The notes under the pieces were generated by a model that saw only the letters and a program-made list of their open reading frames with translations, did no database searches and had not been told where the DNA came from. 55,760 bases of DNA, taken from positions 1-55,760 of IMG/VR virus record IMGVR_UViG_3300048538_000042. One strand, 5' to 3'. Made by a program: the position numbers and the translations under genes. Positions within the stretch are counted from its first letter, which is position 1, and each line of letters begins with the position of its first letter. Source of the DNA: a virus. Positions 1 through 55,760 of this stretch are shown one piece after another.

Positions 1-3000
1 GTCCCAGTAACGCCAGTCCCAGTAACGCCAGTCCCAGTAACGCCAGTCCCAGTAACGCCAGTTGCTATGGTTCCTATACCTCCTGTGCCTCCTGTGCCTC
101 CTGTGCCTCCTGTGCCTCCTGTGCCTGTTCCGACAACTTCACTTAACGGTTTAACAACCTTACCGTTTTCGTACAAAGTATCGTTAATCACACCATTCGC
201 CGTAACACCAAGAGACGGATTACCGACATATGTAACACCGCCCTGTGTGTAAAGCGTGTTAGGGTCATACTGACCAAAAATAGAAACTACATTTGTGTCA
301 GTCCCAGTAACGCCAGTGCCTCCCAAAAGTGCCTCAGACGCTGTGGGACGCGCCGCATCAGCGTCATCTGTGCCACCACCAAGAAGCGTTTCAGAAGCTG
401 TCGTATCAACCACCGTTGCACCAGCAGCCGCAGCCGCATTCGCGTCACTGTTCTGAACAGCGTTCGTCGCATTGATTAAGTTGGCATTAGTTCCAGCCCC
501 AACTGCCGCCGTGAAACCCGTGTTTTCGTTAGTTAGTGTAAGATTCCCACCGACATTAGAAACCACTACATTCTGGTCCGTGCCCCCGAGTACAGCGTCC
601 TCAGTCCTCTGAAGATCCGATACCTTCGTCTCGTCGCCAGTTAAAGTATCGCCTGTGCTAAATGAACCCCCTACAGTAGCCGATTGATTCGTGTCGTTGT
701 CCGTAAGAACCAATTTACCTTCGTCATCCGTAGATACCGTGACATTTTCTCCAGACTGCAGAATCTCACTAGCGGTTAACTTTGCAACCGTTGTCTCATT
801 GCCAGTTAAAGTACCACCAACACCAAGCGCAAGGTCCGACGCCGAAGCCTCCGCAGAAGTGTCAAACTCATTACCCAACGCATCAAAAAACTTTCCTTGA
901 GTGCCCGTCTTCTTAGATTCGCCGACAGTCGTCAATAACCCGCCCAAATCATCATATCCAGAACCTGTCGCCTTTGCGTTGTCCACTGCGTTGTTATACG
1001 TTGCTAAGTTCTTTGCCGTATTAACTCCGGTTTCAATCGCGTCCGTTGTCACGGCAGCACCCGCTCCGGCAAGAGAACCCGTAACAAAATTACCACTGGC
1101 ATCTTGGAAAATGTTTAGTTTGTCGTCTCCCGTAAGATTAAGAACATTGTTTACCGCGTTAGACACAAACGCCGCCTCCGCAACCTCTTGAGCACCTTCA
1201 CCCAAAGCCTTACCTATCTTGCCCTTAATCGCTGCGTCCGTTGCACCCGTCGCAGAAACTTCAAGAATCGAACTCGCTAAAACTTCGTTGGCAAGATAAT
1301 CCAACGCACCTTGCTCACCAAGAATCCCAACAGCCTTCAAATACGTCGGGTTGTTCTGTAACTTACCCTCATCATATAACGTCTGAATAGCACCATCAGC
1401 CTGTTGTTTTGCTGCTTCAGTCGCCTCACCCGCACCCACAACACCTATAGCACCCAGAGCTAACGGATTACGAGTCATCATCATCACAGCCAGATCAACA
1501 AATTCTTCACCAACCTCTTGGCCCAGCTGAAGAGCCGTGCCCAATGTTGTTCCTGCTATCTCCAAATCTTGAGGCAATGTACCTAAAATCGCAGACGTGT
1601 TTTTTTCCGCAATCTCTCTGGGAGTCAGTATTTTCGACTGAAGTTTGTCCCCTAGACCACTGACAAACTCACCCGCCTTACCAACAATACCCTGTTGATA
1701 CGAGTCGAAATTCTTCATCTTGGTAGTTTCAGAGTCGTCTAAAAACGCTCCCGATTCACGACCAGCCTCACCAAACGACATCGAGTATTGATTCTCCGTG
1801 TAAGTTTCGTCCGCTAAAGCATTCTCTATCGCACGAAGAGCTTGGTCCTTCTGTATATCTACACCCTGTAACCCCTGACCAAGGCCCGTCAACATCCCAG
1901 GAAGGTACGCACCCGCTGTCTTTCGAGCCGCGTCTAAGAAACCGCTGTCCTCTGCAGAAGTCTCCGCACCAACAAAATTAGTAGCCGTAGTATCAACCTC
2001 CGGAGGCAACAACGCCGCTACATCCGCATCCGTAAGATCGTTGCCCTCTATCAAATTTAAAGTCGCAAGGGCCTCATCTACACCAATGTCCCCCGCACCC
2101 ATCTCACCCGTGAGATTAAGAAGCGCATCCGTAACATTGTTCGCACCACCTACAGTGTCTACTGTAATAGTCCCAGCATCCGCGCCCGTCTTTAAATCAA
2201 TCCCAGACAAAGCCTCCTGGTCTACATCAAAACCTAAATCGCTCAACGCAACCAAGTCTTGAGGCAAAATAGTGTCTCCCTCTTGGTAAATATCCGACAA
2301 ACCCAACTCCAGAGCCAACTGAGGAGTCATCGGACTGCCAACAGTAAGAGATGAATATTCCGCAGCAGGCAACGCACCAGGAACAAAGGTCCCAGGTCCG
2401 CCAGTCGGAATAAAAGGAGTCGTGTCTACAGCAGGAGCAAGATCCGTCGTGTAAACTCCACCATTCCACTCAAACGTATCGTTCCCCGCAGCGCGGTTCG
2501 CAGCAAACGCCTCGTCAAACGTCTGTTCCGTTACCGCAGCACCCGCAGCCGCACCCGTCTCAAACGTACCCGTCTCAGCATCAAAGCCAACCGAAGGTAC
2601 ATCCGTCGTCTCTCCAGTAACAATATTCTCCAGTAACTGCGTAAAACCAATAAACTCAGGTACATCCGTGCTGCCACCAGCAGCCGCTACCTCATCAGAA
2701 AACGTCTCCGCTACATAATCAGATACATTCCCTCCAAACGTCGGACCCTGGCTGTTGTCCTGCGGATCAATGCTGTAATCCCGGCCTACAGTATTAGAAT
2801 TAGGGTTCTTAACTACAGTATACCAATTCCCACTGTCATCCTGCTTGATTGTCCCAGCATCAGAACTCGCATCCCCCACCGCAACTCCGTAATAAGGACC
2901 GTCACTCTCCGACTCACGAACCTCCTTCGCATAAGCAGACTCACCCTTCTCCGCCCGCTCTTGAACCTTCTTCATCTCCCTGCGATCATCCGCATCCCTC

Positions 3001-3257
3001 GGCTCATACGTCCCAGCAATCATAGCCAGCTTACGGTCGTTCTCACGCTTCCAATCCGTGTAATCCTCATTCGCAATGCTCTTCACATTACCAAACGCAT
3101 CCTCAACCGTATAATTCCCACTACTCCTGCCCAAAACAACAGTCTCCGTAACAGGCGACGGACTCGTGTAACTAACCGCATTCCCACTATCGTCAAAGTC
3201 ATAGTTACTAACATTCAAACCAGTGTTCTTCTCAATCCAGCCGAATAACCCAACCAT
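1..3257 (-). CDS. Giant repeat-rich late protein, N-terminal part (continues at 55760)
   Basis: An open minus-strand frame starts at ATG 3257 (AGGAGA about 6 bases upstream) and runs off the left edge without a stop. It continues in the same frame from 55760 to the stop at 54727. Joined at the 145/55760 overlap it encodes about 1381 residues. The start reads MVGLFGWIEKNTGLNVSNYD; the rest is acidic, rich in Gly, Thr, Ala and Asp, almost without Cys. Near the junction it becomes low-complexity: repeats of Gly-Thr-Gly and of Thr-Gly-Val-Thr-Gly. Its place ahead of terminase in the late region suggests a virion protein or adhesin, but I recognise no domain and the role is unknown. Confidence 0.8.
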   Translation of the reverse strand, partial: MVGLFGWIEKNTGLNVSNYDFDDSGNAVSYTSPSPVTETVVLGRSSGNYTVEDAFGNVKSIANEDYTDWKRENDRKLAMIAGTYEPRDADDRREMKKVQERAEKGESAYAKEVRESESDGPYYGVAVGDASSDAGTIKQDDSGNWYTVVKNPNSNTVGRDYSIDPQDNSQGPTFGGNVSDYVAETFSDEVAAAGGSTDVPEFIGFTQLLENIVTGETTDVPSVGFDAETGTFETGAAAGAAVTEQTFDEAFAANRAAGNDTFEWNGGVYTTDLAPAVDTTPFIPTGGPGTFVPGALPAAEYSSLTVGSPMTPQLALELGLSDIYQEGDTILPQDLVALSDLGFDVDQEALSGIDLKTGADAGTITVDTVGGANNVTDALLNLTGEMGAGDIGVDEALATLNLIEGNDLTDADVAALLPPEVDTTATNFVGAETSAEDSGFLDAARKTAGAYLPGMLTGLGQGLQGVDIQKDQALRAIENALADETYTENQYSMSFGEAGRESGAFLDDSETTKMKNFDSYQQGIVGKAGEFVSGLGDKLQSKILTPREIAEKNTSAILGTLPQDLEIAGTTLGTALQLGQEVGEEFVDLAVMMMTRNPLALGAIGVVGAGEATEAAKQQADGAIQTLYDEGKLQNNPTYLKAVGILGEQGALDYLANEVLASSILEVSATGATDAAIKGKIGKALGEGAQEVAEAAFVSNAVNNVLNLTGDDKLNIFQDASGNFVTGSLAGAGAAVTTDAIETGVNTAKNLATYNNAVDNAKATGSGYDDLGGLLTTVGESKKTGTQGKFFDALGNEFDTSAEASASDLALGVGGTLTGNETTVAKLTASEILQSGENVTVSTDDEGKLVLTDNDTNQSATVGGSFSTGDTLTGDETKVSDLQRTEDAVLGGTDQNVVVSNVGGNLTLTNENTGFTAAVGAGTNANLINATNAVQNSDANAAAAAGATVVDTTASETLLGGGTDDADAARPTASEALLGGTGVTGTDTNVVSIFGQYDPNTLYTQGGVTYVGNPSLGVTANGVINDTLYENGKVVKPLSEVVGTGTGGTGGTGGTGGTGGIGTIATGVTGTGVTGTGVTGTGVTG
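3..62. repeat. 15-bp tandem repeat, 4 copies (left copy of junction)
   Basis: Four perfect copies of CCCAGTAACGCCAGT. They encode Thr-Gly-Val-Thr-Gly on the minus strand inside the giant gene. The same array has 8 copies at 55540-55659, so the contig ends overlap within the array and the true copy number is uncertain. A lone further copy lies at 302-316. Confidence 0.95.
81..125. repeat. 9-bp tandem repeat, 5 copies (left copy of junction)
   Basis: Five copies of TCCTGTGCC, encoding a Gly-Thr-Gly repeat on the minus strand. The matching array at 55678-55740 has seven copies. The 18-bp difference keeps the reading frame. Confidence 0.95.
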
Positions 3258-3342
3258 ACTTCTCTCCTAAAAATCCATGAAAACACAATACCCCAATCCC
3301 AAATGAAAATACACCCGCGATTTTTCCAACCCAATGGGTCCC

Positions 3343-3597
3343 CTAATGTACCTGCGCCTTCTTCGCTCCACGCGTCCGACGATAACTCCGGTTCTTACTA
3401 GCAGAAAGCACCCCAAGATTCTTCCCACTGTTGTCCCTCGGGTTCCCGTTCCGATGAGTAACGTCCTTCCCATCACCCTTCTTTACCTTGCCAGACTTCA
3501 ATAACTTAGCTCGGGCCGCGTTCCTCGATGCTCGGTTCTTCTTCTGCTTGTCCGAGGAATGATAATTATCATACTCAGACCTATAATCTCGGCCCAT
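3343..3597 (-). CDS. Small basic HNH-like protein
   Basis: 84 residues from ATG 3597 (MGRDYRSEYDNYHS...). A longer frame to 3621 exists, but the ATG at 3597 has AGGAGCACGG upstream and fits the promoter at 3627-3655. The protein is very basic. Its middle carries GDGKDVTHRNGNPRDNSG and NLGVLSASKNRS, resembling the His-Asn core (DH.d.nP.NN...NL....NR) of small HNH-type phage proteins. The catalytic Asp-His is replaced by Thr-His, so nuclease activity is uncertain. It is the first gene of the leftward late region. Confidence 0.75.
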   Translation of the reverse strand: MGRDYRSEYDNYHSSDKQKKNRASRNAARAKLLKSGKVKKGDGKDVTHRNGNPRDNSGKNLGVLSASKNRSYRRTRGAKKAQVH

Positions 3598-3626
3598 GGT
3601 CCGTGCTCCTTTTGTTCTCAAACAGT

Positions 3627-3655
3627 ATTATACACGAATGAATCTACAACACCAA
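3627..3655 (-). promoter_or_regulatory. Sigma70-like promoter for the late leftward region
   Basis: On the minus strand a perfect -10 TATAAT (3627-3632) lies 17 bases downstream of TTGGTG (3650-3655). Transcription would start near 3620, just before the HNH-like gene. A second TATAAT (3657-3662) has no good -35. Confidence 0.6.
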
Positions 3656-4033
3656 CATTATAGGGGGCGCACAGCACAACCGTCCCGCAAATAAGGGGGT
3701 GATGGGGGTCGGACCCCTGCACAATATCAATAGGTATTCGGCCCAGTAACCCCTAACGCATGTGTGTAGCAGAGTGGTCATTGGTTCTAGGACCTGTGCT
3801 CTGGGTAAGCTCGTTTCTATACCCCCGGGGGTGCTGCAAGTTCCAGAAAAGTTTTAGTCTCGACCCTTTGTTTTTTGGTGGGAACAGATGCGATGTATTA
3901 TACTGCTGCTTAGTCTGGGCGACGCCCGGGCTGTCGTGAACCAAGCCCCTTCAGGTCTTGGCCCTTCGGGCTTCCATCCCTGTCGCACTCTCGTGAACAG
4001 AAGGAGAGTTGATCGGGAATCGTCCGAGGCGAC

Positions 4034-4137
4034 GGGTCAACCGTGCAGTGGCGCGGTCGTCCCGCTCGGCTCGGACTGTTCGACGGACAAGACCGCGACC
4101 CAGCCACCTACAGTATCCGAGGTCATGATGGTCGCGG
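4034..4137. ncRNA. Candidate structured RNA element with alternative helices
   Basis: CGCGGTC-GTCC (4052-4062) pairs with GGAC-AA-GACCGCG (4085-4097), giving 11 pairs with a two-base bulge. GGGT (4034-4037) with ACCC (4098-4101) closes outside it. CCGCGACC (4093-4100) is also the perfect 8-bp complement of GGTCGCGG (4130-4137), so the two helices exclude each other. Strand and function are not determined. Confidence 0.4.
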
Positions 4138-4180
4138 TTGTTGTCCTGCGTTGGTAATCACGAGTTGCGCGACGCGGTTT

Positions 4181-4242
4181 CCAGCCTTTGTGTGGCCTGT
4201 CGAACGTCCTCGCTGACGCTGCGGGCGTCGGCCACGGGCTGG
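4181..4242. ncRNA. Candidate structured RNA element, three nested stems
   Basis: CCAGCC (4181-4186) pairs with GGCTGG (4237-4242), GTGGCC (4192-4197) with GGCCAC (4230-4235), and GACGC (4215-4219) with GCGTC (4225-4229). These 17 nested pairs lie in 62 noncoding bases. Probably part of the same element as 4034-4137. Confidence 0.4.
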
Positions 4243-4300
4243 TATCGCCCTGTTAGTTCAGTGTGCTGTACTCAATGTTGGTTAAGGGGCTCAAGATGAA

Positions 4301-4320
4301 TAGATCCCTGTGGGGATCTA
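4301..4320 (+). terminator. Perfect hairpin with AT-rich tail
   Basis: TAGATCCC-TGTG-GGGATCTA is an 8-bp perfect stem followed by TAGTTATTTATTTATT. It could end a transcript crossing the structured region. The tail is AT-rich rather than a pure T-run, so a 5'-UTR structure is also possible. Confidence 0.4.
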
Positions 4321-4370
4321 TAGTTATTTATTTATTGAAATGTCCTGCCGCTTTCCGTACCGGACGCGGA

Positions 4371-4454
4371 AACTTAAACCCTGAGTAAAGGTGGAACGCT
4401 GCATCAAACCTCAAGTGGTTTGACGCTGCATTCCATTGACTCAGGGTTTAAGTT
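4371..4454. repeat. Long dyad: 16-bp perfect inverted repeat with partly paired interior
   Basis: AACTTAAACCCTGAGT (4371-4386) is repeated inverted at 4439-4454. Inside, GGAA/TTCC and AAACC/GGTTT also pair. The segments between hold two direct copies of CGCTGCA. It lies 78 bases upstream of the first early gene. An origin, operator or hairpin RNA is possible. Confidence 0.85.
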
Positions 4455-4532
4455 TGCGTTGAGTTACTTCATCGGCCAGACGTTTCAATAAAAAAACTAA
4501 AGTCGATATTAACTCAAACATAGGAGGCCAGC

Positions 4533-4787
4533 ATGGCTACTTCAAACTATACTAACACAGACGATATGCCCATCAGCCTGAACATCACAGTTCGGGAACT
4601 CAAGTCAATCGAACGCCTTATGACTGAGCACGGCTCAGAGTGGAACGGTTGGAGTACCGAACGTCAACTGCACAAGGATCTTCGTAAGGTTCTAACACAG
4701 GCGTTCGTATCTATGGCCGACAGCAGCAGCTACGGTCAACGCGAGTATGACTCAGTCGTCGAGTACAAAGCGAAAGACGCCGCTTAA
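4533..4787 (+). CDS. Early protein of unknown function
   Basis: 84 residues, ATG with strong AGGAGG upstream. It begins MATSNYTNTDDMPISLNITV and contains a mixed-charge helical centre (VRELKSIERLMTEHG). No recognised domain, signal or membrane segment. First gene of the rightward early operon; its TAA overlaps the next ATG (TAATG). Confidence 0.75.
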   Translation: MATSNYTNTDDMPISLNITVRELKSIERLMTEHGSEWNGWSTERQLHKDLRKVLTQAFVSMADSSSYGQREYDSVVEYKAKDAA

Positions 4788-4966
4788 TGGAACGAATCAA
4801 CCTGTTCCACACACCATACGATTGGGACGAGTTGATGGATTGGGTGAACCGACACAGTAAGTCGGAACGCCCACATCTTCTCACCGCTGCAGCCATGGGT
4901 TGGAACCTGGCTGTAGCAACAAATGAATCCATCCAAAAGGAGAAATCAGATGGAAAATCAAACTAA
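4787..4966 (+). CDS. Early small protein of unknown function
   Basis: 59 residues, MERINLFHTPYDWDELMDWV to ...KEKSDGKSN. The ATG overlaps the preceding stop (TAATG), indicating translational coupling. Trp-rich first half (YDWDELMDWV). The last 17 bases overlap the next gene. Function unknown. Confidence 0.65.
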   Translation: MERINLFHTPYDWDELMDWVNRHSKSERPHLLTAAAMGWNLAVATNESIQKEKSDGKSN

Positions 4967-5189
4967 CCAACTAGCCGATCTAATCATGGCCATCATTCAA
5001 GAGAAGGTCGACGAACGTATCGAGCAGAAGGTCAACGATCTTCAGGACGGTATGAACACCGCATCCATCGACGAGTTCGACATACACGATCACTCACAAG
5101 ATATCGTAGACATGATCGACGAGTTCGACATCGACCACAAGATCGAGCAGTGGTTCCAGAACAACACCTTCTCAGTCACGGTCGACTAA
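4950..5189 (+). CDS. Acidic early protein
   Basis: 79 residues from ATG 4950, preceded by AAAGGAG with a 7-base spacer (better than the in-frame ATG at 4923). Strongly acidic, with an internal duplication: IDEFDIHDHSQDIVD followed by MIDEFDIDHKIEQ. The acidic character would suit a DNA mimic or a protein-binding decoy. That is inference only. Confidence 0.75.
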   Translation: MENQTNQLADLIMAIIQEKVDERIEQKVNDLQDGMNTASIDEFDIHDHSQDIVDMIDEFDIDHKIEQWFQNNTFSVTVD

Positions 5190-5197
5190 CTTCAACC

Positions 5198-5217
5198 GCG
5201 GGGGCTTCGGCTCCCGC
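5198..5217 (+). terminator. UUCG-loop hairpin, copy 1
   Basis: GCGGGGGC-TTCG-GCTCCCGC: 8 pairs (one G-U) and a stable UUCG tetraloop, just after a stop codon. No T-run follows, so an attenuator or RNA-stability element is as likely as a terminator. The 16-base core recurs at 6204-6219. Confidence 0.5.
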
Positions 5218-5236
5218 ACCTTCAAAGGATCATCTA

Positions 5237-5584
5237 ATGAGACAAGAAACTGACAAGATCGCACGGGCTTTCTTCCGTCGCAGAGCAGCCAACGCAGCAC
5301 GGACAAGCACCAACGGTGAGATCGTCTGGCTACACGGCAACCGCATCGCATGGCGTACACTCGACGGCGACATCGGCTTTACCCTCGCAGGGTGGCCCAC
5401 CGTCACAACACGCGAGCGCATCAACGGCATACTCACCACATTCGGATACCGATACTGGGGCGTAGCACAACGCAACCACGATCAGTATCTGGTACTCGGT
5501 GCGGACAAGATGATGCCGCTCGGAGAGCACGATCACTTCTACCTCAGTGAGCTACGGGCCATGGAGCCGCTATCATGCGCATAG
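5237..5584 (+). CDS. Early protein of unknown function
   Basis: 115 residues from ATG 5237 (MRQETDKIARAFFRRRAANA) with AAAGGA about 7 bases upstream; the longer frame to 5150 would cross the hairpin at 5198. Basic N-terminal helix, then a compact beta-rich body (IVWLHGNRIAWRTLDGDIGF) like many small phage proteins of unknown role. Overlaps the next gene by 10 bases. Confidence 0.75.
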   Translation: MRQETDKIARAFFRRRAANAARTSTNGEIVWLHGNRIAWRTLDGDIGFTLAGWPTVTTRERINGILTTFGYRYWGVAQRNHDQYLVLGADKMMPLGEHDHFYLSELRAMEPLSCA

Positions 5585-5772
5585 GTGGATATCAGATGAA
5601 GGACCTCGGCTATGGTGTCGAGGTCCGCGAATATGAAGCAGGCTGGTCGTTCTTCATACAGGGCGACGATGCACAGCAGTTTCGTGAAGAGTGGGAGAAG
5701 TGGGAAGACCTCGTTAGTAGCGACTTCCGACACTTCCTTTCAACCCACGAATACGACACATTGTTCAAATAG
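5575..5772 (+). CDS. Early small protein of unknown function
   Basis: 65 residues, MRIGGYQMKDLGYGVEVREY..., acidic with clustered aromatics (FREEWEKWEDLV). Starts inside the end of the preceding gene, so it is probably coupled. No recognised family. Confidence 0.7.
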   Translation: MRIGGYQMKDLGYGVEVREYEAGWSFFIQGDDAQQFREEWEKWEDLVSSDFRHFLSTHEYDTLFK

Positions 5773-5781
5773 GAGACGAAC

Positions 5782-5982
5782 ATGAAAATCGAAAAGAACA
5801 TTCCAATTCCGTTAAAACGCTCAAGATTGAGAGACATTTTAAATCAAATGGACGTTGGAGACAGCGTCCTCCTCGACACCAGATCTGAATGTGTAGCAAT
5901 GAGACACTCAGCGTTGAGTCTAGGTTTCACAATCGCTACACGAACCATAGATGACAAAATCAGATTATGGAGAACGTCATGA
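5782..5982 (+). CDS. Early small protein of unknown function
   Basis: 66 residues with AGGAG upstream. Pattern IPIPLKRSRLRDILNQMDVG then DSVLL and ALSLGFTIATRTIDDKIRLW. Small phage proteins of this shape are common and uncharacterised; the 'low-salt strand, then RRT.DG..RLWR' ending suggests a tiny alpha/beta fold. Its TGA overlaps the next ATG (ATGA). Confidence 0.75.
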   Translation: MKIEKNIPIPLKRSRLRDILNQMDVGDSVLLDTRSECVAMRHSALSLGFTIATRTIDDKIRLWRTS

Positions 5983-6197
5983 AACCAATGTTCGAATGGA
6001 ACGACGACGAGATCCGCGACTACTATGACATCAACCCTGACCTCTCAATCCTGACATACGCCGGGATGCTCGGACTGTCAGGAGGTGAGCTCAAGGATAT
6101 CCTGATGACAGACGGTAGCGCCGTCGACAAGGAAGAAGCAAAGACAGCAGAGGAGATGTTCGAAACCGAAGCGCCAACAACGCGCAACTACTGGTAA
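5979..6197 (+). CDS. Early protein of unknown function
   Basis: 72 residues from ATG 5979 (MKPMFEWNDDEIRDYYDINP), chosen over the in-frame ATG 5967 because it forms an ATGA overlap and has GGAG 6-7 bases upstream. Acidic, ending in ...APTTRNYW. The segment DLSILTYAGMLGLSGGELKDIL looks like a small helical (HTH-like) unit. Last gene of the first early cluster. Confidence 0.75.
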   Translation: MKPMFEWNDDEIRDYYDINPDLSILTYAGMLGLSGGELKDILMTDGSAVDKEEAKTAEEMFETEAPTTRNYW

Positions 6198-6202
6198 CTA
6201 AC

Positions 6203-6220
6203 GGGGGGCTTCGGCTCCCC
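6203..6220 (+). terminator. UUCG-loop hairpin, copy 2
   Basis: GGGGGGC-TTCG-GCTCCCC right after the stop of the first early cluster. The core GGGGGCTTCGGCTCCC is identical to that at 5200-5215. It likely ends or stabilises the early transcript. Confidence 0.55.
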
Positions 6221-6240
6221 CAACTACTATCATAAATAGA

Positions 6241-6259
6241 GTCACGCTAGTCGCGTGAC
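6241..6259. terminator. Hairpin between converging genes
   Basis: GTCACGC-TAGTC-GCGTGAC is a perfect 7-bp stem, with AAATTTTGG to the right and, on the minus strand, TCTATTTATG. It lies between the end of the plus cluster (6197) and the minus VRR nuclease (ending 6368), so it may terminate both. Confidence 0.45.
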
Positions 6260-6354
6260 AAATTTTGGTAAAAATTGAGTCTCGTTCCTCGACACTTGTT
6301 TAATAGGCTCGGCTCCCTCGTCCCTCGGTCGCCTCGAAAAGAAAATGCGCGCGT

Positions 6355-6396
6355 GGGGCCGCAGGGCTTACCGCTGCGCGAGGGGCCGCAGGGCTT
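6355..6396. repeat. 15-bp direct repeat
   Basis: GGGGCCGCAGGGCTT at 6355-6369 and 6382-6396 (27-base period). It overlaps the C-terminal codons and stop of the VRR nuclease gene. Confidence 0.8.
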
Positions 6397-6760
6397 CGAA
6401 CATCGAGCCAAGACCCTCGAACCTGTGTCCAGCCGTCCCAGACAGCCCGTGATCATGCAAACTAGACCCCTTGTACCCCTCAAACAAATATAGCACCTTC
6501 AAAGAGGGGGCCTTTACCAAGAAGAAAGTCGCGCCGCCGCGAGCCCAATATGCAGCATTCCACGCAATTTGATGAGGCGAGAGACGGACGGCGTAGGAGT
6601 TTGCTACCTTCAATTCCATCCAAAACGGGACGCCATCCCAGACAGCATGGACATCCGGAACCCCGCCCCCGTGCTTGTTTTCAATCCTCGTGGCGAAGCA
6701 CTTCTTCGGCAGATTTGTCCTGATCGATTGCCAAAAGTTCGCTTCCGGTCCCTTGCTCAT
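6368..6760 (-). CDS. VRR-NUC-type endonuclease (PD-(D/E)XK fold)
   Basis: 130 residues. The core shows ATRIENKHGGGVPDVHAV (Glu, then PD), FWMELKVA (E-x-K) and RLSPHQIAW, the order of catalytic and structural residues of VRR-NUC/Holliday-junction resolvase-like nucleases. In phages these cut branched DNA before or during packaging. ATG 6760 has AAAGGA about 11 bases upstream and lies inside the small terminase gene (80-base overlap), so the two are co-transcribed. About 30 C-terminal residues lie beyond the fold. Activity is inferred from motifs. Confidence 0.8.
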   Translation of the reverse strand: MSKGPEANFWQSIRTNLPKKCFATRIENKHGGGVPDVHAVWDGVPFWMELKVANSYAVRLSPHQIAWNAAYWARGGATFFLVKAPSLKVLYLFEGYKGSSLHDHGLSGTAGHRFEGLGSMFEALRPLAQR

Positions 6761-7253
6761 CTGGTGTGATGTCCTTTGCCGTGCCGTCGATCACAAACGC
6801 CTGCGGATATTGTTTCTGCAATGCGGCAAGGCGAGATGTGATCTCGTCCCGCGACATCTGATCGATGGTGTTTATGTTTTCTCTCCGGTCGACTGTAAGG
6901 CCCCCCAAAGCAGCGCGGATCTTTTCGGCGTTGATGGCTGCTGAAAACTGCCCCGCCTCCTCTGCGCCCGATGACAGCTTGTACAGCCGTTCTAACTGCC
7001 CGATGGTGCTGACGCCATATCGACGCTGCCTTTCCTCCCTGAGTTCGACAACATATTCCAAAACGTGCGGGTAATCCCGTCCGTTGAGCAGCTTTGACGC
7101 GCTGGTGTTCGCCACTTCTGCTGAGTACCCAGCCTTTCGAGCAGCTTCTGCATTCGAGTAAATCCCTTCGACAATGTGTCTCGCAAAGGTCCGTTGTCGG
7201 TTGGTCAAGACCCGCCCATGTTCTTCTTCGATCTTCTTTTCCAGCTTTCCCAT
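6681..7253 (-). CDS. terS: Terminase small subunit
   Basis: 190 residues from ATG 7253, with GAGG five bases upstream (the frame could open at GTG 7259). The start has the helix-turn-helix typical of small terminases: LTNRQRTFARHIVEGIYSNA followed by EAARKAGYSAEVANTSASKL. A long helical region (VVELREERQRRYGVSTIGQL) suits oligomerisation, and the acidic tail would contact the large subunit. Its role is to recognise the packaging site. Unusually, it is about 8 kb from the large subunit, on a minus-strand cassette between two plus-strand early clusters. Confidence 0.85.
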   Translation of the reverse strand: MGKLEKKIEEEHGRVLTNRQRTFARHIVEGIYSNAEAARKAGYSAEVANTSASKLLNGRDYPHVLEYVVELREERQRRYGVSTIGQLERLYKLSSGAEEAGQFSAAINAEKIRAALGGLTVDRRENINTIDQMSRDEITSRLAALQKQYPQAFVIDGTAKDITPDEQGTGSELLAIDQDKSAEEVLRHED

Positions 7254-7342
7254 GCACACCTCACTTGTGGTCTACCAACAATTTACAACAGCCCGCCTTC
7301 CTTTGCAAGAAGCCTATATATAGCACTTTTCTCCAGCTAAAT

Positions 7343-7427
7343 GTCCTCATGTCCTCACAAGTGTACTCAAATGAGGGCAGATTAACGAGTGAAATCAATG
7401 GTGAGGACAGTTGAGGACGGTGGGGAC
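7343..7427. promoter_or_regulatory. Inverted heptamer iterons, candidate operator or packaging site
   Basis: GTCCTCA occurs at 7343-7349 and 7351-7357. Its complement TGAGGAC occurs at 7402-7408 and 7412-7418, with the variant TGGGGAC at 7421-7427. Such clustered repeats beside terS could bind small terminase or an early regulator. Function is inferred. Confidence 0.4.
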
Positions 7428-7497
7428 ACCATATTTGGAATGAAAAAAAAAAAAAACAAAAAAACTGTGGGGAAGTGTCTATACTGTACTCAGCCCC

Positions 7498-7526
7498 TTG
7501 ACTTCCCCTTCGACTTGTGGTTTAGT
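7498..7526 (+). promoter_or_regulatory. Possible promoter of early cluster 2
   Basis: TTGACT (7498-7503), 17 bases, TTTAGT (7521-7526), followed by the hairpin and the first gene at 7580. The -10 matches 4 of 6 consensus bases. Confidence 0.35.
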
Positions 7527-7532
7527 TGTTCT

Positions 7533-7550
7533 CGAAGCACAAGTGCTTCG
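7533..7550 (+). terminator. 5'-leader hairpin with TTATTTATTTAT tail
   Basis: CGAAGCAC-AA-GTGCTTCG, then TTATCTATTTATTTATCTAGGAG and the start codon. It looks like a terminator, but lies inside the leader of gene 7580, so it may attenuate or stabilise the mRNA. Confidence 0.4.
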
Positions 7551-7579
7551 TTATCTATTTATTTATCTAGGAGACTAAG

Positions 7580-7816
7580 ATGTATTCATATCATGCTATA
7601 TGCGAGGACGGCGTCCTGTTGAGCCCCACCCAGAAAACGATCAAGGACCTACGGTCGAGGTACTTCCGCAATCGTGAGATGTTCGAGGACCGCGGTCCGG
7701 TGACTGAGATTGTTGTATTCAAGGGTCGTAAGATCCACGGATATTACACTTCGGAGTTTAAGTTGGATCGTAGCAAGCCTGTTGATATTCACAATATTTT
7801 ATATGGGTTGGTATGA
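7580..7816 (+). CDS. Early protein of unknown function
   Basis: 78 residues, ATG after AGGAGACTAAG. MYSYHAICEDGVLLSPTQKT followed by RYFRNREMFEDRGPVTEIVV: a small alpha/beta protein with many charged residues, no known domain. First gene of early cluster 2; its stop overlaps the next start (ATGA). Confidence 0.75.
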   Translation: MYSYHAICEDGVLLSPTQKTIKDLRSRYFRNREMFEDRGPVTEIVVFKGRKIHGYYTSEFKLDRSKPVDIHNILYGLV

Positions 7817-8058
7817 TGGGATATAATGGTTGGAGCAATAAAGAGACTTGGTTGGTAAACTTGTGGTTAGGCGACAGCTTAACCATGGACCAAGAGGCGG
7901 GGTTCACGATTGACGCTGCTTACATCGAGCAGATTGTTGAGGATTTAATTGAGGACAGTGGATCGCGGGTCAACGGCTTTGTTGGTGACATATTGAACTG
8001 TGCGTTGTGTGAGATTGATTATGATGAGCTTGCTTCGCATTACGAGGAGGATGAGTGA
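7813..8058 (+). CDS. Conserved small phage protein (NGWSNKETW motif)
   Basis: 81 residues. The opening GYNGWSNKETWLVNLWLGD is a signature I recognise from many small proteins of marine and other phages whose function is unknown. The rest is acidic and helical, ending ASHYEEDE. A second ATG at 7816 is an alternative start. TGA overlaps the next ATG (TGATG). Confidence 0.8.
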   Translation: MMGYNGWSNKETWLVNLWLGDSLTMDQEAGFTIDAAYIEQIVEDLIEDSGSRVNGFVGDILNCALCEIDYDELASHYEEDE

Positions 8059-8375
8059 TGTTTAGTTTTGATTGTGTGGATAGGCAGATGGAGTTGGCTT
8101 GGGATCCGGCGTCATACAAGACGCGGGCTGGTGCGGCGAAGGGGTTGTATCGAGCGTTGTGCGACTGGTGTCGCAAGGTTGGCATGGATCCGAGTTACGA
8201 GGTTCACATCAAGACCCCAGAGGAGCGCAAGGAGCAGGGGTACGAAAAGGTTTGGCATGTATCATTTGAGGCTGGTCCGTATGAGTGGGCTGTGTTTGCT
8301 TCGATGCAGATCCCTGATTGCGAGTGGGGATATGTTGAGCCTTATTATTCTTTTGATTTAGATTTTGTGGAGTGA
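8058..8375 (+). CDS. Early protein of unknown function
   Basis: 105 residues from ATG 8058 (GGAGG upstream; TGATG overlap with the previous stop). Aromatic-rich C-terminal half (WAVFASMQIPDCEWGYVEPY) and a lysine/glutamate-rich middle. No recognised family, no membrane segment. Confidence 0.75.
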   Translation: MFSFDCVDRQMELAWDPASYKTRAGAAKGLYRALCDWCRKVGMDPSYEVHIKTPEERKEQGYEKVWHVSFEAGPYEWAVFASMQIPDCEWGYVEPYYSFDLDFVE

Positions 8376-8378
8376 CTG

Positions 8379-8666
8379 ATGGCATATTTATTTAATCAGG
8401 AGATATTGAACATTGGCGTGTACCGCCCTGAGTTGAGCACGAAGGATGGTCCTGTGGTTCATTCATTTGACAATGGGATTGCGGAATACAGTGCGTCTGT
8501 CATGCGGGATCATTTCTGCACGGCGGAAAAGACTGCCCGCATGTTTGGTGGTGATATCAAGTTATGCGTTTATGTGGAATTTTCATGTGACGGCATCACC
8601 TCGCATAAGGGTTGGAGAAATTTGGAAGATTACAATGACATTACTGATGGAGGTTCCCATGCCTAA
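8379..8666 (+). CDS. Early protein of unknown function
   Basis: 95 residues, MAYLFNQEILNIGVYRPELS... with GGAG upstream and three cysteines. Predicted mixed alpha/beta; no known domain. Overlaps the start of the next gene by 8 bases. Confidence 0.75.
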   Translation: MAYLFNQEILNIGVYRPELSTKDGPVVHSFDNGIAEYSASVMRDHFCTAEKTARMFGGDIKLCVYVEFSCDGITSHKGWRNLEDYNDITDGGSHA

Positions 8667-9162
8667 TCATTGTGATCAGCAGGTCCGTATTGAGGGGCCG
8701 CATTACTTGGTATCCATGCTTTACAATGGATTGACTGAGAACGGGTACGATCCTCATCGTGGGGGTCGTGCCAAGAACCCGCAATTTTGTCAGTTGGTTT
8801 GTCCGATGCCGTTTGAGCAGTGGCAAGCGCCCATGACCCAATGGCAGGGGTACGATGTTCAGGGTTGGTATGACTGGCGTGTTAATAACTGGGGCACGAA
8901 GTGGGATGTTTGTGACGTTGAGATTGACGAGGAGCTTGCGCATGATCAGGGTCGTTATTTGTTTGATGCGGATACGAAGTCATGGTTCGAGTTCCGGTGT
9001 TGGACGGCATGGGGTCCTCCTATTCCTGTTTGGGACAAGCTGTATGAGATGGGTGTTAAGGTTCATGCTACTTATCAGGACGAGGGTGGCATGTTCGAGG
9101 GCGAGTACTTGAACGGTGAGGACAATACTTGGGAGCCTGAGTTTGAGGAGGAGGAAGCGTGA
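8659..9162 (+). CDS. Api92-like ferredoxin-fold protein
   Basis: 167 residues from ATG 8659, with GGAGG upstream; the frame is open to 8446 but that part is antisense-like and overlaps gene 8379. The start MPNHCDQQVRIEGP, then VCPMPFEQW, WRVNNWGTKWDV and FEFRCWTAWGPPIPVW match the pattern of Api92/DUF1281-type phage and plasmid proteins with a ferredoxin-like alpha/beta fold. Despite the name they are not iron-sulfur proteins. Function unknown. Confidence 0.8.
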   Translation: MPNHCDQQVRIEGPHYLVSMLYNGLTENGYDPHRGGRAKNPQFCQLVCPMPFEQWQAPMTQWQGYDVQGWYDWRVNNWGTKWDVCDVEIDEELAHDQGRYLFDADTKSWFEFRCWTAWGPPIPVWDKLYEMGVKVHATYQDEGGMFEGEYLNGEDNTWEPEFEEEEA

Positions 9163-9428
9163 TGGGTAAGATGAAAAACATGTTGATCGAGATGCAAGAG
9201 ACGCCGATCATGGACCCATGTTCTAATTGTGATGGGTTGGGTCAGGTATTTTACGAGGTTGTTCGACCGCAGGGTTTTGGTCGTGACGTTGGTTATTTGG
9301 ACGAGGTCCAAGAGCCGTGTATCGAGTGCAGTGGTGATGGAGAGATGCCGCGATTGTGTGATTGCGGTGAGGAGGTGACTCTTGGAATGGGTCACGATGT
9401 TTATATTTGCGAGGAGTGTGCAAGATGA
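9162..9428 (+). CDS. DnaJ-type zinc-finger small protein
   Basis: 88 residues from ATG 9162. It contains CSNCDGLGQVF and CIECSGDGEM, two CxxCxGxG units as in the DnaJ central zinc domain, then CDCGEE and CEEC giving two more metal-binding pairs. There is no J domain. It may bind RNA, DNA or unfolded protein; the partner is unknown. Overlaps the next gene by ATGA. Confidence 0.75.
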   Translation: MGKMKNMLIEMQETPIMDPCSNCDGLGQVFYEVVRPQGFGRDVGYLDEVQEPCIECSGDGEMPRLCDCGEEVTLGMGHDVYICEECAR

Positions 9429-9670
9429 ATTTACTGCAAAAGATATGGTCGAATATCAGGAAGAACTCTAGGGCTAAGAAGCTGACGCGTAGGCAGCAGA
9501 TTTTCCAAGAGTTGTCTCGTGGCGAGGGCACGGCGCGTCAACTGTCGGATCGTTTGGGTTTACGTTTAACGCTTATTCGGACGTATTTATCTACGTTGCA
9601 TCGAGAGGGCTTGGTTAAGTCTACTGGCAAGAAGGTTGGGAAGGAGCAAGTTTGGAGGATAAAGGAGTGA
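9425..9670 (+). CDS. Winged-helix DNA-binding protein
   Basis: 81 residues from ATG 9425 (MNLLQKIWSNIRKNSRAKKL), chosen for the ATGA overlap. Residues about 21-78 form a winged helix: RQQIFQELSRGEGTARQLSD, RLGLRLTLIRTYLSTLHREG, LVKSTGKKVGKEQVWRI. It resembles MarR/ArsR-like HTH units and is a candidate regulator of early transcription. Confidence 0.8.
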   Translation: MNLLQKIWSNIRKNSRAKKLTRRQQIFQELSRGEGTARQLSDRLGLRLTLIRTYLSTLHREGLVKSTGKKVGKEQVWRIKE

Positions 9671-9735
9671 CGGACAGGGAGATGGATCAAATGTTGGATG
9701 AGGTGTTTCGCAAGGTATTTGGGAGGGACTGGTGA
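9667..9735 (+). CDS. Possible 22-residue peptide
   Basis: GTG 9667 opens MTDREMDQMLDEVFRKVFGRDW, filling the gap between 9670 and 9735 with a TGATG overlap to the next gene. Amphipathic helix-like. The ribosome-binding site is poor, so this may be only a spacer. Confidence 0.3.
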   Translation: MTDREMDQMLDEVFRKVFGRDW

Positions 9736-9977
9736 TGGTTGAGTATTTCACGGCGTTGGTTTTGCATTACGAGTTGCAGGGCAAGGAGCTTGAGACGGTG
9801 GTTTGGTTTGAGAACGAGGCCCATTGTCAGGAGGTTTTGCGGAACGATGCGGCGATGCCGTTGTACGAGGAGCTTTATGACTTGTATGGCAACAACATCA
9901 TGATGTTTTGCGAGGTAACGGAGGACGCTTCGAGGGTTGTTCGGCCACGAGCAAGACCGGAGGTTGGCAATGGGTGA
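9735..9977 (+). CDS. Early protein of unknown function
   Basis: 80 residues, MVEYFTALVLHYELQGKELE, then ETVVWFENEAHCQEVLRND. A beta-alpha start resembles small phage proteins that hold one ferredoxin-like unit. Ends in a basic tail (RVVRPRARPEVGNG). Overlaps the next gene by 8 bases. Confidence 0.75.
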   Translation: MVEYFTALVLHYELQGKELETVVWFENEAHCQEVLRNDAAMPLYEELYDLYGNNIMMFCEVTEDASRVVRPRARPEVGNG

Positions 9978-10158
9978 TCAAGACTTAACGAGTTTTCAAT
10001 CGGCTCAATTAAAATGGTTAAAGCGTCAGGTTGATGCGTTGCAGGAGGAGCGTTACCGCCGTGATGCGCGGCCCAATGTGCAGATGGAATTGTTTGCAGC
10101 GCGTGAGGAGCTTGACACATACGTTAAGAACCTTCGGGAAGTGGGGAAACAGATATGA
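9970..10158 (+). CDS. Small helical protein
   Basis: 62 residues from ATG 9970, with GGAGG upstream. Almost entirely helical (SAQLKWLKRQVDALQEERYR), a probable short coiled coil. ATGA overlap with the next gene. Function unknown. Confidence 0.7.
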   Translation: MGDQDLTSFQSAQLKWLKRQVDALQEERYRRDARPNVQMELFAAREELDTYVKNLREVGKQI

Positions 10159-10505
10159 AACTGAAGATACCGCACCGCAAAGAATACGAGGTTGTGTATA
10201 GGGAATATTGGTTGGTCCAGAACAAACAGGACAAGGCTGACAACCCTCGTTTTAATGGAAGTAAAGAGCCCAATGCTCCGATGGTTAATATGTTTCAAGT
10301 CAACGGCAGGATGGGTGGCAGACCTTTGAAGCTGACCAAGGAGGCGGAGAAGTTAAACAAACTTTTGTCGAATGGTCTTACGTTAAAGGATGCAACGTTT
10401 ATAATGGACATGACGATGCAAGCGTTGTCCCAGATCAAAGCTAAATACAAACTTCCAAGGAAAAAAAATGAATCCGTTTCTAACGTACATCCCGACGAGG
10501 ATTAA
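10155..10505 (+). CDS. Basic protein with HTH-like C-terminal half
   Basis: 116 residues. After a basic, aromatic N-terminus comes GRPLKLTKEAEKLNKLLSNG, LTLKDATFIMDMTMQALSQI, KAKYKLPRKK: a helix-turn-helix-like unit in a lysine-rich context. Probably binds nucleic acid. Overlaps the next small gene. Confidence 0.7.
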   Translation: MKLKIPHRKEYEVVYREYWLVQNKQDKADNPRFNGSKEPNAPMVNMFQVNGRMGGRPLKLTKEAEKLNKLLSNGLTLKDATFIMDMTMQALSQIKAKYKLPRKKNESVSNVHPDED

Positions 10506-10638
10506 AGAATTAGATAAACAGATCGATGACATACTGTGGGAAGAAACCGCAGATCCGAGGATCGAGCAGCTAGTAGAAGAACTAAATTACCTAAAGGAGA
10601 AAGAAGAAAATGGTGAACTATACGAACCCGATTTTTAA
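10468..10638 (+). CDS. Small acidic helical protein
   Basis: 56 residues, MNPFLTYIPTRIKELDKQID... ending GELYEPDF. ATG 10468 has AAGG 7-8 bases upstream. It overlaps genes 10155 and 10610 in other frames, as is usual in this compact cluster. Charged helix typical of an early coiled-coil peptide. Confidence 0.6.
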   Translation: MNPFLTYIPTRIKELDKQIDDILWEETADPRIEQLVEELNYLKEKEENGELYEPDF

Positions 10639-11044
10639 CGGCATCTTAAAAGAGGCATCGATTATTGTCTTGGACGTAATGAATACGCAGACAGCGTTTG
10701 GGATTACGGACGAGGGGGAGCGATGTTTTATACCTGCTAAGGTGGTAAAGACCTTTGGCCTTGAGGAGGGGCTGGAGACAAACGCCGTCATGGTGTGCAA
10801 CACGGGGGATTTCAAAGGCGATGTACCGTGGCGGGTTATCAAGACCTTGAGCGTGGGGCCGCAGGACCAAGCTATAAGTTTACAGAAGAACCTTCGAAAG
10901 GCTATGGGTGACGGCGATGCGCCTGATCTATACAGTTTGAGGGAGTTATCTGAAACAGTGGGGGCCTCTGAAGAGAACGTCGAGAAGGCTCTGAAGACCA
11001 TGGAAGATGTGGGAACGGAGACGATGTACTACTACGAGACGTAA
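10610..11044 (+). CDS. Early protein of unknown function
   Basis: 144 residues, AAAGGAG upstream. The first ~80 residues are beta-rich with the pattern IIVLDVMNTQTAFGITDEGE, RCFIPAKVVKTFGL, reminiscent of an OB/cold-shock-like barrel. The second half is helical (NVEKALKTMEDVG), possibly a winged helix. An RNA- or DNA-binding role is possible but unproven. Confidence 0.75.
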   Translation: MVNYTNPIFNGILKEASIIVLDVMNTQTAFGITDEGERCFIPAKVVKTFGLEEGLETNAVMVCNTGDFKGDVPWRVIKTLSVGPQDQAISLQKNLRKAMGDGDAPDLYSLRELSETVGASEENVEKALKTMEDVGTETMYYYET

Positions 11045-11050
11045 CTTGCG

Positions 11051-11083
11051 TGTCGCCCACATGTGTGATACCTGTGGGCGACA
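11051..11083 (+). terminator. 11-bp perfect hairpin
   Basis: TGTCGCCCACA (11051-11061) and TGTGGGCGACA (11073-11083) with an 11-base loop, then ACTTTTAG. It lies between genes 10610 and 11102 and probably acts as terminator or attenuator. Confidence 0.6.
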
Positions 11084-11101
11084 ACTTTTAGAGGATTGCT
11101 T

Positions 11102-11281
11102 ATGGCTAAGAAACAAAAACCCCAGCAGCCACTGCCTAAGTTTAGAAACGTGGCGATGTTGCTGGATGATCACGAGATGCTTCGTGAGATGGCGGACAAA
11201 GAGCAGAGGGCCATGGCCCGTCAACTGTCTGTTTTGGTAAGAAAAGCCTATGCAGCGTTAGAAAACTCTGATACTCTTTAA
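11102..11281 (+). CDS. Small RHH-like protein
   Basis: 59 residues from ATG 11102 (MAKKQKPQQPLPKFRNVAML). A strand (FRNVAMLLDD) followed by two helices (HEMLREMADKEQRAMARQLS, VLVRKAYAAL) fits a ribbon-helix-helix DNA-binding dimer. Last gene of the early cluster, placed between two terminators. Confidence 0.65.
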   Translation: MAKKQKPQQPLPKFRNVAMLLDDHEMLREMADKEQRAMARQLSVLVRKAYAALENSDTL

Positions 11282-11331
11282 TCACTGCTCGACGAGGCCC
11301 ACGCCTGTGGCCTTATCTGCTCCTCATTAAC

Positions 11332-11382
11332 TAACCCCGACCCGGCTAGGTTTCGCACTGCAACGGTTGGGGTTATTTTTTT
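11332..11382 (+). terminator. Rho-independent terminator ending early cluster 2
   Basis: TAACCCC (11332-11338) pairs with GGGGTTA (11369-11375), extended by ACC/GGT, and is followed by seven T (11376-11382). The stop codon of the converging minus gene (11373) lies inside it. Confidence 0.75.
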
Positions 11383-11633
11383 GCCTCGTTAGGCTTTCCC
11401 TTTTTCCCTGCAATTTGGTAGTCCTTTTCTTTGGAGTACCCACGGATCTGTGTGACGTTGCTTCTTTTCATATCTTTAAGGAAGGCGGCGGCAATATCTG
11501 GGGAGAGCCCAGCTAATTCGCCGAGCTCCTCCTTTGCGCTTTTAAGGTTTGTCCATCCTTTTCTGTAATCACAGATTGCCTCGATCATTTCGTCGTGGGT
11601 TTCAGACTTAGTCACGGTAATTCTCCATTTCAA
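11373..11633 (-). CDS. Small protein of unknown function
   Basis: 86 residues, MKWRITVTKSETHDEMIEAI..., lysine-rich tail (YQIAGKKGKPNEAKK). The helical middle (YRKGWTNLKSAKEELGELAG) has no recognised domain. It overlaps the end of the HNH gene by 26 bases and would be co-translated with it. Confidence 0.7.
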   Translation of the reverse strand: MKWRITVTKSETHDEMIEAICDYRKGWTNLKSAKEELGELAGLSPDIAAAFLKDMKRSNVTQIRGYSKEKDYQIAGKKGKPNEAKK

Positions 11634-12192
11634 AGTTTAGTCGAGCATATTTACCAAACAACTCTAACGCTTTTGCGTCTCGTTTTCGTGCGATTTTTTC
11701 TGGATGGTCTTTGGAGAACCCACAGTAATAATCTTTCCCACGATGGTGAACTTTCCCCACGTACCCACCTAATCTTTTGTTCCAGCATACGCCAATAAAA
11801 CTGCTTGTTTTGCCATGCCTTCTTTTGTTTTGGGCATTTTCAAAATGGTTTGCCTCTCTAAGGTTTGACCATCTATTATCTAATTTATCGCCATTTATGT
11901 GGTCCAAAAGTTGTTTAGGCCAACCCCCTGTTTGAATGAAGAAAGCCACCCGATGAAGTAAAAATCGACGGCCTGATACCGTACCTGTTCTGTACCCGTG
12001 ACTACCAATAGAAGTGAAAGCCTCTGAATAAGCAAACCTAGAGTTCCAATTCGCGGCACAGTGTTCTGCTGTTCTATTATTAGTATTAGAGAACATATAC
12101 ACAGGACGCTCAAGCCATGTTAATGACCCTGTTTTAGGATCATACAAAAGACTTTCGTTAATTATTTTTTCGATGGTTTTAATTGTAGCCAT
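11608..12192 (-). CDS. HNH endonuclease with AP2 DNA-binding domain
   Basis: 194 residues. HNH core: LLHRVAFFIQTGGWPKQLLD followed by HINGDKLDNRWSNLREA (His-Asn and distal Asn). C-terminal AP2-like domain: SSFIGVCWNKRLGGYVGKVH and the helix RKRDAKALELFG. This pairing is typical of free-standing homing-type endonucleases in phages. The start overlaps the helicase end by about 31 bases, consistent with insertion at a gene boundary. It nicks or cuts specific DNA; the target is unknown. Confidence 0.85.
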   Translation of the reverse strand: MATIKTIEKIINESLLYDPKTGSLTWLERPVYMFSNTNNRTAEHCAANWNSRFAYSEAFTSIGSHGYRTGTVSGRRFLLHRVAFFIQTGGWPKQLLDHINGDKLDNRWSNLREANHFENAQNKRRHGKTSSFIGVCWNKRLGGYVGKVHHRGKDYYCGFSKDHPEKIARKRDAKALELFGKYARLNFEMENYRD

Positions 12193-13634
12193 TTCTGCGC
12201 CTCTTCTCCTAAAACTTTCGCACTGATGTCGATTTTATTGCGAAGTGTTTCCACGATCCGTTCGTCGATTGTGCCTTCCGATATGAGATCAATGTATGTC
12301 ACGTTATTCTTTTGTCCGATCCGGTGGCAACGATCCTCACTTTGTATACGCTCTTCAAGTGAATAGCTGTTGGCATAGTAAACCACGAGGTTAGCTTCTG
12401 TCAACGTGAGCCCGTAGCCAGCGGTTGCTGGGTTGCCTACGAAGAACTTAAGCGGGTGGTTTGGGTCTTGGAAGTTTTTAACGATGCGGTTGCGTTCATC
12501 GTCGGATGTATCTCCGTAATATGATGCAGCGGATCCTTCCCCAAACTTATCGTTCAGCATGGCTGTAATTTGTTGGATGTCGTACCGGAAGCGCGACCAG
12601 ATGATTGCTTTACCATCGTGCTCTTCCATGATCTCGAACAGCGCATCCATGCGGGATGATTTAAAGGTCAGGATGTCTCCGTCATCTGTCTTGAGGTGGC
12701 CGGACATAATCTGTTGCAGCCTGAGTAGCTGGGTAATGACCGCGGGCGCAGACACGAGGTCCCCGTTATCGAGGAGCAAGAGCGCCTGTTCTTTGATCTG
12801 GTTGTACATCTTCAGTTGCTCGTCGGTCAGGGTGACGTATCGAGCGGTGTAGACTTTATCGGGGAGATCGAGGCAGTCTTTTTTGAGCACTCGATAGGAA
12901 AAGTTTTCGATGCGCCACGTTAATTCATCTAGGTTTTTGAACCCGACGATTTGCTGGAATGAATTATGTCCCATGGTGCGCTTTTGCGTGACGGCATACC
13001 GTCCTTGGAACGCATAGAAACTATCATACCCTAGCAGCCCCTCCCTTAAAAATTCACACTGCGAATAAATATCCATCGGACTTTTTGTAACTGGAGAGCC
13101 TGTCAACAATCTTTTGTACTTGAAGTTCGACGCGATTTTCATCAGGTTCTTGGTGCGCTTGGCCTTATGGTTTTTGATGGTGGTTGATTCGTCGATTGCG
13201 ATTAGACCATTTGAGCCCAGCGCACGACCCATCCACTCACCAGCGGTTTTACCTTTGACCGAGGAGAACGCTTCGACGTTCATGACAAAGATTGTCAGTC
13301 CGTTGAACCTGTCTTTGACGGAGCGCATTTCTTCTTGTTGTTTTTTGTTTGGCGAAGACACCCAGCGAATCACTCGATGCTCAACGTCATCGGACATATG
13401 CTCGGGGATTTCTTTGGCTACCCAGTTGCGATAGACGCCCTTGGGCGCGATGACCAAAGCAAAATCGATGAGCCCTGCCTGGTACAGCATACCCATGTTG
13501 TCGATCAGAACTTTGGATTTGCCTGTTCCCATCTCCATAAACAAGCCGAACTCGATGCGATCCCACCCTGTGTTCAGAGCATGTTTTTGATGATCAAATG
13601 GTTTTAGTTTAAAATTGTAGTTGACATTCATCAT
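12162..13634 (-). CDS. SNF2-type SF2 helicase/ATPase
   Basis: 490 residues. Motif I FMEMGTGKSKVLI, motif II as LIAIDEST (DEST instead of DEAH/DEAD), motif III LLTGSPV, motifs V-VI AGYGLTLTEANLVV and RCHRIGQKN typical of SNF2 proteins. Start ATGATG with GGAGG five bases away. It would move on or remodel DNA in replication or recombination. Transcribed on the minus strand, back to back with the replication operon. Confidence 0.9.
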   Translation of the reverse strand: MMNVNYNFKLKPFDHQKHALNTGWDRIEFGLFMEMGTGKSKVLIDNMGMLYQAGLIDFALVIAPKGVYRNWVAKEIPEHMSDDVEHRVIRWVSSPNKKQQEEMRSVKDRFNGLTIFVMNVEAFSSVKGKTAGEWMGRALGSNGLIAIDESTTIKNHKAKRTKNLMKIASNFKYKRLLTGSPVTKSPMDIYSQCEFLREGLLGYDSFYAFQGRYAVTQKRTMGHNSFQQIVGFKNLDELTWRIENFSYRVLKKDCLDLPDKVYTARYVTLTDEQLKMYNQIKEQALLLLDNGDLVSAPAVITQLLRLQQIMSGHLKTDDGDILTFKSSRMDALFEIMEEHDGKAIIWSRFRYDIQQITAMLNDKFGEGSAASYYGDTSDDERNRIVKNFQDPNHPLKFFVGNPATAGYGLTLTEANLVVYYANSYSLEERIQSEDRCHRIGQKNNVTYIDLISEGTIDERIVETLRNKIDISAKVLGEEAQKWLQLKPSKK

Positions 13635-13707
13635 ATACCTCCACTATTGTCTTCTTTACGGATAGCACGAGGCTACCGTATAAATCAACCCTGAAGAGGA
13701 AAAACTT

Positions 13708-14268
13708 ATGAACGATATATTTGAAGACTACTTCGACGAATCGGAGGCGTTAGCGTCTGTCGATACTGGAACCGGAAAGCAGCTAAGTCAACTGGTTCGA
13801 ACCCTGCGTAATGTTGAGCAGCAAATCAGCGATGCGGAGGAGCACTTGAAGGCACTCAAGCAAGAGAAGCACAAACTCTCTGTCGAGAACATTCCAGTTC
13901 TGATGGACGAGATGGGCGTTGAGCGTCTTGATGTGGACGGTGCGATAGTCGAGCGCAAGATGATTGTGTCTGCCTCGATACCCAAGGACCGCAAGGACGA
14001 AGCCTTGGGTTGGTTACGCGACAACGGTCTGGACGATATCATCAAGAACGATATCACAGTTTCGTTTGGTAAGGGCGAGGACAATGTTGCGGGGGACGTT
14101 GTTGGTCTGCTGCAAGATCGTGGTTTCGATCCACAAACCAAAACCCACGTTCATCCATCCACACTCAAAGCGTTTGTCAAAGAGCGCGTGACGGATGGTA
14201 AACCGCTTGACCTCGATTTGTTCGGGGCATTCATTTCAAACACCGCACAGATCCGGAGGAAAGCATAA
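13708..14268 (+). CDS. Coiled-coil protein heading the replication operon
   Basis: 186 residues, GAGGA upstream. Residues about 24-55 form a coiled coil (LVRTLRNVEQQISDAEEHLK). Then comes a short beta unit (VERLDVDGAIVERKMIVSAS). The acidic N-terminus (EDYFDESEAL) is notable. It loosely recalls Gam-like nuclease inhibitors, but no family is firmly recognised. TAATG coupling to the SSB-like gene suggests a role at DNA. Confidence 0.7.
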   Translation: MNDIFEDYFDESEALASVDTGTGKQLSQLVRTLRNVEQQISDAEEHLKALKQEKHKLSVENIPVLMDEMGVERLDVDGAIVERKMIVSASIPKDRKDEALGWLRDNGLDDIIKNDITVSFGKGEDNVAGDVVGLLQDRGFDPQTKTHVHPSTLKAFVKERVTDGKPLDLDLFGAFISNTAQIRRKA

Positions 14269-15059
14269 TGGGTGCAGTAGCAAAAAAGAAAAGTGCAGAG
14301 TTAAGCACAGATGTCATGGACGATATCTTAGAGTTCGCGGGCGAAGGTGCGACATACGACAGCAGCGAGATGCAGATCCCGTTCATTCGTATTTTGCAAG
14401 CGATGTCTCCTCAACTCAAGAAGCGTGAAGCGCAGTACATCGAAGGCTCTGAGCAGGGTGACATGTTTAACAACGTGACCATGGAACTGTTTACGGGCGA
14501 AGAAGGTGTAACAGTCGTTCCCTGTTTTCAAACCACCAAGTACCTTGAGTTTGTTCCTCGTGAGCAAGGCGGTGGTTTCCAAGGGGAGATCCCAGCAACC
14601 GATCCGGTGCTTCAGAAAACAACGCGTAGTGGGGCCAAGGAAATCCTGCCCAACGGTCACGAGTTGGTTAAATCGGATCAGCATTTCTGTTTGATTGTCG
14701 GCACGGACGGACTTACCCAGCCCGTTGTGATCGATATGAAATCATCGCAGTTGAAAGTCAGCCGCCGTTGGAAGACGCAGATTGCTATGCAGAAGATCAA
14801 GCATCCAAAGACAGGGCAGATGGTTCTGCCTCCGTTGTTTGCTACTCAGTGGAAGTTTTGCACTGTCGAAGAGAGCAATGACCAAGGGTCATGGTTCAAC
14901 TACACTATTGAGAAGATCGGCTTGGTCGAGGACCGCGATCTAATGCTCGAAGCCAAAGCCTTCCGCGACAGTGTTGCGGCTGGCGAAGTGAAAGCTGCTG
15001 CGGAGGAGGGAAACCCAACTTCCAATCCTCCAATTAAGGAAGATGAAATTCCTTTCTAG
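14268..15059 (+). CDS. Single-stranded-DNA-binding-like protein
   Basis: 263 residues. The body includes SSEMQIPFIRILQAMSPQL, VTVVPCFQTTKYLEFVPREQ and a beta-rich centre (LKVSRRWKTQIAMQK). The C-terminus is acidic and ends KEDEIPF, closely matching the bacterial SSB tip (DDDIPF) that recruits replication and repair partners. Position just before the primase supports an SSB role. The family is widespread in phages, usually unnamed; SSB is inferred from the tail, length and context. Confidence 0.65.
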   Translation: MGAVAKKKSAELSTDVMDDILEFAGEGATYDSSEMQIPFIRILQAMSPQLKKREAQYIEGSEQGDMFNNVTMELFTGEEGVTVVPCFQTTKYLEFVPREQGGGFQGEIPATDPVLQKTTRSGAKEILPNGHELVKSDQHFCLIVGTDGLTQPVVIDMKSSQLKVSRRWKTQIAMQKIKHPKTGQMVLPPLFATQWKFCTVEESNDQGSWFNYTIEKIGLVEDRDLMLEAKAFRDSVAAGEVKAAAEEGNPTSNPPIKEDEIPF

Positions 15060-15068
15060 TAGCCTCGG

Positions 15069-15095
15069 GGGACGGTTTTGAGAGTTAGCCGTCCC
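15069..15095 (+). terminator. Hairpin between SSB-like and primase genes
   Basis: GGGACGG (15069-15075) and CCGTCCC (15089-15095), then TCATTTTTC. A short terminator, probably partial, which would make more SSB-like than primase mRNA. Confidence 0.6.
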
Positions 15096-15119
15096 TCATT
15101 TTTCACTTGGGAGCAGTAA

Positions 15120-16646
15120 ATGTCACAATCTAAAAAGCTGCTTGCCGCGTTTGCCGGAGCCAAGAATGCTCATGGTACAACGACTGTTGGACGAATTGGC
15201 AGGAACGGCAAAGCAGACAGCAAAAGCAAGATTATACGAGAGCCATTGACCGAGGCGCTAGTACAGGCGCACATTGATGGCAAGCAGGGGGTCGGGGCTA
15301 TCCCGATCAACGAAGAAAACAAGTGTAGGTTTGGAGCGATTGACGTTGATGTCTACGATCTGAACCAGAAGGAATTGCAAGACAAGATCCAGAAGCTCCA
15401 GCTTCCGCTGTTGCACTGTCGATCTAAGTCTGGTGGGGCGCATCTGTATTTGTTTCTCAAGGAGTGGGAGCAAGCAGCCGTGGTCCGCGAATACTTGACC
15501 GAGATGTCGATCATGCTGGGTCACAGTGGGGTAGAGATATTCCCAAAGCAAGACACGATTATCGTTGAGCGCGGGGATGTGGGGAACTTTATTAACATGC
15601 CATACTTCGATGCGGAGATGCCCCAGCGGTATTGCTTCGATGAGAAGGGCGAGTCCATGGAGCTTGATGAGTTTCTGGATGCTATCGACAAGAAGAGTGT
15701 GCTGCTATCGGATCTGGAGGCTATTCGCAGCACGACGCAGACGCGCAAGCATTTTGATGATGGGCCTCCGTGTATTCGAAACATCTTTTCGGATGGGCCG
15801 CAGAGTGAGCCGCGCAACAAGCTGCTCTTTTTTATGGGCGTATATTGCAAGAAGAAGTTTCCGGACAGTTGGCAGAATGCGCTGGAGGAGTATAACCGGA
15901 CGTTGTTTTCTCCTCCGCTGCCATCGACGGAAGTCATGACGGTAATCAAGCAGCACGAGAAGAAAGACTGGGGCTACACCTGTAAGGAAGAACCGTTCAA
16001 GTCGTACTGTGATCCATCGTTATGCGTGTTGGCAAAGCACGGGATTAGCGACGATGCTCCGGATGCACCACAGGTGGGTGGTCTAACGATTATGCTATCT
16101 GAGCCGCGCTTATACTTCATGGATGTAAACGGGCTGCGGATTCAGTTGAGCACCGAGCAGCTACAGAACCAGACGCTTTGGCAGCGGGCTTGTATGGAGC
16201 AGTGTAACTTCATGCCTCCGACTACCAAGGCCAACAAGTGGCAGCAGATGGTCAACAGCTTGATGAGCCAAGCAACATACATCGATGTGCCGGAAGAGGA
16301 AACGTATGCGGGGCAGTTCAAGAACCATTTGGCTTCTTACTGCACGAGCCACATACGGGCGATGGCACCGGAAGAGATCGAGATGAACAAGCCGTGGACC
16401 GATGACGGTGTAACGAAGTTTAAGATCGAGGGGCTGTTGGAATACCTGCATCATCGCAGATTCACTGCGCTGGGCCGAGCCCAGATCATTCAGATGATCA
16501 GGGACATGGGCGGCGATAGTGGCAGTCAGAATATTGTAAAGCGAGGTGGGAAGAGAACCAAGATACGTTGTTGGTGGGTTCCTGCATTTGAAGATGACGA
16601 GGTAGAATTACCCGTACAGGAGATAAGTAATGAAATCCCATTCTAA
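15120..16646 (+). CDS. Archaeo-eukaryotic-type (TOTE-like) DNA primase
   Basis: 508 residues. Residues 71-79 FGAIDVDVY carry the metal-binding Asp75/Asp77. SKSGGAHLYLF (His108) is the S-x-H nucleotide-binding motif, and VEIFPKQ follows near 139. A cysteine patch (YTCKEEPFKSYCDPSLC) in the middle fits the small zinc module seen after such primases. The C-terminal third has helical segments but no visible ATPase motif, so helicase activity must come from elsewhere. It ends QEISNEIPF, an SSB-like tail. It makes primers on phage DNA. Confidence 0.85.
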   Translation: MSQSKKLLAAFAGAKNAHGTTTVGRIGRNGKADSKSKIIREPLTEALVQAHIDGKQGVGAIPINEENKCRFGAIDVDVYDLNQKELQDKIQKLQLPLLHCRSKSGGAHLYLFLKEWEQAAVVREYLTEMSIMLGHSGVEIFPKQDTIIVERGDVGNFINMPYFDAEMPQRYCFDEKGESMELDEFLDAIDKKSVLLSDLEAIRSTTQTRKHFDDGPPCIRNIFSDGPQSEPRNKLLFFMGVYCKKKFPDSWQNALEEYNRTLFSPPLPSTEVMTVIKQHEKKDWGYTCKEEPFKSYCDPSLCVLAKHGISDDAPDAPQVGGLTIMLSEPRLYFMDVNGLRIQLSTEQLQNQTLWQRACMEQCNFMPPTTKANKWQQMVNSLMSQATYIDVPEEETYAGQFKNHLASYCTSHIRAMAPEEIEMNKPWTDDGVTKFKIEGLLEYLHHRRFTALGRAQIIQMIRDMGGDSGSQNIVKRGGKRTKIRCWWVPAFEDDEVELPVQEISNEIPF

Positions 16647-16851
16647 TAAATTGCTACGGGTCGGAGAGGTTGCCGATCTGTTGGGAGTATCACGGTCTTA
16701 CGTCTACAAGCTGGCACAGATGACGGAGGACTTTCCGAAACCCATTGTTCTTGGGTCCGATGACAATCGACGCTCGGCTTCGCGCTGGGTTCTGTCGGAG
16801 ATCGAGGACTGGGTAAACAGCAGACCAAGAGGAAAAGAATATGATACCTAA
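16630..16851 (+). CDS. AlpA/excisionase-type MerR-like DNA-binding protein
   Basis: 73 residues. KLLRVGEVADLLGVSRSYVY is the helix-turn-helix of AlpA and excisionase proteins, followed by the wing PKPIVLG and SRWVLSEIEDWVNSR, all in the usual order. Start inside the primase end (17-base overlap), GGAG upstream. No integrase is present, so it is more likely a transcription regulator or an architectural protein than an excisionase. Confidence 0.85.
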   Translation: MKSHSNKLLRVGEVADLLGVSRSYVYKLAQMTEDFPKPIVLGSDDNRRSASRWVLSEIEDWVNSRPRGKEYDT

Positions 16852-18370
16852 AGCGGAACTTGTTCTAGGCCCACCAGGCACTGGTAAGACATACTACCTC
16901 ATTCAGCAGATTAAACAGGCGTTGGAGAACGGAGCGCATCCATCTCGACTTGGGGTTATTTCATTCACTCGCAAGGCCATTGAAGAGATGGTGATGAGAG
17001 CCTGTGCAGAATTTAATCTGGAAGCCAAAGACTTTCCCCATATGCGGACGAGCCATTCGTTTGGGTTTCGGGGGCTTGGCCTACAGACACAAGACATCAT
17101 GAACAAAGAGGACTACGACAACATCGGTCGAGACATCGGACTGACCTTCGAGGGAAAGATTCGGACAAACCTAGAGGACGGGTTGTCGATGCCCACGCTT
17201 GGAGGATCGGGGTCCAAGTACCTACAGCTAGAGAACCGCGCTCGGTTGCGGATGATTGATCTGGATACAGAGTTCAATCTGGAGGGTGACAGAGACTTGT
17301 TCTTTCCCAAGCTGGAGCAGTTATCCAAGCAGCTTATTGAGTACAAGGCTGCAACCAACAAGTACGATTATGTGGATATGATCGAGAAGTACATCACGCT
17401 GGGGATTCCACCGAACCTTGATTATTTGTTTATCGACGAGGCACAAGACTTCACGCCATTGCAGTGGCGCATGGCCGAGAAGATAGCGGAGAAGTCGGAG
17501 AAGGTTTATATCGCTGGCGATGACGATCAGGCCATTCACAGATGGACAGGCGTGGATGTTAAGCTGTTTAACAAAAGCTCGCCCAACGTGAAAGTCTTGG
17601 AGCAGAGTTACCGCATTCCAAGGGCCGTGCATCAAGTGGCAAGCACAATCGCTCAACGGATCGATGATCGGCACGTTAAGCAGTTCGATGCTCGGGACGA
17701 GGAGGGCACCGTTGAGTACGTTTACCATCTGGAAGACATCCCGTTGCACGAGGGATCGTGGACAATCATGGCTCGGATCAATGGGTACGTCTATGATCTG
17801 GCGAAGCGCATTCGAGCAGCGGGGTTTAAGTATTCGATTAAGGGTAAGCCCAGCATCCCACTTGAACTGGTGGGGAATCTAGGAACGTGGAACGATCTAT
17901 GTGCTGGCAAAAGCGTGGGGCTGCAGCGCATTATGGATCTCTACTCGGCGGTCCCCAAGCAGGGCAAGAATGCTGTGGTGCGTCGAGGCAGTCAGCAAAT
18001 GCTTGAGCTTCTGCCTCCGGAGGCAGAGTTGGATATGGAAATACTACAGCTACAGTACGGGTTGTTGGCTGGTGCGGAGCAGAGCGCCTATGAGGTGATG
18101 CGCGTGGGCAAAGATGATCAGGATTATATTGACGCCATGTCACGAAGAGGCGATGATTTAATGTCCGAGCCTCGCATCAAGCTGTCCACATTCCATGCAA
18201 TGAAAGGCGGGGAGGATGACAACTGCGTTGTGTACACGATGTCGACCGCGGCGTGTGTAAACAGCGATCATCCCGACGATGAGCATCGAGCGTTTTACGT
18301 TGGCGTAACCCGAGCGCGTCACACGTTATACATTCTTCAGAGCAACAATAAGTATAGGTACACGATATGA
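16841..18370 (+). CDS. SF1 (UvrD/Dda-like) DNA helicase
   Basis: 509 residues. Walker A GPPGTGKTYYLIQ, motif Ia VISFTRKAIEEM, motif II FIDEAQDF, motif III IAGDDDQAIHRWTG, motif IV LEQSYR, motif V STFHAMKGGED, motif VI YVGVTRARH. This is a complete SF1A set. It would unwind DNA at the fork or in recombination with the Pol A and primase of the same operon. Overlaps both neighbours by a few bases. Confidence 0.92.
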   Translation: MIPKAELVLGPPGTGKTYYLIQQIKQALENGAHPSRLGVISFTRKAIEEMVMRACAEFNLEAKDFPHMRTSHSFGFRGLGLQTQDIMNKEDYDNIGRDIGLTFEGKIRTNLEDGLSMPTLGGSGSKYLQLENRARLRMIDLDTEFNLEGDRDLFFPKLEQLSKQLIEYKAATNKYDYVDMIEKYITLGIPPNLDYLFIDEAQDFTPLQWRMAEKIAEKSEKVYIAGDDDQAIHRWTGVDVKLFNKSSPNVKVLEQSYRIPRAVHQVASTIAQRIDDRHVKQFDARDEEGTVEYVYHLEDIPLHEGSWTIMARINGYVYDLAKRIRAAGFKYSIKGKPSIPLELVGNLGTWNDLCAGKSVGLQRIMDLYSAVPKQGKNAVVRRGSQQMLELLPPEAELDMEILQLQYGLLAGAEQSAYEVMRVGKDDQDYIDAMSRRGDDLMSEPRIKLSTFHAMKGGEDDNCVVYTMSTAACVNSDHPDDEHRAFYVGVTRARHTLYILQSNNKYRYTI

Positions 18371-18726
18371 AACGAGATGAAGTGTTGGACACAGCCAAAG
18401 AACTGATCAACGGTCAGAGGGCCGCGGACTACGGTGATGCATACGATAACCATGGCCGGATTGCGGAGGGGTGGAACATTATTATTGGCGGCGCATTAAA
18501 GAGCCACGGTCATGTAACTCCTGCGCATGTTGCGCTGATGATGGATTGGGTAAAGAGTGCGCGTTTGGTTGAGAACATCGACCACGAGGATTCGTGGGTT
18601 GATAAGGCTGGTTACAGTGCATTGGGATCGGAGCACATAGACAGGGATAAGAAAGCCGTGCCGTCTATTTTATTACCTCGACACAAAGAAATCATCCAAA
18701 GGATGCGTGAAAAGAATGCAAAGTAA
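18367..18726 (+). CDS. Conserved small phage protein (DUF6378-like)
   Basis: 119 residues: GQRAADYGDAYDNHGRIAEG, LMMDWVKSARLVENIDHEDS, WVDKAGYSAL. Signature of a common phage family (I believe DUF6378) of unknown role. The all-helical DYGD/EDS.VD.AGY pattern recalls MazG-like nucleotide pyrophosphohydrolases, so a nucleotide-metabolism role is possible. ATGA overlap with the helicase. Confidence 0.75.
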   Translation: MKRDEVLDTAKELINGQRAADYGDAYDNHGRIAEGWNIIIGGALKSHGHVTPAHVALMMDWVKSARLVENIDHEDSWVDKAGYSALGSEHIDRDKKAVPSILLPRHKEIIQRMREKNAK

Positions 18727-20650
18727 TTTATTTGGCAGTGCGCTGCATCACCAGATTAAAAACGAGTTGGATCTGATCGACGCTGACTGGAACATTCCAC
18801 CGGAGTATCCCGATCTTACGGGCTACAAAGAAGTGGCAGTGGATCTGGAAACCTATGATCCCAACATTAAAACCTTGGGTCCAGGATGGGCTCGCAAAGA
18901 CGGGCATATCATAGGGATTGCTGTGGCAGCGGGGGAGTATAAAGGCTACTTCCCGATCCGCCATGAAAACTCCCACAACCTTGACCCAAAGTTTACGCTG
19001 CGCTGGCTCAAGAAGCAGATGTCGGTGCCTGATATGAATGTGATCATGCACAACGCGACCTACGATGCGGGATGGATGAGGGCCGAGGGCATAGAAATCA
19101 AGGGTCGGATTATCGACACGATGATTACTGGCGCACTGGTCAACGAGAACCGCTGGTCCTTTGGCCTCGATGCTATGGCCCGAGACTTTGTTTCGCTGCG
19201 CAAGAACGAGAAGCTGCTGCAAGCTGCCGCCAAGGAGTGGGGCGTGGATCCCAAGGCAGAGATGTACAAGCTGCCGCCTAAGTATGTAGGAGCTTACGCA
19301 GAGCAAGATGCGGTGGCTACGCTTAAACTGTGGCAGGCTCTCAAGATCGAGCTAGAGGATCAGGAACTCTGGCATATCTGGGACATAGAGAACGGGTTGA
19401 TCCCCTGCATGTTGGACATGCGGACCCAAGGGGTGCGGGTGGATCTCGACAAGGCAGAGCGGAACAAGAAGTTTATTCGAAAACAATCCAAGCTGATTCG
19501 CGGACAGATTGAAAAAGAAGCTGGGATGGAGGTGGATATCTGGGCCTCTGCATCCATAGCTAAAATGTTCGACAAGCTCGACATGGAATACCCAAGAACC
19601 CAGATCAAAGAAGACGAGGAAACAGGGAAGGTAACGGGTGGATCTCCGTCGTTTACCAAAGCGTGGCTGAACAACCACCCCGCAGAAATCTGCCAGCAGT
19701 TGGTCAAGCTGCGTGAGTTCGACAAGGCGGACGCCACGTTTATCGACAGCATCCTGCGGCACGAGCACAACGGTCGCATCCATACTGAACTGCACTCCAC
19801 CCGTAGGGATGAGGGCGGTACGGTAACGGGTCGGTTCTCTTCCTCAAACCCCAACCTACAGCAAATCCCGGCGCGGGATCCCGATATTAAGAAGATGATC
19901 CGCGGATTGTTTATTCCAGAGGAGGGCATGAAGTGGGGATCGTTTGACTATTCGAGCCAAGAACCGAGGCTCTTGGTGCATTTTGCGGCGAGCGTACCGT
20001 CTGCGTTGCGTAGTCATGTGGTTGATAACGTAGTGGATGAGTTCAATAGTGGCGATGTGGATCTGCACCAGATGGTTGCGGATCTTGCAAGCATTACGCG
20101 TAAGCAAGCCAAGACGGTTAACCTTGGGATTATGTACGGTATGGGCGTAGCCAAGCTGGCAGATCAGCTTGGCATTCCCTCAGAGGATGCCAAGGATTTA
20201 ATCAAGCGGCACCGCAGCAAGGTTCCGTTTGTTAAGCAGCTTGCGGACATGGCTACCAAACAGGCGGACAGTAACGGTCAGATACGCACTCTGCTGGGCC
20301 GTAAGTGCAGGTTTCACCTGTGGGAGCCCGTCACCTTCGGAACAGGCAAACCCCTGCCTCACGAGGAAGCTCTGAAGGAGTACGGTAAAAACATCAAGAG
20401 GGCCTTCACATACAAGGCGCTGAACCGCCTGATCCAAGGATCAGCGGCGGACCAAACCAAGAAAGCTATGCTTGATTGTTACAACGAGGGACTTACTCCT
20501 ATGCTCACGGTTCATGATGAGCTATGCTTTAACATAGAGAGCCAAGAGCAAACGGCTAGGATTAAGGAGATCATGGAGACAGGCGTTCCGCTCAAAGTCC
20601 CTTCGAAGATTGACGTAGACATAAAGGATGATTGGGGAGAGATCGAATGA
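18716..20650 (+). CDS. polA: Family A DNA polymerase (Pol I-like)
   Basis: 644 residues from ATG 18716; GTG 18707 (AAAGG upstream) is an alternative start. 3'-5' exonuclease motifs: VAVDLETYDP (Asp43, Glu45), VIMHNATYDAGW and AYAEQDAVATL. Polymerase motif A FDYSSQEPR, motif B KTVNLGIMYG, motif C TVHDE. No 5'-3' exonuclease domain, as is usual for phage enzymes. The residue matching E. coli Phe762 is Leu (codon 20123-20125). Replicative polymerase, last large gene of the replication operon. Confidence 0.95.
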   Translation: MQSNLFGSALHHQIKNELDLIDADWNIPPEYPDLTGYKEVAVDLETYDPNIKTLGPGWARKDGHIIGIAVAAGEYKGYFPIRHENSHNLDPKFTLRWLKKQMSVPDMNVIMHNATYDAGWMRAEGIEIKGRIIDTMITGALVNENRWSFGLDAMARDFVSLRKNEKLLQAAAKEWGVDPKAEMYKLPPKYVGAYAEQDAVATLKLWQALKIELEDQELWHIWDIENGLIPCMLDMRTQGVRVDLDKAERNKKFIRKQSKLIRGQIEKEAGMEVDIWASASIAKMFDKLDMEYPRTQIKEDEETGKVTGGSPSFTKAWLNNHPAEICQQLVKLREFDKADATFIDSILRHEHNGRIHTELHSTRRDEGGTVTGRFSSSNPNLQQIPARDPDIKKMIRGLFIPEEGMKWGSFDYSSQEPRLLVHFAASVPSALRSHVVDNVVDEFNSGDVDLHQMVADLASITRKQAKTVNLGIMYGMGVAKLADQLGIPSEDAKDLIKRHRSKVPFVKQLADMATKQADSNGQIRTLLGRKCRFHLWEPVTFGTGKPLPHEEALKEYGKNIKRAFTYKALNRLIQGSAADQTKKAMLDCYNEGLTPMLTVHDELCFNIESQEQTARIKEIMETGVPLKVPSKIDVDIKDDWGEIE

Positions 20651-20889
20651 AACTTGAGGACATTAAAACGGTTGGTCTGAAAGACATGCATCCCATGCAG
20701 GTCCGTCTCCTGATGGAAATGCTGGGCATGACCTTGAACCTTGCTGCTATGACCAGAGACGCGGACATACTTGAGGAAACAGAAGCGTGTTGCGACGAGT
20801 TGATTAAGCTGTTTGGCGGGGTGGGTGTTTCGATGTCCATCGAGATTGACCCAGGCCCTACTCACGGCGGCTCGCAATCTATGCATTAG
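20647..20889 (+). CDS. Small protein of unknown function
   Basis: 80 residues from ATG 20647, overlapping the polymerase stop (ATGA); the frame could open at 20632. Helical (PMQVRLLMEMLGMTLNLAAM), with a Cys pair in EACCDEL. Last plus-strand gene before the converging late region. Confidence 0.7.
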   Translation: MKLEDIKTVGLKDMHPMQVRLLMEMLGMTLNLAAMTRDADILEETEACCDELIKLFGGVGVSMSIEIDPGPTHGGSQSMH

Positions 20890-20895
20890 CCGCCG
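20865..20895 (+). terminator. Convergent-end hairpin
   Basis: CGGCGGCT (20865-20872) and AGCCGCCG (20888-20895), 15-base loop, spanning the stop of gene 20647. The gap to the converging internal-virion gene is only 10 bases, so the hairpin sits where both transcripts meet. Confidence 0.55.
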
Positions 20896-20899
20896 CTTG

Positions 20900-23800
20900 T
20901 TACTGAGATCTACCTAGAGACTTAGCCAGTGCCTGGGTTGCCGGATCATTGCCAAGGATTGCGGGGTCCACTCGACCCTGCGGAGTTGAAATGGGCGGGG
21001 CCGGAGGGGTCACAGGAGCTTGGTTGAACATGTCCGGTGTTAACCCTTCAAGGGGGTTAGGGGCTTGGTTGAACATGTCCGGTGTTAACCCTTCAAGGGG
21101 GTTAGTTCCAACTAAGGCGTCTCGCATTCGAGACGGCACAAACGTACCTTCTGCTTTGCGCTTGCTTATTGTTGCCAAAGGAGAATCGATAGCTTCGCGG
21201 ACCATAAGGAACATCTCATCATACGGAAGATCCGAAATAGATTGAAAGTCGTTTTCTTTCCTGCGTCTCTCAATAGAGTTTACTAAATCTTCCGATAGAG
21301 GTTTAACATACAAACGACCACGGGCTATTTGGTTGGCCTCCGCAGAGGACATGTTAGCGTCTTCCACTAACGCTCGAATAATATCTCGTGTAGATGCTCC
21401 AAGGATTCGAGCATTTTCAATGTTAACATAAAGCTCGTTTTGTTGTGCTCGATAGGCTTCAATAAGATCAGCAAACTCTTGAGTCTTTTGTTCGCGAGTA
21501 GTATCCCCGGCTCTTACAATTCTCTTTACCGCAGAAAGAGAAGCGTTTCGTCCGTCAGCATATTTTATTGCATCGAACTTAATTGCGTCCGTTGCGGTGT
21601 GAGTCATCGGTGTAAGTCCGGTAAGCATACGAGCAAACTCTGCTTCAGGAAGGCTAAACCTTCCGCTGGCACTAGGCTCCCCAGTTAACGCTTTAAGCGT
21701 TTTTCCTTTTTTTAACTCTCCGCCTTTTTCTTCGTAAAACTCCAACCAATAACGTGGGATCATACCTTCCGCTAGGTGTAAGAAGATTTTGGAACCACGA
21801 TCTCCAAGTAACTTTTCGTCTGTGCGATTCTTATCGTAGACATACGACCCTGTTTTTGTTCTTCCTTCCCGCAGCGTGACATCCAAGATCCGTTCCGTCA
21901 TCATTGTTTCACTTGCGAAAGGTTCTGCCATTTTAGTAATAAAAGTTGCTAAAGACCCTTCTAGTAGTTTTTGAGCTTCACCTTGGTCAAGTTCCCCACG
22001 CTCAGTATAACTTTGCAATGCTGCTCGAACAGCAGAGCGGATGTAACCCCATGGGTTGTGATAACTTGTGTCCACAAAAGTAATGTTCCCCTTATGATCA
22101 TTATCTATAATCATAAGGTCCCCGCCCTTCATGTAAGGTTGAACAGAGGATTCTAAGGCGTCTAACTCTTCCTGAGTTGTGCCTGTTAGTTTCATAGACA
22201 GTCGTGTTAATTGCTGCGGAACAGTGTTAACAACAACCATCGTGTTCACTAAACGCTGAGATCCATTGGATTGAACAGCCTTTTCGAACTCTGAAACTGC
22301 GCGTAAAACTTCGTCTTTTGGAATGCCTTTTGTTGCCTCTTGCGCGATAAGCGCATCGACTTTCCCGAGAGGAACCTTGAAAGAAACCTCTCGCATACCA
22401 AGGTCTGCGATATTAAATATGTTACGAATGTTTTCAGAAGCAAACGACGTAAAGTTGCCAACAACTGGAATACGGTCCACAAAACGCAACGCTTGTGGAA
22501 TCATGTTGTACATGGGCATTGTTTTTTTTACGAGGTTCGCAGCGCCCTCTTCTAATACACTTAAATCCTCAAGGGTTCGTGTGCTTCTAGCGAAGATACC
22601 AGCGTCCTGAAGAGATCCCAATAGAAGTGGATTATCTTCTCTAAATCCGGACTTGGCAAAGGCTTTAGAATACTTGTTGTACTCGCCATTAAACGCAAGA
22701 AGTTTAAAGAACGCGTCTTGCCCTCCGTATAGTTTGTCGAAAGTCTTCATAAAAGGAATGAAATCTTCAGCCCGATCCAACGCTTTACCAACCGCTTGAC
22801 CTTTGGAAGTCTCTCTACCAAATTGTTGGTATTCTTTTAGAGTTTTGTAAACAGCGTTGCTGTCCATTAAACCGGATTGATTAGCTATTTTAGCTAAACG
22901 ACGAAGACCATCATCATCTACATTAACGAGCGACTGTGTGAGTAGATAAAAATTATCGATAAGATTCGTTCCACGATGCGTGTTTCCGTTGGAAACAAGC
23001 ATTGACATGTTGCCTAGTAAGTTTCGGATCTGCCCAGGTAAACTTGGAACGATAGTCATACGTTGAGAAAAAGATCTGATTTGCTGCATTATCGCCGCCA
23101 AGTCATTGAGAGGCGATAAATTCAGAGCCTGTTTCATCGCTCTGTACATTTCAGGAGTAACATACGCATTTTGAAGACGACCAAACTGTCCGCCAAAAAT
23201 AGTGCTAAAACCTTCCGCCTCATCTTTGGCGAGTCCCGCCAAAGGGACATAGTTGCGCTGCTCAAGAACCGTCACAGCATCTTCCATAAACTTCAATTCA
23301 TCAGGAATATTGTTCGTCCCAAGACGATCTCGAATCTCTAATAGAGCAGCCCGTGTTGGGTCGTTTGCATCAAGAGCCTCCTGAACTGTTCGTGTATCAT
23401 TACCGAGTGTTACCATTAGTTTATTACGAGCACTGATGTCTTCCGGAGAGGGCATCATAACAATGTGAGGTCGGCTTCCGTTTTGGATTAAGTCGAGGGC
23501 TCTTGTAAGTCGAGGGGCAATTCCTTGATCTACAGCAAGTTTCCCATAGAACTCATTAGCCGCCCACGACTCAGACAAATCACTCATTGTCCGAGTATAC
23601 ATTTCTTCTGGATCAGTTATTTCTCCTAAGAACTCGCGCAAAGAGTCGCTTTCTTCCAGTATAGGTTTTCTTGAAATCAAGAAGTCTTCTTTAATGGACA
23701 GCTTGGGGGTATCGGCTGTAAGAAAACCTCTTTTTGTCCGGCCTTCTTTTATAGATTCTATGGCATCTTTAAGAACTTTTCCTACGTCTACCCCTGGAGT

Positions 23801-25483
23801 GTTTAAAGCACTTAGTCCCGCGGTGTTGTTTACAAGTTCTTGTGCCTGTTTGCGAATAACTTCAGGAGCTAACCCGCGAGTTTCATCTAATGTTCCAAGA
23901 ACGTTTGAAACTTCTTTAATCGCCTTATTGTAAAGGGGATGATTTAATGTAAACCCTTCTTTCTCAAGTCGGTTTAAAAAGGCTACAGGGTTTTCTTTCG
24001 CTTCAAAAACTCGACGTAAGTACCCTATCCCAGCCTCATCCGATTGACGTATAATTTCAAGGGCTTCTTCAGCCTTACGTCTTTTATCCGATCCCACAGG
24101 AGCGCGTTCTATTTCCAACTCTAATTGCGCGACGTTCCTGTCTATTAAATTCTGTTTAGCGTCCACCATTTTTTGAGCAGCTTTTTCTGCTTTCGCACCA
24201 TATGCTGAAGTAAACTCTTCTGGAGTAGTAAAACCCCGTAACCGTTTTTCAAGATCATTTCGTAAGGCAGTCGCTCCAGGGCGGCTACGTTTTAAAAATC
24301 TAGTAGCTTTTAAAACACTGCCTGTGGCTTCATGAAACTCGTCCATTGCTTGTATACCAGGGCGAACTAAAGAATCCTTCATATCAATAGTGTCTCTAAG
24401 CATTTGTGAGACAAAGGGATCTGCGCCTCCGTCCGGAGTAAACCATGTAACAAGTTTCTTTTTTGCAGCAGGAGCTAAAGGCTTTACCTTGGTACTAAGA
24501 GCTTTTCCAAATGAAGAGCCCATTAGATCCTGAACAACCGCGTTCTGTGCGACTTGAGTTCCTGCGTATTCGGCACTGTCTTTTACAAAGTCTGCTGTTT
24601 TTTTAGCTGTAGTGACCCCGCCACGAACTACGCCTCTTACGGGAGCCGTTCGTGCTACAGTACCAGCACCATATAATCCCAAGTCTACCCCAACGGATAA
24701 AAGAGCTTGTTCTGATGCTTTCTTTAATCGGTTTTTAAAAAAACGTTCCGCGTTGTCTCTACCCGTCAGACCAGTGTCCTCTTCCGTATATAACCAATCT
24801 AAAGGGATGGCCGCGTCCGTAAAAGGTAGAGGTATTTCTTCTATAGTGGTTGAAAGTGTAGGACGACCGTCAGGACTAAACATGAAAGTGCCAACACCTG
24901 TGGCTGCGGTAACAGGTAGACTTGAGGCAGCAAGCTGTGAGAACCGAGAAGCATTGTTTGCCGTTAAGGCTCTTCCTGTTTTTGATTTGCCATACGACTG
25001 TGCGGCACGACCAAACAAAGATTTAGCAGGTTCGACTGCTTTCCCTGCATTTGCCAATCGAGAAGCCTGACTAGCGGTTCGTAAAAAACTTACCGCAGGA
25101 ATTAACGCCGCACCTATTTCTCCTCCAACTTCCGTAACTTGACCAACAGTGTACTTAGGTTCATAGGGTTTTCCAGCGCGTTCCATAAAAGCTGAAACAT
25201 CGTTTAATGTGTCTGTATCAAAAATCGTGTCAAGAACACCCGCGCCTAGTTCCGTTATACCAGTGGCAATATTCCAAGGAACAGATACCGCAGCGCGTCC
25301 AACGTCCGCTATTTTATCAACCCCGGTTAAGACATTGTCAGCTATTCGTGAGACACGAGATTCTTTATTGGACGCATTGAACATTTCAGGAGTAAGACCT
25401 TCAAGCGGATTAGCCGAAGGTTCAACCGGAGTTTGATTGAACATTTCAGGAGTAAGACCTTCAAGCGGATCAGAGTCAGCCAT
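20900..25483 (-). CDS. Large internal virion protein (1527 residues) with terminal NPLEGLTP-MFN tags
   Basis: 1527 residues, ATG with AGGAGA 6 bases upstream. Residues about 5-40 hold two copies of PLEGLTPEMFN; near the C-terminus are two copies of NPLEGLTPDMFNQAP. The interior is helical with hydrophobic stretches (GNMSMLVSNGN, PFMKTFDKLYGG) and long charged helices, as in proteins ejected with podovirus DNA or large polyvalent proteins. No lytic transglycosylase motif was seen. Last gene of the late region. Internal-virion function is inferred from size, place and composition. Confidence 0.65.
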   Translation of the reverse strand: MADSDPLEGLTPEMFNQTPVEPSANPLEGLTPEMFNASNKESRVSRIADNVLTGVDKIADVGRAAVSVPWNIATGITELGAGVLDTIFDTDTLNDVSAFMERAGKPYEPKYTVGQVTEVGGEIGAALIPAVSFLRTASQASRLANAGKAVEPAKSLFGRAAQSYGKSKTGRALTANNASRFSQLAASSLPVTAATGVGTFMFSPDGRPTLSTTIEEIPLPFTDAAIPLDWLYTEEDTGLTGRDNAERFFKNRLKKASEQALLSVGVDLGLYGAGTVARTAPVRGVVRGGVTTAKKTADFVKDSAEYAGTQVAQNAVVQDLMGSSFGKALSTKVKPLAPAAKKKLVTWFTPDGGADPFVSQMLRDTIDMKDSLVRPGIQAMDEFHEATGSVLKATRFLKRSRPGATALRNDLEKRLRGFTTPEEFTSAYGAKAEKAAQKMVDAKQNLIDRNVAQLELEIERAPVGSDKRRKAEEALEIIRQSDEAGIGYLRRVFEAKENPVAFLNRLEKEGFTLNHPLYNKAIKEVSNVLGTLDETRGLAPEVIRKQAQELVNNTAGLSALNTPGVDVGKVLKDAIESIKEGRTKRGFLTADTPKLSIKEDFLISRKPILEESDSLREFLGEITDPEEMYTRTMSDLSESWAANEFYGKLAVDQGIAPRLTRALDLIQNGSRPHIVMMPSPEDISARNKLMVTLGNDTRTVQEALDANDPTRAALLEIRDRLGTNNIPDELKFMEDAVTVLEQRNYVPLAGLAKDEAEGFSTIFGGQFGRLQNAYVTPEMYRAMKQALNLSPLNDLAAIMQQIRSFSQRMTIVPSLPGQIRNLLGNMSMLVSNGNTHRGTNLIDNFYLLTQSLVNVDDDGLRRLAKIANQSGLMDSNAVYKTLKEYQQFGRETSKGQAVGKALDRAEDFIPFMKTFDKLYGGQDAFFKLLAFNGEYNKYSKAFAKSGFREDNPLLLGSLQDAGIFARSTRTLEDLSVLEEGAANLVKKTMPMYNMIPQALRFVDRIPVVGNFTSFASENIRNIFNIADLGMREVSFKVPLGKVDALIAQEATKGIPKDEVLRAVSEFEKAVQSNGSQRLVNTMVVVNTVPQQLTRLSMKLTGTTQEELDALESSVQPYMKGGDLMIIDNDHKGNITFVDTSYHNPWGYIRSAVRAALQSYTERGELDQGEAQKLLEGSLATFITKMAEPFASETMMTERILDVTLREGRTKTGSYVYDKNRTDEKLLGDRGSKIFLHLAEGMIPRYWLEFYEEKGGELKKGKTLKALTGEPSASGRFSLPEAEFARMLTGLTPMTHTATDAIKFDAIKYADGRNASLSAVKRIVRAGDTTREQKTQEFADLIEAYRAQQNELYVNIENARILGASTRDIIRALVEDANMSSAEANQIARGRLYVKPLSEDLVNSIERRRKENDFQSISDLPYDEMFLMVREAIDSPLATISKRKAEGTFVPSRMRDALVGTNPLEGLTPDMFNQAPNPLEGLTPDMFNQAPVTPPAPPISTPQGRVDPAILGNDPATQALAKSLGRSQ
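21018..21105. repeat. 43-bp direct repeat, 45-base period
   Basis: Bases 21018-21060 are repeated perfectly at 21063-21105. They encode the two C-terminal NPLEGLTPDMFNQAP tags of the large virion protein. Confidence 0.9.
25377..25470. repeat. 34-bp direct repeat, 60-base period
   Basis: Bases 25377-25410 and 25437-25470 are identical. They encode the two N-terminal PLEGLTPEMFN tags. Codon choice differs from the C-terminal copies. Confidence 0.9.
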
Positions 25484-25492
25484 GGTGTTCTC

Positions 25493-26746
25493 CTATCCTT
25501 GCTTCACAACATTTCCGGACAGATCTCGAACTGTGCCATCCTCGTCTATTGTTCCGACCTTAGTTGTAGTACCGTCAGGATTTACTTGGATAACATCGGT
25601 GCCTTCTGTTCGTATTGTCGCGGAAGGCGTTTGTTCGCCACCCCCATCTCGAGGCGTCTCAGCCCCACCAATAACCCCTGCGGCACGAGCATCCCTTACA
25701 AGCCCTGGAGCAGCAGCTTCTAAATCGACCAACACTTCGTCAATGCCTCTGGTTCCGCCTCCGCTATATTCTTTCCATAAGGTTATAAACGCTTTTCCGT
25801 CCGCGGTACTAAGCCATTGACCATCTTTCGAAGCATCTTTTCCTGCCGCCCTCGCCCGAGCCTGCGCAAGTGCAGCTTCCTGTGCTGCACGACGCTGTGC
25901 GGTTTCACGTTCCACGGCCAAGCCTTCTACCGCAGCTTGAGATATCCGAGCGCCTAGTGTGGGTCGTATTTCCTGCCCTGTCTGAGGGTTAACGTAGCTT
26001 CCTGAAATCGCACCCGCAAGTTTCGCACCAAAGATCGCTCTGTTTAACTGATCAATTCCCGCTTCTGCTGGAACGGCTTCGATTCCGGTGGATACCGCGG
26101 CCTTAACCAAATCTTTCTTTGTGTCCCCTGTTTGCTGATCTTCAGGAACTACATCCTTAATAATTTCCGCCGCCGCCGCTTCAGGGTTTTCTAACATCTT
26201 CGCAGGAGCCGCCATGTCCGCCCCTTTGGGCAGACCAAGTTTCGCGGGGTCCTCAGTCGTAATCGCCGTCTGACCAAACTCAAACGCTTTGTCGAATGAC
26301 ATTCCTGTGCTTTTTTCCAACTGCGACTGTAATTTAGGTGTCATGTAGTGGTTAGCAAACGCAGAGCCCCCTTCGTTAAACTTTGCCACCCCAGGTTTTT
26401 GAGCCATGGGCCGAGGAGCGGGGGCCATGGGCCGAGGAGCAGGACGAGGAGCGGGAGCCATAGGAGCAGAGCCCTGCTGTATCCCTGCGATATTAGGGAT
26501 AGGCTGAGAAGGTGGCAGCATCTGAGTCATGGGAGCGGGCATAGGCTGGGCCATAGGAGCGGGAGCTTGGGATCTAGGCAGCACAACAGGCTGACGCATT
26601 GCAACCGCCTGCATTAGTTCAGGTGAAGACGCTAAGATGCCTCCCCCCTGCGGGGGCATAGGCTGTACGCCACCCATCTGACGGAGCTTGTTTCGTGCTT
26701 CGTCAGACTTCTTTGCGAACAGCTTCCGGTTGTAAACTCCGTCCAT
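25493..26746 (-). CDS. Proline/glutamine/alanine-rich virion protein
   Basis: 417 residues. Residues about 25-120 are a low-complexity Met-Ala-Pro-Gln stretch (APRPAPRPMAPAPRPMAQ). Then come helices rich in Ala, Lys and Glu (TAQRRAAQEAALAQARARAA) and a Thr/Gly/Asp tail with short beta repeats (GTDVIQVNPDGTTTKVG). Between two probable internal proteins; likely a virion component. No named family. Confidence 0.65.
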   Translation of the reverse strand: MDGVYNRKLFAKKSDEARNKLRQMGGVQPMPPQGGGILASSPELMQAVAMRQPVVLPRSQAPAPMAQPMPAPMTQMLPPSQPIPNIAGIQQGSAPMAPAPRPAPRPMAPAPRPMAQKPGVAKFNEGGSAFANHYMTPKLQSQLEKSTGMSFDKAFEFGQTAITTEDPAKLGLPKGADMAAPAKMLENPEAAAAEIIKDVVPEDQQTGDTKKDLVKAAVSTGIEAVPAEAGIDQLNRAIFGAKLAGAISGSYVNPQTGQEIRPTLGARISQAAVEGLAVERETAQRRAAQEAALAQARARAAGKDASKDGQWLSTADGKAFITLWKEYSGGGTRGIDEVLVDLEAAAPGLVRDARAAGVIGGAETPRDGGGEQTPSATIRTEGTDVIQVNPDGTTTKVGTIDEDGTVRDLSGNVVKQG

Positions 26747-26752
26747 CTTTAC

Positions 26753-28015
26753 CTACCTATTTGTTATGGCACCAAGGCCAGAAGATCCGCCGTACATTTG
26801 CTGGTATGAATCAAGACCCATGGCAGTTCCGACTGTGCTACCAAGTACGTTTTGTTCCGGCGCTACACCCAAGGTTAATGACGAAGAAGGAGTACCTCTA
26901 GTTGCTGTGGCAAATATGTTTGCCAAAGACTCAAACCGTGTGAATGGCTCGTACATCTCTTCGATACCAGCTTGACGCTGTACATCATACTCAGACTGCA
27001 TCTGTGTTTGCTCTATACCACCTAAGTCCATCAAGCTCTTTACGTCTCGGCCTCCAAGAAGCTGTGCGAACTGCCCTAAGCCTGCTTGTGACGAGCCTAG
27101 ACCTTGGAAAACTTGTGCACCCGACTGACCACGGGACAGTTGATTTTCAAAGGCCGTTTGTGATCCTTTTAAAGCGTCTGTGTACCCTGCGGAGCGTAAC
27201 TGCGCCCCTGTTCGAGCCTTTTGCTGTTCGATGTTACGTTGAAGTTCCGACTCTGCAACAGCTTGACGAGATCCACCAAATGCTCCGGCACCCACCGCCC
27301 GAGCACGTTCACCAATCTTGTCGATGTCCCCCGCACGTTGAATTTCCGCCTGCGTTACGTCAATCACATCTTCAACAAACGGATCGTAAAAGTCTGATAC
27401 GCCCCCTGTGCGAACTTCTTTTCCCGTTACAGGATCAGTACGCGCAACTTGTTTAGTTGCGCCTGTTACAGGGTCAGTGACCGTATCATATACTATCTGA
27501 CCAAGAGGGTCATACGTTAGCGCCTGCCCCGTTACAGGATCAAAACCAGTGCCAAGAGCCGAGATCCCCGACTCATAGGTTTGTTTAGCCTCTTCCAGCA
27601 TTGGCGCATATGCACCAATTCCTTCGACACCTAATTTGAGCCCCGCCAGTTGCGTGTCCGTAAAAGGCAAAACATCAGGACGTGGAATGCCGCCAACAAC
27701 GTCTGGAATAGGCTGACCACGAGCATCAAGAACTAGATTACCGTCAGGGTCCCGACGGTAAAGAGGATTGCCTTCCTCGTCTACCCGTGGAGTTCCATAT
27801 AACGCAGACATCGAGCCTATACCCGCGGCATACGACTCCATTACAGGAACCTGTTCTCCCGTTTCAGGATCCGTTTCAAACCGAAGATTACCTTCCGAGT
27901 CTACCGCCTGACGCTCTTCCGTGCGGTACAGATTAGCCAAAAGGTCCTTTATAAACCGCTCTTGATACTCCGGTAAAAGGTTTAGCGTTTGATTGGTAAC
28001 AATTGTCTCTGCCAT
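26753..28015 (-). CDS. Structural protein, probable internal virion component
   Basis: 420 residues. N-terminal helices (LNLLPEYQERFIKDLLANLY), then Gly/Asp repeats of the type DPVTG (DPVTGATKQVARTDPVTGK), then GERARAVGAGAFGGSRQAVA and a long Gln-rich helical part. I have seen this AFGGSRQA arrangement in marine phage virion proteins. Adjacent to the 254-residue Gly/Ala protein by an overlapping start. Exact role unknown. Confidence 0.7.
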   Translation of the reverse strand: MAETIVTNQTLNLLPEYQERFIKDLLANLYRTEERQAVDSEGNLRFETDPETGEQVPVMESYAAGIGSMSALYGTPRVDEEGNPLYRRDPDGNLVLDARGQPIPDVVGGIPRPDVLPFTDTQLAGLKLGVEGIGAYAPMLEEAKQTYESGISALGTGFDPVTGQALTYDPLGQIVYDTVTDPVTGATKQVARTDPVTGKEVRTGGVSDFYDPFVEDVIDVTQAEIQRAGDIDKIGERARAVGAGAFGGSRQAVAESELQRNIEQQKARTGAQLRSAGYTDALKGSQTAFENQLSRGQSGAQVFQGLGSSQAGLGQFAQLLGGRDVKSLMDLGGIEQTQMQSEYDVQRQAGIEEMYEPFTRFESLANIFATATRGTPSSSLTLGVAPEQNVLGSTVGTAMGLDSYQQMYGGSSGLGAITNR

Positions 28016-28779
28016 TATGCTCTCCGCTCAAACTGGTTCATCATCTGGTACATCTTCGCAGCCCCCGCATTTCGATTGCCGCCTCCTGCACCTTTAACAG
28101 CATCCGCCGTCATGACAAACTCCCCGTCCGAAAGCCTAGCTTCCTGAACCCGTCCTCCGTCTTGGTAAATTGCAGCGGGTATACTATCACTTTTACCCGT
28201 GCCTGGTCCTTCAATGTAGCCACCGTTCATCATCGTGGCAATTCCACGGCGATAGTCCGGAGCAGCCGTACCTTGATAATCAGGCACTCGCTCACCCGTT
28301 GCTGCCTGTCGTTTTTGCAAAGGCGTAAGAGGCGTCGCTTTGGGCTCTCCCGCTTGAAGTAATCCTGCAAGAAGTAAGTTGTCACTTATTCCCCCAAACA
28401 GACCTTGACTAGCTTGTGCCGACGGAGCAATCCCTGATCCTGCTTTTACCCCAGTTCCGATTTTAGAAATAGCGTCCCCAATAGGAGCCGTTGCCTTCAT
28501 CACACCAGGAGCAATCTTTCCAAGAGCAGCTTGTTGTGCCGCTTGCTGCGCTGCGAACTGACCAGCTATGCCTTGCATACCCATCATGCCCGCACCTTGT
28601 GCCGCCAAACCAGACACACCGGGAAGCGAGCCAATCCCATATCCCATTACACCCGCCTTTAAAGCGTCCCCGATATCACCGCCATCGGCAACAGCACCAA
28701 TAGCGCCCCCAATAGAGGCCCCCAACGGGCCAAACGCCGCTAGACCAACCAAACCCCCGATTGCAGATACAAGGCTCAT
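28015..28779 (-). CDS. Gly/Ala-rich virion protein, possibly membrane-active
   Basis: 254 residues. The first ~70 residues are hydrophobic glycine/alanine segments (AIGGLVGLAAFGPLGASIGG) followed by Met/Gln/Ala-rich stretches. The end carries GGYIEGPGTGKSDSIPAAIY and SDGEFVMTADAVKGAG, a segment common near the C-terminus of phage internal proteins. Could help DNA cross the host membrane (inference). Confidence 0.65.
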   Translation of the reverse strand: MSLVSAIGGLVGLAAFGPLGASIGGAIGAVADGGDIGDALKAGVMGYGIGSLPGVSGLAAQGAGMMGMQGIAGQFAAQQAAQQAALGKIAPGVMKATAPIGDAISKIGTGVKAGSGIAPSAQASQGLFGGISDNLLLAGLLQAGEPKATPLTPLQKRQAATGERVPDYQGTAAPDYRRGIATMMNGGYIEGPGTGKSDSIPAAIYQDGGRVQEARLSDGEFVMTADAVKGAGGGNRNAGAAKMYQMMNQFERRA

Positions 28780-29006
28780 TATGTTTCTCCTGAAATAGCT
28801 TGAGGCGCAGTCACTGTTATGCTTGTACTACGTTTTTCAGATCCTGTCCAAGGTTGTGAACATTGAGGACAATTACCGTCAGGGTAACTTACGATCTCTG
28901 CGGGCGTATCAACTGCGTTGTCGCAGCTTACACAATGCACTGTATCAGAACTCGTCGAAGGTTTCCACTTCGAACCGTTTGCCATTGTTAAAATAGTGTC
29001 GCTCAT
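28779..29006 (-). CDS. Zinc-ribbon small protein
   Basis: 75 residues with CVSC and CPQC pairs separated by about 20 residues (VHCVSCDNAV ... GNCPQCSQPW), a clear zinc ribbon. The flanks are Thr/Ser-rich. Found among virion genes; role unknown. Confidence 0.75.
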   Translation of the reverse strand: MSDTILTMANGSKWKPSTSSDTVHCVSCDNAVDTPAEIVSYPDGNCPQCSQPWTGSEKRSTSITVTAPQAISGET

Positions 29007-29299
29007 GATGTTGTCACCGTAACTGTTCCAACCCCGCCCGTGCCAGTGGATCCGCGCACATGGGGACTGTTGCTTAGAGTTATCTTAACAAAACCGTCCT
29101 GCTGAAACAATGCCCCTGTTTCAAGACCGGAATCATCTGTCTGCAAGTCAGTCAAAGTTAACCTGGTGGCTCGTTCTTCCCCAGGGTTTTGCTGCTGCTC
29201 CATATAAACCGCGAAACTCCGCGTTAAGTTCGCGAAGTACTGCTGGTCATACTGTGCGGGTGGAACCGCGAAGAACGGAAGAATTAGGTTTCGAGACAC
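29003..29299 (-). CDS. Small tail-region protein of unknown function
   Basis: 98 residues: NLTRSFAVYMEQQQNPGEER, then a beta-rich second half ending GGVGTVTVTTS. The ending resembles that of gene 40570 (VGTVTVVTT). Coupled to the tail-hub gene (shares its stop/start). Probably a virion protein. Confidence 0.65.
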   Translation of the reverse strand: MSRNLILPFFAVPPAQYDQQYFANLTRSFAVYMEQQQNPGEERATRLTLTDLQTDDSGLETGALFQQDGFVKITLSNSPHVRGSTGTGGVGTVTVTTS

Positions 29300-31209
29300 T
29301 ATCTCCTCCCGTCAGTCCGAATATCCAGCCTTGGAGATCCCAGCCTCCAACCCACACCTGAATCGTCGGACTCTACGCGCATCGCAAAGCTACGCCCTCG
29401 CAACCGCAAATGCACTTGCTCGGTAAACTGCTCCACAGGAACAGACGCCGTCTTAGTAACCTGTTTCTCCGTAGATTGCAGATAGTTTCCACCAGGGAAG
29501 TTGCGGGTCTTGATCGTAAAGTTCGCACTCGGGCTGACTGCAGTAGATCCACGGAACGTAACATCAGGTATCATCCGCCTAATGAAAGCAAACTTGTCTC
29601 CGTCCCCAATGTCTATCTGACTGGACTCGATGTACGCCGTAAATGCAGAGCCATCGTCGTCGAAGCCCGTTTCCTGAGAGTACAAATAATTGTTGGGCCC
29701 TGCCGCAATAGGCTGGTCGAAAATACCACGATCCATCCAGAAGCTGCGGGACAATGTACCATAGTACCAAATCTGCTGCTGGTAGTTGTAAACAACGTAA
29801 CGGTTGTTTACTTGGCTAGTAGCCGAGGGGTAAAACCACCAGACCTCAGAGAACGACGTGTTGCTAGAAGCTACAATCTTCTCACGCTGGTCAAGGTTAA
29901 TATCGTCAAACACATAGTCTCGAACCGTACAAGGTAGCCGTTGTACTGTACCGCCATACGCATAGAACTCTTTCAGTCCCATCCAGTACACATTGTCCTC
30001 AACAGGAATCGCCGCAAGCGGGCCCATAGTCGTGATGTTCTCTGATACCAAGTTCACACCAAAGGTAAACGGTGGTCCTAAGTATTGCATCGCGTACAAG
30101 GACTCGTCCGTAAACACCAAGACTTGCTGGCGCGTTTCAATCGCCATGACAATCTCGGACCCAGAACCAAGGCGCAACTCACCCGCAGTATTGGTCGCTG
30201 TCGCCGCCCAATCCGTCAGAGATTCTTGGGACGAGAACCGAATAGCCAACGGATCCTGCACACCAGGCTCGCTTTCCGTATCACACCCAAAAGCAATAAT
30301 ATGTCGATCACGGTCAGAAACCAAAACCTGCTTGGCAATGGTTGGCGTCGAATTAGCCCCCGACAAAGAATCAAGGCTCACGGCCCGAGAACTTGGGCCC
30401 AAGGTTTTGTCCCAGTAGTAGATCCCGCCGTTGCGTACATTTACGAGCAAGTCTTCGCCAAAGTTGTCATGTGTCCAAACGCGAAGTGTAGAGGTAATAA
30501 TAGGCGTGGAAGCGGCAGAGCCCCACGTTCCTCGGCCCCAGAAACCTACACCCCAACCCGCGCCAAAAGTGGATGTATCTAAACCTATGTTAATCTGATA
30601 CGCGCCGACAACCGCCGCGCCACCATTCCCTGTATCAGAGCCGTTCGCAGGAACAAGCGTTGGAGCAAGTTGCCCATCTACTGTAATGTCTGCAATGGTA
30701 GTGCCCGCGGTTCGAGCAGAAATAGTGTATGTGTTAGAGGTCAGTATGCCAGTAATATTATACTCTTGGTTCAATACCCCTGCGGTTATGGTCCCACCAA
30801 GACTAGCCGCGCCGCTAAAGGTCACAAAGTCTCCGGACACCGATCCGTGGTTTGCATCTGTTACGGTAATCGTTGATGACCCGTTGGTGGCGGCAAAGGT
30901 TACATCTCCCGCAGCGGTCGTAGCGCGAATTGGAGTTATGTCGGCAAAAGAACCACCGTCTTGATTTAGGTAATACTTGAGGCTCGTACCAATACCGATG
31001 TAACGACTGTTATCTAAAGCCACCCAAGGGTGCATCGCCCTGGCAGTTCCAAGGTACGAGAACCCCGAAAACTTCTCCCACCCACCAATCTTCTCGGGCA
31101 TACCGAAACGAAACCGTACCTTGTCCACATCAAACCAACCGCCCTCGTTCGTGTAGGACGTTGTTTCTCTATTAACACCAGGCTTGAACTGTAGTTTGGT
31201 AAGCGGCAT
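29299..31209 (-). CDS. Tail hub / P22 gp10-like stabilisation protein
   Basis: 636 residues. The start LQFKPGVNRETTSYTNEGGW followed by WFDVDKVRFRFGMPEKIGGW is the hallmark of the P22 gp10-like (packaged DNA stabilisation / tail hub) family in marine podoviruses. The body is beta-rich with repeated blades (DDSGVGWRLGSPRLDIR at the end), consistent with a beta-propeller. It would close the portal-tail channel after DNA entry. Confidence 0.75.
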   Translation of the reverse strand: MPLTKLQFKPGVNRETTSYTNEGGWFDVDKVRFRFGMPEKIGGWEKFSGFSYLGTARAMHPWVALDNSRYIGIGTSLKYYLNQDGGSFADITPIRATTAAGDVTFAATNGSSTITVTDANHGSVSGDFVTFSGAASLGGTITAGVLNQEYNITGILTSNTYTISARTAGTTIADITVDGQLAPTLVPANGSDTGNGGAAVVGAYQINIGLDTSTFGAGWGVGFWGRGTWGSAASTPIITSTLRVWTHDNFGEDLLVNVRNGGIYYWDKTLGPSSRAVSLDSLSGANSTPTIAKQVLVSDRDRHIIAFGCDTESEPGVQDPLAIRFSSQESLTDWAATATNTAGELRLGSGSEIVMAIETRQQVLVFTDESLYAMQYLGPPFTFGVNLVSENITTMGPLAAIPVEDNVYWMGLKEFYAYGGTVQRLPCTVRDYVFDDINLDQREKIVASSNTSFSEVWWFYPSATSQVNNRYVVYNYQQQIWYYGTLSRSFWMDRGIFDQPIAAGPNNYLYSQETGFDDDGSAFTAYIESSQIDIGDGDKFAFIRRMIPDVTFRGSTAVSPSANFTIKTRNFPGGNYLQSTEKQVTKTASVPVEQFTEQVHLRLRGRSFAMRVESDDSGVGWRLGSPRLDIRTDGRR

Positions 31210-31219
31210 GTAACATATC

Positions 31220-31567
31220 CTATGCGTTTAAAGCGTCAAGATCATCCCAAACACGTTGAGCATGTGCAGCCGCGTCAAAGGCAACAGTTGCATCAGGATC
31301 ATCTGGGTCTGGATCTGTCCAGCTATTTGCTGATGCTTGCGCTGCCAGATACGTTTGCAAGTTTGCCTTAGATGTGACCTCTTCAATCGCACCAGAGACG
31401 TCTGCGCCATCTGCGGAAATACCAATCATAATCCAATCTTGCGGTGACGCAGTGCTGGGGTCAGCAACCGAGTACATGCCGCCAGTTGATTGCGGAACAC
31501 CAAACTTTAGCCACGTTGGAATGGTGCCGTTTGCTTCAAGCCGATACTTTACAACTTTATGAGCCAT
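31220..31567 (-). CDS. Small tail-associated protein
   Basis: 115 residues: VVKYRLEANGTIPTWLKFGV, then DWIMIGISADGADVSGAIEE and an acidic Asp/Pro segment (TDPDPDDPDATVAF). Downstream of tail-fibre genes. No recognised family; may be a fibre-associated or chaperone-like protein. Confidence 0.65.
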   Translation of the reverse strand: MAHKVVKYRLEANGTIPTWLKFGVPQSTGGMYSVADPSTASPQDWIMIGISADGADVSGAIEEVTSKANLQTYLAAQASANSWTDPDPDDPDATVAFDAAAHAQRVWDDLDALNA

Positions 31568-32408
31568 CAGTTTGATCCTCTATCTGCGGGGTATTCGTTA
31601 AAGATGTTTCGTCGAGTATAGCAAACCCACGGCTCTCTGCAAAGGCGCTTGGACAATGCGCCCATTTGTCAGCGCAAGCCTCTAACCACTGCACGGTGTG
31701 GTGATGCTCTGGCGCTTTGCCTTCTTTGATAAGCTCGTTTTCCCAGTTGAGATATGACATAACCTCTAGCTGCGCTTGTGCTGCGTTGATGCCAAGATCG
31801 AACAGGTAAATCATATTGCCTTCGTCGATCACACCATTGCGTGGACGGGCAGAGTTTAGAGCCTGCTTCATGCAAGTCATTATGTGGTATTTGACTTCCT
31901 CAAGCTCATAATCAGCCTCTGACAACTCATCCTTGCCGATCTTCTTCATCAGGTTGTCATACTGATTGGTAAAGAAGTTTAGCTTGCGAACAGCCGCCTC
32001 AACATAGCCACGAGATGATGCAGCGTTAGCCTCTTTCTCGTTAATCTTTATCTCAAGCATTTCGCGCTCAAGATCGTCAGCCTCATTCTCTAGCTTGCGC
32101 TCCAGCTTCTTGAGCTTGACTTCTTCCTTCTTCATACGGAAGTAGCCTTCCTGCAAGGCAGACTTGGTTTTCTCAATCTCAGCAAGCGTATGCTTCACAG
32201 AACGAATAGGCGTAATTGCTGTAACGTCTAGCGTTACGCTCATCATCTGAGAGTGCGACTTGTAAAAGTTACTAGACGCCTGTGCGATTGCAGGGGCCTT
32301 CTCTTGGATATTAGACAGCATCGACTTATACTCAGGCTTCGCAGATGGAAGCTGAATGTTAAGGTCTACCGTGGCTAATGCCGTTTCTTTCACTGTATCT
32401 TTAGGCAT
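31557..32408 (-). CDS. Coiled-coil protein of the tail-fibre region
   Basis: 283 residues. A long coiled coil spans about residues 78-150 (KTKSALQEGYFRMKKEEVKL, KLERKLENEADDLEREMLEI). The C-terminal half has HHHTVQWLEACADKWAHCPS. No signal peptide. TAATG coupling to the tail-assembly chaperone gene upstream. Role unknown. Confidence 0.7.
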   Translation of the reverse strand: MPKDTVKETALATVDLNIQLPSAKPEYKSMLSNIQEKAPAIAQASSNFYKSHSQMMSVTLDVTAITPIRSVKHTLAEIEKTKSALQEGYFRMKKEEVKLKKLERKLENEADDLEREMLEIKINEKEANAASSRGYVEAAVRKLNFFTNQYDNLMKKIGKDELSEADYELEEVKYHIMTCMKQALNSARPRNGVIDEGNMIYLFDLGINAAQAQLEVMSYLNWENELIKEGKAPEHHHTVQWLEACADKWAHCPSAFAESRGFAILDETSLTNTPQIEDQTDGS

Positions 32409-32926
32409 TATTCGGGCTTCTCTGGAAGCGTGTGAGTATGAGGCCAGCCAGAGGCACTTGGCAAGTTACGAAGTGCTTGGCGATATGTTGCCCACTCTGC
32501 TTTCTTCTCCGTAGATAATGCGCTGTCAGGTATCTGAGTCCAATCACATTCAGCAAGAAGCGATGTTCTCGTAGACCTTGCGCTTGCGGCGGTGTCTGCA
32601 TCGACACGAGCGCGGTATGCTGTAGTTTGAGCATTAACTGTTTGCACTTCGCCATCATCGTCAGTGTATTCGGTAAATACAGGGCCAACAGAATTAACTG
32701 TGTACCAAACCCCATCATCTCCCTTTGCAACGCCCGATTCATACGAATATTCATACGGTGCAGTCGGCTTTGCGGGAGCGCCAATCAATACAGGGTCAGC
32801 ACCAAGCTGATCCAAGCGTTCCTTACTTATGCCAGCCGTAAGAACTGGACGAACCTTCTTGTTGCGAGTGCGAAAAGTCGTTTCAGTGACTACTTCGCCT
32901 GTTTCTCTTATGCGAATTTTTGCCAT
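32408..32926 (-). CDS. Tail-fibre assembly chaperone-like protein
   Basis: 172 residues. The second half, ECDWTQIPDSALSTEKKAEW then ATYRQALRNLPS, is the classic helical unit of phage tail-assembly chaperone proteins (Phage_tail_APC-like). The first half has a short beta unit with R-rich strands. Placed directly after a tail-fibre gene, it should help fold or attach that fibre. Confidence 0.8.
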   Translation of the reverse strand: MAKIRIRETGEVVTETTFRTRNKKVRPVLTAGISKERLDQLGADPVLIGAPAKPTAPYEYSYESGVAKGDDGVWYTVNSVGPVFTEYTDDDGEVQTVNAQTTAYRARVDADTAASARSTRTSLLAECDWTQIPDSALSTEKKAEWATYRQALRNLPSASGWPHTHTLPEKPE

Positions 32927-32937
32927 TGTAGGCCCCT

Positions 32938-35004
32938 TTATGCTATTGCGTAGAAGATGTAAGTACCCGCAGTAAAGCTGCTGGTAATCGTGAAGCCTGA
33001 CGATAGCGGGTCAATGTAGTCTGTGTTCGTAACTTCTGCCGCTGTTGAGTTTAGCAGTAAATATGGGTCATTGCCTGACACAATGCCACGCTCACTATCC
33101 CAAACATACCAATCGCCAGATGCGTCAGTGCGCTTTAGAAGCACAAATCTAGCACCTGACGTAAAGCCACAGTCCACGTTTGTTGTTCCAGAATGGGTTG
33201 CTGAACCAACTTTGGATATGCCAGCAAGGGTTGCAAATAGATAGGCTATGTAGGTGGAAGAACTTCCGTTTACGTTACCTTGTGTGCCTAAAGTAAAAAC
33301 AGATGACGTTGGTGCAGTATCGTTCCACAGTGTATTGAGGTCATATTCCGCACTGGTTTCGTTTAAGTTTATGCCATATTGTTCTGGATTAGTGCCGCCG
33401 TTTAAACCCTTGTGATAAACACGCCACAAACCTGCTGCATTTCTTTTCTTCACCCACATCATTTCAGGCGCAACACCAAGGTTATGGCTTACAGTACGCC
33501 CTGCTGTTCCGTTCCCCGTGTATGCCACTACGTCCATGTAGCTAGGCGCACGTTTCCACATCCATTGATACAGGTTAGAATTAGTAAATGTGGCTGTGCC
33601 GATACCCGTCATCAGATCATTGTGCTGACCAGCATCATCACCAACAACTTCATCGGCTTCCGTATCATTTGGTTTTAAGTATGCCTCATCACCACGCATT
33701 CTATCAAACAGACGCCAGTTTTGTGATATGTCTGCTCTTTTATAAAGATACATATCAACAGGGAAACCAGCCGTGAACAAAGGAGGCGTAGGTGATGTCC
33801 CACTGGCAGTATCAATTGCAAACACCTCAGTCGCACTCGTAGGCGGCGCAAGTGGGCCACGGCGTATGGCTATGTAGATGTAAGTTGAGCCATTAACAGA
33901 TATGTTGTTGCCTCTTACAGCAAAACCATTTGCGTGAGGGTCAATACCGTAAGTATCTGATTGCTCTGCGTCAGATGTATTAGGTTTTAAGCGAGCATCA
34001 TTTCCAGAAGGTGTACTGCCAGTGCCGCCTTGGTCTGGCATACCACGCATAACATCAAAGATCATCCAGTCTTGACTTGAGTCAGTGCGCTTAATCATTA
34101 CCCACTGCGCCTCAAAGCCTAAGTCTATTTCTTGATAATTACCGGTTCCACTATAACTCCCACACTTAATAATGTCCGAACCATCAGGGCCGAAGTCACC
34201 GTCACCGTCATTGTGTGCGAATAGGTAGGCAACGTATGAGCGGCCTGTGGCGTTTACATTGCCATCATTTCCTAATGTAAATGCAGCGCTGGTAGGTTCA
34301 GTAGCATTCCAATAAGCCGTACCAGCATTACCCTCTGCGCCTGTGTCAAACTCTAAGTACTTGCCACTACCACTGGAGCGATGGTAAATAGTCCATGCTG
34401 TAGAACTTCTGCTTGTGCATTTTACAATAATAGTTCCGACAGTAGTGCCAAGGTTATGCGCAATCTCTCGCCCAGCAGTATTGTTCCCGTCCCATGTCAC
34501 CACATCAAAGAACTTAGGGGCTTTGCGGAATGTCCAAGAGACGTAGGTTTCATTAGTAGAAGAAAACGGGCCAGTAGTGAATCCGTTTGTTAAAAAAGAA
34601 GGCCCTGAGCCTATAGAACCTGACGCACCCTCTGCGTCTGTCTTATTACTGTGCAGGTAGTCTGTACCCGTTAAACCTCTATCAGAATCATACAAGAAAT
34701 GATTAGAGTAAAAGTCGCCACTACTCCTAGCTCGTGTCTTAAACCAAACCAAACCACCTTCGCCATCAAGGTCAATCCCGTTGGTAATCGTTTGTGAAGA
34801 GCCTGTGCCAGTATACAAATAAGTGCTGAACAAATCTGTAATATCAGGAGGAAGATTACCCGGTATAGGCCAAAGGCCTGCCTTTTGGTATGCAAGCTGT
34901 TCTTCTAAAGACCACACGCCTTTCGCGGCGCTGCCTTGAAAATTACCAGCAGGCGCTGTCGGGTTCTGCGTGATGATGTTGCCAAGATAGCGTTTATCAG
35001 ACAT
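32938..35004 (-). CDS. Tail fibre / adhesin with repeated beta modules
   Basis: 688 residues. N-terminal attachment segment GVWSLEEQLAYQKAGLWPIP (also in gene 35004). Then about four beta modules built of units such as FDVVTWDGNNTAGREIAHNL, WVMIKRTDSSQDWMIFDVMR and MDVVAYTGNGTAGRTVSHNL, typical of phage receptor-binding modules in marine phages. It ends in TAGTYIFYAIA. Likely the host-recognition fibre; the receptor is unknown. Confidence 0.8.
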   Translation of the reverse strand: MSDKRYLGNIITQNPTAPAGNFQGSAAKGVWSLEEQLAYQKAGLWPIPGNLPPDITDLFSTYLYTGTGSSQTITNGIDLDGEGGLVWFKTRARSSGDFYSNHFLYDSDRGLTGTDYLHSNKTDAEGASGSIGSGPSFLTNGFTTGPFSSTNETYVSWTFRKAPKFFDVVTWDGNNTAGREIAHNLGTTVGTIIVKCTSRSSTAWTIYHRSSGSGKYLEFDTGAEGNAGTAYWNATEPTSAAFTLGNDGNVNATGRSYVAYLFAHNDGDGDFGPDGSDIIKCGSYSGTGNYQEIDLGFEAQWVMIKRTDSSQDWMIFDVMRGMPDQGGTGSTPSGNDARLKPNTSDAEQSDTYGIDPHANGFAVRGNNISVNGSTYIYIAIRRGPLAPPTSATEVFAIDTASGTSPTPPLFTAGFPVDMYLYKRADISQNWRLFDRMRGDEAYLKPNDTEADEVVGDDAGQHNDLMTGIGTATFTNSNLYQWMWKRAPSYMDVVAYTGNGTAGRTVSHNLGVAPEMMWVKKRNAAGLWRVYHKGLNGGTNPEQYGINLNETSAEYDLNTLWNDTAPTSSVFTLGTQGNVNGSSSTYIAYLFATLAGISKVGSATHSGTTNVDCGFTSGARFVLLKRTDASGDWYVWDSERGIVSGNDPYLLLNSTAAEVTNTDYIDPLSSGFTITSSFTAGTYIFYAIA

Positions 35005-35936
35005 TATGAAAGTCCTCCGTGGGCAGTAGATACAGCACCCGTACCACCATTGCCAAAGTATAAATCCCCAAAGTCAGTTGAGTTACCCGTAGAGGATATA
35101 GTAATATACTCACAGGCAGAAGTCGCTTCTCCCACCTGTATTAAACCTCTTGTGGAATTACTTGTACCCGTAGCAAATTGTTTACCCACGCTTAAATCGC
35201 CAAAGTCTAAAGCATTGCCCGTTGAAGCTATAGTGACATATTGAATAGTATTAACTAAAGCTGAACCGCTAAAACCCCCTGCTATTATACCTCGTGTGGA
35301 ACTTGAAAGCCCCGCACAATCGCCTTGAGATGTTACTAAATTCCCAAAATCAGTAGCATTCCCAGCAGAAGCTATAGTAACATAATCAATCGTATTGACT
35401 ACCGTTGGAGTTTTGCCGCCCGCAAAAACACTTCTCGTAGGTGATGAAAAGCCAGCCAAAGAGCCTCGTGCTTGCGTGGTATCTCCAAAGTCAGTAGCAT
35501 TTCCTGTTGATGCTATGGTAATAAAACTTATCGTATTAACTATATACCCATCAACAAAAATTCCACGGGTTTCGTTTCCTGAACCGCTGTCACTTTTTAT
35601 ATTTGTGTTTTGAGCATCGCCAAAGTCACCTGTAACTCCAAGCGACCGCATAGTTACAAATTCCATTACATTAGACTTTAAGTTGCCTGTAGATTTACCA
35701 AAAGCATAAACACCACGAGTGCTTGAAGACATCCCCGCAGTGTAAAAATTACCAGCAGACAAATCTCCCCAAGTAATTCCGTTGCCCGTTGTGGTAATAA
35801 CCACATAATAAACACCTGCTTCTGCGGCCTGACCTGACGTAAACAACGCAAGATCCCCCGTTATTGGGGGCAGAGGCCAAGCCCCAGCATTCTGATACTG
35901 CGTTGAGAGCGACCATACACCTTGATAATTGGGCAT
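35004..35936 (-). CDS. Tail fibre with ATDFGDL repeats
   Basis: 310 residues. Starts YQGVWSLSTQYQNAGAWPLP, the same attachment segment as gene 32938. Then come about six repeats of roughly 45 residues ending in IDYVTIASTGNATDFGDL with RGVYAFGK-like turns, suggesting a Kelch-like or beta-solenoid fibre. It ends in STAHGGLS, matching the next gene upstream. Confidence 0.75.
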   Translation of the reverse strand: MPNYQGVWSLSTQYQNAGAWPLPPITGDLALFTSGQAAEAGVYYVVITTTGNGITWGDLSAGNFYTAGMSSSTRGVYAFGKSTGNLKSNVMEFVTMRSLGVTGDFGDAQNTNIKSDSGSGNETRGIFVDGYIVNTISFITIASTGNATDFGDTTQARGSLAGFSSPTRSVFAGGKTPTVVNTIDYVTIASAGNATDFGNLVTSQGDCAGLSSSTRGIIAGGFSGSALVNTIQYVTIASTGNALDFGDLSVGKQFATGTSNSTRGLIQVGEATSACEYITISSTGNSTDFGDLYFGNGGTGAVSTAHGGLS

Positions 35937-35958
35937 TATGAAAGTCCTCCGTGGGCAT
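35004..35958. repeat. Shared ends of the two ATDFGDL fibre genes
   Basis: The sequence TATGAAAGTCCTCCGTGGGCA, coding the shared C-terminus and the next start, occurs at about 35005-35025 and again at about 35937-35957. It is a possible crossover site for exchange between fibre genes. Confidence 0.8.
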
Positions 35959-37135
35959 TGGATGTAGCGTTAACGCTCTCCCTGCCGCGTGAATTAGCTG
36001 TGGGTGATATTAGATCGCCAAAGTCTGTAGCGTTACCTGTAGAACCTATAGTGATATACTGAATAACCCTTGATGGATTAAAAGTAGCCTCTGTTCCCCC
36101 AGCAAAAAGACCCCTTGTCGCGTTTGCTGTGCCGCCCATTTGTTCTTGGGCCTCAAGAAGATCGCCAAAGTCTGTAGCATTACCTGTTGAAGCTATTGTT
36201 ACATATTGAATAATATTGGTAGCAGTTGGGCCACCACCAGCAATAACACCTCGTGTATTATTTGATAAACCTGACGTGTAAAAATTACTTGTATTCGTAA
36301 GATCACCAAAATCTATAGCGTTGCCTGTAGTGTCTATAGTGATGTATTGAATGACGTTACTACTACTACCGCCACCTACAAACAAACCTCTTGTTGGTGA
36401 AGCACAAGTTGATCCACCGTTAAGTTCAACGCCTATTAGATCGCCAAAGTTTGTGCTATTACCTGTTGAAGCTATGGTTACATATTCTATATTATCTTTT
36501 GACTCCCCACCACCAAAAACACCCCTTGTACCATTAGAAAGACCTGTAACACCTCTAGTAGAGTAAGAGATTTCACCAAAAGAAACAGCGTTGCCAGTGG
36601 ATGCTATCGTGATGTAATCTATATCATTTGATACTTGCTCTGGGCCGGTCTTTAATATTAACCCCCTAGTAGAACTAGCAACTGTACCACTAGCTGCATT
36701 ACTTGAAGATGTTAAATCCCCGAAATCTACCGCATCTGCTGTTGTTGCAATAGAAACATAATCTATTATATTTGTCGGGTTAGAGCGTCCCATACCACCA
36801 GAAAACACAGCACGAGATGCAGTGGGCGATGCACTACTTGTTGCGTCACTAGGTGCAGAATAACCAAAAGGATTTATAGCCCATACGTTAAACGTATAAC
36901 TTGAGCCTGAAGACAGACCACCAACGGCAATAGGCGATTCTGAACCAGACGCAGAATGTGTTCCTGTGCTGTCCTGCACATGGTAGCTAGTTATAGCAGC
37001 GCCGCCTGTATCTGTAGGAGCAGTAAAGCTAACATTTACTACAGTATCAATCCCGCCAGAAGCACTAACCCCTGTCGCTGGATCAGGTGCATTAAGTCCG
37101 TCTTGGCCTATAAAGCCGCCTTTACCATTAGACAT
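35936..37135 (-). CDS. Tail fibre: FnIII domain plus ATDFGDL repeats
   Basis: 399 residues. Residues about 15-100 form a fibronectin type III domain (VVNVSFTAPTDTGGAAITSY, GLSSGSSYTFNVWAINPFGY). The rest carries the same repeats as gene 35004 (IDYITIASTGNAVSFGEI) with GTRGVFGGGES turns, ending SNAHGGLS. The FnIII domain probably binds carbohydrate or anchors the fibre. Confidence 0.8.
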   Translation of the reverse strand: MSNGKGGFIGQDGLNAPDPATGVSASGGIDTVVNVSFTAPTDTGGAAITSYHVQDSTGTHSASGSESPIAVGGLSSGSSYTFNVWAINPFGYSAPSDATSSASPTASRAVFSGGMGRSNPTNIIDYVSIATTADAVDFGDLTSSSNAASGTVASSTRGLILKTGPEQVSNDIDYITIASTGNAVSFGEISYSTRGVTGLSNGTRGVFGGGESKDNIEYVTIASTGNSTNFGDLIGVELNGGSTCASPTRGLFVGGGSSSNVIQYITIDTTGNAIDFGDLTNTSNFYTSGLSNNTRGVIAGGGPTATNIIQYVTIASTGNATDFGDLLEAQEQMGGTANATRGLFAGGTEATFNPSRVIQYITIGSTGNATDFGDLISPTANSRGRESVNATSNAHGGLS

Positions 37136-37147
37136 CAGAGGCTCCTA

Positions 37148-37522
37148 TTAGCTAATTTCCTCGTAGCTAACGATCACTTCAAGATCATTCGCAGTGCCAG
37201 CCGTTGCCGTGATTGAAGTGTTTTCTTCAAGATAGATTGCGGTGCTTTTATCTAACACAACTAACGATGCATCAGCAGGGACAGATATAGTTGCAGCAAG
37301 CGAATACGCCGTACCACCACCAGAGGCCGCGCTATGCACATCAACTGTAACATCGGCAGCGTTTGTGCCATCGACGTTTGCAACCTGAATCATGTTAATC
37401 TTGAAAACCTTGCTGCTTGATGCGGCGTTGCTAACCAGCGTAGTAGCAGAGGTTGAGGAAAGCGCAACGGTGGCAGATTTGCCCGTGATCGTTGCGACAT
37501 TTACAATATTCGGTGCAGCCAT
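37148..37522 (-). CDS. Small beta-rich virion protein
   Basis: 124 residues of Ser/Thr/Ala/Val-rich strands (ATVALSSTSATTLVSNAASS, TISVPADASLVVLDKSTAIY). Acidic, no Cys. Resembles trimeric decoration or fibre-base proteins; its C-terminal DLEVIVSYEE is strand-like. Role inferred from place. Confidence 0.7.
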   Translation of the reverse strand: MAAPNIVNVATITGKSATVALSSTSATTLVSNAASSSKVFKINMIQVANVDGTNAADVTVDVHSAASGGGTAYSLAATISVPADASLVVLDKSTAIYLEENTSITATAGTANDLEVIVSYEEIS

Positions 37523-37534
37523 TTGTTTTCTCCT

Positions 37535-38215
37535 TTAGCCAAACACGATTGCCATAGCTATGGCTTTACCAGTTGATATACCAGCACTACCAAAACTAAT
37601 AGTGCCACTTCCGTTAGTAACTAATGCTTGGCCGCTTGTGCCATCCGATGTCGGCAGAGTAAGCGCCGTTACAAATGCCTGCAAGTTTGCATCATACGCC
37701 AATACATCTGATCCAACTGCCACGCCTAGATTCGTTCGTGAGGTTCCTGCATTCGCAACATCTGATAAGTTATTCGCAGCAAGCAATGATCCCGTAGCTG
37801 GGATTGTGGCCGTAAGATCAACAACCGCGGCCCCTGATCCAGCGCCGTCGCAGTAAATAAACGCCGTGTTGCCATTAGCTACCGTTACGTTAGCCCCGCT
37901 CCCCTGTGAAAACACCGCAGACTGCCCTGAGTTGTTCTTTACGACGTAAAACTTTTGGCTGTCATTGGGAGCTACCGTAATTGTATTAGTTCCACTTGGA
38001 CTGCCAGAAAGAACCAAAACACGATACTGACCATCGGACAAAGCCCCATCCGAGGTTGTCAAAGTATGCGTTGTTCCAGACAACGTAATTGTACCAACAC
38101 CGTTGGTCAGTCGGTCCAAGATGTCGAAGTTGAGGTTAGTGGTATTGCCCCAAGTACCGGACTCATCGCCCGTCGCGATCTTTGTAATACCGCCATTTGT
38201 AGTATAGGTAGCCAT
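37535..38215 (-). CDS. Tail protein of marine-phage type
   Basis: 226 residues: TNGGITKIATGDESGTWGNT and NLNFDILDRLTNG form a recognisable opening of marine phage tail-fibre proteins. Beta-rich centre (NTITVAPNDSQKFYVVKNNS), then a helical ALTLPTSDGTSGQALVTNGS turn typical of fibre stalks. Probable tail fibre or connector. Confidence 0.75.
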   Translation of the reverse strand: MATYTTNGGITKIATGDESGTWGNTTNLNFDILDRLTNGVGTITLSGTTHTLTTSDGALSDGQYRVLVLSGSPSGTNTITVAPNDSQKFYVVKNNSGQSAVFSQGSGANVTVANGNTAFIYCDGAGSGAAVVDLTATIPATGSLLAANNLSDVANAGTSRTNLGVAVGSDVLAYDANLQAFVTALTLPTSDGTSGQALVTNGSGTISFGSAGISTGKAIAMAIVFG

Positions 38216-38227
38216 ATTTCCTTACCT

Positions 38228-39148
38228 TTACGCTGCTATTTCAGTCCAAGTTGTGCCAGGATTTGGTCCCTCTTCAGTCCAAGTATCTCCTCCAGAAGGA
38301 GACACAGGCGTCCAAGACGTTCCTGGGTTTGGAATAATGTTATCATAAACTAGCACAGAACCAACCGTTGCGCTAGCACTAAGCCCCGTGACGTTTAAAA
38401 TCGCGTTTCCTTTAGGCTCAACCGCTCCAACTCCAGAGGTCATTATCATGCCAATGTTGTTAACAGGAACTCTTTGGAAAGTGCGTAGTTCAATGGGGTT
38501 TACAAGCCCTGATGCAGCAAGTCCCGTCACTTGGACATTTGGAGCATCACCAATTATAGTGGGCGCTGTCACCCCACCAACCGCTTCAACTCCTACAGCA
38601 TTTACATCTACACCCGTGCCTTCGATGATCGTGACACTGCCAACATTTCCCGAAGCCTCAAGACCTGTCGCCGGGGCATAAGCGTTAATAACAACAGTAA
38701 CTCCGTTAAGCGCCGTTGTTCCAAGCAACGACGCCGTAAGTGTGACCGTAACTCCCGCGCCTTCCACAACAGTGACAGCACCAACAGCCATTGTTGCTTC
38801 AAGACCTGTTGTTGGAATATTCTGCTCAGTACGAAGAGTTACATCACCAACCGTACCCGTGCCGGACACCCCAACGGCACTAACATTATTGTTGCCTTTA
38901 GCAATAACAGAACCAACGGCACTGACAGAGCCGAGTCCCGTAACCGTAACCGAAACATTCTCACGAATAACCGCAACGCCAACTTGGCCTTGCAAAGCGT
39001 CAAGAGTAGATTTTTCGCCGCCCCAAGCAGTAGTACCAAACCCTAACTCCCCCCACCCGTTAAGAGTGTGACCCACACGGACAGGAACTGCTTCATTCCA
39101 AGCAGACTCTCCCCATTCGCCACGACTCCAACCAGTGATGTTCGCCAT
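38228..39148 (-). CDS. Repeat-built tail protein with Trp-rich start
   Basis: 306 residues. The N-terminus has GWSRGEWGESAWNEAVPV and GFGTTAWGG, Trp-Gly motifs. Then roughly eight repeats of about 30 residues with VTGLxA...VGSV, as VTVTGLGSVSAVGSVI and APATGLEASGNVGSVTII. Likely a beta-helical fibre or tail-base protein. No cysteine. Confidence 0.7.
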   Translation of the reverse strand: MANITGWSRGEWGESAWNEAVPVRVGHTLNGWGELGFGTTAWGGEKSTLDALQGQVGVAVIRENVSVTVTGLGSVSAVGSVIAKGNNNVSAVGVSGTGTVGDVTLRTEQNIPTTGLEATMAVGAVTVVEGAGVTVTLTASLLGTTALNGVTVVINAYAPATGLEASGNVGSVTIIEGTGVDVNAVGVEAVGGVTAPTIIGDAPNVQVTGLAASGLVNPIELRTFQRVPVNNIGMIMTSGVGAVEPKGNAILNVTGLSASATVGSVLVYDNIIPNPGTSWTPVSPSGGDTWTEEGPNPGTTWTEIAA

Positions 39149-39159
39149 AGGGTTGCCCC

Positions 39160-39609
39160 TTACGCGATACGAATAAGAGCGTTAGTAGCGTCAGCAGTTG
39201 GGAATACAATCTGGAAGTCACCCGCTGTAGAAGACTTGTCAGAGCCAAAGTCCAAAACAACAACAGTGTCCGTAGTACCCGACCCTGCGCCAGTGGTTGT
39301 ATTGTAAATCAACGCACCACGCGCAGTGATTGTAGCTGAGGTAAACGTCAAATCCGCAAAGTCTGTGAACGCTGTTGTACCAGAAGTTGTCGGTGTCACA
39401 TTTGTAAGTGTGCCGCCACCTGCTGAATACGAACCAGAGTTACCAACTTCGTTTGATGAAGTGTAAGCAGTTGTCGCCGCATTGAAAGAAGCACTGTTGG
39501 TATACAGAGCTAACTTAAAAGTGTCGCCTGATGAGTTTGTAAAGTTGTGACTACCAGTAAGCAATTCCTGCTTAAAAGAAGTACACATATAGTTTCCGCT
39601 GAAAGCCAT
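39160..39609 (-). CDS. Conserved small virion protein
   Basis: 149 residues. FKQELLTGSHNFTNSSGDTF followed by KLALYTNSASFNAATTAYTS is a pattern I know from many phage structural proteins. Later GRGALIY-like strand (ARGALIYNTTTGAGSGTTD) and VVVLDFGSDKSS. Likely tail-associated. Confidence 0.75.
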   Translation of the reverse strand: MAFSGNYMCTSFKQELLTGSHNFTNSSGDTFKLALYTNSASFNAATTAYTSSNEVGNSGSYSAGGGTLTNVTPTTSGTTAFTDFADLTFTSATITARGALIYNTTTGAGSGTTDTVVVLDFGSDKSSTAGDFQIVFPTADATNALIRIA

Positions 39610-39611
39610 GA

Positions 39612-39908
39612 TTATAGTCTCCTTATAAGTTCAGCCAGTTCGGGGTTTCCCGCATCCTTGAGTGCATTATACACAGTTGTGCGGTCACTGCGAATAGCCT
39701 GCCGCATATAATATGCAACAAGCGTTTCGACGTGCTTCGAAAAAGCACGAGCTTGGTCCCGTATCCCTGGATGGGCAGTATCGGAAACCGAAATAATCTT
39801 CTCAACACACTGCTCCGCTAACTCGTCAGGAGTAAATCCCCGGTTGTCGGTAGTGTTTACCCCGATGACAGGAGCGTCCTTGTTGATATCTACCTTAAAC
39901 TCAAACAT
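39612..39908 (-). CDS. Small conserved protein
   Basis: 98 residues, helical: DELAEQCVEKIISVSDTAHP, GIRDQARAFSKHVETLVAYY. Occurs beside the adaptor genes in this type of phage. Function unknown; perhaps an assembly factor. Confidence 0.7.
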   Translation of the reverse strand: MFEFKVDINKDAPVIGVNTTDNRGFTPDELAEQCVEKIISVSDTAHPGIRDQARAFSKHVETLVAYYMRQAIRSDRTTVYNALKDAGNPELAELIRRL

Positions 39909-40573
39909 TACGTTTTCTCCCGTAATACTTTACCTGTACGGTACTCATCCGTAGTTTCTTTTGCCTCACCAAGCTGTTTGATTCCCACCAAGGCTTCTTT
40001 AAAACGAGAGTTGTACAACGACATTATGTCCTGCTCGCCCTTCATATAAATGTAAGCCTCGATCAAAGATCCATACAACAGCGCCATTTCAGCATTTATA
40101 CTAAGCCAAGTCGTTGCGCCATCAGCACCCGCAGTCAGACTAAGTGGCCGATAAAAATAATGAAGCTCCGCAGTGTAGTTTGCACCAACCGCAGGAGCAT
40201 TTGGCGTTGGAGCCAATAGAAAGTTTTCTACGTCAAATACCCCATAGTAACGGGGCGCACCAGTTGTCGTGTCGTCCGGAGTATAGGTCTGCAAAAAGCT
40301 AGGATCCTTAAACTCAATAAAAAACCTGTCCGCGTCTGGACCCCGCAAGCTCAATGAGAAGGGAGCCAGAAAATCGGAGGGAACCGCTAAATAAGGATTG
40401 CCCGCGGTAGTTGAAGCAGTAGAGTTCTTTCTAAACAAACTAAGCTGTACATTCTTCAAGATCCGCTCTTCCGCCTGCCTAATAAACAAAGGAAGGTTTG
40501 TGACAAACGATGTCTCATCGTTCTCTGTATAATCTTGAATAGCCTGTTTAAGCTGCGCGTATGTAAAACTCAT
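39908..40573 (-). CDS. Head-tail adaptor protein
   Basis: 221 residues. MSFTYAQLKQAIQDYTENDE, LPLFIRQAEERILKNVQLSL, then LAVPSDFLAPFSL and a helical end (MALLYGSLIEAYIYMKGEQD). This order matches the SU10-type phage adaptor family that extends the portal. Size and location fit. Confidence 0.75.
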   Translation of the reverse strand: MSFTYAQLKQAIQDYTENDETSFVTNLPLFIRQAEERILKNVQLSLFRKNSTASTTAGNPYLAVPSDFLAPFSLSLRGPDADRFFIEFKDPSFLQTYTPDDTTTGAPRYYGVFDVENFLLAPTPNAPAVGANYTAELHYFYRPLSLTAGADGATTWLSINAEMALLYGSLIEAYIYMKGEQDIMSLYNSRFKEALVGIKQLGEAKETTDEYRTGKVLREKT

Positions 40574-40896
40574 GTTGTCACCACCGTTACTGTTCCGACT
40601 GAGCCTTGGGCAACCAAATTATTAGAAGGACTAAGCCCTGGAATATATGCGAAGCCCACAGGATTCCAGCCCCACTGCACTGCACGTTGCTCGGCAAGCT
40701 GTGTCTCTGGACGAGGATCCCGTAATGCTTGCGGATCTGGATATGCTTTCGGCGGGTACAACTGCGGATGTTTGGGCTCGAACTCGTCTGGGCCAACTTT
40801 AGACCCCGTCCACTCCACCTTCATTTCACGAAGACGGTAACGGCGACCAGACCGATCAGATATACCCCAAGCATTTTTGCCACTAGCGTATGCCAT
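40570..40896 (-). CDS. Small conserved virion protein
   Basis: 108 residues: GKNAWGISDRSGRRYRLREM, KVEWTGSKVGPDEFEPKHPQ, then proline-rich DPQALRDPRPET. Basic, with the ending VGTVTVVTT shared with gene 29003. Between the two adaptor-like genes; probable virion connector. Confidence 0.7.
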   Translation of the reverse strand: MAYASGKNAWGISDRSGRRYRLREMKVEWTGSKVGPDEFEPKHPQLYPPKAYPDPQALRDPRPETQLAEQRAVQWGWNPVGFAYIPGLSPSNNLVAQGSVGTVTVVTT

Positions 40897-41561
40897 TATA
40901 CCCTCAAATAACTTAGACTAGGCTGCAACTTCAAAGGAGTCCGACCTTGGTCCTCGTCCGCTGCGCGTTGGAACTCTTCTTCGTATACCGTCTTCAACAA
41001 CTGCACACGCTCCGGCGCACGTTTCATAGCCATATAATAGGCTAATCCCGCCACCATGCAGGGAAAGAACCTGAAGGGCATATCAGTAGTATTCACCAAA
41101 GCATCTGCATCCTGAATCCGACGCACATAATAGTAAATCAGTTGATCCGTTGAGTTCTCCGGTACAGCCCAAAGATTGATTACAGGATCAATCTGCCTAT
41201 TCAACCAGTACTGGCTGGTACGGCCTTGAGTCGTGTTGTTTGGAAGAGTTGAATATTCGCCACGGCTAATGCGCTCAACCTCAAAGTCTGTGCCATTTCG
41301 ACGAACCACCACATCAAGGAGATCAACCACATCATCCGTCAACGTCTCCTGTGCTTGACCTTGGGTAAGGGTAATCGTGCCCTGCTTGACAGTCCACAAG
41401 TTTAACCCACGGTTCGCCCAGTCTGCAAACATCAGGTTCAAAGATCTGCGAGCCGTGCGAGCATCGTAGCCCGTGCGGACCTCTAATCCACACCGCTCAT
41501 ACGCTTCTTCAATAACCTCCCCTACATCGAGGTTAAAATCTCTTGAACCTGAAGTTGCCAT
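40896..41561 (-). CDS. P22 gp4-like connector/adaptor
   Basis: 221 residues. FNLDVGEVIEEAYERCGLEV, RTARRSLNLMFADWANRGLN and GTITLTQGQAQETL follow the pattern of podovirus head-completion proteins that bind the portal. The C-terminal helix (ERVQLLKTVYEEEFQRAADE) is typical. Likely works with gene 39908. Confidence 0.75.
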   Translation of the reverse strand: MATSGSRDFNLDVGEVIEEAYERCGLEVRTGYDARTARRSLNLMFADWANRGLNLWTVKQGTITLTQGQAQETLTDDVVDLLDVVVRRNGTDFEVERISRGEYSTLPNNTTQGRTSQYWLNRQIDPVINLWAVPENSTDQLIYYYVRRIQDADALVNTTDMPFRFFPCMVAGLAYYMAMKRAPERVQLLKTVYEEEFQRAADEDQGRTPLKLQPSLSYLRV

Positions 41562-41809
41562 CAGCTGCTTCCTTTAAAAGACCCACCACGGCCAGCCATT
41601 ACACAACCGCCGTTGGCATAGCCAACCTTACCACCGCGCATCATCTTAACTGGACCGCCACGCATCATCTTAACTGGACCGCCACGCATCATCTTAACTG
41701 GACCGCCACGCATCATCTTGTTGACCCCTCGGCCTTTAAGAATATCTGCTTGTGTGACTTTACCATCTCCGGTCAAATCGGGGAATTTTTTACCTGGCAT
41801 TTTAAACAC
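41561..41809 (-). CDS. Small protein: EF-hand-like loop plus MMRGGPVK repeats
   Basis: 82 residues. DLTGDGKVTQADIL fits a calcium-binding dockerin/EF-hand loop (D-x-T-G-D-G-x-V-T..D). It is followed by MMRGGPVK repeated three times and a fourth MMRGGKVG. The rest is Gly-rich. It lies between head and connector genes. Confidence 0.75.
   Translation of the reverse strand: MFKMPGKKFPDLTGDGKVTQADILKGRGVNKMMRGGPVKMMRGGPVKMMRGGPVKMMRGGKVGYANGGCVMAGRGGSFKGSS
41638..41709. repeat. 24-bp tandem repeat, 3 perfect copies
   Basis: Three copies of a 24-base unit (41638-41661, 41662-41685, 41686-41709), with a partial fourth, encode MMRGGPVK on the minus strand. Confidence 0.95.
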
Positions 41810-42245
41810 TCCTTTGTCTACGCATTAGTATATGCCGTTTATAGTCATCAGGCTCATAATTTTTATAGTAGCCTAGTTTCTCAAGTTTTGCAGCAGCATT
41901 CTCTAAATCGCTCCAACGCTGCACAAACACAACGCCTTCTGCCCCTGAATGAAATGCAAGCAGCCAAATGTCTTTATCAACATCACTGAAAAATCTGTTT
42001 AACGCATGACATCGATCTTCTAACGATTGATAGTCGTCAGTGTAATCGTAGTCGAAAAACATGGCAACTTTATACCCTTTAGCGTTAAATCCTGCACATT
42101 CGTGTAAAACATCTGACCATAAATCATCTGTTACAACAGTCTTAACCTCGCCCGCCTCGTAAACCTGCAAAGCAAACGGACAACGAGGGACGTTGTTATT
42201 AAACTCAGATGGCTGCGCCAAATCTTTTACCCAAGACTCTATCAA
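41802..42245 (-). CDS. Conserved phage protein of unknown function
   Basis: 147 residues: ESWVKDLAQPSEFNNNVPRC, VAMFFDYDYTDDYQSLEDRC, YYKNYEPDDYKRHILMRR. Alpha/beta with many aromatics and three Cys; no signal. The pattern recurs in cyanophage-type genomes without assigned function. Overlaps the small gene downstream by 8 bases. Confidence 0.65.
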   Translation of the reverse strand: MIESWVKDLAQPSEFNNNVPRCPFALQVYEAGEVKTVVTDDLWSDVLHECAGFNAKGYKVAMFFDYDYTDDYQSLEDRCHALNRFFSDVDKDIWLLAFHSGAEGVVFVQRWSDLENAAAKLEKLGYYKNYEPDDYKRHILMRRQRSV

Positions 42246-42469
42246 AAGACCCTCACTAATCCGCCGTTAGCTTTCCAATTAATCCGTTTCGAAGACTTCT
42301 TCTTCTTTGCCGCTGACGTACACTGCGCCATAGTAGGGCGACAAGCAGGATAACCCTTACGCTTCTCCCCCTTTTGACGACCACAGGGCTTGCCAGTCTT
42401 ACAATCGACCCAACCCTTCCCGTCATTCTGGGAGAACCATTCACGCAATGAGTTCTTTTTCTTCGCCAC
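42242..42469 (-). CDS. Basic Cys-containing small protein
   Basis: 75 residues, very Lys/Arg-rich, with WFSQNDGKGWVDCKTGKPC and GEKRKGYPACRPTMAQCTSA. The four Cys suggest metal binding. Sits in a run of three small basic proteins (42242, 42469, 42994) that may bind DNA in the virion. Conserved in marine phages, unnamed. Confidence 0.7.
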   Translation of the reverse strand: MAKKKNSLREWFSQNDGKGWVDCKTGKPCGRQKGEKRKGYPACRPTMAQCTSAAKKKKSSKRINWKANGGLVRVF

Positions 42470-42750
42470 TAATACGTCCTCGTACTCTTACGTCTATTTT
42501 CTTCAACGCAACCACAACCAGAAGCGATCATCCCACCGTCTTTGTAACGATTACGCGCTACACGTTTGGGGTTGTCCACCGCAGCAATAAGACCGCCCTC
42601 AGCCTTTTTGTTAGTAGATTTTCCCCAGTTTTTTGCGCCCACCTTTCGGCACTTTGACAGGGCTCCCGAAGCGTAGGCGCTGGGCCACACCTTGTAGCGA
42701 CTTTTTACTTTGTGGTAGCAAGCGTCTTTCTTTGTCTTCTTTTCTGCCAT
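42469..42750 (-). CDS. DUF5872-like small basic protein
   Basis: 93 residues: ACYHKVKSRYKVWPSAYASG followed by ALSKCRKVGAKNWG is a common phage signature that I associate with DUF5872. C-terminal GGMIASGCGCVEEN. Function unknown; the net charge suits DNA binding. Confidence 0.8.
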   Translation of the reverse strand: MAEKKTKKDACYHKVKSRYKVWPSAYASGALSKCRKVGAKNWGKSTNKKAEGGLIAAVDNPKRVARNRYKDGGMIASGCGCVEENRRKSTRTY

Positions 42751-42989
42751 TAGTCCGCTCCTGTGGAGGCTTGGATACTTGTTGGGCCATAGACATCCGG
42801 GTTATACTCATTGTGCGTTGCACTCCGTACTAGAAAGTCTTGCCACATTGGCTTTATCATATTGTAGTTTTCATCAACCTTATAGCTGACGACAGCCATA
42901 TTGGCGTTCATGTTATACAACTGAAAGGACCCCCAGCCTAAAAGCAAAGTTATCGTTGCGGCAAAAATATCTTGGGAGTTGATCTTCAT
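42750..42989 (-). CDS. Single-span membrane protein
   Basis: 79 residues with one N-terminal membrane helix (FAATITLLLGWGSFQLY) followed by a polar tail. Overlaps the DUF5872-like start by one base. Holin-like in size, but with one span and far from the lysin; role unknown. Confidence 0.65.
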   Translation of the reverse strand: MKINSQDIFAATITLLLGWGSFQLYNMNANMAVVSYKVDENYNMIKPMWQDFLVRSATHNEYNPDVYGPTSIQASTGAD

Positions 42990-42993
42990 ATTC

Positions 42994-43239
42994 CTACCAC
43001 ATCTTACACGACCAGTAACGAGCCGTTAACTTGTCTAACTTCTTCGTATCACACCCATGACGCGCACGGAAAGACTTGCGGCGCTTGGGGTTTGACTTCT
43101 TAATCGTCATCTTGGCATCGCCAAAGCGAATAATCTTTTCTTTGCCGTCCTTACAAGCCTTTACAACGGACTTCTTACCGCCGGAGATCTGACGTTTAGG
43201 TTTGTTGCATTTCATCTTGGACTTGTCGATCTTAGCCAT
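42994..43239 (-). CDS. Small basic Cys-containing protein
   Basis: 81 residues, Lys-rich. The end SFRARHGCDTKKLDKLTARY-WSCKMW is a recognisable conserved phage tail (often DUF6321). Four Cys. Could bind DNA or metal. Confidence 0.75.
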   Translation of the reverse strand: MAKIDKSKMKCNKPKRQISGGKKSVVKACKDGKEKIIRFGDAKMTIKKSNPKRRKSFRARHGCDTKKLDKLTARYWSCKMW

Positions 43240-43241
43240 AA

Positions 43242-43526
43242 CTACTCCACAATCACTGATATGGTAGTGTTACTGGGAATCGAAGCGTACACACCTTTTT
43301 TAGCTAGTATACCATCCCCAGGAAGAAATATTTCATCCATACCTTGAGAAGTTTCATCGACTCTAAGTAATACCTTTCCTGACGCTTCTGAAGCGTTGTC
43401 GTAAAGTACGACATGCCCTGTGGCTCCTGATTCATATGTCAAAAGCACACCTTGAAGCCGACAGCGCCGTTGAACCAACGCTGCCGAAGTCTGAGAATAA
43501 AAGGACGTTACCTCACTGCCGACCAT
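43242..43526 (-). CDS. Small beta-rich virion protein (paralogue A)
   Basis: 94 residues. The second half, GKVLLRVDETSQGMDEIFLP, GDGILAKKGVYAS, NTTISVIVE, matches gene 43535 in pattern (VLL, DGI, GVY, final strand). Probably a small decoration or appendage protein, with paralogue B in tandem. Confidence 0.7.
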   Translation of the reverse strand: MVGSEVTSFYSQTSAALVQRRCRLQGVLLTYESGATGHVVLYDNASEASGKVLLRVDETSQGMDEIFLPGDGILAKKGVYASIPSNTTISVIVE

Positions 43527-43534
43527 CTCGACAC

Positions 43535-43816
43535 CTACGACAAGATAATCGTAAGCTGATTTGCCGAACCCGTAAACGCATCAATATAAACACCTGCAGT
43601 GGCAATGATGCCATCGTCAGGTATGTTCATAACATGATGCCCTGTGGGAAACGTCTGCGTTAACAAAACAGTCCCGTTGGTGTCTCCGTTTTTAAGTGTA
43701 AACGCCCCTGCCGCAGCAGCGTAAATTACAACCTGACGGAGACGAGAACGAGTCGGACCAACAATCGCAGCCGTCGTGCCTTGAACCCAATTATATGCTG
43801 TTACTGGACCAGCCAT
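43535..43816 (-). CDS. Small beta-rich virion protein (paralogue B)
   Basis: 93 residues: GTVLLTQTFPTGHHVMNIPD, DGIIATAGVYIDAF, NQLTIILS, the same plan as 43242. Start-to-stop spacing in the cluster is 8 bases. Decoration-type role is inferred. Confidence 0.7.
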   Translation of the reverse strand: MAGPVTAYNWVQGTTAAIVGPTRSRLRQVVIYAAAAGAFTLKNGDTNGTVLLTQTFPTGHHVMNIPDDGIIATAGVYIDAFTGSANQLTIILS

Positions 43817-43828
43817 AAAAGCCTCCTA

Positions 43829-44290
43829 TTAAGCGAGGTTATTGTTTTGCTGATACAAAATTGTAAAACGAACTAAACCCGCATTTGTTGCAGCAGAGCC
43901 AGTAACAGTTAAACGAATATCCGCTGTGCCTGTGTCTTGCCATGCTAATGCAGCACCTGCTTGCGTGGTTGGATATTTACGTCCCGCGTCTGTTCCACTT
44001 GCAAATGTATTCAAAATAGTTGCTGCACCACCTACGGTATCACCAACACTCAAGTTTGTTGAGGCATTAGCCGCCGTGATAATATCAATAACACAGTCAA
44101 TAATTTGAGAATTTGCAGGAATTACAACGTCAGTAACTTGTGCAGCTACTGCTCCGCCAGATAGATCCACTGAAAATGTCTGAGCCATAACGACTTGACC
44201 AGTGTTCTTAATATTTGATCCAAGGGTTGTACCCGTGGTTTCTTTAATGGTCCCTGCTTTAATAGGACCTGAAAAAGTTGTCGTACCCAT
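43829..44290 (-). CDS. Beta-rich virion protein
   Basis: 153 residues. Start GTTTFSGPIKAGTIKETTGT is a common opening of phage head-region proteins; the rest is strands with Val/Thr/Ala (VAAQVTDVVIPANSQIIDCV). First gene after the capsid terminator. Perhaps a decoration or spike protein. Confidence 0.7.
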   Translation of the reverse strand: MGTTTFSGPIKAGTIKETTGTTLGSNIKNTGQVVMAQTFSVDLSGGAVAAQVTDVVIPANSQIIDCVIDIITAANASTNLSVGDTVGGAATILNTFASGTDAGRKYPTTQAGAALAWQDTGTADIRLTVTGSAATNAGLVRFTILYQQNNNLA

Positions 44291-44361
44291 GTCGATCTCC
44301 TGTCTAGGTAAATGTCAGCCGCACCTTGCGACTGTCAGGGATGACTAAACAATACAGAAGA

Positions 44362-44397
44362 ATAAAACAAAAAGAAAGGGGCAACCGAAGTCGCCCC
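44362..44397 (-). terminator. Strong terminator after the major capsid gene
   Basis: On the minus strand, GGGGCGAC-TTCG-GTTGCCCC (44378-44397, eight pairs with one G-U) is followed by TTTCTTTTTGTTTT. It lies just downstream of the capsid stop and would limit read-through into the small-protein genes. Confidence 0.85.
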
Positions 44398-44421
44398 CAA
44401 AGACACAAACTGTATCTATTC

Positions 44422-45336
44422 TTAGGCTGCGCCTGGTGAACCAAACACCGCACGAGGATCGCTAAAGCCGAAGCTGTAACGCTCACGCGCTTTAAAGCGC
44501 ATGTTACCTGTGTCGAAGTCAGCTTCCATATTGGTGGACATTGGAGTCCGCTCAAAATGGACGAAACCACGAGGTGCGTCAGTCTTGATAAAGAACGCAT
44601 CTGGATCTGTAAGGAAGTCGTTGACGGCATAACCTTCAGGCAACATTCCCATAGAACGGATTGCGTTCGTATCATTGTCCGCTGTACCAACACGCAAGTT
44701 GGAAACCATCAAACGCTCTGCAACGAATTGCAACTGACGTGGAAGGACCAACTTCATGCCGCGTAACGCGACTTTAAGACCACGCTCGTCAACAAAACCT
44801 GCGATGTTGATCAAAGCATCTTCAAGAGATGTTTCGTTCAAATCTGCAGCTACTGCTGGTTCGTTGGCAAACGTACCACCGGAAGTAAGTGGGTGGTTAG
44901 TTGCACACAAAGCAACTCCGTCGCCACCAGCAGATGCGCCAGCGGTGAAGGCGTTGTTAAGAACTGCAGCAGCCTTAACTTGCTTTGAGTGTGCCATTGA
45001 ACGAGCCAACGCACGAGTGTAACGCGAACCAAGACGATCATAAAGATTGTCTTCGATAGCTTCCTCAGTTATTGAGAATGCCAGCGCCACTGTTTCGTGG
45101 TTGTAACGAGCAGTGTATGCTTCGTTAGCGTCGTCAAAGTTAATTGCAGAACCTTCCCCTTTGGTCGGTGCTGCGCCGAAACCAGACAACATCACTTCCT
45201 CTTCGAATGCTCGATCAGAAGACTCTGTTGTAAAGATCTCTGCGTGTTGGTTTTCGTACCGAGAGTACTCCATACCAAACAGCGCGTTGAGGCCCGGTTC
45301 TAGCTCTTTCGCTAATTGTGCGCGTGAAATAGCCAT
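44422..45336 (-). CDS. Major capsid protein (Mu gpT-like, HK97 fold)
   Basis: 304 residues. AQLAKELEPGLNALFGMEYS, VALAFSITEEAIEDNLYDRL, ALARSMAHSKQVKAAAVLNN, then ATNHPLTSGGTFANEP and MEADFDTGNMRFKARERYSF are the successive landmarks of the Mu gpT-like major head family. HK97 fold is inferred. Preceded by the decoration gene and followed by a terminator, the usual setting for the most abundant virion protein. Confidence 0.9.
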   Translation of the reverse strand: MAISRAQLAKELEPGLNALFGMEYSRYENQHAEIFTTESSDRAFEEEVMLSGFGAAPTKGEGSAINFDDANEAYTARYNHETVALAFSITEEAIEDNLYDRLGSRYTRALARSMAHSKQVKAAAVLNNAFTAGASAGGDGVALCATNHPLTSGGTFANEPAVAADLNETSLEDALINIAGFVDERGLKVALRGMKLVLPRQLQFVAERLMVSNLRVGTADNDTNAIRSMGMLPEGYAVNDFLTDPDAFFIKTDAPRGFVHFERTPMSTNMEADFDTGNMRFKARERYSFGFSDPRAVFGSPGAA

Positions 45337-45349
45337 TTGTTAGACCTCC

Positions 45350-45985
45350 TTAAACGCCAGTAGTCGAAGGAGTACCAGCCACAATCGCGCCATTGGCGGA
45401 ATTGAAACTGTTATTCAGTCGAACAATTAATGGAATACCAGCCGCTGTGTAGTCTTGGTTCTCAGGATCGTCCTGAATTCCCATGATACGCAAATGTAGC
45501 GCAGCGGTGGCGGCGATTGTGCCTACGGCTAATTTAGCAGACGAAATACCTGTGGTTGTTGAACCACTTGCAGCTGTCGCAAAGTTAGCGTTTGCAAATA
45601 CATGACCACGAGCAGTTGCTTCGCTTGTCAATGTACCATCAGACGTGATGACGAATGTTTGCATTGGGTTGTCATACACGAAGGCTTTGACCGGATGATT
45701 AGAATCCGCGCCAGAACCGGGCCAGTAGTTTGAGAAAATTTTCTCACCATTGGTCGACGAAACGTATTCGCATCCCCAGAACACACCAACCAGACCTACA
45801 GTACCCCCTGCTGCCGCACCAACTATGTCAATAAAACCAGTTGAAAGCGGAATAACAGGAGAACCTTGATAGATCGCGTTAGTATTTCCAGAGGCGATAC
45901 GATACTCGGTCGCACCAGTGGTGTTCGCAGCCTGACCGACTACGCCAACCGGACGAAGTCCGAATGCACCGTTAGTGTTTGCCAT
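45350..45985 (-). CDS. Head decoration / cement protein
   Basis: 211 residues. NGAFGLRPVGVVGQAANTTG, then beta-rich segments (VGLVGVFWGCEYVSSTNGEK) and LHLRIMGIQDDPENQDYTAA. This opening (Gly-Leu-Arg-Pro) is common to capsid-associated proteins placed just ahead of the capsid gene in many phages. Decoration role is inferred from place. Confidence 0.7.
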   Translation of the reverse strand: MANTNGAFGLRPVGVVGQAANTTGATEYRIASGNTNAIYQGSPVIPLSTGFIDIVGAAAGGTVGLVGVFWGCEYVSSTNGEKIFSNYWPGSGADSNHPVKAFVYDNPMQTFVITSDGTLTSEATARGHVFANANFATAASGSTTTGISSAKLAVGTIAATAALHLRIMGIQDDPENQDYTAAGIPLIVRLNNSFNSANGAIVAGTPSTTGV

Positions 45986-46002
45986 TGTAGCAATCCTCTA
46001 TT

Positions 46003-46461
46003 TTAATCAGAGTCGCGTCCGCGGCCTCCGAAAGTTACACGACTTTGCCGATTATTTTGAATCGGCATTGAAGGATGTTGTTCCTTCATAAGGTCCTGAT
46101 CTACAGCAGTCATCTGTTCGCGGGTTCTGCCCCCGTAATATGCAGTTCGTTCTGCTACTGTTTCTTCAGGTATACGGCACAGCATCAGCCCACCTTGTCC
46201 GATAATGCCCTCGTAACGACCATCGTCGATAGTTGGAGCTTCGTAGTCTGGATACTCATCCTTACGAACAGGTTCCCATCCTTCGCGAAGTTTCGCATTA
46301 ACATTCATCTTGTCTTCTTCGCCGCGCATTGCGACTCGAATCCATCGATGCACAAACCCATCAGGTGCGGGCGGTGCGGAAAGGTGACTGGGCGGTGCCC
46401 ATGGTTTTCTGCGCGTTTCTGTATCGCGGGTTTCGCTTGCGCGAGGTTTTCTATCAGCCAT
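46003..46461 (-). CDS. Conserved head-region protein
   Basis: 152 residues: DGFVHRWIRVAMRGEEDKMN, VNAKLREGWEPVRKDEYPDY, MLCRIPEETVAERTAYYGGR. Lies between scaffold and decoration genes. The RWI/REGWEPV pattern recurs in phage head clusters without a defined role; may be a minor head or protease-related protein. Confidence 0.65.
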   Translation of the reverse strand: MADRKPRASETRDTETRRKPWAPPSHLSAPPAPDGFVHRWIRVAMRGEEDKMNVNAKLREGWEPVRKDEYPDYEAPTIDDGRYEGIIGQGGLMLCRIPEETVAERTAYYGGRTREQMTAVDQDLMKEQHPSMPIQNNRQSRVTFGGRGRDSD

Positions 46462-46465
46462 GTTT

Positions 46466-47362
46466 TCAATCCTTCACATACTTGGCGTATTCTTCAAGAG
46501 GTACGCCGAGCTTCTTAGCAATCGCTACTTGTGAATGCGTCAGCTTGACCGACCTGCGCCCCTGTTTAGTGCTGCGGGATGCGGAGTTACCAGCAGAAGC
46601 GACCTGACTTCCTCCACCCGATTTCTTAGGCGTTTCGAACTTGTGAGGAAACTCACGCCGAATACGACTATCTATTGCAGTATAATACTCATCGGTCTGC
46701 GGGTCAAACCCCTCTTCCTCGATAAGTTGTTGGTTAATTGCAAACGCCGCCATCGTCATAACGCGGTCATCTCCAAACCATGCGTTTTTTTCCGCCCAAG
46801 CCTGTGCTTTAGGATCTGGGGGAGCCTGTTGCGGCTGCGCCTGCGCCTGCGGTTGTGCTTGCGGCTGCACCTGCGGTTGTTCCTGTTGACGTTGAACTTG
46901 CAACTTAGCCTGTTGTTCCGCCTTTGTTTTAGCCGATGCGTATCTCTGCTTTTCTACAGCGATTTTTGAAATCAACTCTTGAGCTTCCAGCATCTTATCC
47001 GTATCGCCGGACTCATGAGCCTCTTTGTATAGCTGCTTTGCAGATACAGTCTGGGACTCTAAACGGTTTCCGTACTCGTTCAAATAACCTGAGTCTAGGG
47101 ACTGAACACGGGACTTTAGCTTCTTGTTTTCCTCAATCAACTGCTGAGAAAGACGAACAGCCTCCGATTTATCCCGCTCTTCTTGACGGTACTTCTCCGT
47201 GAGCTTCTTTATTCTACTTTGGACACCCTTACTATACGAGTCCAGTTCCGACTCCTCAGACTCCTGCGCTGGTTCTTCTACCTTTACAGGGGATTCTTGC
47301 GCCTCGGCCTGAGTCTCTTCCTCAGTCTCTACAATAACTTCCGGTTCTTGTTCTTCAGACAT
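46466..47362 (-). CDS. Scaffolding protein
   Basis: 298 residues, highly acidic at the N-terminus (EEQEPEVIVETEEETQAEAQ), then a long coiled coil (KKLTEKYRQEERDKSEAVRL) and a Gln/Pro/Ala-rich hinge (PQVQPQAQPQAQAQPQQAPP). The basic C-terminal end (KQGRRSVKLTHSQVAIAKK) would bind the capsid shell, as in known scaffolds. Order scaffold, head protein, decoration, capsid is typical. Confidence 0.75.
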   Translation of the reverse strand: MSEEQEPEVIVETEEETQAEAQESPVKVEEPAQESEESELDSYSKGVQSRIKKLTEKYRQEERDKSEAVRLSQQLIEENKKLKSRVQSLDSGYLNEYGNRLESQTVSAKQLYKEAHESGDTDKMLEAQELISKIAVEKQRYASAKTKAEQQAKLQVQRQQEQPQVQPQAQPQAQAQPQQAPPDPKAQAWAEKNAWFGDDRVMTMAAFAINQQLIEEEGFDPQTDEYYTAIDSRIRREFPHKFETPKKSGGGSQVASAGNSASRSTKQGRRSVKLTHSQVAIAKKLGVPLEEYAKYVKD

Positions 47363-47372
47363 AACCTACCTC

Positions 47373-47861
47373 CTATACATGCTTGATATCGTCCGGCTCT
47401 AAGAGCGTTGCGATAACTTCGTCATCATTAATAATGCGAACCTCACCGCCATCGATCTTAAATCGAGATCCAGAATACCGACCAATACACACCCACTGAC
47501 CTTCTTCGCACCAGGGTTCCCCCTCTGGACCGAACTTATCAGTGTCTTTGTATGCCAAAGGACCGAGCTTCATCACATAGGCCACAACGGTAGCCACAGA
47601 TTCGCGCTCTCGGATCTCATCAGGGATGTATAAACCACTCGTTGTCTTAGCTTTACCTTGATAAGGCATAACTAAAACCCGCCAACCTGTGGGCTGCGGG
47701 AGACGTTCGAGTAGCGGTTTGTCTAAAAGGGACGGGTCTAGCACCCGTTCATTAGCGTCAACATATGCGCTTTTCAAAGACTCCGGTTCGGCTTTCGCCT
47801 CCCCCTTCTCTTTGTTAATTTTCTGCGCAACGTGTTCAGGAAGATATAAGGTCTTCGACAT
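47373..47861 (-). CDS. GroES-like co-chaperonin
   Basis: 162 residues. From about residue 55, PTGWRVLVMPYQGKAKTTSG followed by LYIPDE, VATVVAYVMKLGPLAY, WVCIGRYSGSRFKIDGGEVR and IINDDEVIATL trace the GroES/Cpn10 beta-barrel, with a mobile-loop-like KAKTTSGL. An N-terminal extension of about 55 residues precedes the fold (GroES is about 97). Similar to T4 gp31 in role: it may let host GroEL fold capsid proteins. Directly upstream of the scaffold in transcription. Confidence 0.8.
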   Translation of the reverse strand: MSKTLYLPEHVAQKINKEKGEAKAEPESLKSAYVDANERVLDPSLLDKPLLERLPQPTGWRVLVMPYQGKAKTTSGLYIPDEIRERESVATVVAYVMKLGPLAYKDTDKFGPEGEPWCEEGQWVCIGRYSGSRFKIDGGEVRIINDDEVIATLLEPDDIKHV

Positions 47862-48048
47862 CGTCTACGTTTCTCTCCAGCAGGGCCTTAATTTCTTCTC
47901 GCGCAAAAGAGAGGCCCCGTATCTCTCCTACCGACATTTTGTACTGTTCCCAGTCTTTGACAGCACCACTTGCAAGAGCATCGGAAATTGCTTTCTCCTG
48001 CTCCTCAAGTTTCTTATACATGTACTTTGCCCAGTCGACAACATCCAT
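47836..48048 (-). CDS. Small helical protein
   Basis: 70 residues, all helical and charged (DWAKYMYKKLEEQEKAISDA, REEIKALLERNVDDVEDLIS). Overlaps the GroES-like gene by 26 bases. Seen in the same position in many marine phages; function unknown. Confidence 0.65.
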   Translation of the reverse strand: MDVVDWAKYMYKKLEEQEKAISDALASGAVKDWEQYKMSVGEIRGLSFAREEIKALLERNVDDVEDLISS

Positions 48049-48425
48049 TATAAGTTATCCTTGTATTCTCCTTGTAGGTCGGATGTAATTGGACCACCCT
48101 CCGCCCACTCGTCACATGTGTTTTGACTACTACACACGAATTTGAGCAATTGGCAATACCCAGTGTCTCCAGACTCATCCCCAATGCACTCTTGCATGTC
48201 CTCTGTCTGGTTATACATCCCGCAAGTTCCGCAGCTTTCATCATTGCGAAATGCCACAGAGGTATTGGGCTCACGGTAATTGTACTCGTACCTCGCCATG
48301 TCACGGTTTTCCATGTTCATGTCTTCGTCCTGAGTAGGAAGAGGGCAAGAACTGCCCTCCTCATTCTCTGTCATCGTATCGACAGGTATACCATCCGGTA
48401 AAATGCTGATCATAATTGTAGGCAT
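48048..48425 (-). CDS. HiPIP-like cysteine-rich protein
   Basis: 125 residues. CGTCGMYN, GYCQLLKF and CSSQNTCDEWA give the spacing C-x2-C ... C ... C followed by an aromatic, as in high-potential iron-sulfur proteins (a 4Fe-4S cluster). The N-terminus is acidic (DEDMNMENRDMARYEYNYRE). No signal peptide is seen, so it would stay in the cytoplasm or the virion. Iron-sulfur binding is inferred. Confidence 0.6.
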   Translation of the reverse strand: MPTIMISILPDGIPVDTMTENEEGSSCPLPTQDEDMNMENRDMARYEYNYREPNTSVAFRNDESCGTCGMYNQTEDMQECIGDESGDTGYCQLLKFVCSSQNTCDEWAEGGPITSDLQGEYKDNL

Positions 48426-48676
48426 TAGTACGTCTTCCCTCGTTTGGAGTTGCTACGGACATCGCCGCCCATAGAAAACTTTTGAGTCTTTTCGTCTAGC
48501 ATATCCTCAAAAATCTCTGGGTTTTTACGCAACAATTTCTCCACCTCTTGCGCCATAAACCCCTGTTTTCCAGCGCCAGGGCTCTTTGTGTGACCCATGG
48601 CTTCCGCGCCTGTCGCACCAGACATAAACCGATCTAGCTGCTCTCGGGTAAAACTTGGTTTTCTTTTCTGTGGCAT
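48425..48676 (-). CDS. Small basic protein
   Basis: 83 residues: KPSFTREQLDRFMSGATGAE, then KQGFMAQEVEKLLRKNPEIF and GGDVRSNSKRGK. Helical with a basic tail. Lies between lysis and head genes; function unknown. Confidence 0.65.
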   Translation of the reverse strand: MPQKRKPSFTREQLDRFMSGATGAEAMGHTKSPGAGKQGFMAQEVEKLLRKNPEIFEDMLDEKTQKFSMGGDVRSNSKRGKTY

Positions 48677-48684
48677 TGGCTGTC

Positions 48685-49161
48685 CTAATCTATAAGTTCA
48701 AAATGTGGACCATCAATAAACGGACGACGACCCTGTGATCTGCGTAAGTCTATGTACGCATTCATTGCTTCTTCCATTGTACCTTCCCACTTGCGAATAT
48801 CCATTGGATACGGCATCTCAGGTGTGCCCCATGCCGCACCCCAGCATATAGGAACATTTAGCTGAGTTGCCGCCTCTTTGATCGCATCAGCAAGGTCATC
48901 ATAAACAGACAATTCCCAACTCGCCCTCCCATTTATGAAGGCCATAATGTCAAAAGCCTTACCCTCAAGGTGCTTAGACTTCATCGTCTGACTGGCACCC
49001 TTGGCAACAAGCTCTTTCTGCTGCTCGATGGTTCTCATCCCCTGAACCACACCGAAATCAGTCTTAGTCAAAGTTATAGCCATCTTGATCACAGCCTGTA
49101 ACCCGTCATCAATGCCCTCAAGCCTGTCAAGGCTACGTCTACTTAACTTAAACTCGCTCAT
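48685..49161 (-). CDS. Endolysin, M15-type peptidase
   Basis: 158 residues from ATG 49161 (AGAGGAAG upstream; the longer frame to 49200 overlaps the holin gene). SKHLEGKAFDI carries the zinc ligands His and Asp (S-x-H-x2-G-x-A-x-D), and DGPHFEL the third His. The fold is that of T5-type L-alanyl-D-glutamate peptidases. It cuts peptidoglycan cross-links at lysis. Confidence 0.9.
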   Translation of the reverse strand: MSEFKLSRRSLDRLEGIDDGLQAVIKMAITLTKTDFGVVQGMRTIEQQKELVAKGASQTMKSKHLEGKAFDIMAFINGRASWELSVYDDLADAIKEAATQLNVPICWGAAWGTPEMPYPMDIRKWEGTMEEAMNAYIDLRRSQGRRPFIDGPHFELID

Positions 49162-49162
49162 G

Positions 49163-49552
49163 TTACTTCCTCTTAAAGAATGCCTGTGCCCCACGCACAC
49201 CGAAACTTGCGCTTATGGCAATACCTAAACTGTAAAAATACCAGTCCGGCGCTTTGGAAAGCTGCTCGAACCCACGGTCGACCCATCCTTCAGCACCTGG
49301 AATAAACGCCAAAATCAACGGAATAGACAGGACAATTACGAACCATTCGTCTTTCCAGCTTGACTTAGCGCCCTCTGCCATAATGCGCTCCCAGTCGGCA
49401 ACGCTTGTCTCTTTTGACAACAGTATCTGCGCTTTCGCCTTAGCCTCTGTAAGCTTCAACTCCGCAGCGGCAGCGTTCTTAGCTGCTTTGCCTTGTAGCC
49501 ATGACCCGGCTAAATCTGCTATCGGACCCAATGCGGCTGTAAAAATGCTCAT
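49163..49552 (-). CDS. Holin of GTA_holin_3TM type
   Basis: 129 residues. SSWKDEWFVIVLSIPLILAF then IPGAEGWVDRGFEQLSKAPD and YYSLGIAISASFGVRGA-like C-terminal span: the layout of the gene-transfer-agent holin family. An amphipathic Ala/Lys-rich N-terminal helix (AAAAELKLTEAKAKAQILLS) precedes the spans. Directly upstream of the endolysin in transcription. It would make the inner-membrane lesion that frees the lysin. Confidence 0.8.
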   Translation of the reverse strand: MSIFTAALGPIADLAGSWLQGKAAKNAAAAELKLTEAKAKAQILLSKETSVADWERIMAEGAKSSWKDEWFVIVLSIPLILAFIPGAEGWVDRGFEQLSKAPDWYFYSLGIAISASFGVRGAQAFFKRK

Positions 49553-49737
49553 TTCTCAGACCCCAGCCACACGGCAAACGCGCCAGTCATGGCCCCCGAG
49601 CAGATGCTAATCATTGCGGATTGTTGCGTGGACAAATCATCCAAGCTCATTCCCCACTCCAAAACGCGTATATACATGATCGTCATAACCAGCATCATAA
49701 GACGCGGCATGATCTTCCAAGCTAGTAATTTTTCCAT
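49549..49737 (-). CDS. Two-span small membrane protein (second holin or antiholin)
   Basis: 62 residues with two hydrophobic spans (IMPRLMMLVMTIMYIRVLEW and ICSGAMTGAFAVWLG) and a short loop. In the lysis cassette; a pinholin-like or antiholin role is possible. Confidence 0.65.
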   Translation of the reverse strand: MEKLLAWKIMPRLMMLVMTIMYIRVLEWGMSLDDLSTQQSAMISICSGAMTGAFAVWLGSEK

Positions 49738-49738
49738 G

Positions 49739-49993
49739 TCAAACCTCTATGTTCAACTTCGTTCCCTGCGGTCTATCCGCATTAGTCTTGCGGCCAAACC
49801 TATCATAACTTTCCTGTAAGTCCAATCTTTGCTTCTGGAGCCCCTCTAAATGGCTGTGGTTGGCCCTATGCTCTTTCTCTACCCTCTGCTCCGCTAAATG
49901 CGTTTCTATGCGCTCACGCGCTCTAGTTTGGGCGTGTATGTCGCTTCCCACATTAAACGGCGCGTTGCCTACTCCTGAAACACCATCAGACAT
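49739..49993 (-). CDS. Charged small protein in the lysis cassette
   Basis: 84 residues from ATG 49993 (TGATG with the preceding stop). Hydrophilic coiled coil (ARERIETHLAEQRVEKEHRA). No membrane span. Role unknown; might associate with the neighbouring membrane proteins. Confidence 0.6.
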   Translation of the reverse strand: MSDGVSGVGNAPFNVGSDIHAQTRARERIETHLAEQRVEKEHRANHSHLEGLQKQRLDLQESYDRFGRKTNADRPQGTKLNIEV

Positions 49994-50436
49994 CAAATAC
50001 GACCCTGCTTTGCTAGAATAATAACCACCGTAATGCCAACCATAATAGAAACAATAATTACAGCGCCACCATAGATTACGATGCGCTCAACTATCTTTGC
50101 TTTACGCTTTCGCTCCGCTTCAGCTTTTGCTTTACGATCTTTCCTTGCTTGCACCCGTATAGCTTGCAACTCACCCCAAGCGCTAAAACCTCTGGTTGCA
50201 ATGACGATCTGCCTAAGTTCCTCCTCGGCGTCCTTGGCCCTTTGAAGATTCACAAACGTCTCCATTGCGTTTTCATCCGAGCCGGAAAACAAACTGTTCT
50301 TCTTTTTCTCATGCGCGGCGCGTAGCTCATCAACCCCGTCGAAAAACTCCCCGATCTGCTTGGTGACGTTTACAATTTCCTTGCCCGCAGACACCGCTGA
50401 CTTTACCGCCGCAAACGCTGTAAATGGATCCATCAT
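49993..50436 (-). CDS. Tail-anchored protein of the lysis cassette
   Basis: 147 residues from ATG 50436 (a TTG at 50460 and ATG at 50433 are alternatives). Starts MMDPFTAFAAVKSAVSAGKE, followed by a helical region (ETFVNLQRAKDAEEELRQIV), a basic helix, and a C-terminal membrane span (YGGAVIIVSIMVGITVVIIL). The topology is that of a tail-anchored protein. The MDPFTAFAAVK start occurs in other marine phages, function unassigned. Confidence 0.7.
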   Translation of the reverse strand: MMDPFTAFAAVKSAVSAGKEIVNVTKQIGEFFDGVDELRAAHEKKKNSLFSGSDENAMETFVNLQRAKDAEEELRQIVIATRGFSAWGELQAIRVQARKDRKAKAEAERKRKAKIVERIVIYGGAVIIVSIMVGITVVIILAKQGRI

Positions 50437-50597
50437 GTTACACGAAAGCTCCTCGGACAATAATAGTCGGGGCTAACGCGATACACGCGTTTGGGATACT
50501 CGTTATTACACTGGTAATGACACGCCTTATAGAACCAACTACCGTATCCGTTCACAAAAACGTGCCCGTATCCAACGAATACAAGCACACACAACAC
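50433..50597 (-). CDS. 54-residue Tyr/Cys-rich secreted or membrane peptide
   Basis: GTG 50597 overlaps the preceding TAG (TAGTG) and its TGA overlaps the next ATG, so it fills the gap exactly. A hydrophobic start (LCVLVFVGYGHVFVNG) is followed by YKACHYQCNNEYPKRVYRVS and PDYYCPRSFRVT. The Tyr, Cys and Arg content suits a small exported peptide; no lipobox is clear. No known family. Confidence 0.55.
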   Translation of the reverse strand: MLCVLVFVGYGHVFVNGYGSWFYKACHYQCNNEYPKRVYRVSPDYYCPRSFRVT

Positions 50598-50794
50598 TAG
50601 AACTCTCCGACAAACCTCTGAGGTCGGGCTATCGGACTGAACCGTTTATTAACCGTGCCGCCAGAGGAATACTTCTTTTTCCCAGCATTGCTTAACGCAA
50701 TGGCAACCGCTTGCTTCTGCGGTTTTCCAGCAGCCATTTCAGTCTTGATGTTCTGGCTGATTACATCTTTAGATCTACCTGATTTGAGTGGCAT
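50597..50794 (-). CDS. Conserved small phage protein
   Basis: 65 residues. [20 protein letters not shown] then [20 protein letters not shown] is a common, unnamed phage signature (close to DUF6496-type), followed by a basic end. Adjacent to portal. Function unknown. Confidence 0.75.
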
Positions 50795-50795
50795 T

Positions 50796-53267
50796 TCACC
50801 CCCGCATCATCTTCTGTCGCTGCACCTCAATACGATCTTGATTAGTATCGTCCCGCTGGGCCGCGATGTCTTCTATGCTTTCAATACGAGCCGCATCCGT
50901 CGCCGCACGTTGCTGCATCTTATTCATCTCTAGCTGAATCTGAGCCGCATCGTCAATCGACTTACGCTGCAAGTCTTGCTGCTTTATCCCAAGCTCCTGC
51001 ATACGAATCTGTACCAACGGATCCTGCATAGGGTCCTCTCCCTGTGGAGTAATCTTCGGCATCAAGTCGTTCATCAACTGCATTTCCTGTAAAGCGACCA
51101 TCTTTTCGATCTCCTCCGGATTCTGCATCTGCTGCTGCACTTCCATAATCTGCTGCTGTGCCGTTTGTGGATCCACCGCGCCGGACTGAGCCATCAACTG
51201 CACTTGAGATATTAAACCCTGAACCTGTGTCATAACCATCTCACGAGCCTTCTTGGAAATATGCTCCTGAAGGTGCCCCATTAAAATTCCCATAACCTGC
51301 GGTGAAGTCATAACAATAGGCGTCTTCATAAACATAACGTGAAGTTCGATATGTGCGTCGTGGTCCTGACCATCAAACGCCATCAACAACTCACCCGTTA
51401 ACGCACGAGCGTTTTCAATTAACGGATCAAGTGGCTGCGGCTGCGGAGGCGGTGGCAGGATCTCGTCAATGTTCTGTACCTCCAGAGCCTGATACATGCG
51501 ACGGAACGCTGCGTGGAGGTTGTGTACCTGAGGATTGGACTGTGCCAACTGTAACTGCGTCTGAGCAAGCGTAACCCGCTGCGCCATAGAAAAGATGTTC
51601 GGGTCACTCACTGGAATCACATCAACACGACCATCGAAGTCCGCCGCCATGACCGTGCGATCCCCACCCGCTACATCATATGGGTACTCTTGAGGCAAGT
51701 TATCACGGAAAATCCTAGCTAAAACACGGAACTCGTTCTTCTGCGAATAGTGCAACCGTTTGTGAATAGCTGACATAACCTTCATGCCGCGCTCTAACAA
51801 CGCCACAGTAGTCCCTACAGGGGCCTCCTGGTTCATGTTTGAGGTCTGCTGGTCTGCCAGTGACACAAAACGTCTTCCGTTCTCCACAAGCGTTCCTAGA
51901 AGCTGTCCTAGCGTTGCGGAAGGCTCCTTATACGGCAGCGGCACAAGAGCATCCCGAATGTTGCCACCAGGAGCGTCAATGTCCCGAAATTCTCCAGGTT
52001 GTAAGGGTTCGTCATCATTACGAACCCTTACGCCCCGAGCCTTGAACCCAGCTGGGAGGTTTGCCAAGGTTCCGGCGTCGATCAACTGGCGAAGGATGCT
52101 GGTAGCTGCACGACCCAATCCACCAATCATGTGAATCAAACCAAAGCCATAGAACCCTAAACCAGGCATAAACTTGTAGTGAACAAAATACTGCTGCTTT
52201 TTAGCAAGATCCGCATTCTCTTCAAAATTACGACGTATCGACAGAATTTTCCCCGAACCCTCGTCAATCGTCACAATATACGGCAGCGCAATACCCGTAG
52301 GTTCCCCGTCAGGAGACATGTCCTCAAAACCTTCAAGGTCTAAGGCAACATGCATCTCTAAAATCGTATAGACCTCGTCAGTGTACCCCTTCGAAGTACC
52401 CTGAATGCTGTTGATTTTTTGACGAACCTCGTCCTCTTCTTCGTCGTACTTGCTGACTTCAACGTCACGATAGAACCCTGCAATCTGCATCTTGCGAAGT
52501 TCATTCGCGTCCATACGCAAAACATGAGTAACACGCGCCGCTGTGTGCAGATCAGACGCTGCATACGAAACAACCAAGTCTTGAGCAGGAACAAACTTAG
52601 AAACCGCTCTCTGCTTTGCTTCATCAAAGTAAATCTTCTTAAAACAAGAACCCGACAGCGGTAAATAAAACAAAAGCTGATCCATGTCCGGATCGAACTC
52701 TTCCATCACTTCCATAATCTGGTAGTTCATGAAGTCCTTGACTCGCGATGCCTGCTCCTCACGAGCCGCATCCTGCATACCAAGAACCTGAGTTTGAACA
52801 GGGCCACCCGCAGGTAGCAGTTCTTTATACGCCTGCGCCTGAAACTGAGTAACACTCTCACTAATTAACGGGTGCGTGACCCCAGAAGCTCCTTCAAACG
52901 GTTGGCTGCGCTCTTCGTACTTAACTCCAAGCTGATCCAAACCTTTTGTGTAAGTCTCTTCCCACTCTGAACGAGAGTCCATGTCATCTTCGTAAGACGC
53001 ACGAAGATCCGACGAAATTTCTCCAAGATAATCTTCACCCAAAAACTCCGCTAAGTTGTCGTTATGCGCAGGTTGAATCATCGATTCTTCCATCGCAATG
53101 ATCTCTTCAAGACTTCGAACTACTGCCCCACCTTGACCGTCTTCAACAACTTCGGCCCCATTAGGGAACATCTCAATCTGCTCCTCAACCGGAACCTCAA
53201 CAGACGCCTCATTCGGCATCATGTCCTCGGGACGAATCCCTGAATCTACAAGAGGTGGCAGTGCCAT
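50796..53267 (-). CDS. Portal protein
   Basis: 823 residues. [40 protein letters not shown], then [40 protein letters not shown] and [20 protein letters not shown] are the landmarks of large podovirus portals. The C-terminal ~150 residues are Gln/Met-rich helices ([20 protein letters not shown]), probably the barrel domain. It forms the dodecameric DNA gate and docks the terminase, whose gene overlaps by one base. Confidence 0.92.
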
Positions 53268-54730
53268 CAGTAATACTCCCGTTTACGACGATATTCGTCA
53301 TGTTCTTCTTCTTCGCCAAGCAGAGAAACAAAACCGCCCTGCCTAAAACGCATCAGTGCTAACGTCATGCTATCACAAAAGTCGTCATGATCGCCATTAG
53401 GAAATGAAACTACTTCTTCGATAACTTCATCCGCAAATTTCTTGTCATTTGGGGCCCATACTACACCAGCTTCGAACAATGGCGCAACCATGTGCATTCT
53501 AGTGACCTTATCTCGCCCTTTTCCCGGCGAAAATCCTAACGCAGGAATACCCCGAAGCCGCAACTCGTCAATAAGCGGTGTACCCGTCGCTTTCGCTTCG
53601 ACCACAACCATGTCCGGCTCCCAGTATTCGTGTTCTTCATGCGCAACCTCCTTCAGTTCAGGGAAATTCCACCGACCTCGCCGCGCATCTAACAATATCA
53701 AGTTGTCAGACCCACCCTCCTCCGGCTCAAACACGCCCCAAGTCGTAATCGCGCTGTAATCCGCCGATTCTTTCTTGGAAAACGCCGTATCATACGACTG
53801 AATGATGTATTTAACCGGGGGAATGTCCTTCTTATCCCACTCCTGCCACCATTCACGCTTAATAATTGCAGAATCAGAACTCGTCGGCGTCTGCTGCCAC
53901 TGCGCATTCCATTTTTGCACAGGCAAGGACGCCTTAATTCCCAATAATGCGTCTTTTTCCCAGAACTCAGGCCATAACGGCCTGTCTGACGGCAAAATAG
54001 CAGGAAATTCCACAACCTCCCACTGATCCGCCATGACATCACTGCCCTGCGCGGCCAATAAACGGCCTGTCAAGTCTTTTTTACCCCATCGAGTCATAAC
54101 AATTATGATCGCACCGCCAGGCTGAAGACGCTGACGGGGTCCAGAAGTGTACCACTCATACGCATTGTCAAACGCACTCTCACTCAAAGCGTCCTGCTCC
54201 GAGTGAGGGTCGTCAATTACAAACAAATCCGCACCACGACCCGTAACCGCAGCACCAACACCCGCCGCAAAGTACTCGCCGCCCTTGTCAGTCTGCCATT
54301 TACCCGCGCCCTTGTTGTCTTCCTTCAAGTTAGTATCAGGAAAAATATCCTTATATTGCGGATCATCTATTAAATCTCGAACCTTACGACCAAACCTAAC
54401 CGCTAACTCCGTGTTGTGCGTAGCCTGAATGATCTTTAACTTCGGATTTCGGCCCAAAAACCACGCAGGCATCAAAAAACTGGCAAACTCAGACTTAGAA
54501 TGTCGAGGAGGCATGTTGATAATCAACCGCTTCAACTTACCCTGCGCAACCAACTCCAACTTTTCAGCAATAATACGATGATGCTGGCCCTCAATAAAGT
54601 TCTCGTACACATGATGAGCAAACGGCATGAAATAATCATGCGCCTTTTCACGAGTATCCAGCTTCTTCTTGGCCTCTGTTAAAGCCAAAATCTCCTTTAA
54701 GGCGTCCTCGGGAAGTGCTTGTAAGTTCAT
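53267..54730 (-). CDS. terL: Terminase large subunit
   Basis: 487 residues. ATPase: PPRHSKSE (residues 74-81, atypical Walker A), LFVIDDPH Walker B near 170, VTRWGKKDLTGRLLAAQGSD-type motif III region (MTRWGKKDLTGRL). Nuclease: SYDTAFSKKESADYSAITTW and VVVEAKATGTPL, acidic RNase H-like residues. Motor that packages DNA with gene 6681. Overlaps the portal and the giant gene by a few bases. Confidence 0.95.
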   Translation of the reverse strand: MNLQALPEDALKEILALTEAKKKLDTREKAHDYFMPFAHHVYENFIEGQHHRIIAEKLELVAQGKLKRLIINMPPRHSKSEFASFLMPAWFLGRNPKLKIIQATHNTELAVRFGRKVRDLIDDPQYKDIFPDTNLKEDNKGAGKWQTDKGGEYFAAGVGAAVTGRGADLFVIDDPHSEQDALSESAFDNAYEWYTSGPRQRLQPGGAIIIVMTRWGKKDLTGRLLAAQGSDVMADQWEVVEFPAILPSDRPLWPEFWEKDALLGIKASLPVQKWNAQWQQTPTSSDSAIIKREWWQEWDKKDIPPVKYIIQSYDTAFSKKESADYSAITTWGVFEPEEGGSDNLILLDARRGRWNFPELKEVAHEEHEYWEPDMVVVEAKATGTPLIDELRLRGIPALGFSPGKGRDKVTRMHMVAPLFEAGVVWAPNDKKFADEVIEEVVSFPNGDHDDFCDSMTLALMRFRQGGFVSLLGEEEEHDEYRRKREYY

Positions 54731-55760
54731 GAGCCGTTCATCAAGTCCTCAGAAGGCAATACCGCGGCCCCCGTACCTTGCAACTCGGCCAGTTCTCGTA
54801 ACCGCGCAAGATCCAAATTCGTGCCAATGTAAGGATTTCCGTATCTCAAACCTCCTGTGGGCGATAAATAACTCGTAGGTTCATTAAATACCGGAGCCGC
54901 AGGAGTCTGATCAACACCAGGTTGTGGCCTGTAGAAAGAATACAACCCAGTTTGCTGTGGCTGGTAATACGGAGCAACCACAGGGCGCATCCTTCCTCCC
55001 GCACCAAGATCCGCAATGCCAGAAGTATACCCAGGTTGAGTCTCACCAACAGGATCAGTAGTAGGATCGCCGTCACTATCCGGAGGGGTATAAGAAGTCG
55101 GAGCCGCTACTGCGGGTTGTGGTTGACCTACTGCGGGTTGTGGTTGAACTTCTCCGTCGACTATATCATCATACTCTATGACATACTTCGCATCAACTGC
55201 TGCTTGTGTTCCTGTGGCCTGTGGCGTGGAGGTCGCCTTTACCGTAGGATCTACCGTAGGATCTACCGTAGGATCTACCGTAGGATCTACCGTAGGATCT
55301 ACCGTAGTAGTAGTCGTTCCGTCTACCGCAGCATTCACGTTAACTGTAACGCCACTATTGGTTACAACAGCCGTGTTGTTAACCGCCACATTGTCCGTAG
55401 TAGTTTCACCCGTAACATTGTTTTTCGTGGTAATCGTAGCGTTTCCTTGTGAATCTGTAGCCGTCGTAATCGTTACATTTCCGTCACTCGAGTTTGTAAC
55501 CGTCGAGTCGTTGTTGGCCGTGATCGTCGTGTTGGCGTCCCCAGTAACGCCAGTCCCAGTAACGCCAGTCCCAGTAACGCCAGTCCCAGTAACGCCAGTC
55601 CCAGTAACGCCAGTCCCAGTAACGCCAGTCCCAGTAACGCCAGTCCCAGTAACGCCAGTTGCTATGGTTCCTATACCTCCTGTGCCTCCTGTGCCTCCTG
55701 TGCCTCCTGTGCCTCCTGTGCCTCCTGTGCCTCCTGTGCCTGTTCCGACAACTTCACTTA
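54727..55760 (-). CDS. Giant repeat-rich late protein, C-terminal part (starts at 3257)
   Basis: Continuation of the gene at 1-3257. In order from the junction: the Thr-Gly-Val-Thr-Gly and Gly-Thr-Gly arrays, a Thr/Asn/Val-rich beta stretch (TVTNSSDGNVTITTATDSQG), five TVDP repeats, a Gln/Pro-rich section and the end LQGTGAAVLPSEDLMNGS. Stop TGA at 54727-54729 overlaps the terminase start. Function unknown. Confidence 0.8.
   Translation of the reverse strand, partial: SEVVGTGTGGTGGTGGTGGTGGTGGTGGIGTIATGVTGTGVTGTGVTGTGVTGTGVTGTGVTGTGVTGTGVTGDANTTITANNDSTVTNSSDGNVTITTATDSQGNATITTKNNVTGETTTDNVAVNNTAVVTNSGVTVNVNAAVDGTTTTTVDPTVDPTVDPTVDPTVDPTVKATSTPQATGTQAAVDAKYVIEYDDIVDGEVQPQPAVGQPQPAVAAPTSYTPPDSDGDPTTDPVGETQPGYTSGIADLGAGGRMRPVVAPYYQPQQTGLYSFYRPQPGVDQTPAAPVFNEPTSYLSPTGGLRYGNPYIGTNLDLARLRELAELQGTGAAVLPSEDLMNGS
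55241..55300. repeat. 12-bp tandem repeat, 5 copies
   Basis: Five copies of ACCGTAGGATCT, encoding Asp-Pro-Thr-Val on the minus strand inside the giant gene. Confidence 0.95.
55540..55659. repeat. 15-bp tandem repeat, 8 copies (right copy of junction)
   Basis: Eight copies of CCCAGTAACGCCAGT; the left window edge holds four of them (3-62). Confidence 0.95.
55598..55760. repeat. Terminal overlap with window start (circular genome)
   Basis: 55598-55760 repeats 1-145 except for two extra 9-bp units. It shows a circular or circularly permuted molecule. It is most simply an assembly overlap, not proof of a physical terminal repeat. Confidence 0.9.
55678..55740. repeat. 9-bp tandem repeat, 7 copies (right copy of junction)
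   Basis: Seven copies of TCCTGTGCC against five at 81-125. Confidence 0.95.

Follow-up and report, generated by a model that had tools for sequence, protein, structure and literature searches.

A covarying motif in the gene-free interval of a tailed phage

The interval between the late and the early genes of the phage analysed here carries a motif of about 80 nt, termed M (3909–3991, plus strand), that is beyond doubt a real covarying structural motif and is well supported as a DNA-level motif. GC-rich stems and a long imperfect hairpin come after M, and the element as a whole looks as if it were built like a Frpo, a single-stranded DNA promoter of conjugative plasmids. We favour, while rating it at somewhat under an even chance, the reading that the interval is a Frpo- or ssi-like single-strand start site for early expression or for the priming of replication.

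The window, by which we mean the whole stretch of DNA analysed, is the entire virus record of 55,760 bases. Among the annotated part of its genes, portal, terminase, capsid and tail genes (late) run leftward on the minus strand, and genes for an AEP-type primase, a UvrD-like helicase and a family-A polymerase (PolA) run rightward on the plus strand. Terminase, portal and capsid together with primase, helicase and polymerase identify the window as a tailed dsDNA phage; no conjugation genes, which would point to transfer as single-stranded DNA, were seen in the same annotated part. As originally predicted, late and replication genes diverge on either side of the interval, and no conserved ORF lies between an HNH-like gene on its left border (3343–3597, minus strand) and the first early gene (4533–4787, plus strand). 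An 89-codon ORF at 3888–4157 was rejected as a gene since relatives diverge after about 3988 and the indels are not multiples of three. The first early gene encodes 84 amino acids, lies 3' of the element on the strand of M, is kept in relatives and matched no Pfam family; its ribosome-binding site AGGAGG (4522–4527, plus strand) falls within a conserved block (4507–4540). Both ends of the contig (1–60 and 55700–55760) consist of short tandem repeats (GTCCCAGTAACGCCA and TGCCTCCTG units), and the assembly may therefore stop inside repetitive coding DNA.

The original prediction had further described the interval as GC-rich and structured over its length and as the only long gene-free stretch of the genome, which proved correct in part. 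The GC content is raised at about 3900–4300 (57–64%), while 3600–3800 resembles the flanks (about 50%) and 4300–4500 is poorer (43%). Many inverted repeats were found. In a DNA folding scan with 200-nt windows (278 across the genome), 4001–4200 had the second lowest minus-strand folding energy and 4201–4400 reached a z-score of −4.1, whereas 3601–3800 and 3801–4000 were unremarkable (z +0.4 to +1.3). The uniqueness of the interval is doubtful, as 6198–6680 also appears to be gene-poor, though overlapped by a 130-codon minus-strand ORF. This second stretch is likewise GC-rich, adjoins a terminase small-subunit-like gene (6681–7259, minus strand) and contains the 200-nt segment whose DNA fold is lowest in energy genome-wide.

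At the left end of the interval, the block 3624–3667 is almost invariant among 21 relatives. It contains two minus-strand TATAAT boxes (3627–3632 and 3657–3662), and direct reading of the sequence gives TTGGTG at 3650–3655, 17 nt from the TATAAT at 3627–3632. The block is most simply read as a leftward promoter, serving the late operon. Its promoter-like part (3627–3662), which was not called by a strict promoter scan, probably lies outside the folded element.

Three further parts follow M. A GC-rich multi-stem module (3992–4240), delimited by homology breakpoints and folding energy, is exchanged among relatives and is common to two of them (L012 and L024) as far as 4212. An inverted-repeat search then found a short perfect 9-bp hairpin, ATAGATCCC-tgtg-GGGATCTAT (4300–4321), that was called terminator-like, a kind of call no commoner here than in shuffled sequence. 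Finally, inverted repeats I1–I3 form a long imperfect hairpin on the minus strand (4327–4496; core 4365–4460, outer arms 4327–4350 and 4473–4496), upstream of the first early gene. On the minus strand its 4362–4462 portion has a DNA folding z-score of −11.4, the long imperfect hairpins that lie between M and the gene in six relatives, which comprise several unrelated sequences, have −3.9 to −9.2, and those of plasmids F and R100 have −5.5 and −9.3, all of these values being inflated because the hairpins were chosen by eye from folds. The hairpin 4327–4496 might act as a promoter that mimics a duplex or as a hairpin at which synthesis starts. A promoter scan of 3580–4560 called no canonical sigma-70 promoter, and the right arm of the hairpin has TTGACG and TTGACT without a good −10 element.

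Loci of relatives, fetched through the neighbouring HNH gene and early gene, hold M in the same orientation between these two genes. Positions 3624–3988 are conserved in more than 20 contigs, most of which then diverge abruptly at the 3' end of M, and similarity returns only at the ribosome-binding site (about 4507–4540). A TATTAT box at 3897, just 5' of M, is absent from most relatives and was dismissed as a start site. Many relatives carry after M a second conserved two-hairpin module (GTCAGTCTCCGAACTGACAGTCGGCCAACGG...CCGTTGGATC) that is absent from the window; its carriers include L003, L004, L006, L007, L008, L015, L019, L020 and L029.

Structure and covariation of M

M consists of an outer helix P1 (GCGAC/GTCGC), an optional side hairpin, a helix P2 and the hairpins P3 (3941–3961) and P4 (3962–3970). 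A covariance-model search found a single copy in the window, matched at 80.1 bits (E 2e-25), this copy being among the 48 training sequences of the model. On its own, the M of the window is no more stable than shuffled sequence, and the structural case thus rests on covariation. Across 48 diverse copies, 93.5% of cells are paired, and changes on both sides of a pair occur in 152 cells compared to 47.9 ± 5.2 in shuffles, none of 500 shuffles reaching this number; sliding the partners by one column abolishes the signal. In 200 copies, the pair that the variable base of CTTCNATC forms with the base preceding TCGTGAA occurs in all four Watson-Crick forms, and within the family of the window a helix has been swapped as a whole, contigs with ACTCA having TGAGT in 9 of 9 cases. 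Most copies were gathered with an exact search pattern in which TCGTGAA, CTTC and the CCC/GGG of P4 are fixed, and the invariance of these elements is therefore built in; the pattern left P1, P3, the N–N' pair and most of P2 free. Conserved pairing in homologues, on which the original prediction had staked itself, was thereby strongly borne out.

Distribution of M and the strand that carries it

M was found in many tailed phages, in Microviridae (two of which were matched by plain blastn) and in conjugative plasmids of Pseudomonas and enterobacteria, and it links three kinds of mobile element: plasmids, microviruses and tailed phages, among them a family of lytic type. A Frpo-type copy from Salmonella, searched together with its flanks, gave 13,053 E. 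coli matches, 12,894 of them on plasmids, and conjugative plasmids make up 963 of the 1,026 that a Pseudomonas copy hits (a raw share, without a baseline for the whole collection). Outside the Proteobacteria, M was matched at 85–87 bits in the Negativicutes Selenomonas and Anaerovibrio (L229, L234 and L241). A weak M-like match (27 bits, E 7e-7) lies in the leading region of the IncN plasmid R46 (L348, 22075–22172, minus strand). Among phages with a related primase, M is absent from DSL-LC04 (49.5 of 61.5 kb searched) and from MW202510 (searched as a whole). We found no description of the broader M family in phages in the open-access literature.

In plasmid F, M heads both Frpo1 and Frpo2, within a duplicated segment of 559 nt (89% identical). 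Frpo2 lies directly upstream of ssb, and in R100 M heads the Frpo found upstream of ssb. Frpo is a single-stranded DNA promoter: the entering T-strand folds, and host RNA polymerase transcribes the leading-region genes (PMC9849209; PMC11541004; PMC7736820), the RNA doubling as primer for complementary-strand synthesis (PMC7736820). As far as the open-access literature shows, such single-strand start sites are known from conjugative plasmids only.

Both in F and in R100, M and the leading genes share a strand, which places M', the complement of M, on the T-strand. A Pseudomonas plasmid agrees, M' being on the entering strand as judged from the positions of its mobF and stb genes, with oriT inferred. 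M is opposite to the genes in all four microviruses, hence the virion strand carries M'. Since M of the window shares the plus strand with the early genes, the minus strand, which is their template, carries M' and is the strand proposed to fold.

M can be separated from the promoter in plasmids. The ssi2 and ssi3 sites of ColIb-P9 (IncI1), a leading-region single-stranded DNA promoter repeat, share the stem module and the promoter hairpin of F but lack M, and the similarity to F begins exactly at the 3' end of M. Because these ssi promoters work without M, M is not the promoter itself but a separable upstream module of the plasmid Frpo repeat. In the IncI1 ssi repeats another structured block replaces M (L340, 7552–8322 and 14606–15335).

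M appears to act as folded DNA

The base pairs of M are strikingly poor in wobbles. Pairs 1–5 of P3 are 92–99% Watson-Crick, and pairs 1–5, 7 and 8 comprise 8 G·T (0.6%) and 17 A·C in 1374 cells, whereas tRNA stems of the same contigs have 7 G·T among 144 pairs (4.9%), a comparison that serves as an argument and not as a formal test since the M copies are phylogenetically dependent. The conserved C·T mismatches of the M strand correspond to G·A on M', and the fold of M' is more stable than that of M in F (−23.0 versus −17.1), the window (−14.2 versus −12.1) and a gokushovirus (−22.5 versus −20.6). The near-absence of wobbles, the presence of M' on the entering strand and its better fold point to M acting as folded DNA and not as RNA. 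Covariation in phage intergenic regions thus need not imply RNA, and wobble depletion offers a simple test of DNA versus RNA.

This bears on the undescribed ncRNA that the original prediction had proposed for the interval. A structured RNA, whether an independent ncRNA or a 5' leader belonging to the early mRNA, would account for the strong covariation, for M lying ahead of the early operon in sense orientation, and for the RNA fold of 3630–4535, which is better than that of shuffles on both strands. We nevertheless regard it as very unlikely given that G·U-type pairs are nearly absent, that M is antisense to the genes in microviruses and that convergent pairs of copies (see below) place M and M' within one transcript; moreover, Rfam matches neither the window nor the plasmid copies. 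The paired element, which in other phages occurs in both orientations relative to transcription and which is present at known single-stranded DNA promoter loci, appears instead to be folded DNA. Known phage RNAs such as GOLLD and ROOL resemble the interval in being large structured gene-free regions, but their covariance models match nothing here and the wobble statistics of the window are unlike those of RNA; the earlier failure to match either was thus reproduced, and no other Rfam family matches meaningfully, the low-E matches being weak miRNA-family hairpins far below gathering scores. Phage C4 antisense RNA was discarded as the identity of M, as the enterobacterial and Pseudomonas copies match no Rfam family, and a search for a hidden tRNA or tmRNA found none. 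Nothing was found in support of the packaging element that had been suggested as well. Elsewhere in the genome, 44288–44340 (minus strand), which lies upstream of the capsid gene region, matches the Rfam family Mu-gpT-DE RNA at 64.8 bits.

A putative single-strand start site for the early operon

The order of M, GC-rich stems, long hairpin and gene is common to F, R100, the window and the six relatives, which counts for a Frpo-like model, as does the lack of any canonical sigma-70 promoter call in 3580–4560. As in Frpo1 and Frpo2 (ssiD) of F and in Frpo of R100, the element is headed by M, which shares its strand with the gene downstream and is accompanied by GC-rich stems, and a long imperfect hairpin precedes the first gene of an early-expressed operon. 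Sequence similarity is limited to M, which alone aligns between the window and Frpo2 of F (63 nt, 77.8% identity, E 3e-8). Moreover, F and R100 are plasmids that enter as single-stranded DNA, whereas the window is a dsDNA tailed phage. We do not file its element as a Frpo because the promoter hairpin has no homology to that of F, −10 and −35 elements are not established and entry as single-stranded DNA is not known.

In the model that we favour, the minus strand would become single-stranded, perhaps during entry, when an origin melts or as a displaced or lagging-strand template, upon which M' and the hairpin 4327–4496 would fold into duplex-like structures. The folded structures would then be the starting point for a primase or, in the manner of Frpo, for the RNA polymerase of the host, and the RNA would run rightward into the early operon, where it might serve as early transcript, as replication primer or as both, as published for Frpo. 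A role in entry is not obvious because the phage packages dsDNA. The model predicts which strand folds and in which direction RNA is synthesized. Against it speak the lack of M in ColIb-P9, DSL-LC04 (in the part searched) and MW202510, the hairpin of the window, which is not homologous to that of F and shows no convincing −10 or −35 element, and the convergent M pairs of other phages, which it leaves unexplained.

The priming role of Frpo RNA would also suit a different reading, in which the whole interval is the replication origin of the phage and M primes the first strand with no promoter role. The interval coincides with the GC-skew turning point of the genome (assumed to be circular), the phage has primase and polymerase genes of its own, and the M of microviruses, which lacks a long hairpin, would suit a complementary-strand origin. 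The turn in skew is, however, not independent, as it coincides with the change in gene direction; neither iterons nor an AT-rich melting region were identified, and M is absent from the complementary origin of G4 and from alpha3. We hold an origin of this kind, with no promoter role, to be improbable. The DnaG-type complementary origins of G4 and alpha3 resemble the microviral M copies in being intergenic hairpins of the virion strand; a DnaG G-site was rejected as the identity of M, since G4 and alpha3 gave no M by either the pattern or the covariance model and the G4 origin is not visibly homologous.

Convergent M pairs and a possible mobile hairpin

Other phages present an arrangement that differs from the single M of the window. 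Among the matches listed, 25 of 30 adjacent pairs of copies less than 1 kb apart are convergent in other phages, and all 24 adjacent pairs on bacterial or plasmid contigs share one orientation. The ORFs enclosed by convergent pairs are unrelated in their central domains (dCMP deaminase, DUF1643 or HNH) but have N- and C-terminal tails in common, 'PVPASIPSA' and 'AQAIEARRAETGTGSVHESAV', whose coding sequence is M and M', an arrangement reminiscent of gene cassettes. Such pairs speak for one of two readings: that M has a further role at the borders of cassettes, or that it is a recombinogenic hairpin.

M could be chiefly a mobile or recombinogenic DNA hairpin that passes from one mobile element to another, marks module boundaries and would be a mere hitch-hiker near Frpo and in the window. 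The framed ORFs, the several M copies of some elements and the position of the breakpoints, with the similarity of relatives ending and that of F and ColIb-P9 beginning at the 3' end of M, would fit such a hairpin. Ordinary homologous recombination can, however, leave sharp breakpoints wherever a block is conserved, and no dedicated recombinase is tied to M. In the phage family of the window M is a single copy of constant place and orientation, and its strand is constant in plasmids (24/24 adjacent pairs) and in microviruses (4/4), and we consider a chiefly mobile role unlikely. REPINs and other palindromic elements and the attC sites of integrons offer a parallel, as they too are DNA hairpins that fold at the boundaries of modules or cassettes, some of them in-frame within genes; inverted copies flanking exchangeable genes are seen in other phages, the window having a single M. 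M differs from them in that no link to a transposase or integrase is shown and in the one fixed copy and orientation of the window family.

We tentatively suggest, as a possibility that falls well short of even, that M is one ancient and very widespread family of DNA structures. It would provide a single-strand landing site on the T-strand of plasmids, on the virion strand of ssDNA phages and, in dsDNA tailed phages, in the early control region or as inverted pairs framing exchangeable cassettes, the proteins of which bear tails encoded by M. On this reading, dsDNA phages would exploit a step of single-strand recognition hitherto known from plasmid entry.

A protelomerase target site was discarded as an explanation of the pairs: the convergent pair near a Sphingopyxis 'telomere resolvase' gene frames an ORF and is without a long central palindrome. 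Convergent pairs 130–730 bp apart occur in L131, L132, L134, L161, L165, L201, L344 (MZ127829), L345 (PP496355) and others, and tyrosine recombinases lie near the M pairs in two phages.

Follow-up and report, generated by a model that had tools for sequence, protein, structure and literature searches.

In the docking domains of modular polyketide synthases and in other peptide/mini-domain pairs, the C-terminal element of protein n recognizes the N-terminal element of protein n+1, the pairs are matched and swappable, and gene order follows contact order. In phage T7, the N-terminal "molecular tape" of gp16 stitches the flexible C-terminal region of gp15, which is encoded just upstream (PMC8954989). 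The large polyvalent proteins of phages, with their LPD and ART domains, are giant in size and modular at their ends (Iyer et al. 2017, PMC5512222); searching the text of that paper turned up no reference to linear motifs. Homology is of little help with ejection proteins, which have diverged too far, and the question addressed here is how the very large internal proteins of short-tailed phages are recruited and ordered.

P0001 is a large virion (ejection-type) protein of 1527 residues, encoded at 20900..25483 on the minus strand of the window (i.e., the whole 55,760-nt stretch of viral DNA analyzed), and bears short repeated tags. Directly upstream is the gene for a 417-aa protein with an N-terminal GILASSPELM hallmark (25493..26746, minus strand), the predicted partner on the basis of its diverged homologues in tag-swapped phage pairs. 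Its C-terminal mini-domain, SATIRTEGTDVIQVNPDGTTTKVGTIDEDGTVRDLSGNVVKQG (25496..25624, minus strand), comprises about 43 aa (...TDVIQVNPDGTTTKVGTIDEDGTVRDLSGNVVKQG), ends 9 nt ahead of the start of the large gene, and is predicted to bind the tags from its position, the logic of the tag classes, and a modeled fold of five beta strands. The next protein in the same cluster (420 aa; 26753..28015, minus strand) matches phrog_4287, "DNA ejection protein" (E = 6e-7). The succession of ejection protein, 417-aa protein, and 1527-aa protein is reminiscent of the ejection proteins of podoviruses; by gene order and PHROG matches, a middle and a large internal virion protein are encoded side by side behind the structural genes.

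P0001 harbors no Pfam family up to E = 1 and weakly matches PHROG 22602, "virion structural protein" (E = 5e-4), while its relatives clearly match PHROG "virion structural protein" (E = 8.5e-22). Among cultured phages, Pelagibacter phage HTVC027P has the closest, albeit distant, relative, gp85, a "putative structural protein" (24% identical over 30%), and the terminases of the window and HTVC027P (57.6% identical) indicate the same phages. In contrast to P0001, gp85 lacks a repeated tag at both ends. The family matches include no T7 family. Elsewhere in the window, a match to the Rfam Mu-gpT-DE RNA (44288-44340, minus strand, 64.8 bits) lies just downstream of the gene for the major head protein, and two adjoining tail-region proteins (35004-37135, minus strand) have nearly the same C-termini (TAHGGLS and NAHGGLS) and also contain TGN[AS]TDFGDL repeats.

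Motif search and codon comparison locate the N-terminal tags, DPLEGLTPEMFN at residues 5-16 (25436..25471, minus strand) and NPLEGLTPEMFN at residues 25-36 (25376..25411, minus strand). The same methods, together with a test for N-to-C echoes, locate the C-terminal tags, both NPLEGLTPDMFN, at residues 1461-1472 (21068..21103, minus strand) and 1476-1487 (21023..21058, minus strand). PLEGLTP[ED]MFN occurs in P0001 exactly four times, twice toward each end as reported in a first-pass annotation of this DNA, and a fifth copy is absent from the whole window. That annotation placed the tags at both termini; the C-terminal pair, 40-67 residues before the end, is near the terminus rather than at it. 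Chance is excluded, as the tags score 66-67, the next match in the window 27, and the top of 50 shuffles 38. An internal TPEMY at 23138 was considered as a further tag and rejected, as it belongs to the coding body. The last residues of P0001, RVDPAILGNDPATQALA (20903-20974, minus strand), are similar to the NPxLLGSNPIDxLKN tails of many relatives and may represent another conserved terminal element, located after the tags.

The pairs differ in codon choice, as had been noted at first pass: 8 of 12 codons (9-10 nt) are different between N- and C-terminal copies, with only one or two residue changes, which are conservative. Inside each pair, the copies are near-identical over the tag (35/36 and 36/36 nt). 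The earlier view of each pair as a recent perfect duplication is valid for the window only, as the paired copies of the sister contig L011 have already diverged at synonymous sites. Because the echo was found via peptide similarity, the scarcity of residue changes partly reflects the search itself, unlike the synonymous divergence. Retention of the peptide with divergent codons excludes recent end-to-end copying and points to selection acting on the tag peptide.

The PLEGLTP tag was sought on other proteins of the same phage and not found, and DNA-pattern scans of viral and genome collections yielded no exact copy outside near-identical contigs. Beyond close kin, a relaxed form gave a single match in these scans, in a 27-residue non-coding frame, rather than at random positions or in unrelated cytoplasmic proteins. 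A tblastn search of phage records with the tags and the mini-domain of the window returned chance-level matches only (E 2-7). PLEGLTP as a general phage motif was rejected, since exact copies are confined to this phage and its kin.

Relatives were gathered with a profile derived from P0001, HTVC027P gp85, and a Pseudoalteromonas phage protein, which afforded 79 loci, and with a pattern for the conserved AQEFFEG anchor, which added more. Their N-terminal arms hold other short repeats (among them LFGVPV, FEIIDPGTP, IDPNLLAAP, FSLGPALEE, LDLDAIGQ, GPWEKYQ, RYEILP, EFxPQP, NPFLAAP, and PWEKYQ), and some have a small folded-looking N-terminal module in place of repeats. Unrelated N-terminal arms are found on bodies that are 97-99% identical over the next 330 residues (L012, L024, and L076; L032 and L092). 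Among other tagged proteins, a large protein in L261 carries GLSxTPP approximately four times at each end, and L297 has MFGD[ET]AV four times at its N-terminus. In L106 and L139, a P0001 relative carries SFDDL[LI]P twice behind roughly 480 additional N-terminal residues that, by eye, resemble an ADP-ribosyltransferase (GSPHDFEKFD...HGLYFT); tags can thus occupy a domain junction.

In about 15 tag classes, the N-terminal tag is echoed at the C-terminus, e.g., the LFGxPV-type tags at both ends in L104 and L091. In 50 dereplicated complete proteins, N versus C scores are 41.4 for self and 25.7 for cross comparisons (p = 1e-4 with or without the window). In the first such test, confined to the distant family, the signal came mainly from the window itself and became general only after related clades were added. 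When the 248 ORFs with 300 aa or more from the first 119 sources were compared, the P0001 family showed the strongest echoes, with the exception of one repetitive tail protein. It was also predicted and recorded beforehand that contigs cut before the C-terminus should carry their own N tag there; when the missing DNA was fetched, FEIIDPGTP, EFxPQP, and PWE[KR][YF]Q were echoed as predicted. Two proteins with a non-tag N-terminal module lack a C-terminal tag.

One reading of these echoes is homotypic, i.e., N and C tags bind each other within or between chains and set the oligomeric order of the large protein, with any correlation to a neighboring protein being secondary. This would explain why N and C tags are identical in each phage and why no further protein of that phage carries the tag. 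It leaves unexplained both the phages with N tags that have no C echo (L024, L102, L231, and L270) and the tight co-variation with the upstream mini-domain described below, and its chances are very slim.

In phage pairs that share the large protein and differ in the tag, the directly upstream gene is the outlier in identity, at 41% versus 91-98%, 28% versus 96%, and 54% versus mostly 82-91% for other genes; two more pairs show a weaker contrast. A capsid-targeting or protease-processing signal, by which the tags would contact the capsid, scaffold, or portal or designate sites of cleavage, is consistent with terminal placement on a virion-type protein, and the T4 capsid-targeting sequences are a general precedent for terminal signals. 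Such a role is nonetheless very unlikely, as the tag letters vary among large proteins that are 97-99% identical in the compared stretch and track the upstream gene, while most other shared neighbor genes in the compared contigs stay about 82-100% identical.

It is the last 20-45 or so residues of the upstream protein that track the tag class, even where the remainder differs. The mini-domain EYDALPxGxxF accompanies the tag [LMR]FGxPV, ANDAAK..YT..G..F.VQ accompanies [ED]FVPxPV, TTPGxRxxDxxTGKIMVVG accompanies RYEILP, GGN+FxV accompanies FDPNAPF, GGDPxxxxNWEKV accompanies PWExY, and a helical tail accompanies NPF[LM]. A Mantel comparison of tag and mini-domain over 95 junctions, mostly from uncultivated contigs as are most of the sequences compared, gives r = 0.711 (permutation maximum 0.09) and, when restricted to junctions with both flanking bodies unrelated, r = 0.279 (permutation maximum 0.176); both values are beyond all 2000 permutations. 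Where mini-domains score at least 80 and the bodies are unrelated, tags are similar in 7/7 pairs, compared with a 1% baseline. The PLEGLTP-class mini-domain has no independent relative in the tblastn search of phage records or in the viral and genome pattern scans, and its pairing is therefore derived from position and from the rule in the other classes.

The polarity of the pairing may be reversed. Where the large protein starts with a small N-terminal module (MALIDSLRQxYPMYSDKS, MSKTLNYGGVDYTFEDG, or MPTFSELESAA), it is a short peptide (DPL[NG]L, VDLS, or SLD[ED]I) that closes the upstream protein, as judged by eye. N-terminal modules replace the tags in the next genes of L012, L032, L166, L219, and L247. 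These junctions were included in the Mantel test, the flip itself being seen by eye, and suggest that the peptide may be borne by either protein.

Scans selected on the mini-domain alone extend the pairing. The partner mini-domain of the PW tags, GG[DN]P..NW.K, was searched in phage records, and all seven records opened (EBPR podovirus 2, a Bradyrhizobium phage, Pseudomonas USP_18 and F116, Aeromonas BUCT695, and two oyster-associated phages) carry a PW tag twice where the next gene begins. The tagged proteins range from 197 to 4948 aa and include a lysozyme and a putative lysin. In F116, the tags are in a frame that is broken downstream in the record. The record gives F116p59 (L272, 16931-17400) a start in the wrong frame; MADTSKPWEEF..KPWEEFG, probably the true start, is in another frame that soon stops, so the record has a frameshift or a real break.

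A DNA-pattern scan for EYDALPSG matched 55 stretches, and in 53 of the 54 that are readable the motif is 21-23 aa from the C-terminus. At least two tags of the [WFY]..[AP].[VI] type are present in 30/39 of the next genes, compared with 8/212 other ORFs and 1/37 internal windows; the regular expression was composed after data inspection, and the associated p of 1e-23 is therefore descriptive. In most of the nine misses, a tag is visible by eye. These pairings span a wide phage range, and the tagged genes belong to glucosaminidase, phage tail lysozyme, LPD38 (L315), and PHROG DNA ejection protein families. In L312, mini-domain and tagged gene are separated by 354 nt, yet the pairing is kept. Cultured phage records returned no match for the EYDALPSG- or ANDAAK-type mini-domains. 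For the RYEILP partner, scanning added only a single contig, which nearly duplicates L192 and thus does not provide an independent test.

The N-terminal tag and the mini-domain are usually DNA neighbors (gaps of -4 to 17 nt) and swaps replace both, so a single recombination event could move the two without function. The pair could then be a hitchhiking cassette: a recombination hotspot would trade, in a single piece of DNA, the 3′ terminus of the upstream gene together with the 5′ terminus of its successor, while the tag would bind nothing and owe its repeats to slippage in a disordered linker. This origin is considered unlikely. About 15 classes repeat the tag at the C-terminus, 4 kb away, the peptide is retained despite codon divergence, and unrelated proteins show the same pairing in phages of Pseudomonas, Bradyrhizobium, and Aeromonas and in uncultivated phages, although functionless linkage should decay. 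The distant C-terminal tags, the unrelated bodies, and the 354-nt case make the linkage reading weaker without eliminating it.

The upstream gene stops in the same frame in which the large gene starts, allowing the natural read-through to be folded as a single chain by AF2, which was supplied with two near-identical sequences. In the model, the mini-domain of the window consists of five beta strands and reaches a pLDDT of 86-91. The first tag has a pLDDT of 83 and a short helix, the linker is below 50, and the identical second tag is at 50-59. This pattern is as expected from a single site occupied by the nearer tag, a putative docking that is read from pLDDT alone. With the same design, the EYDALPSG class gives a mini-domain pLDDT of about 78 and tags at 45-60. 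A Foldseek search of the PDB with the fusion model found no significant match.

Matched, swappable tag/mini-domain pairs that are conserved at the peptide level are observed across these phages. The preferred reading, with a probability of roughly three in four, is that the tags are docking peptides that link two ejection-type virion proteins by binding the mini-domain at the C-terminus of the upstream one. The first-pass proposal of a docking tag for a partner thereby gains support and a candidate partner, the mini-domain at 25496-25624. Judged from sequence comparison, the conserved entity is the pairing and not the PLEGLTP letters, which are phage-specific and swapped with the upstream gene; since tag and mini-domain are exchanged together, specificity would amount to a phage-specific key.

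In the proposed mechanism, the large protein has two tags in a probably disordered arm at its N-terminus and two in a likewise disordered arm at its C-terminus, and each could bind the roughly 43-aa beta mini-domain of the protein encoded directly upstream. With multiple tags per chain at both ends, one large protein may engage several copies of the upstream protein, gaining avidity. The two-ended tags would fasten both ends of the large protein to the upstream-protein assembly, like the large and middle ejection proteins of podoviruses, presumably in the virion core or, once ejection has taken place, in the channel.

On balance, though by no means firmly, the data favor a broader interpretation, a previously undescribed general docking code of tailed phages. 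It would comprise tens of tag/mini-domain classes, with exchanged keys and locks and reversible polarity, and would decide which large effector, lysozyme, or ejection protein loads onto the preceding virion protein. A search of the open-access literature yielded no account of such a code or tag, and this wiring of the infection machine seems undescribed so far. If true, the tag class tells the partner class, such that virion proteins could be paired from sequence alone; the exchange of giant proteins, lysozymes, and polyvalent proteins among phages would be explained; and small orthogonal peptide/domain pairs would be at hand for cargo loading into particles. A question about the assembly of the ejection machine would become directly testable with two short recombinant pieces.

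Comparison with known systems reveals several similarities and salient differences. Like the proposed pair, gp15 and gp16 of T7 are a middle and a large ejection protein encoded by consecutive genes, and because the gp16 tape cements gp15, the proposed geometry has a precedent in function, not in sequence. The likeness stems from gene order and PHROG matches rather than homology, and T7 is not known to have repeated short tags, a C-terminal copy, or a swappable mini-domain. The likeness to polyvalent phage proteins drawn at first pass stands in part: among tagged proteins, L315 harbors LPD38 and L106 the extension that resembles an ADP-ribosyltransferase by eye, but P0001 itself, with no Pfam match, has no LPD or ART domain found. 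In contrast to polyketide synthase docking domains, the tags described here would join virion proteins, and the peptide is repeated two to four times, often also at the far end of the protein.
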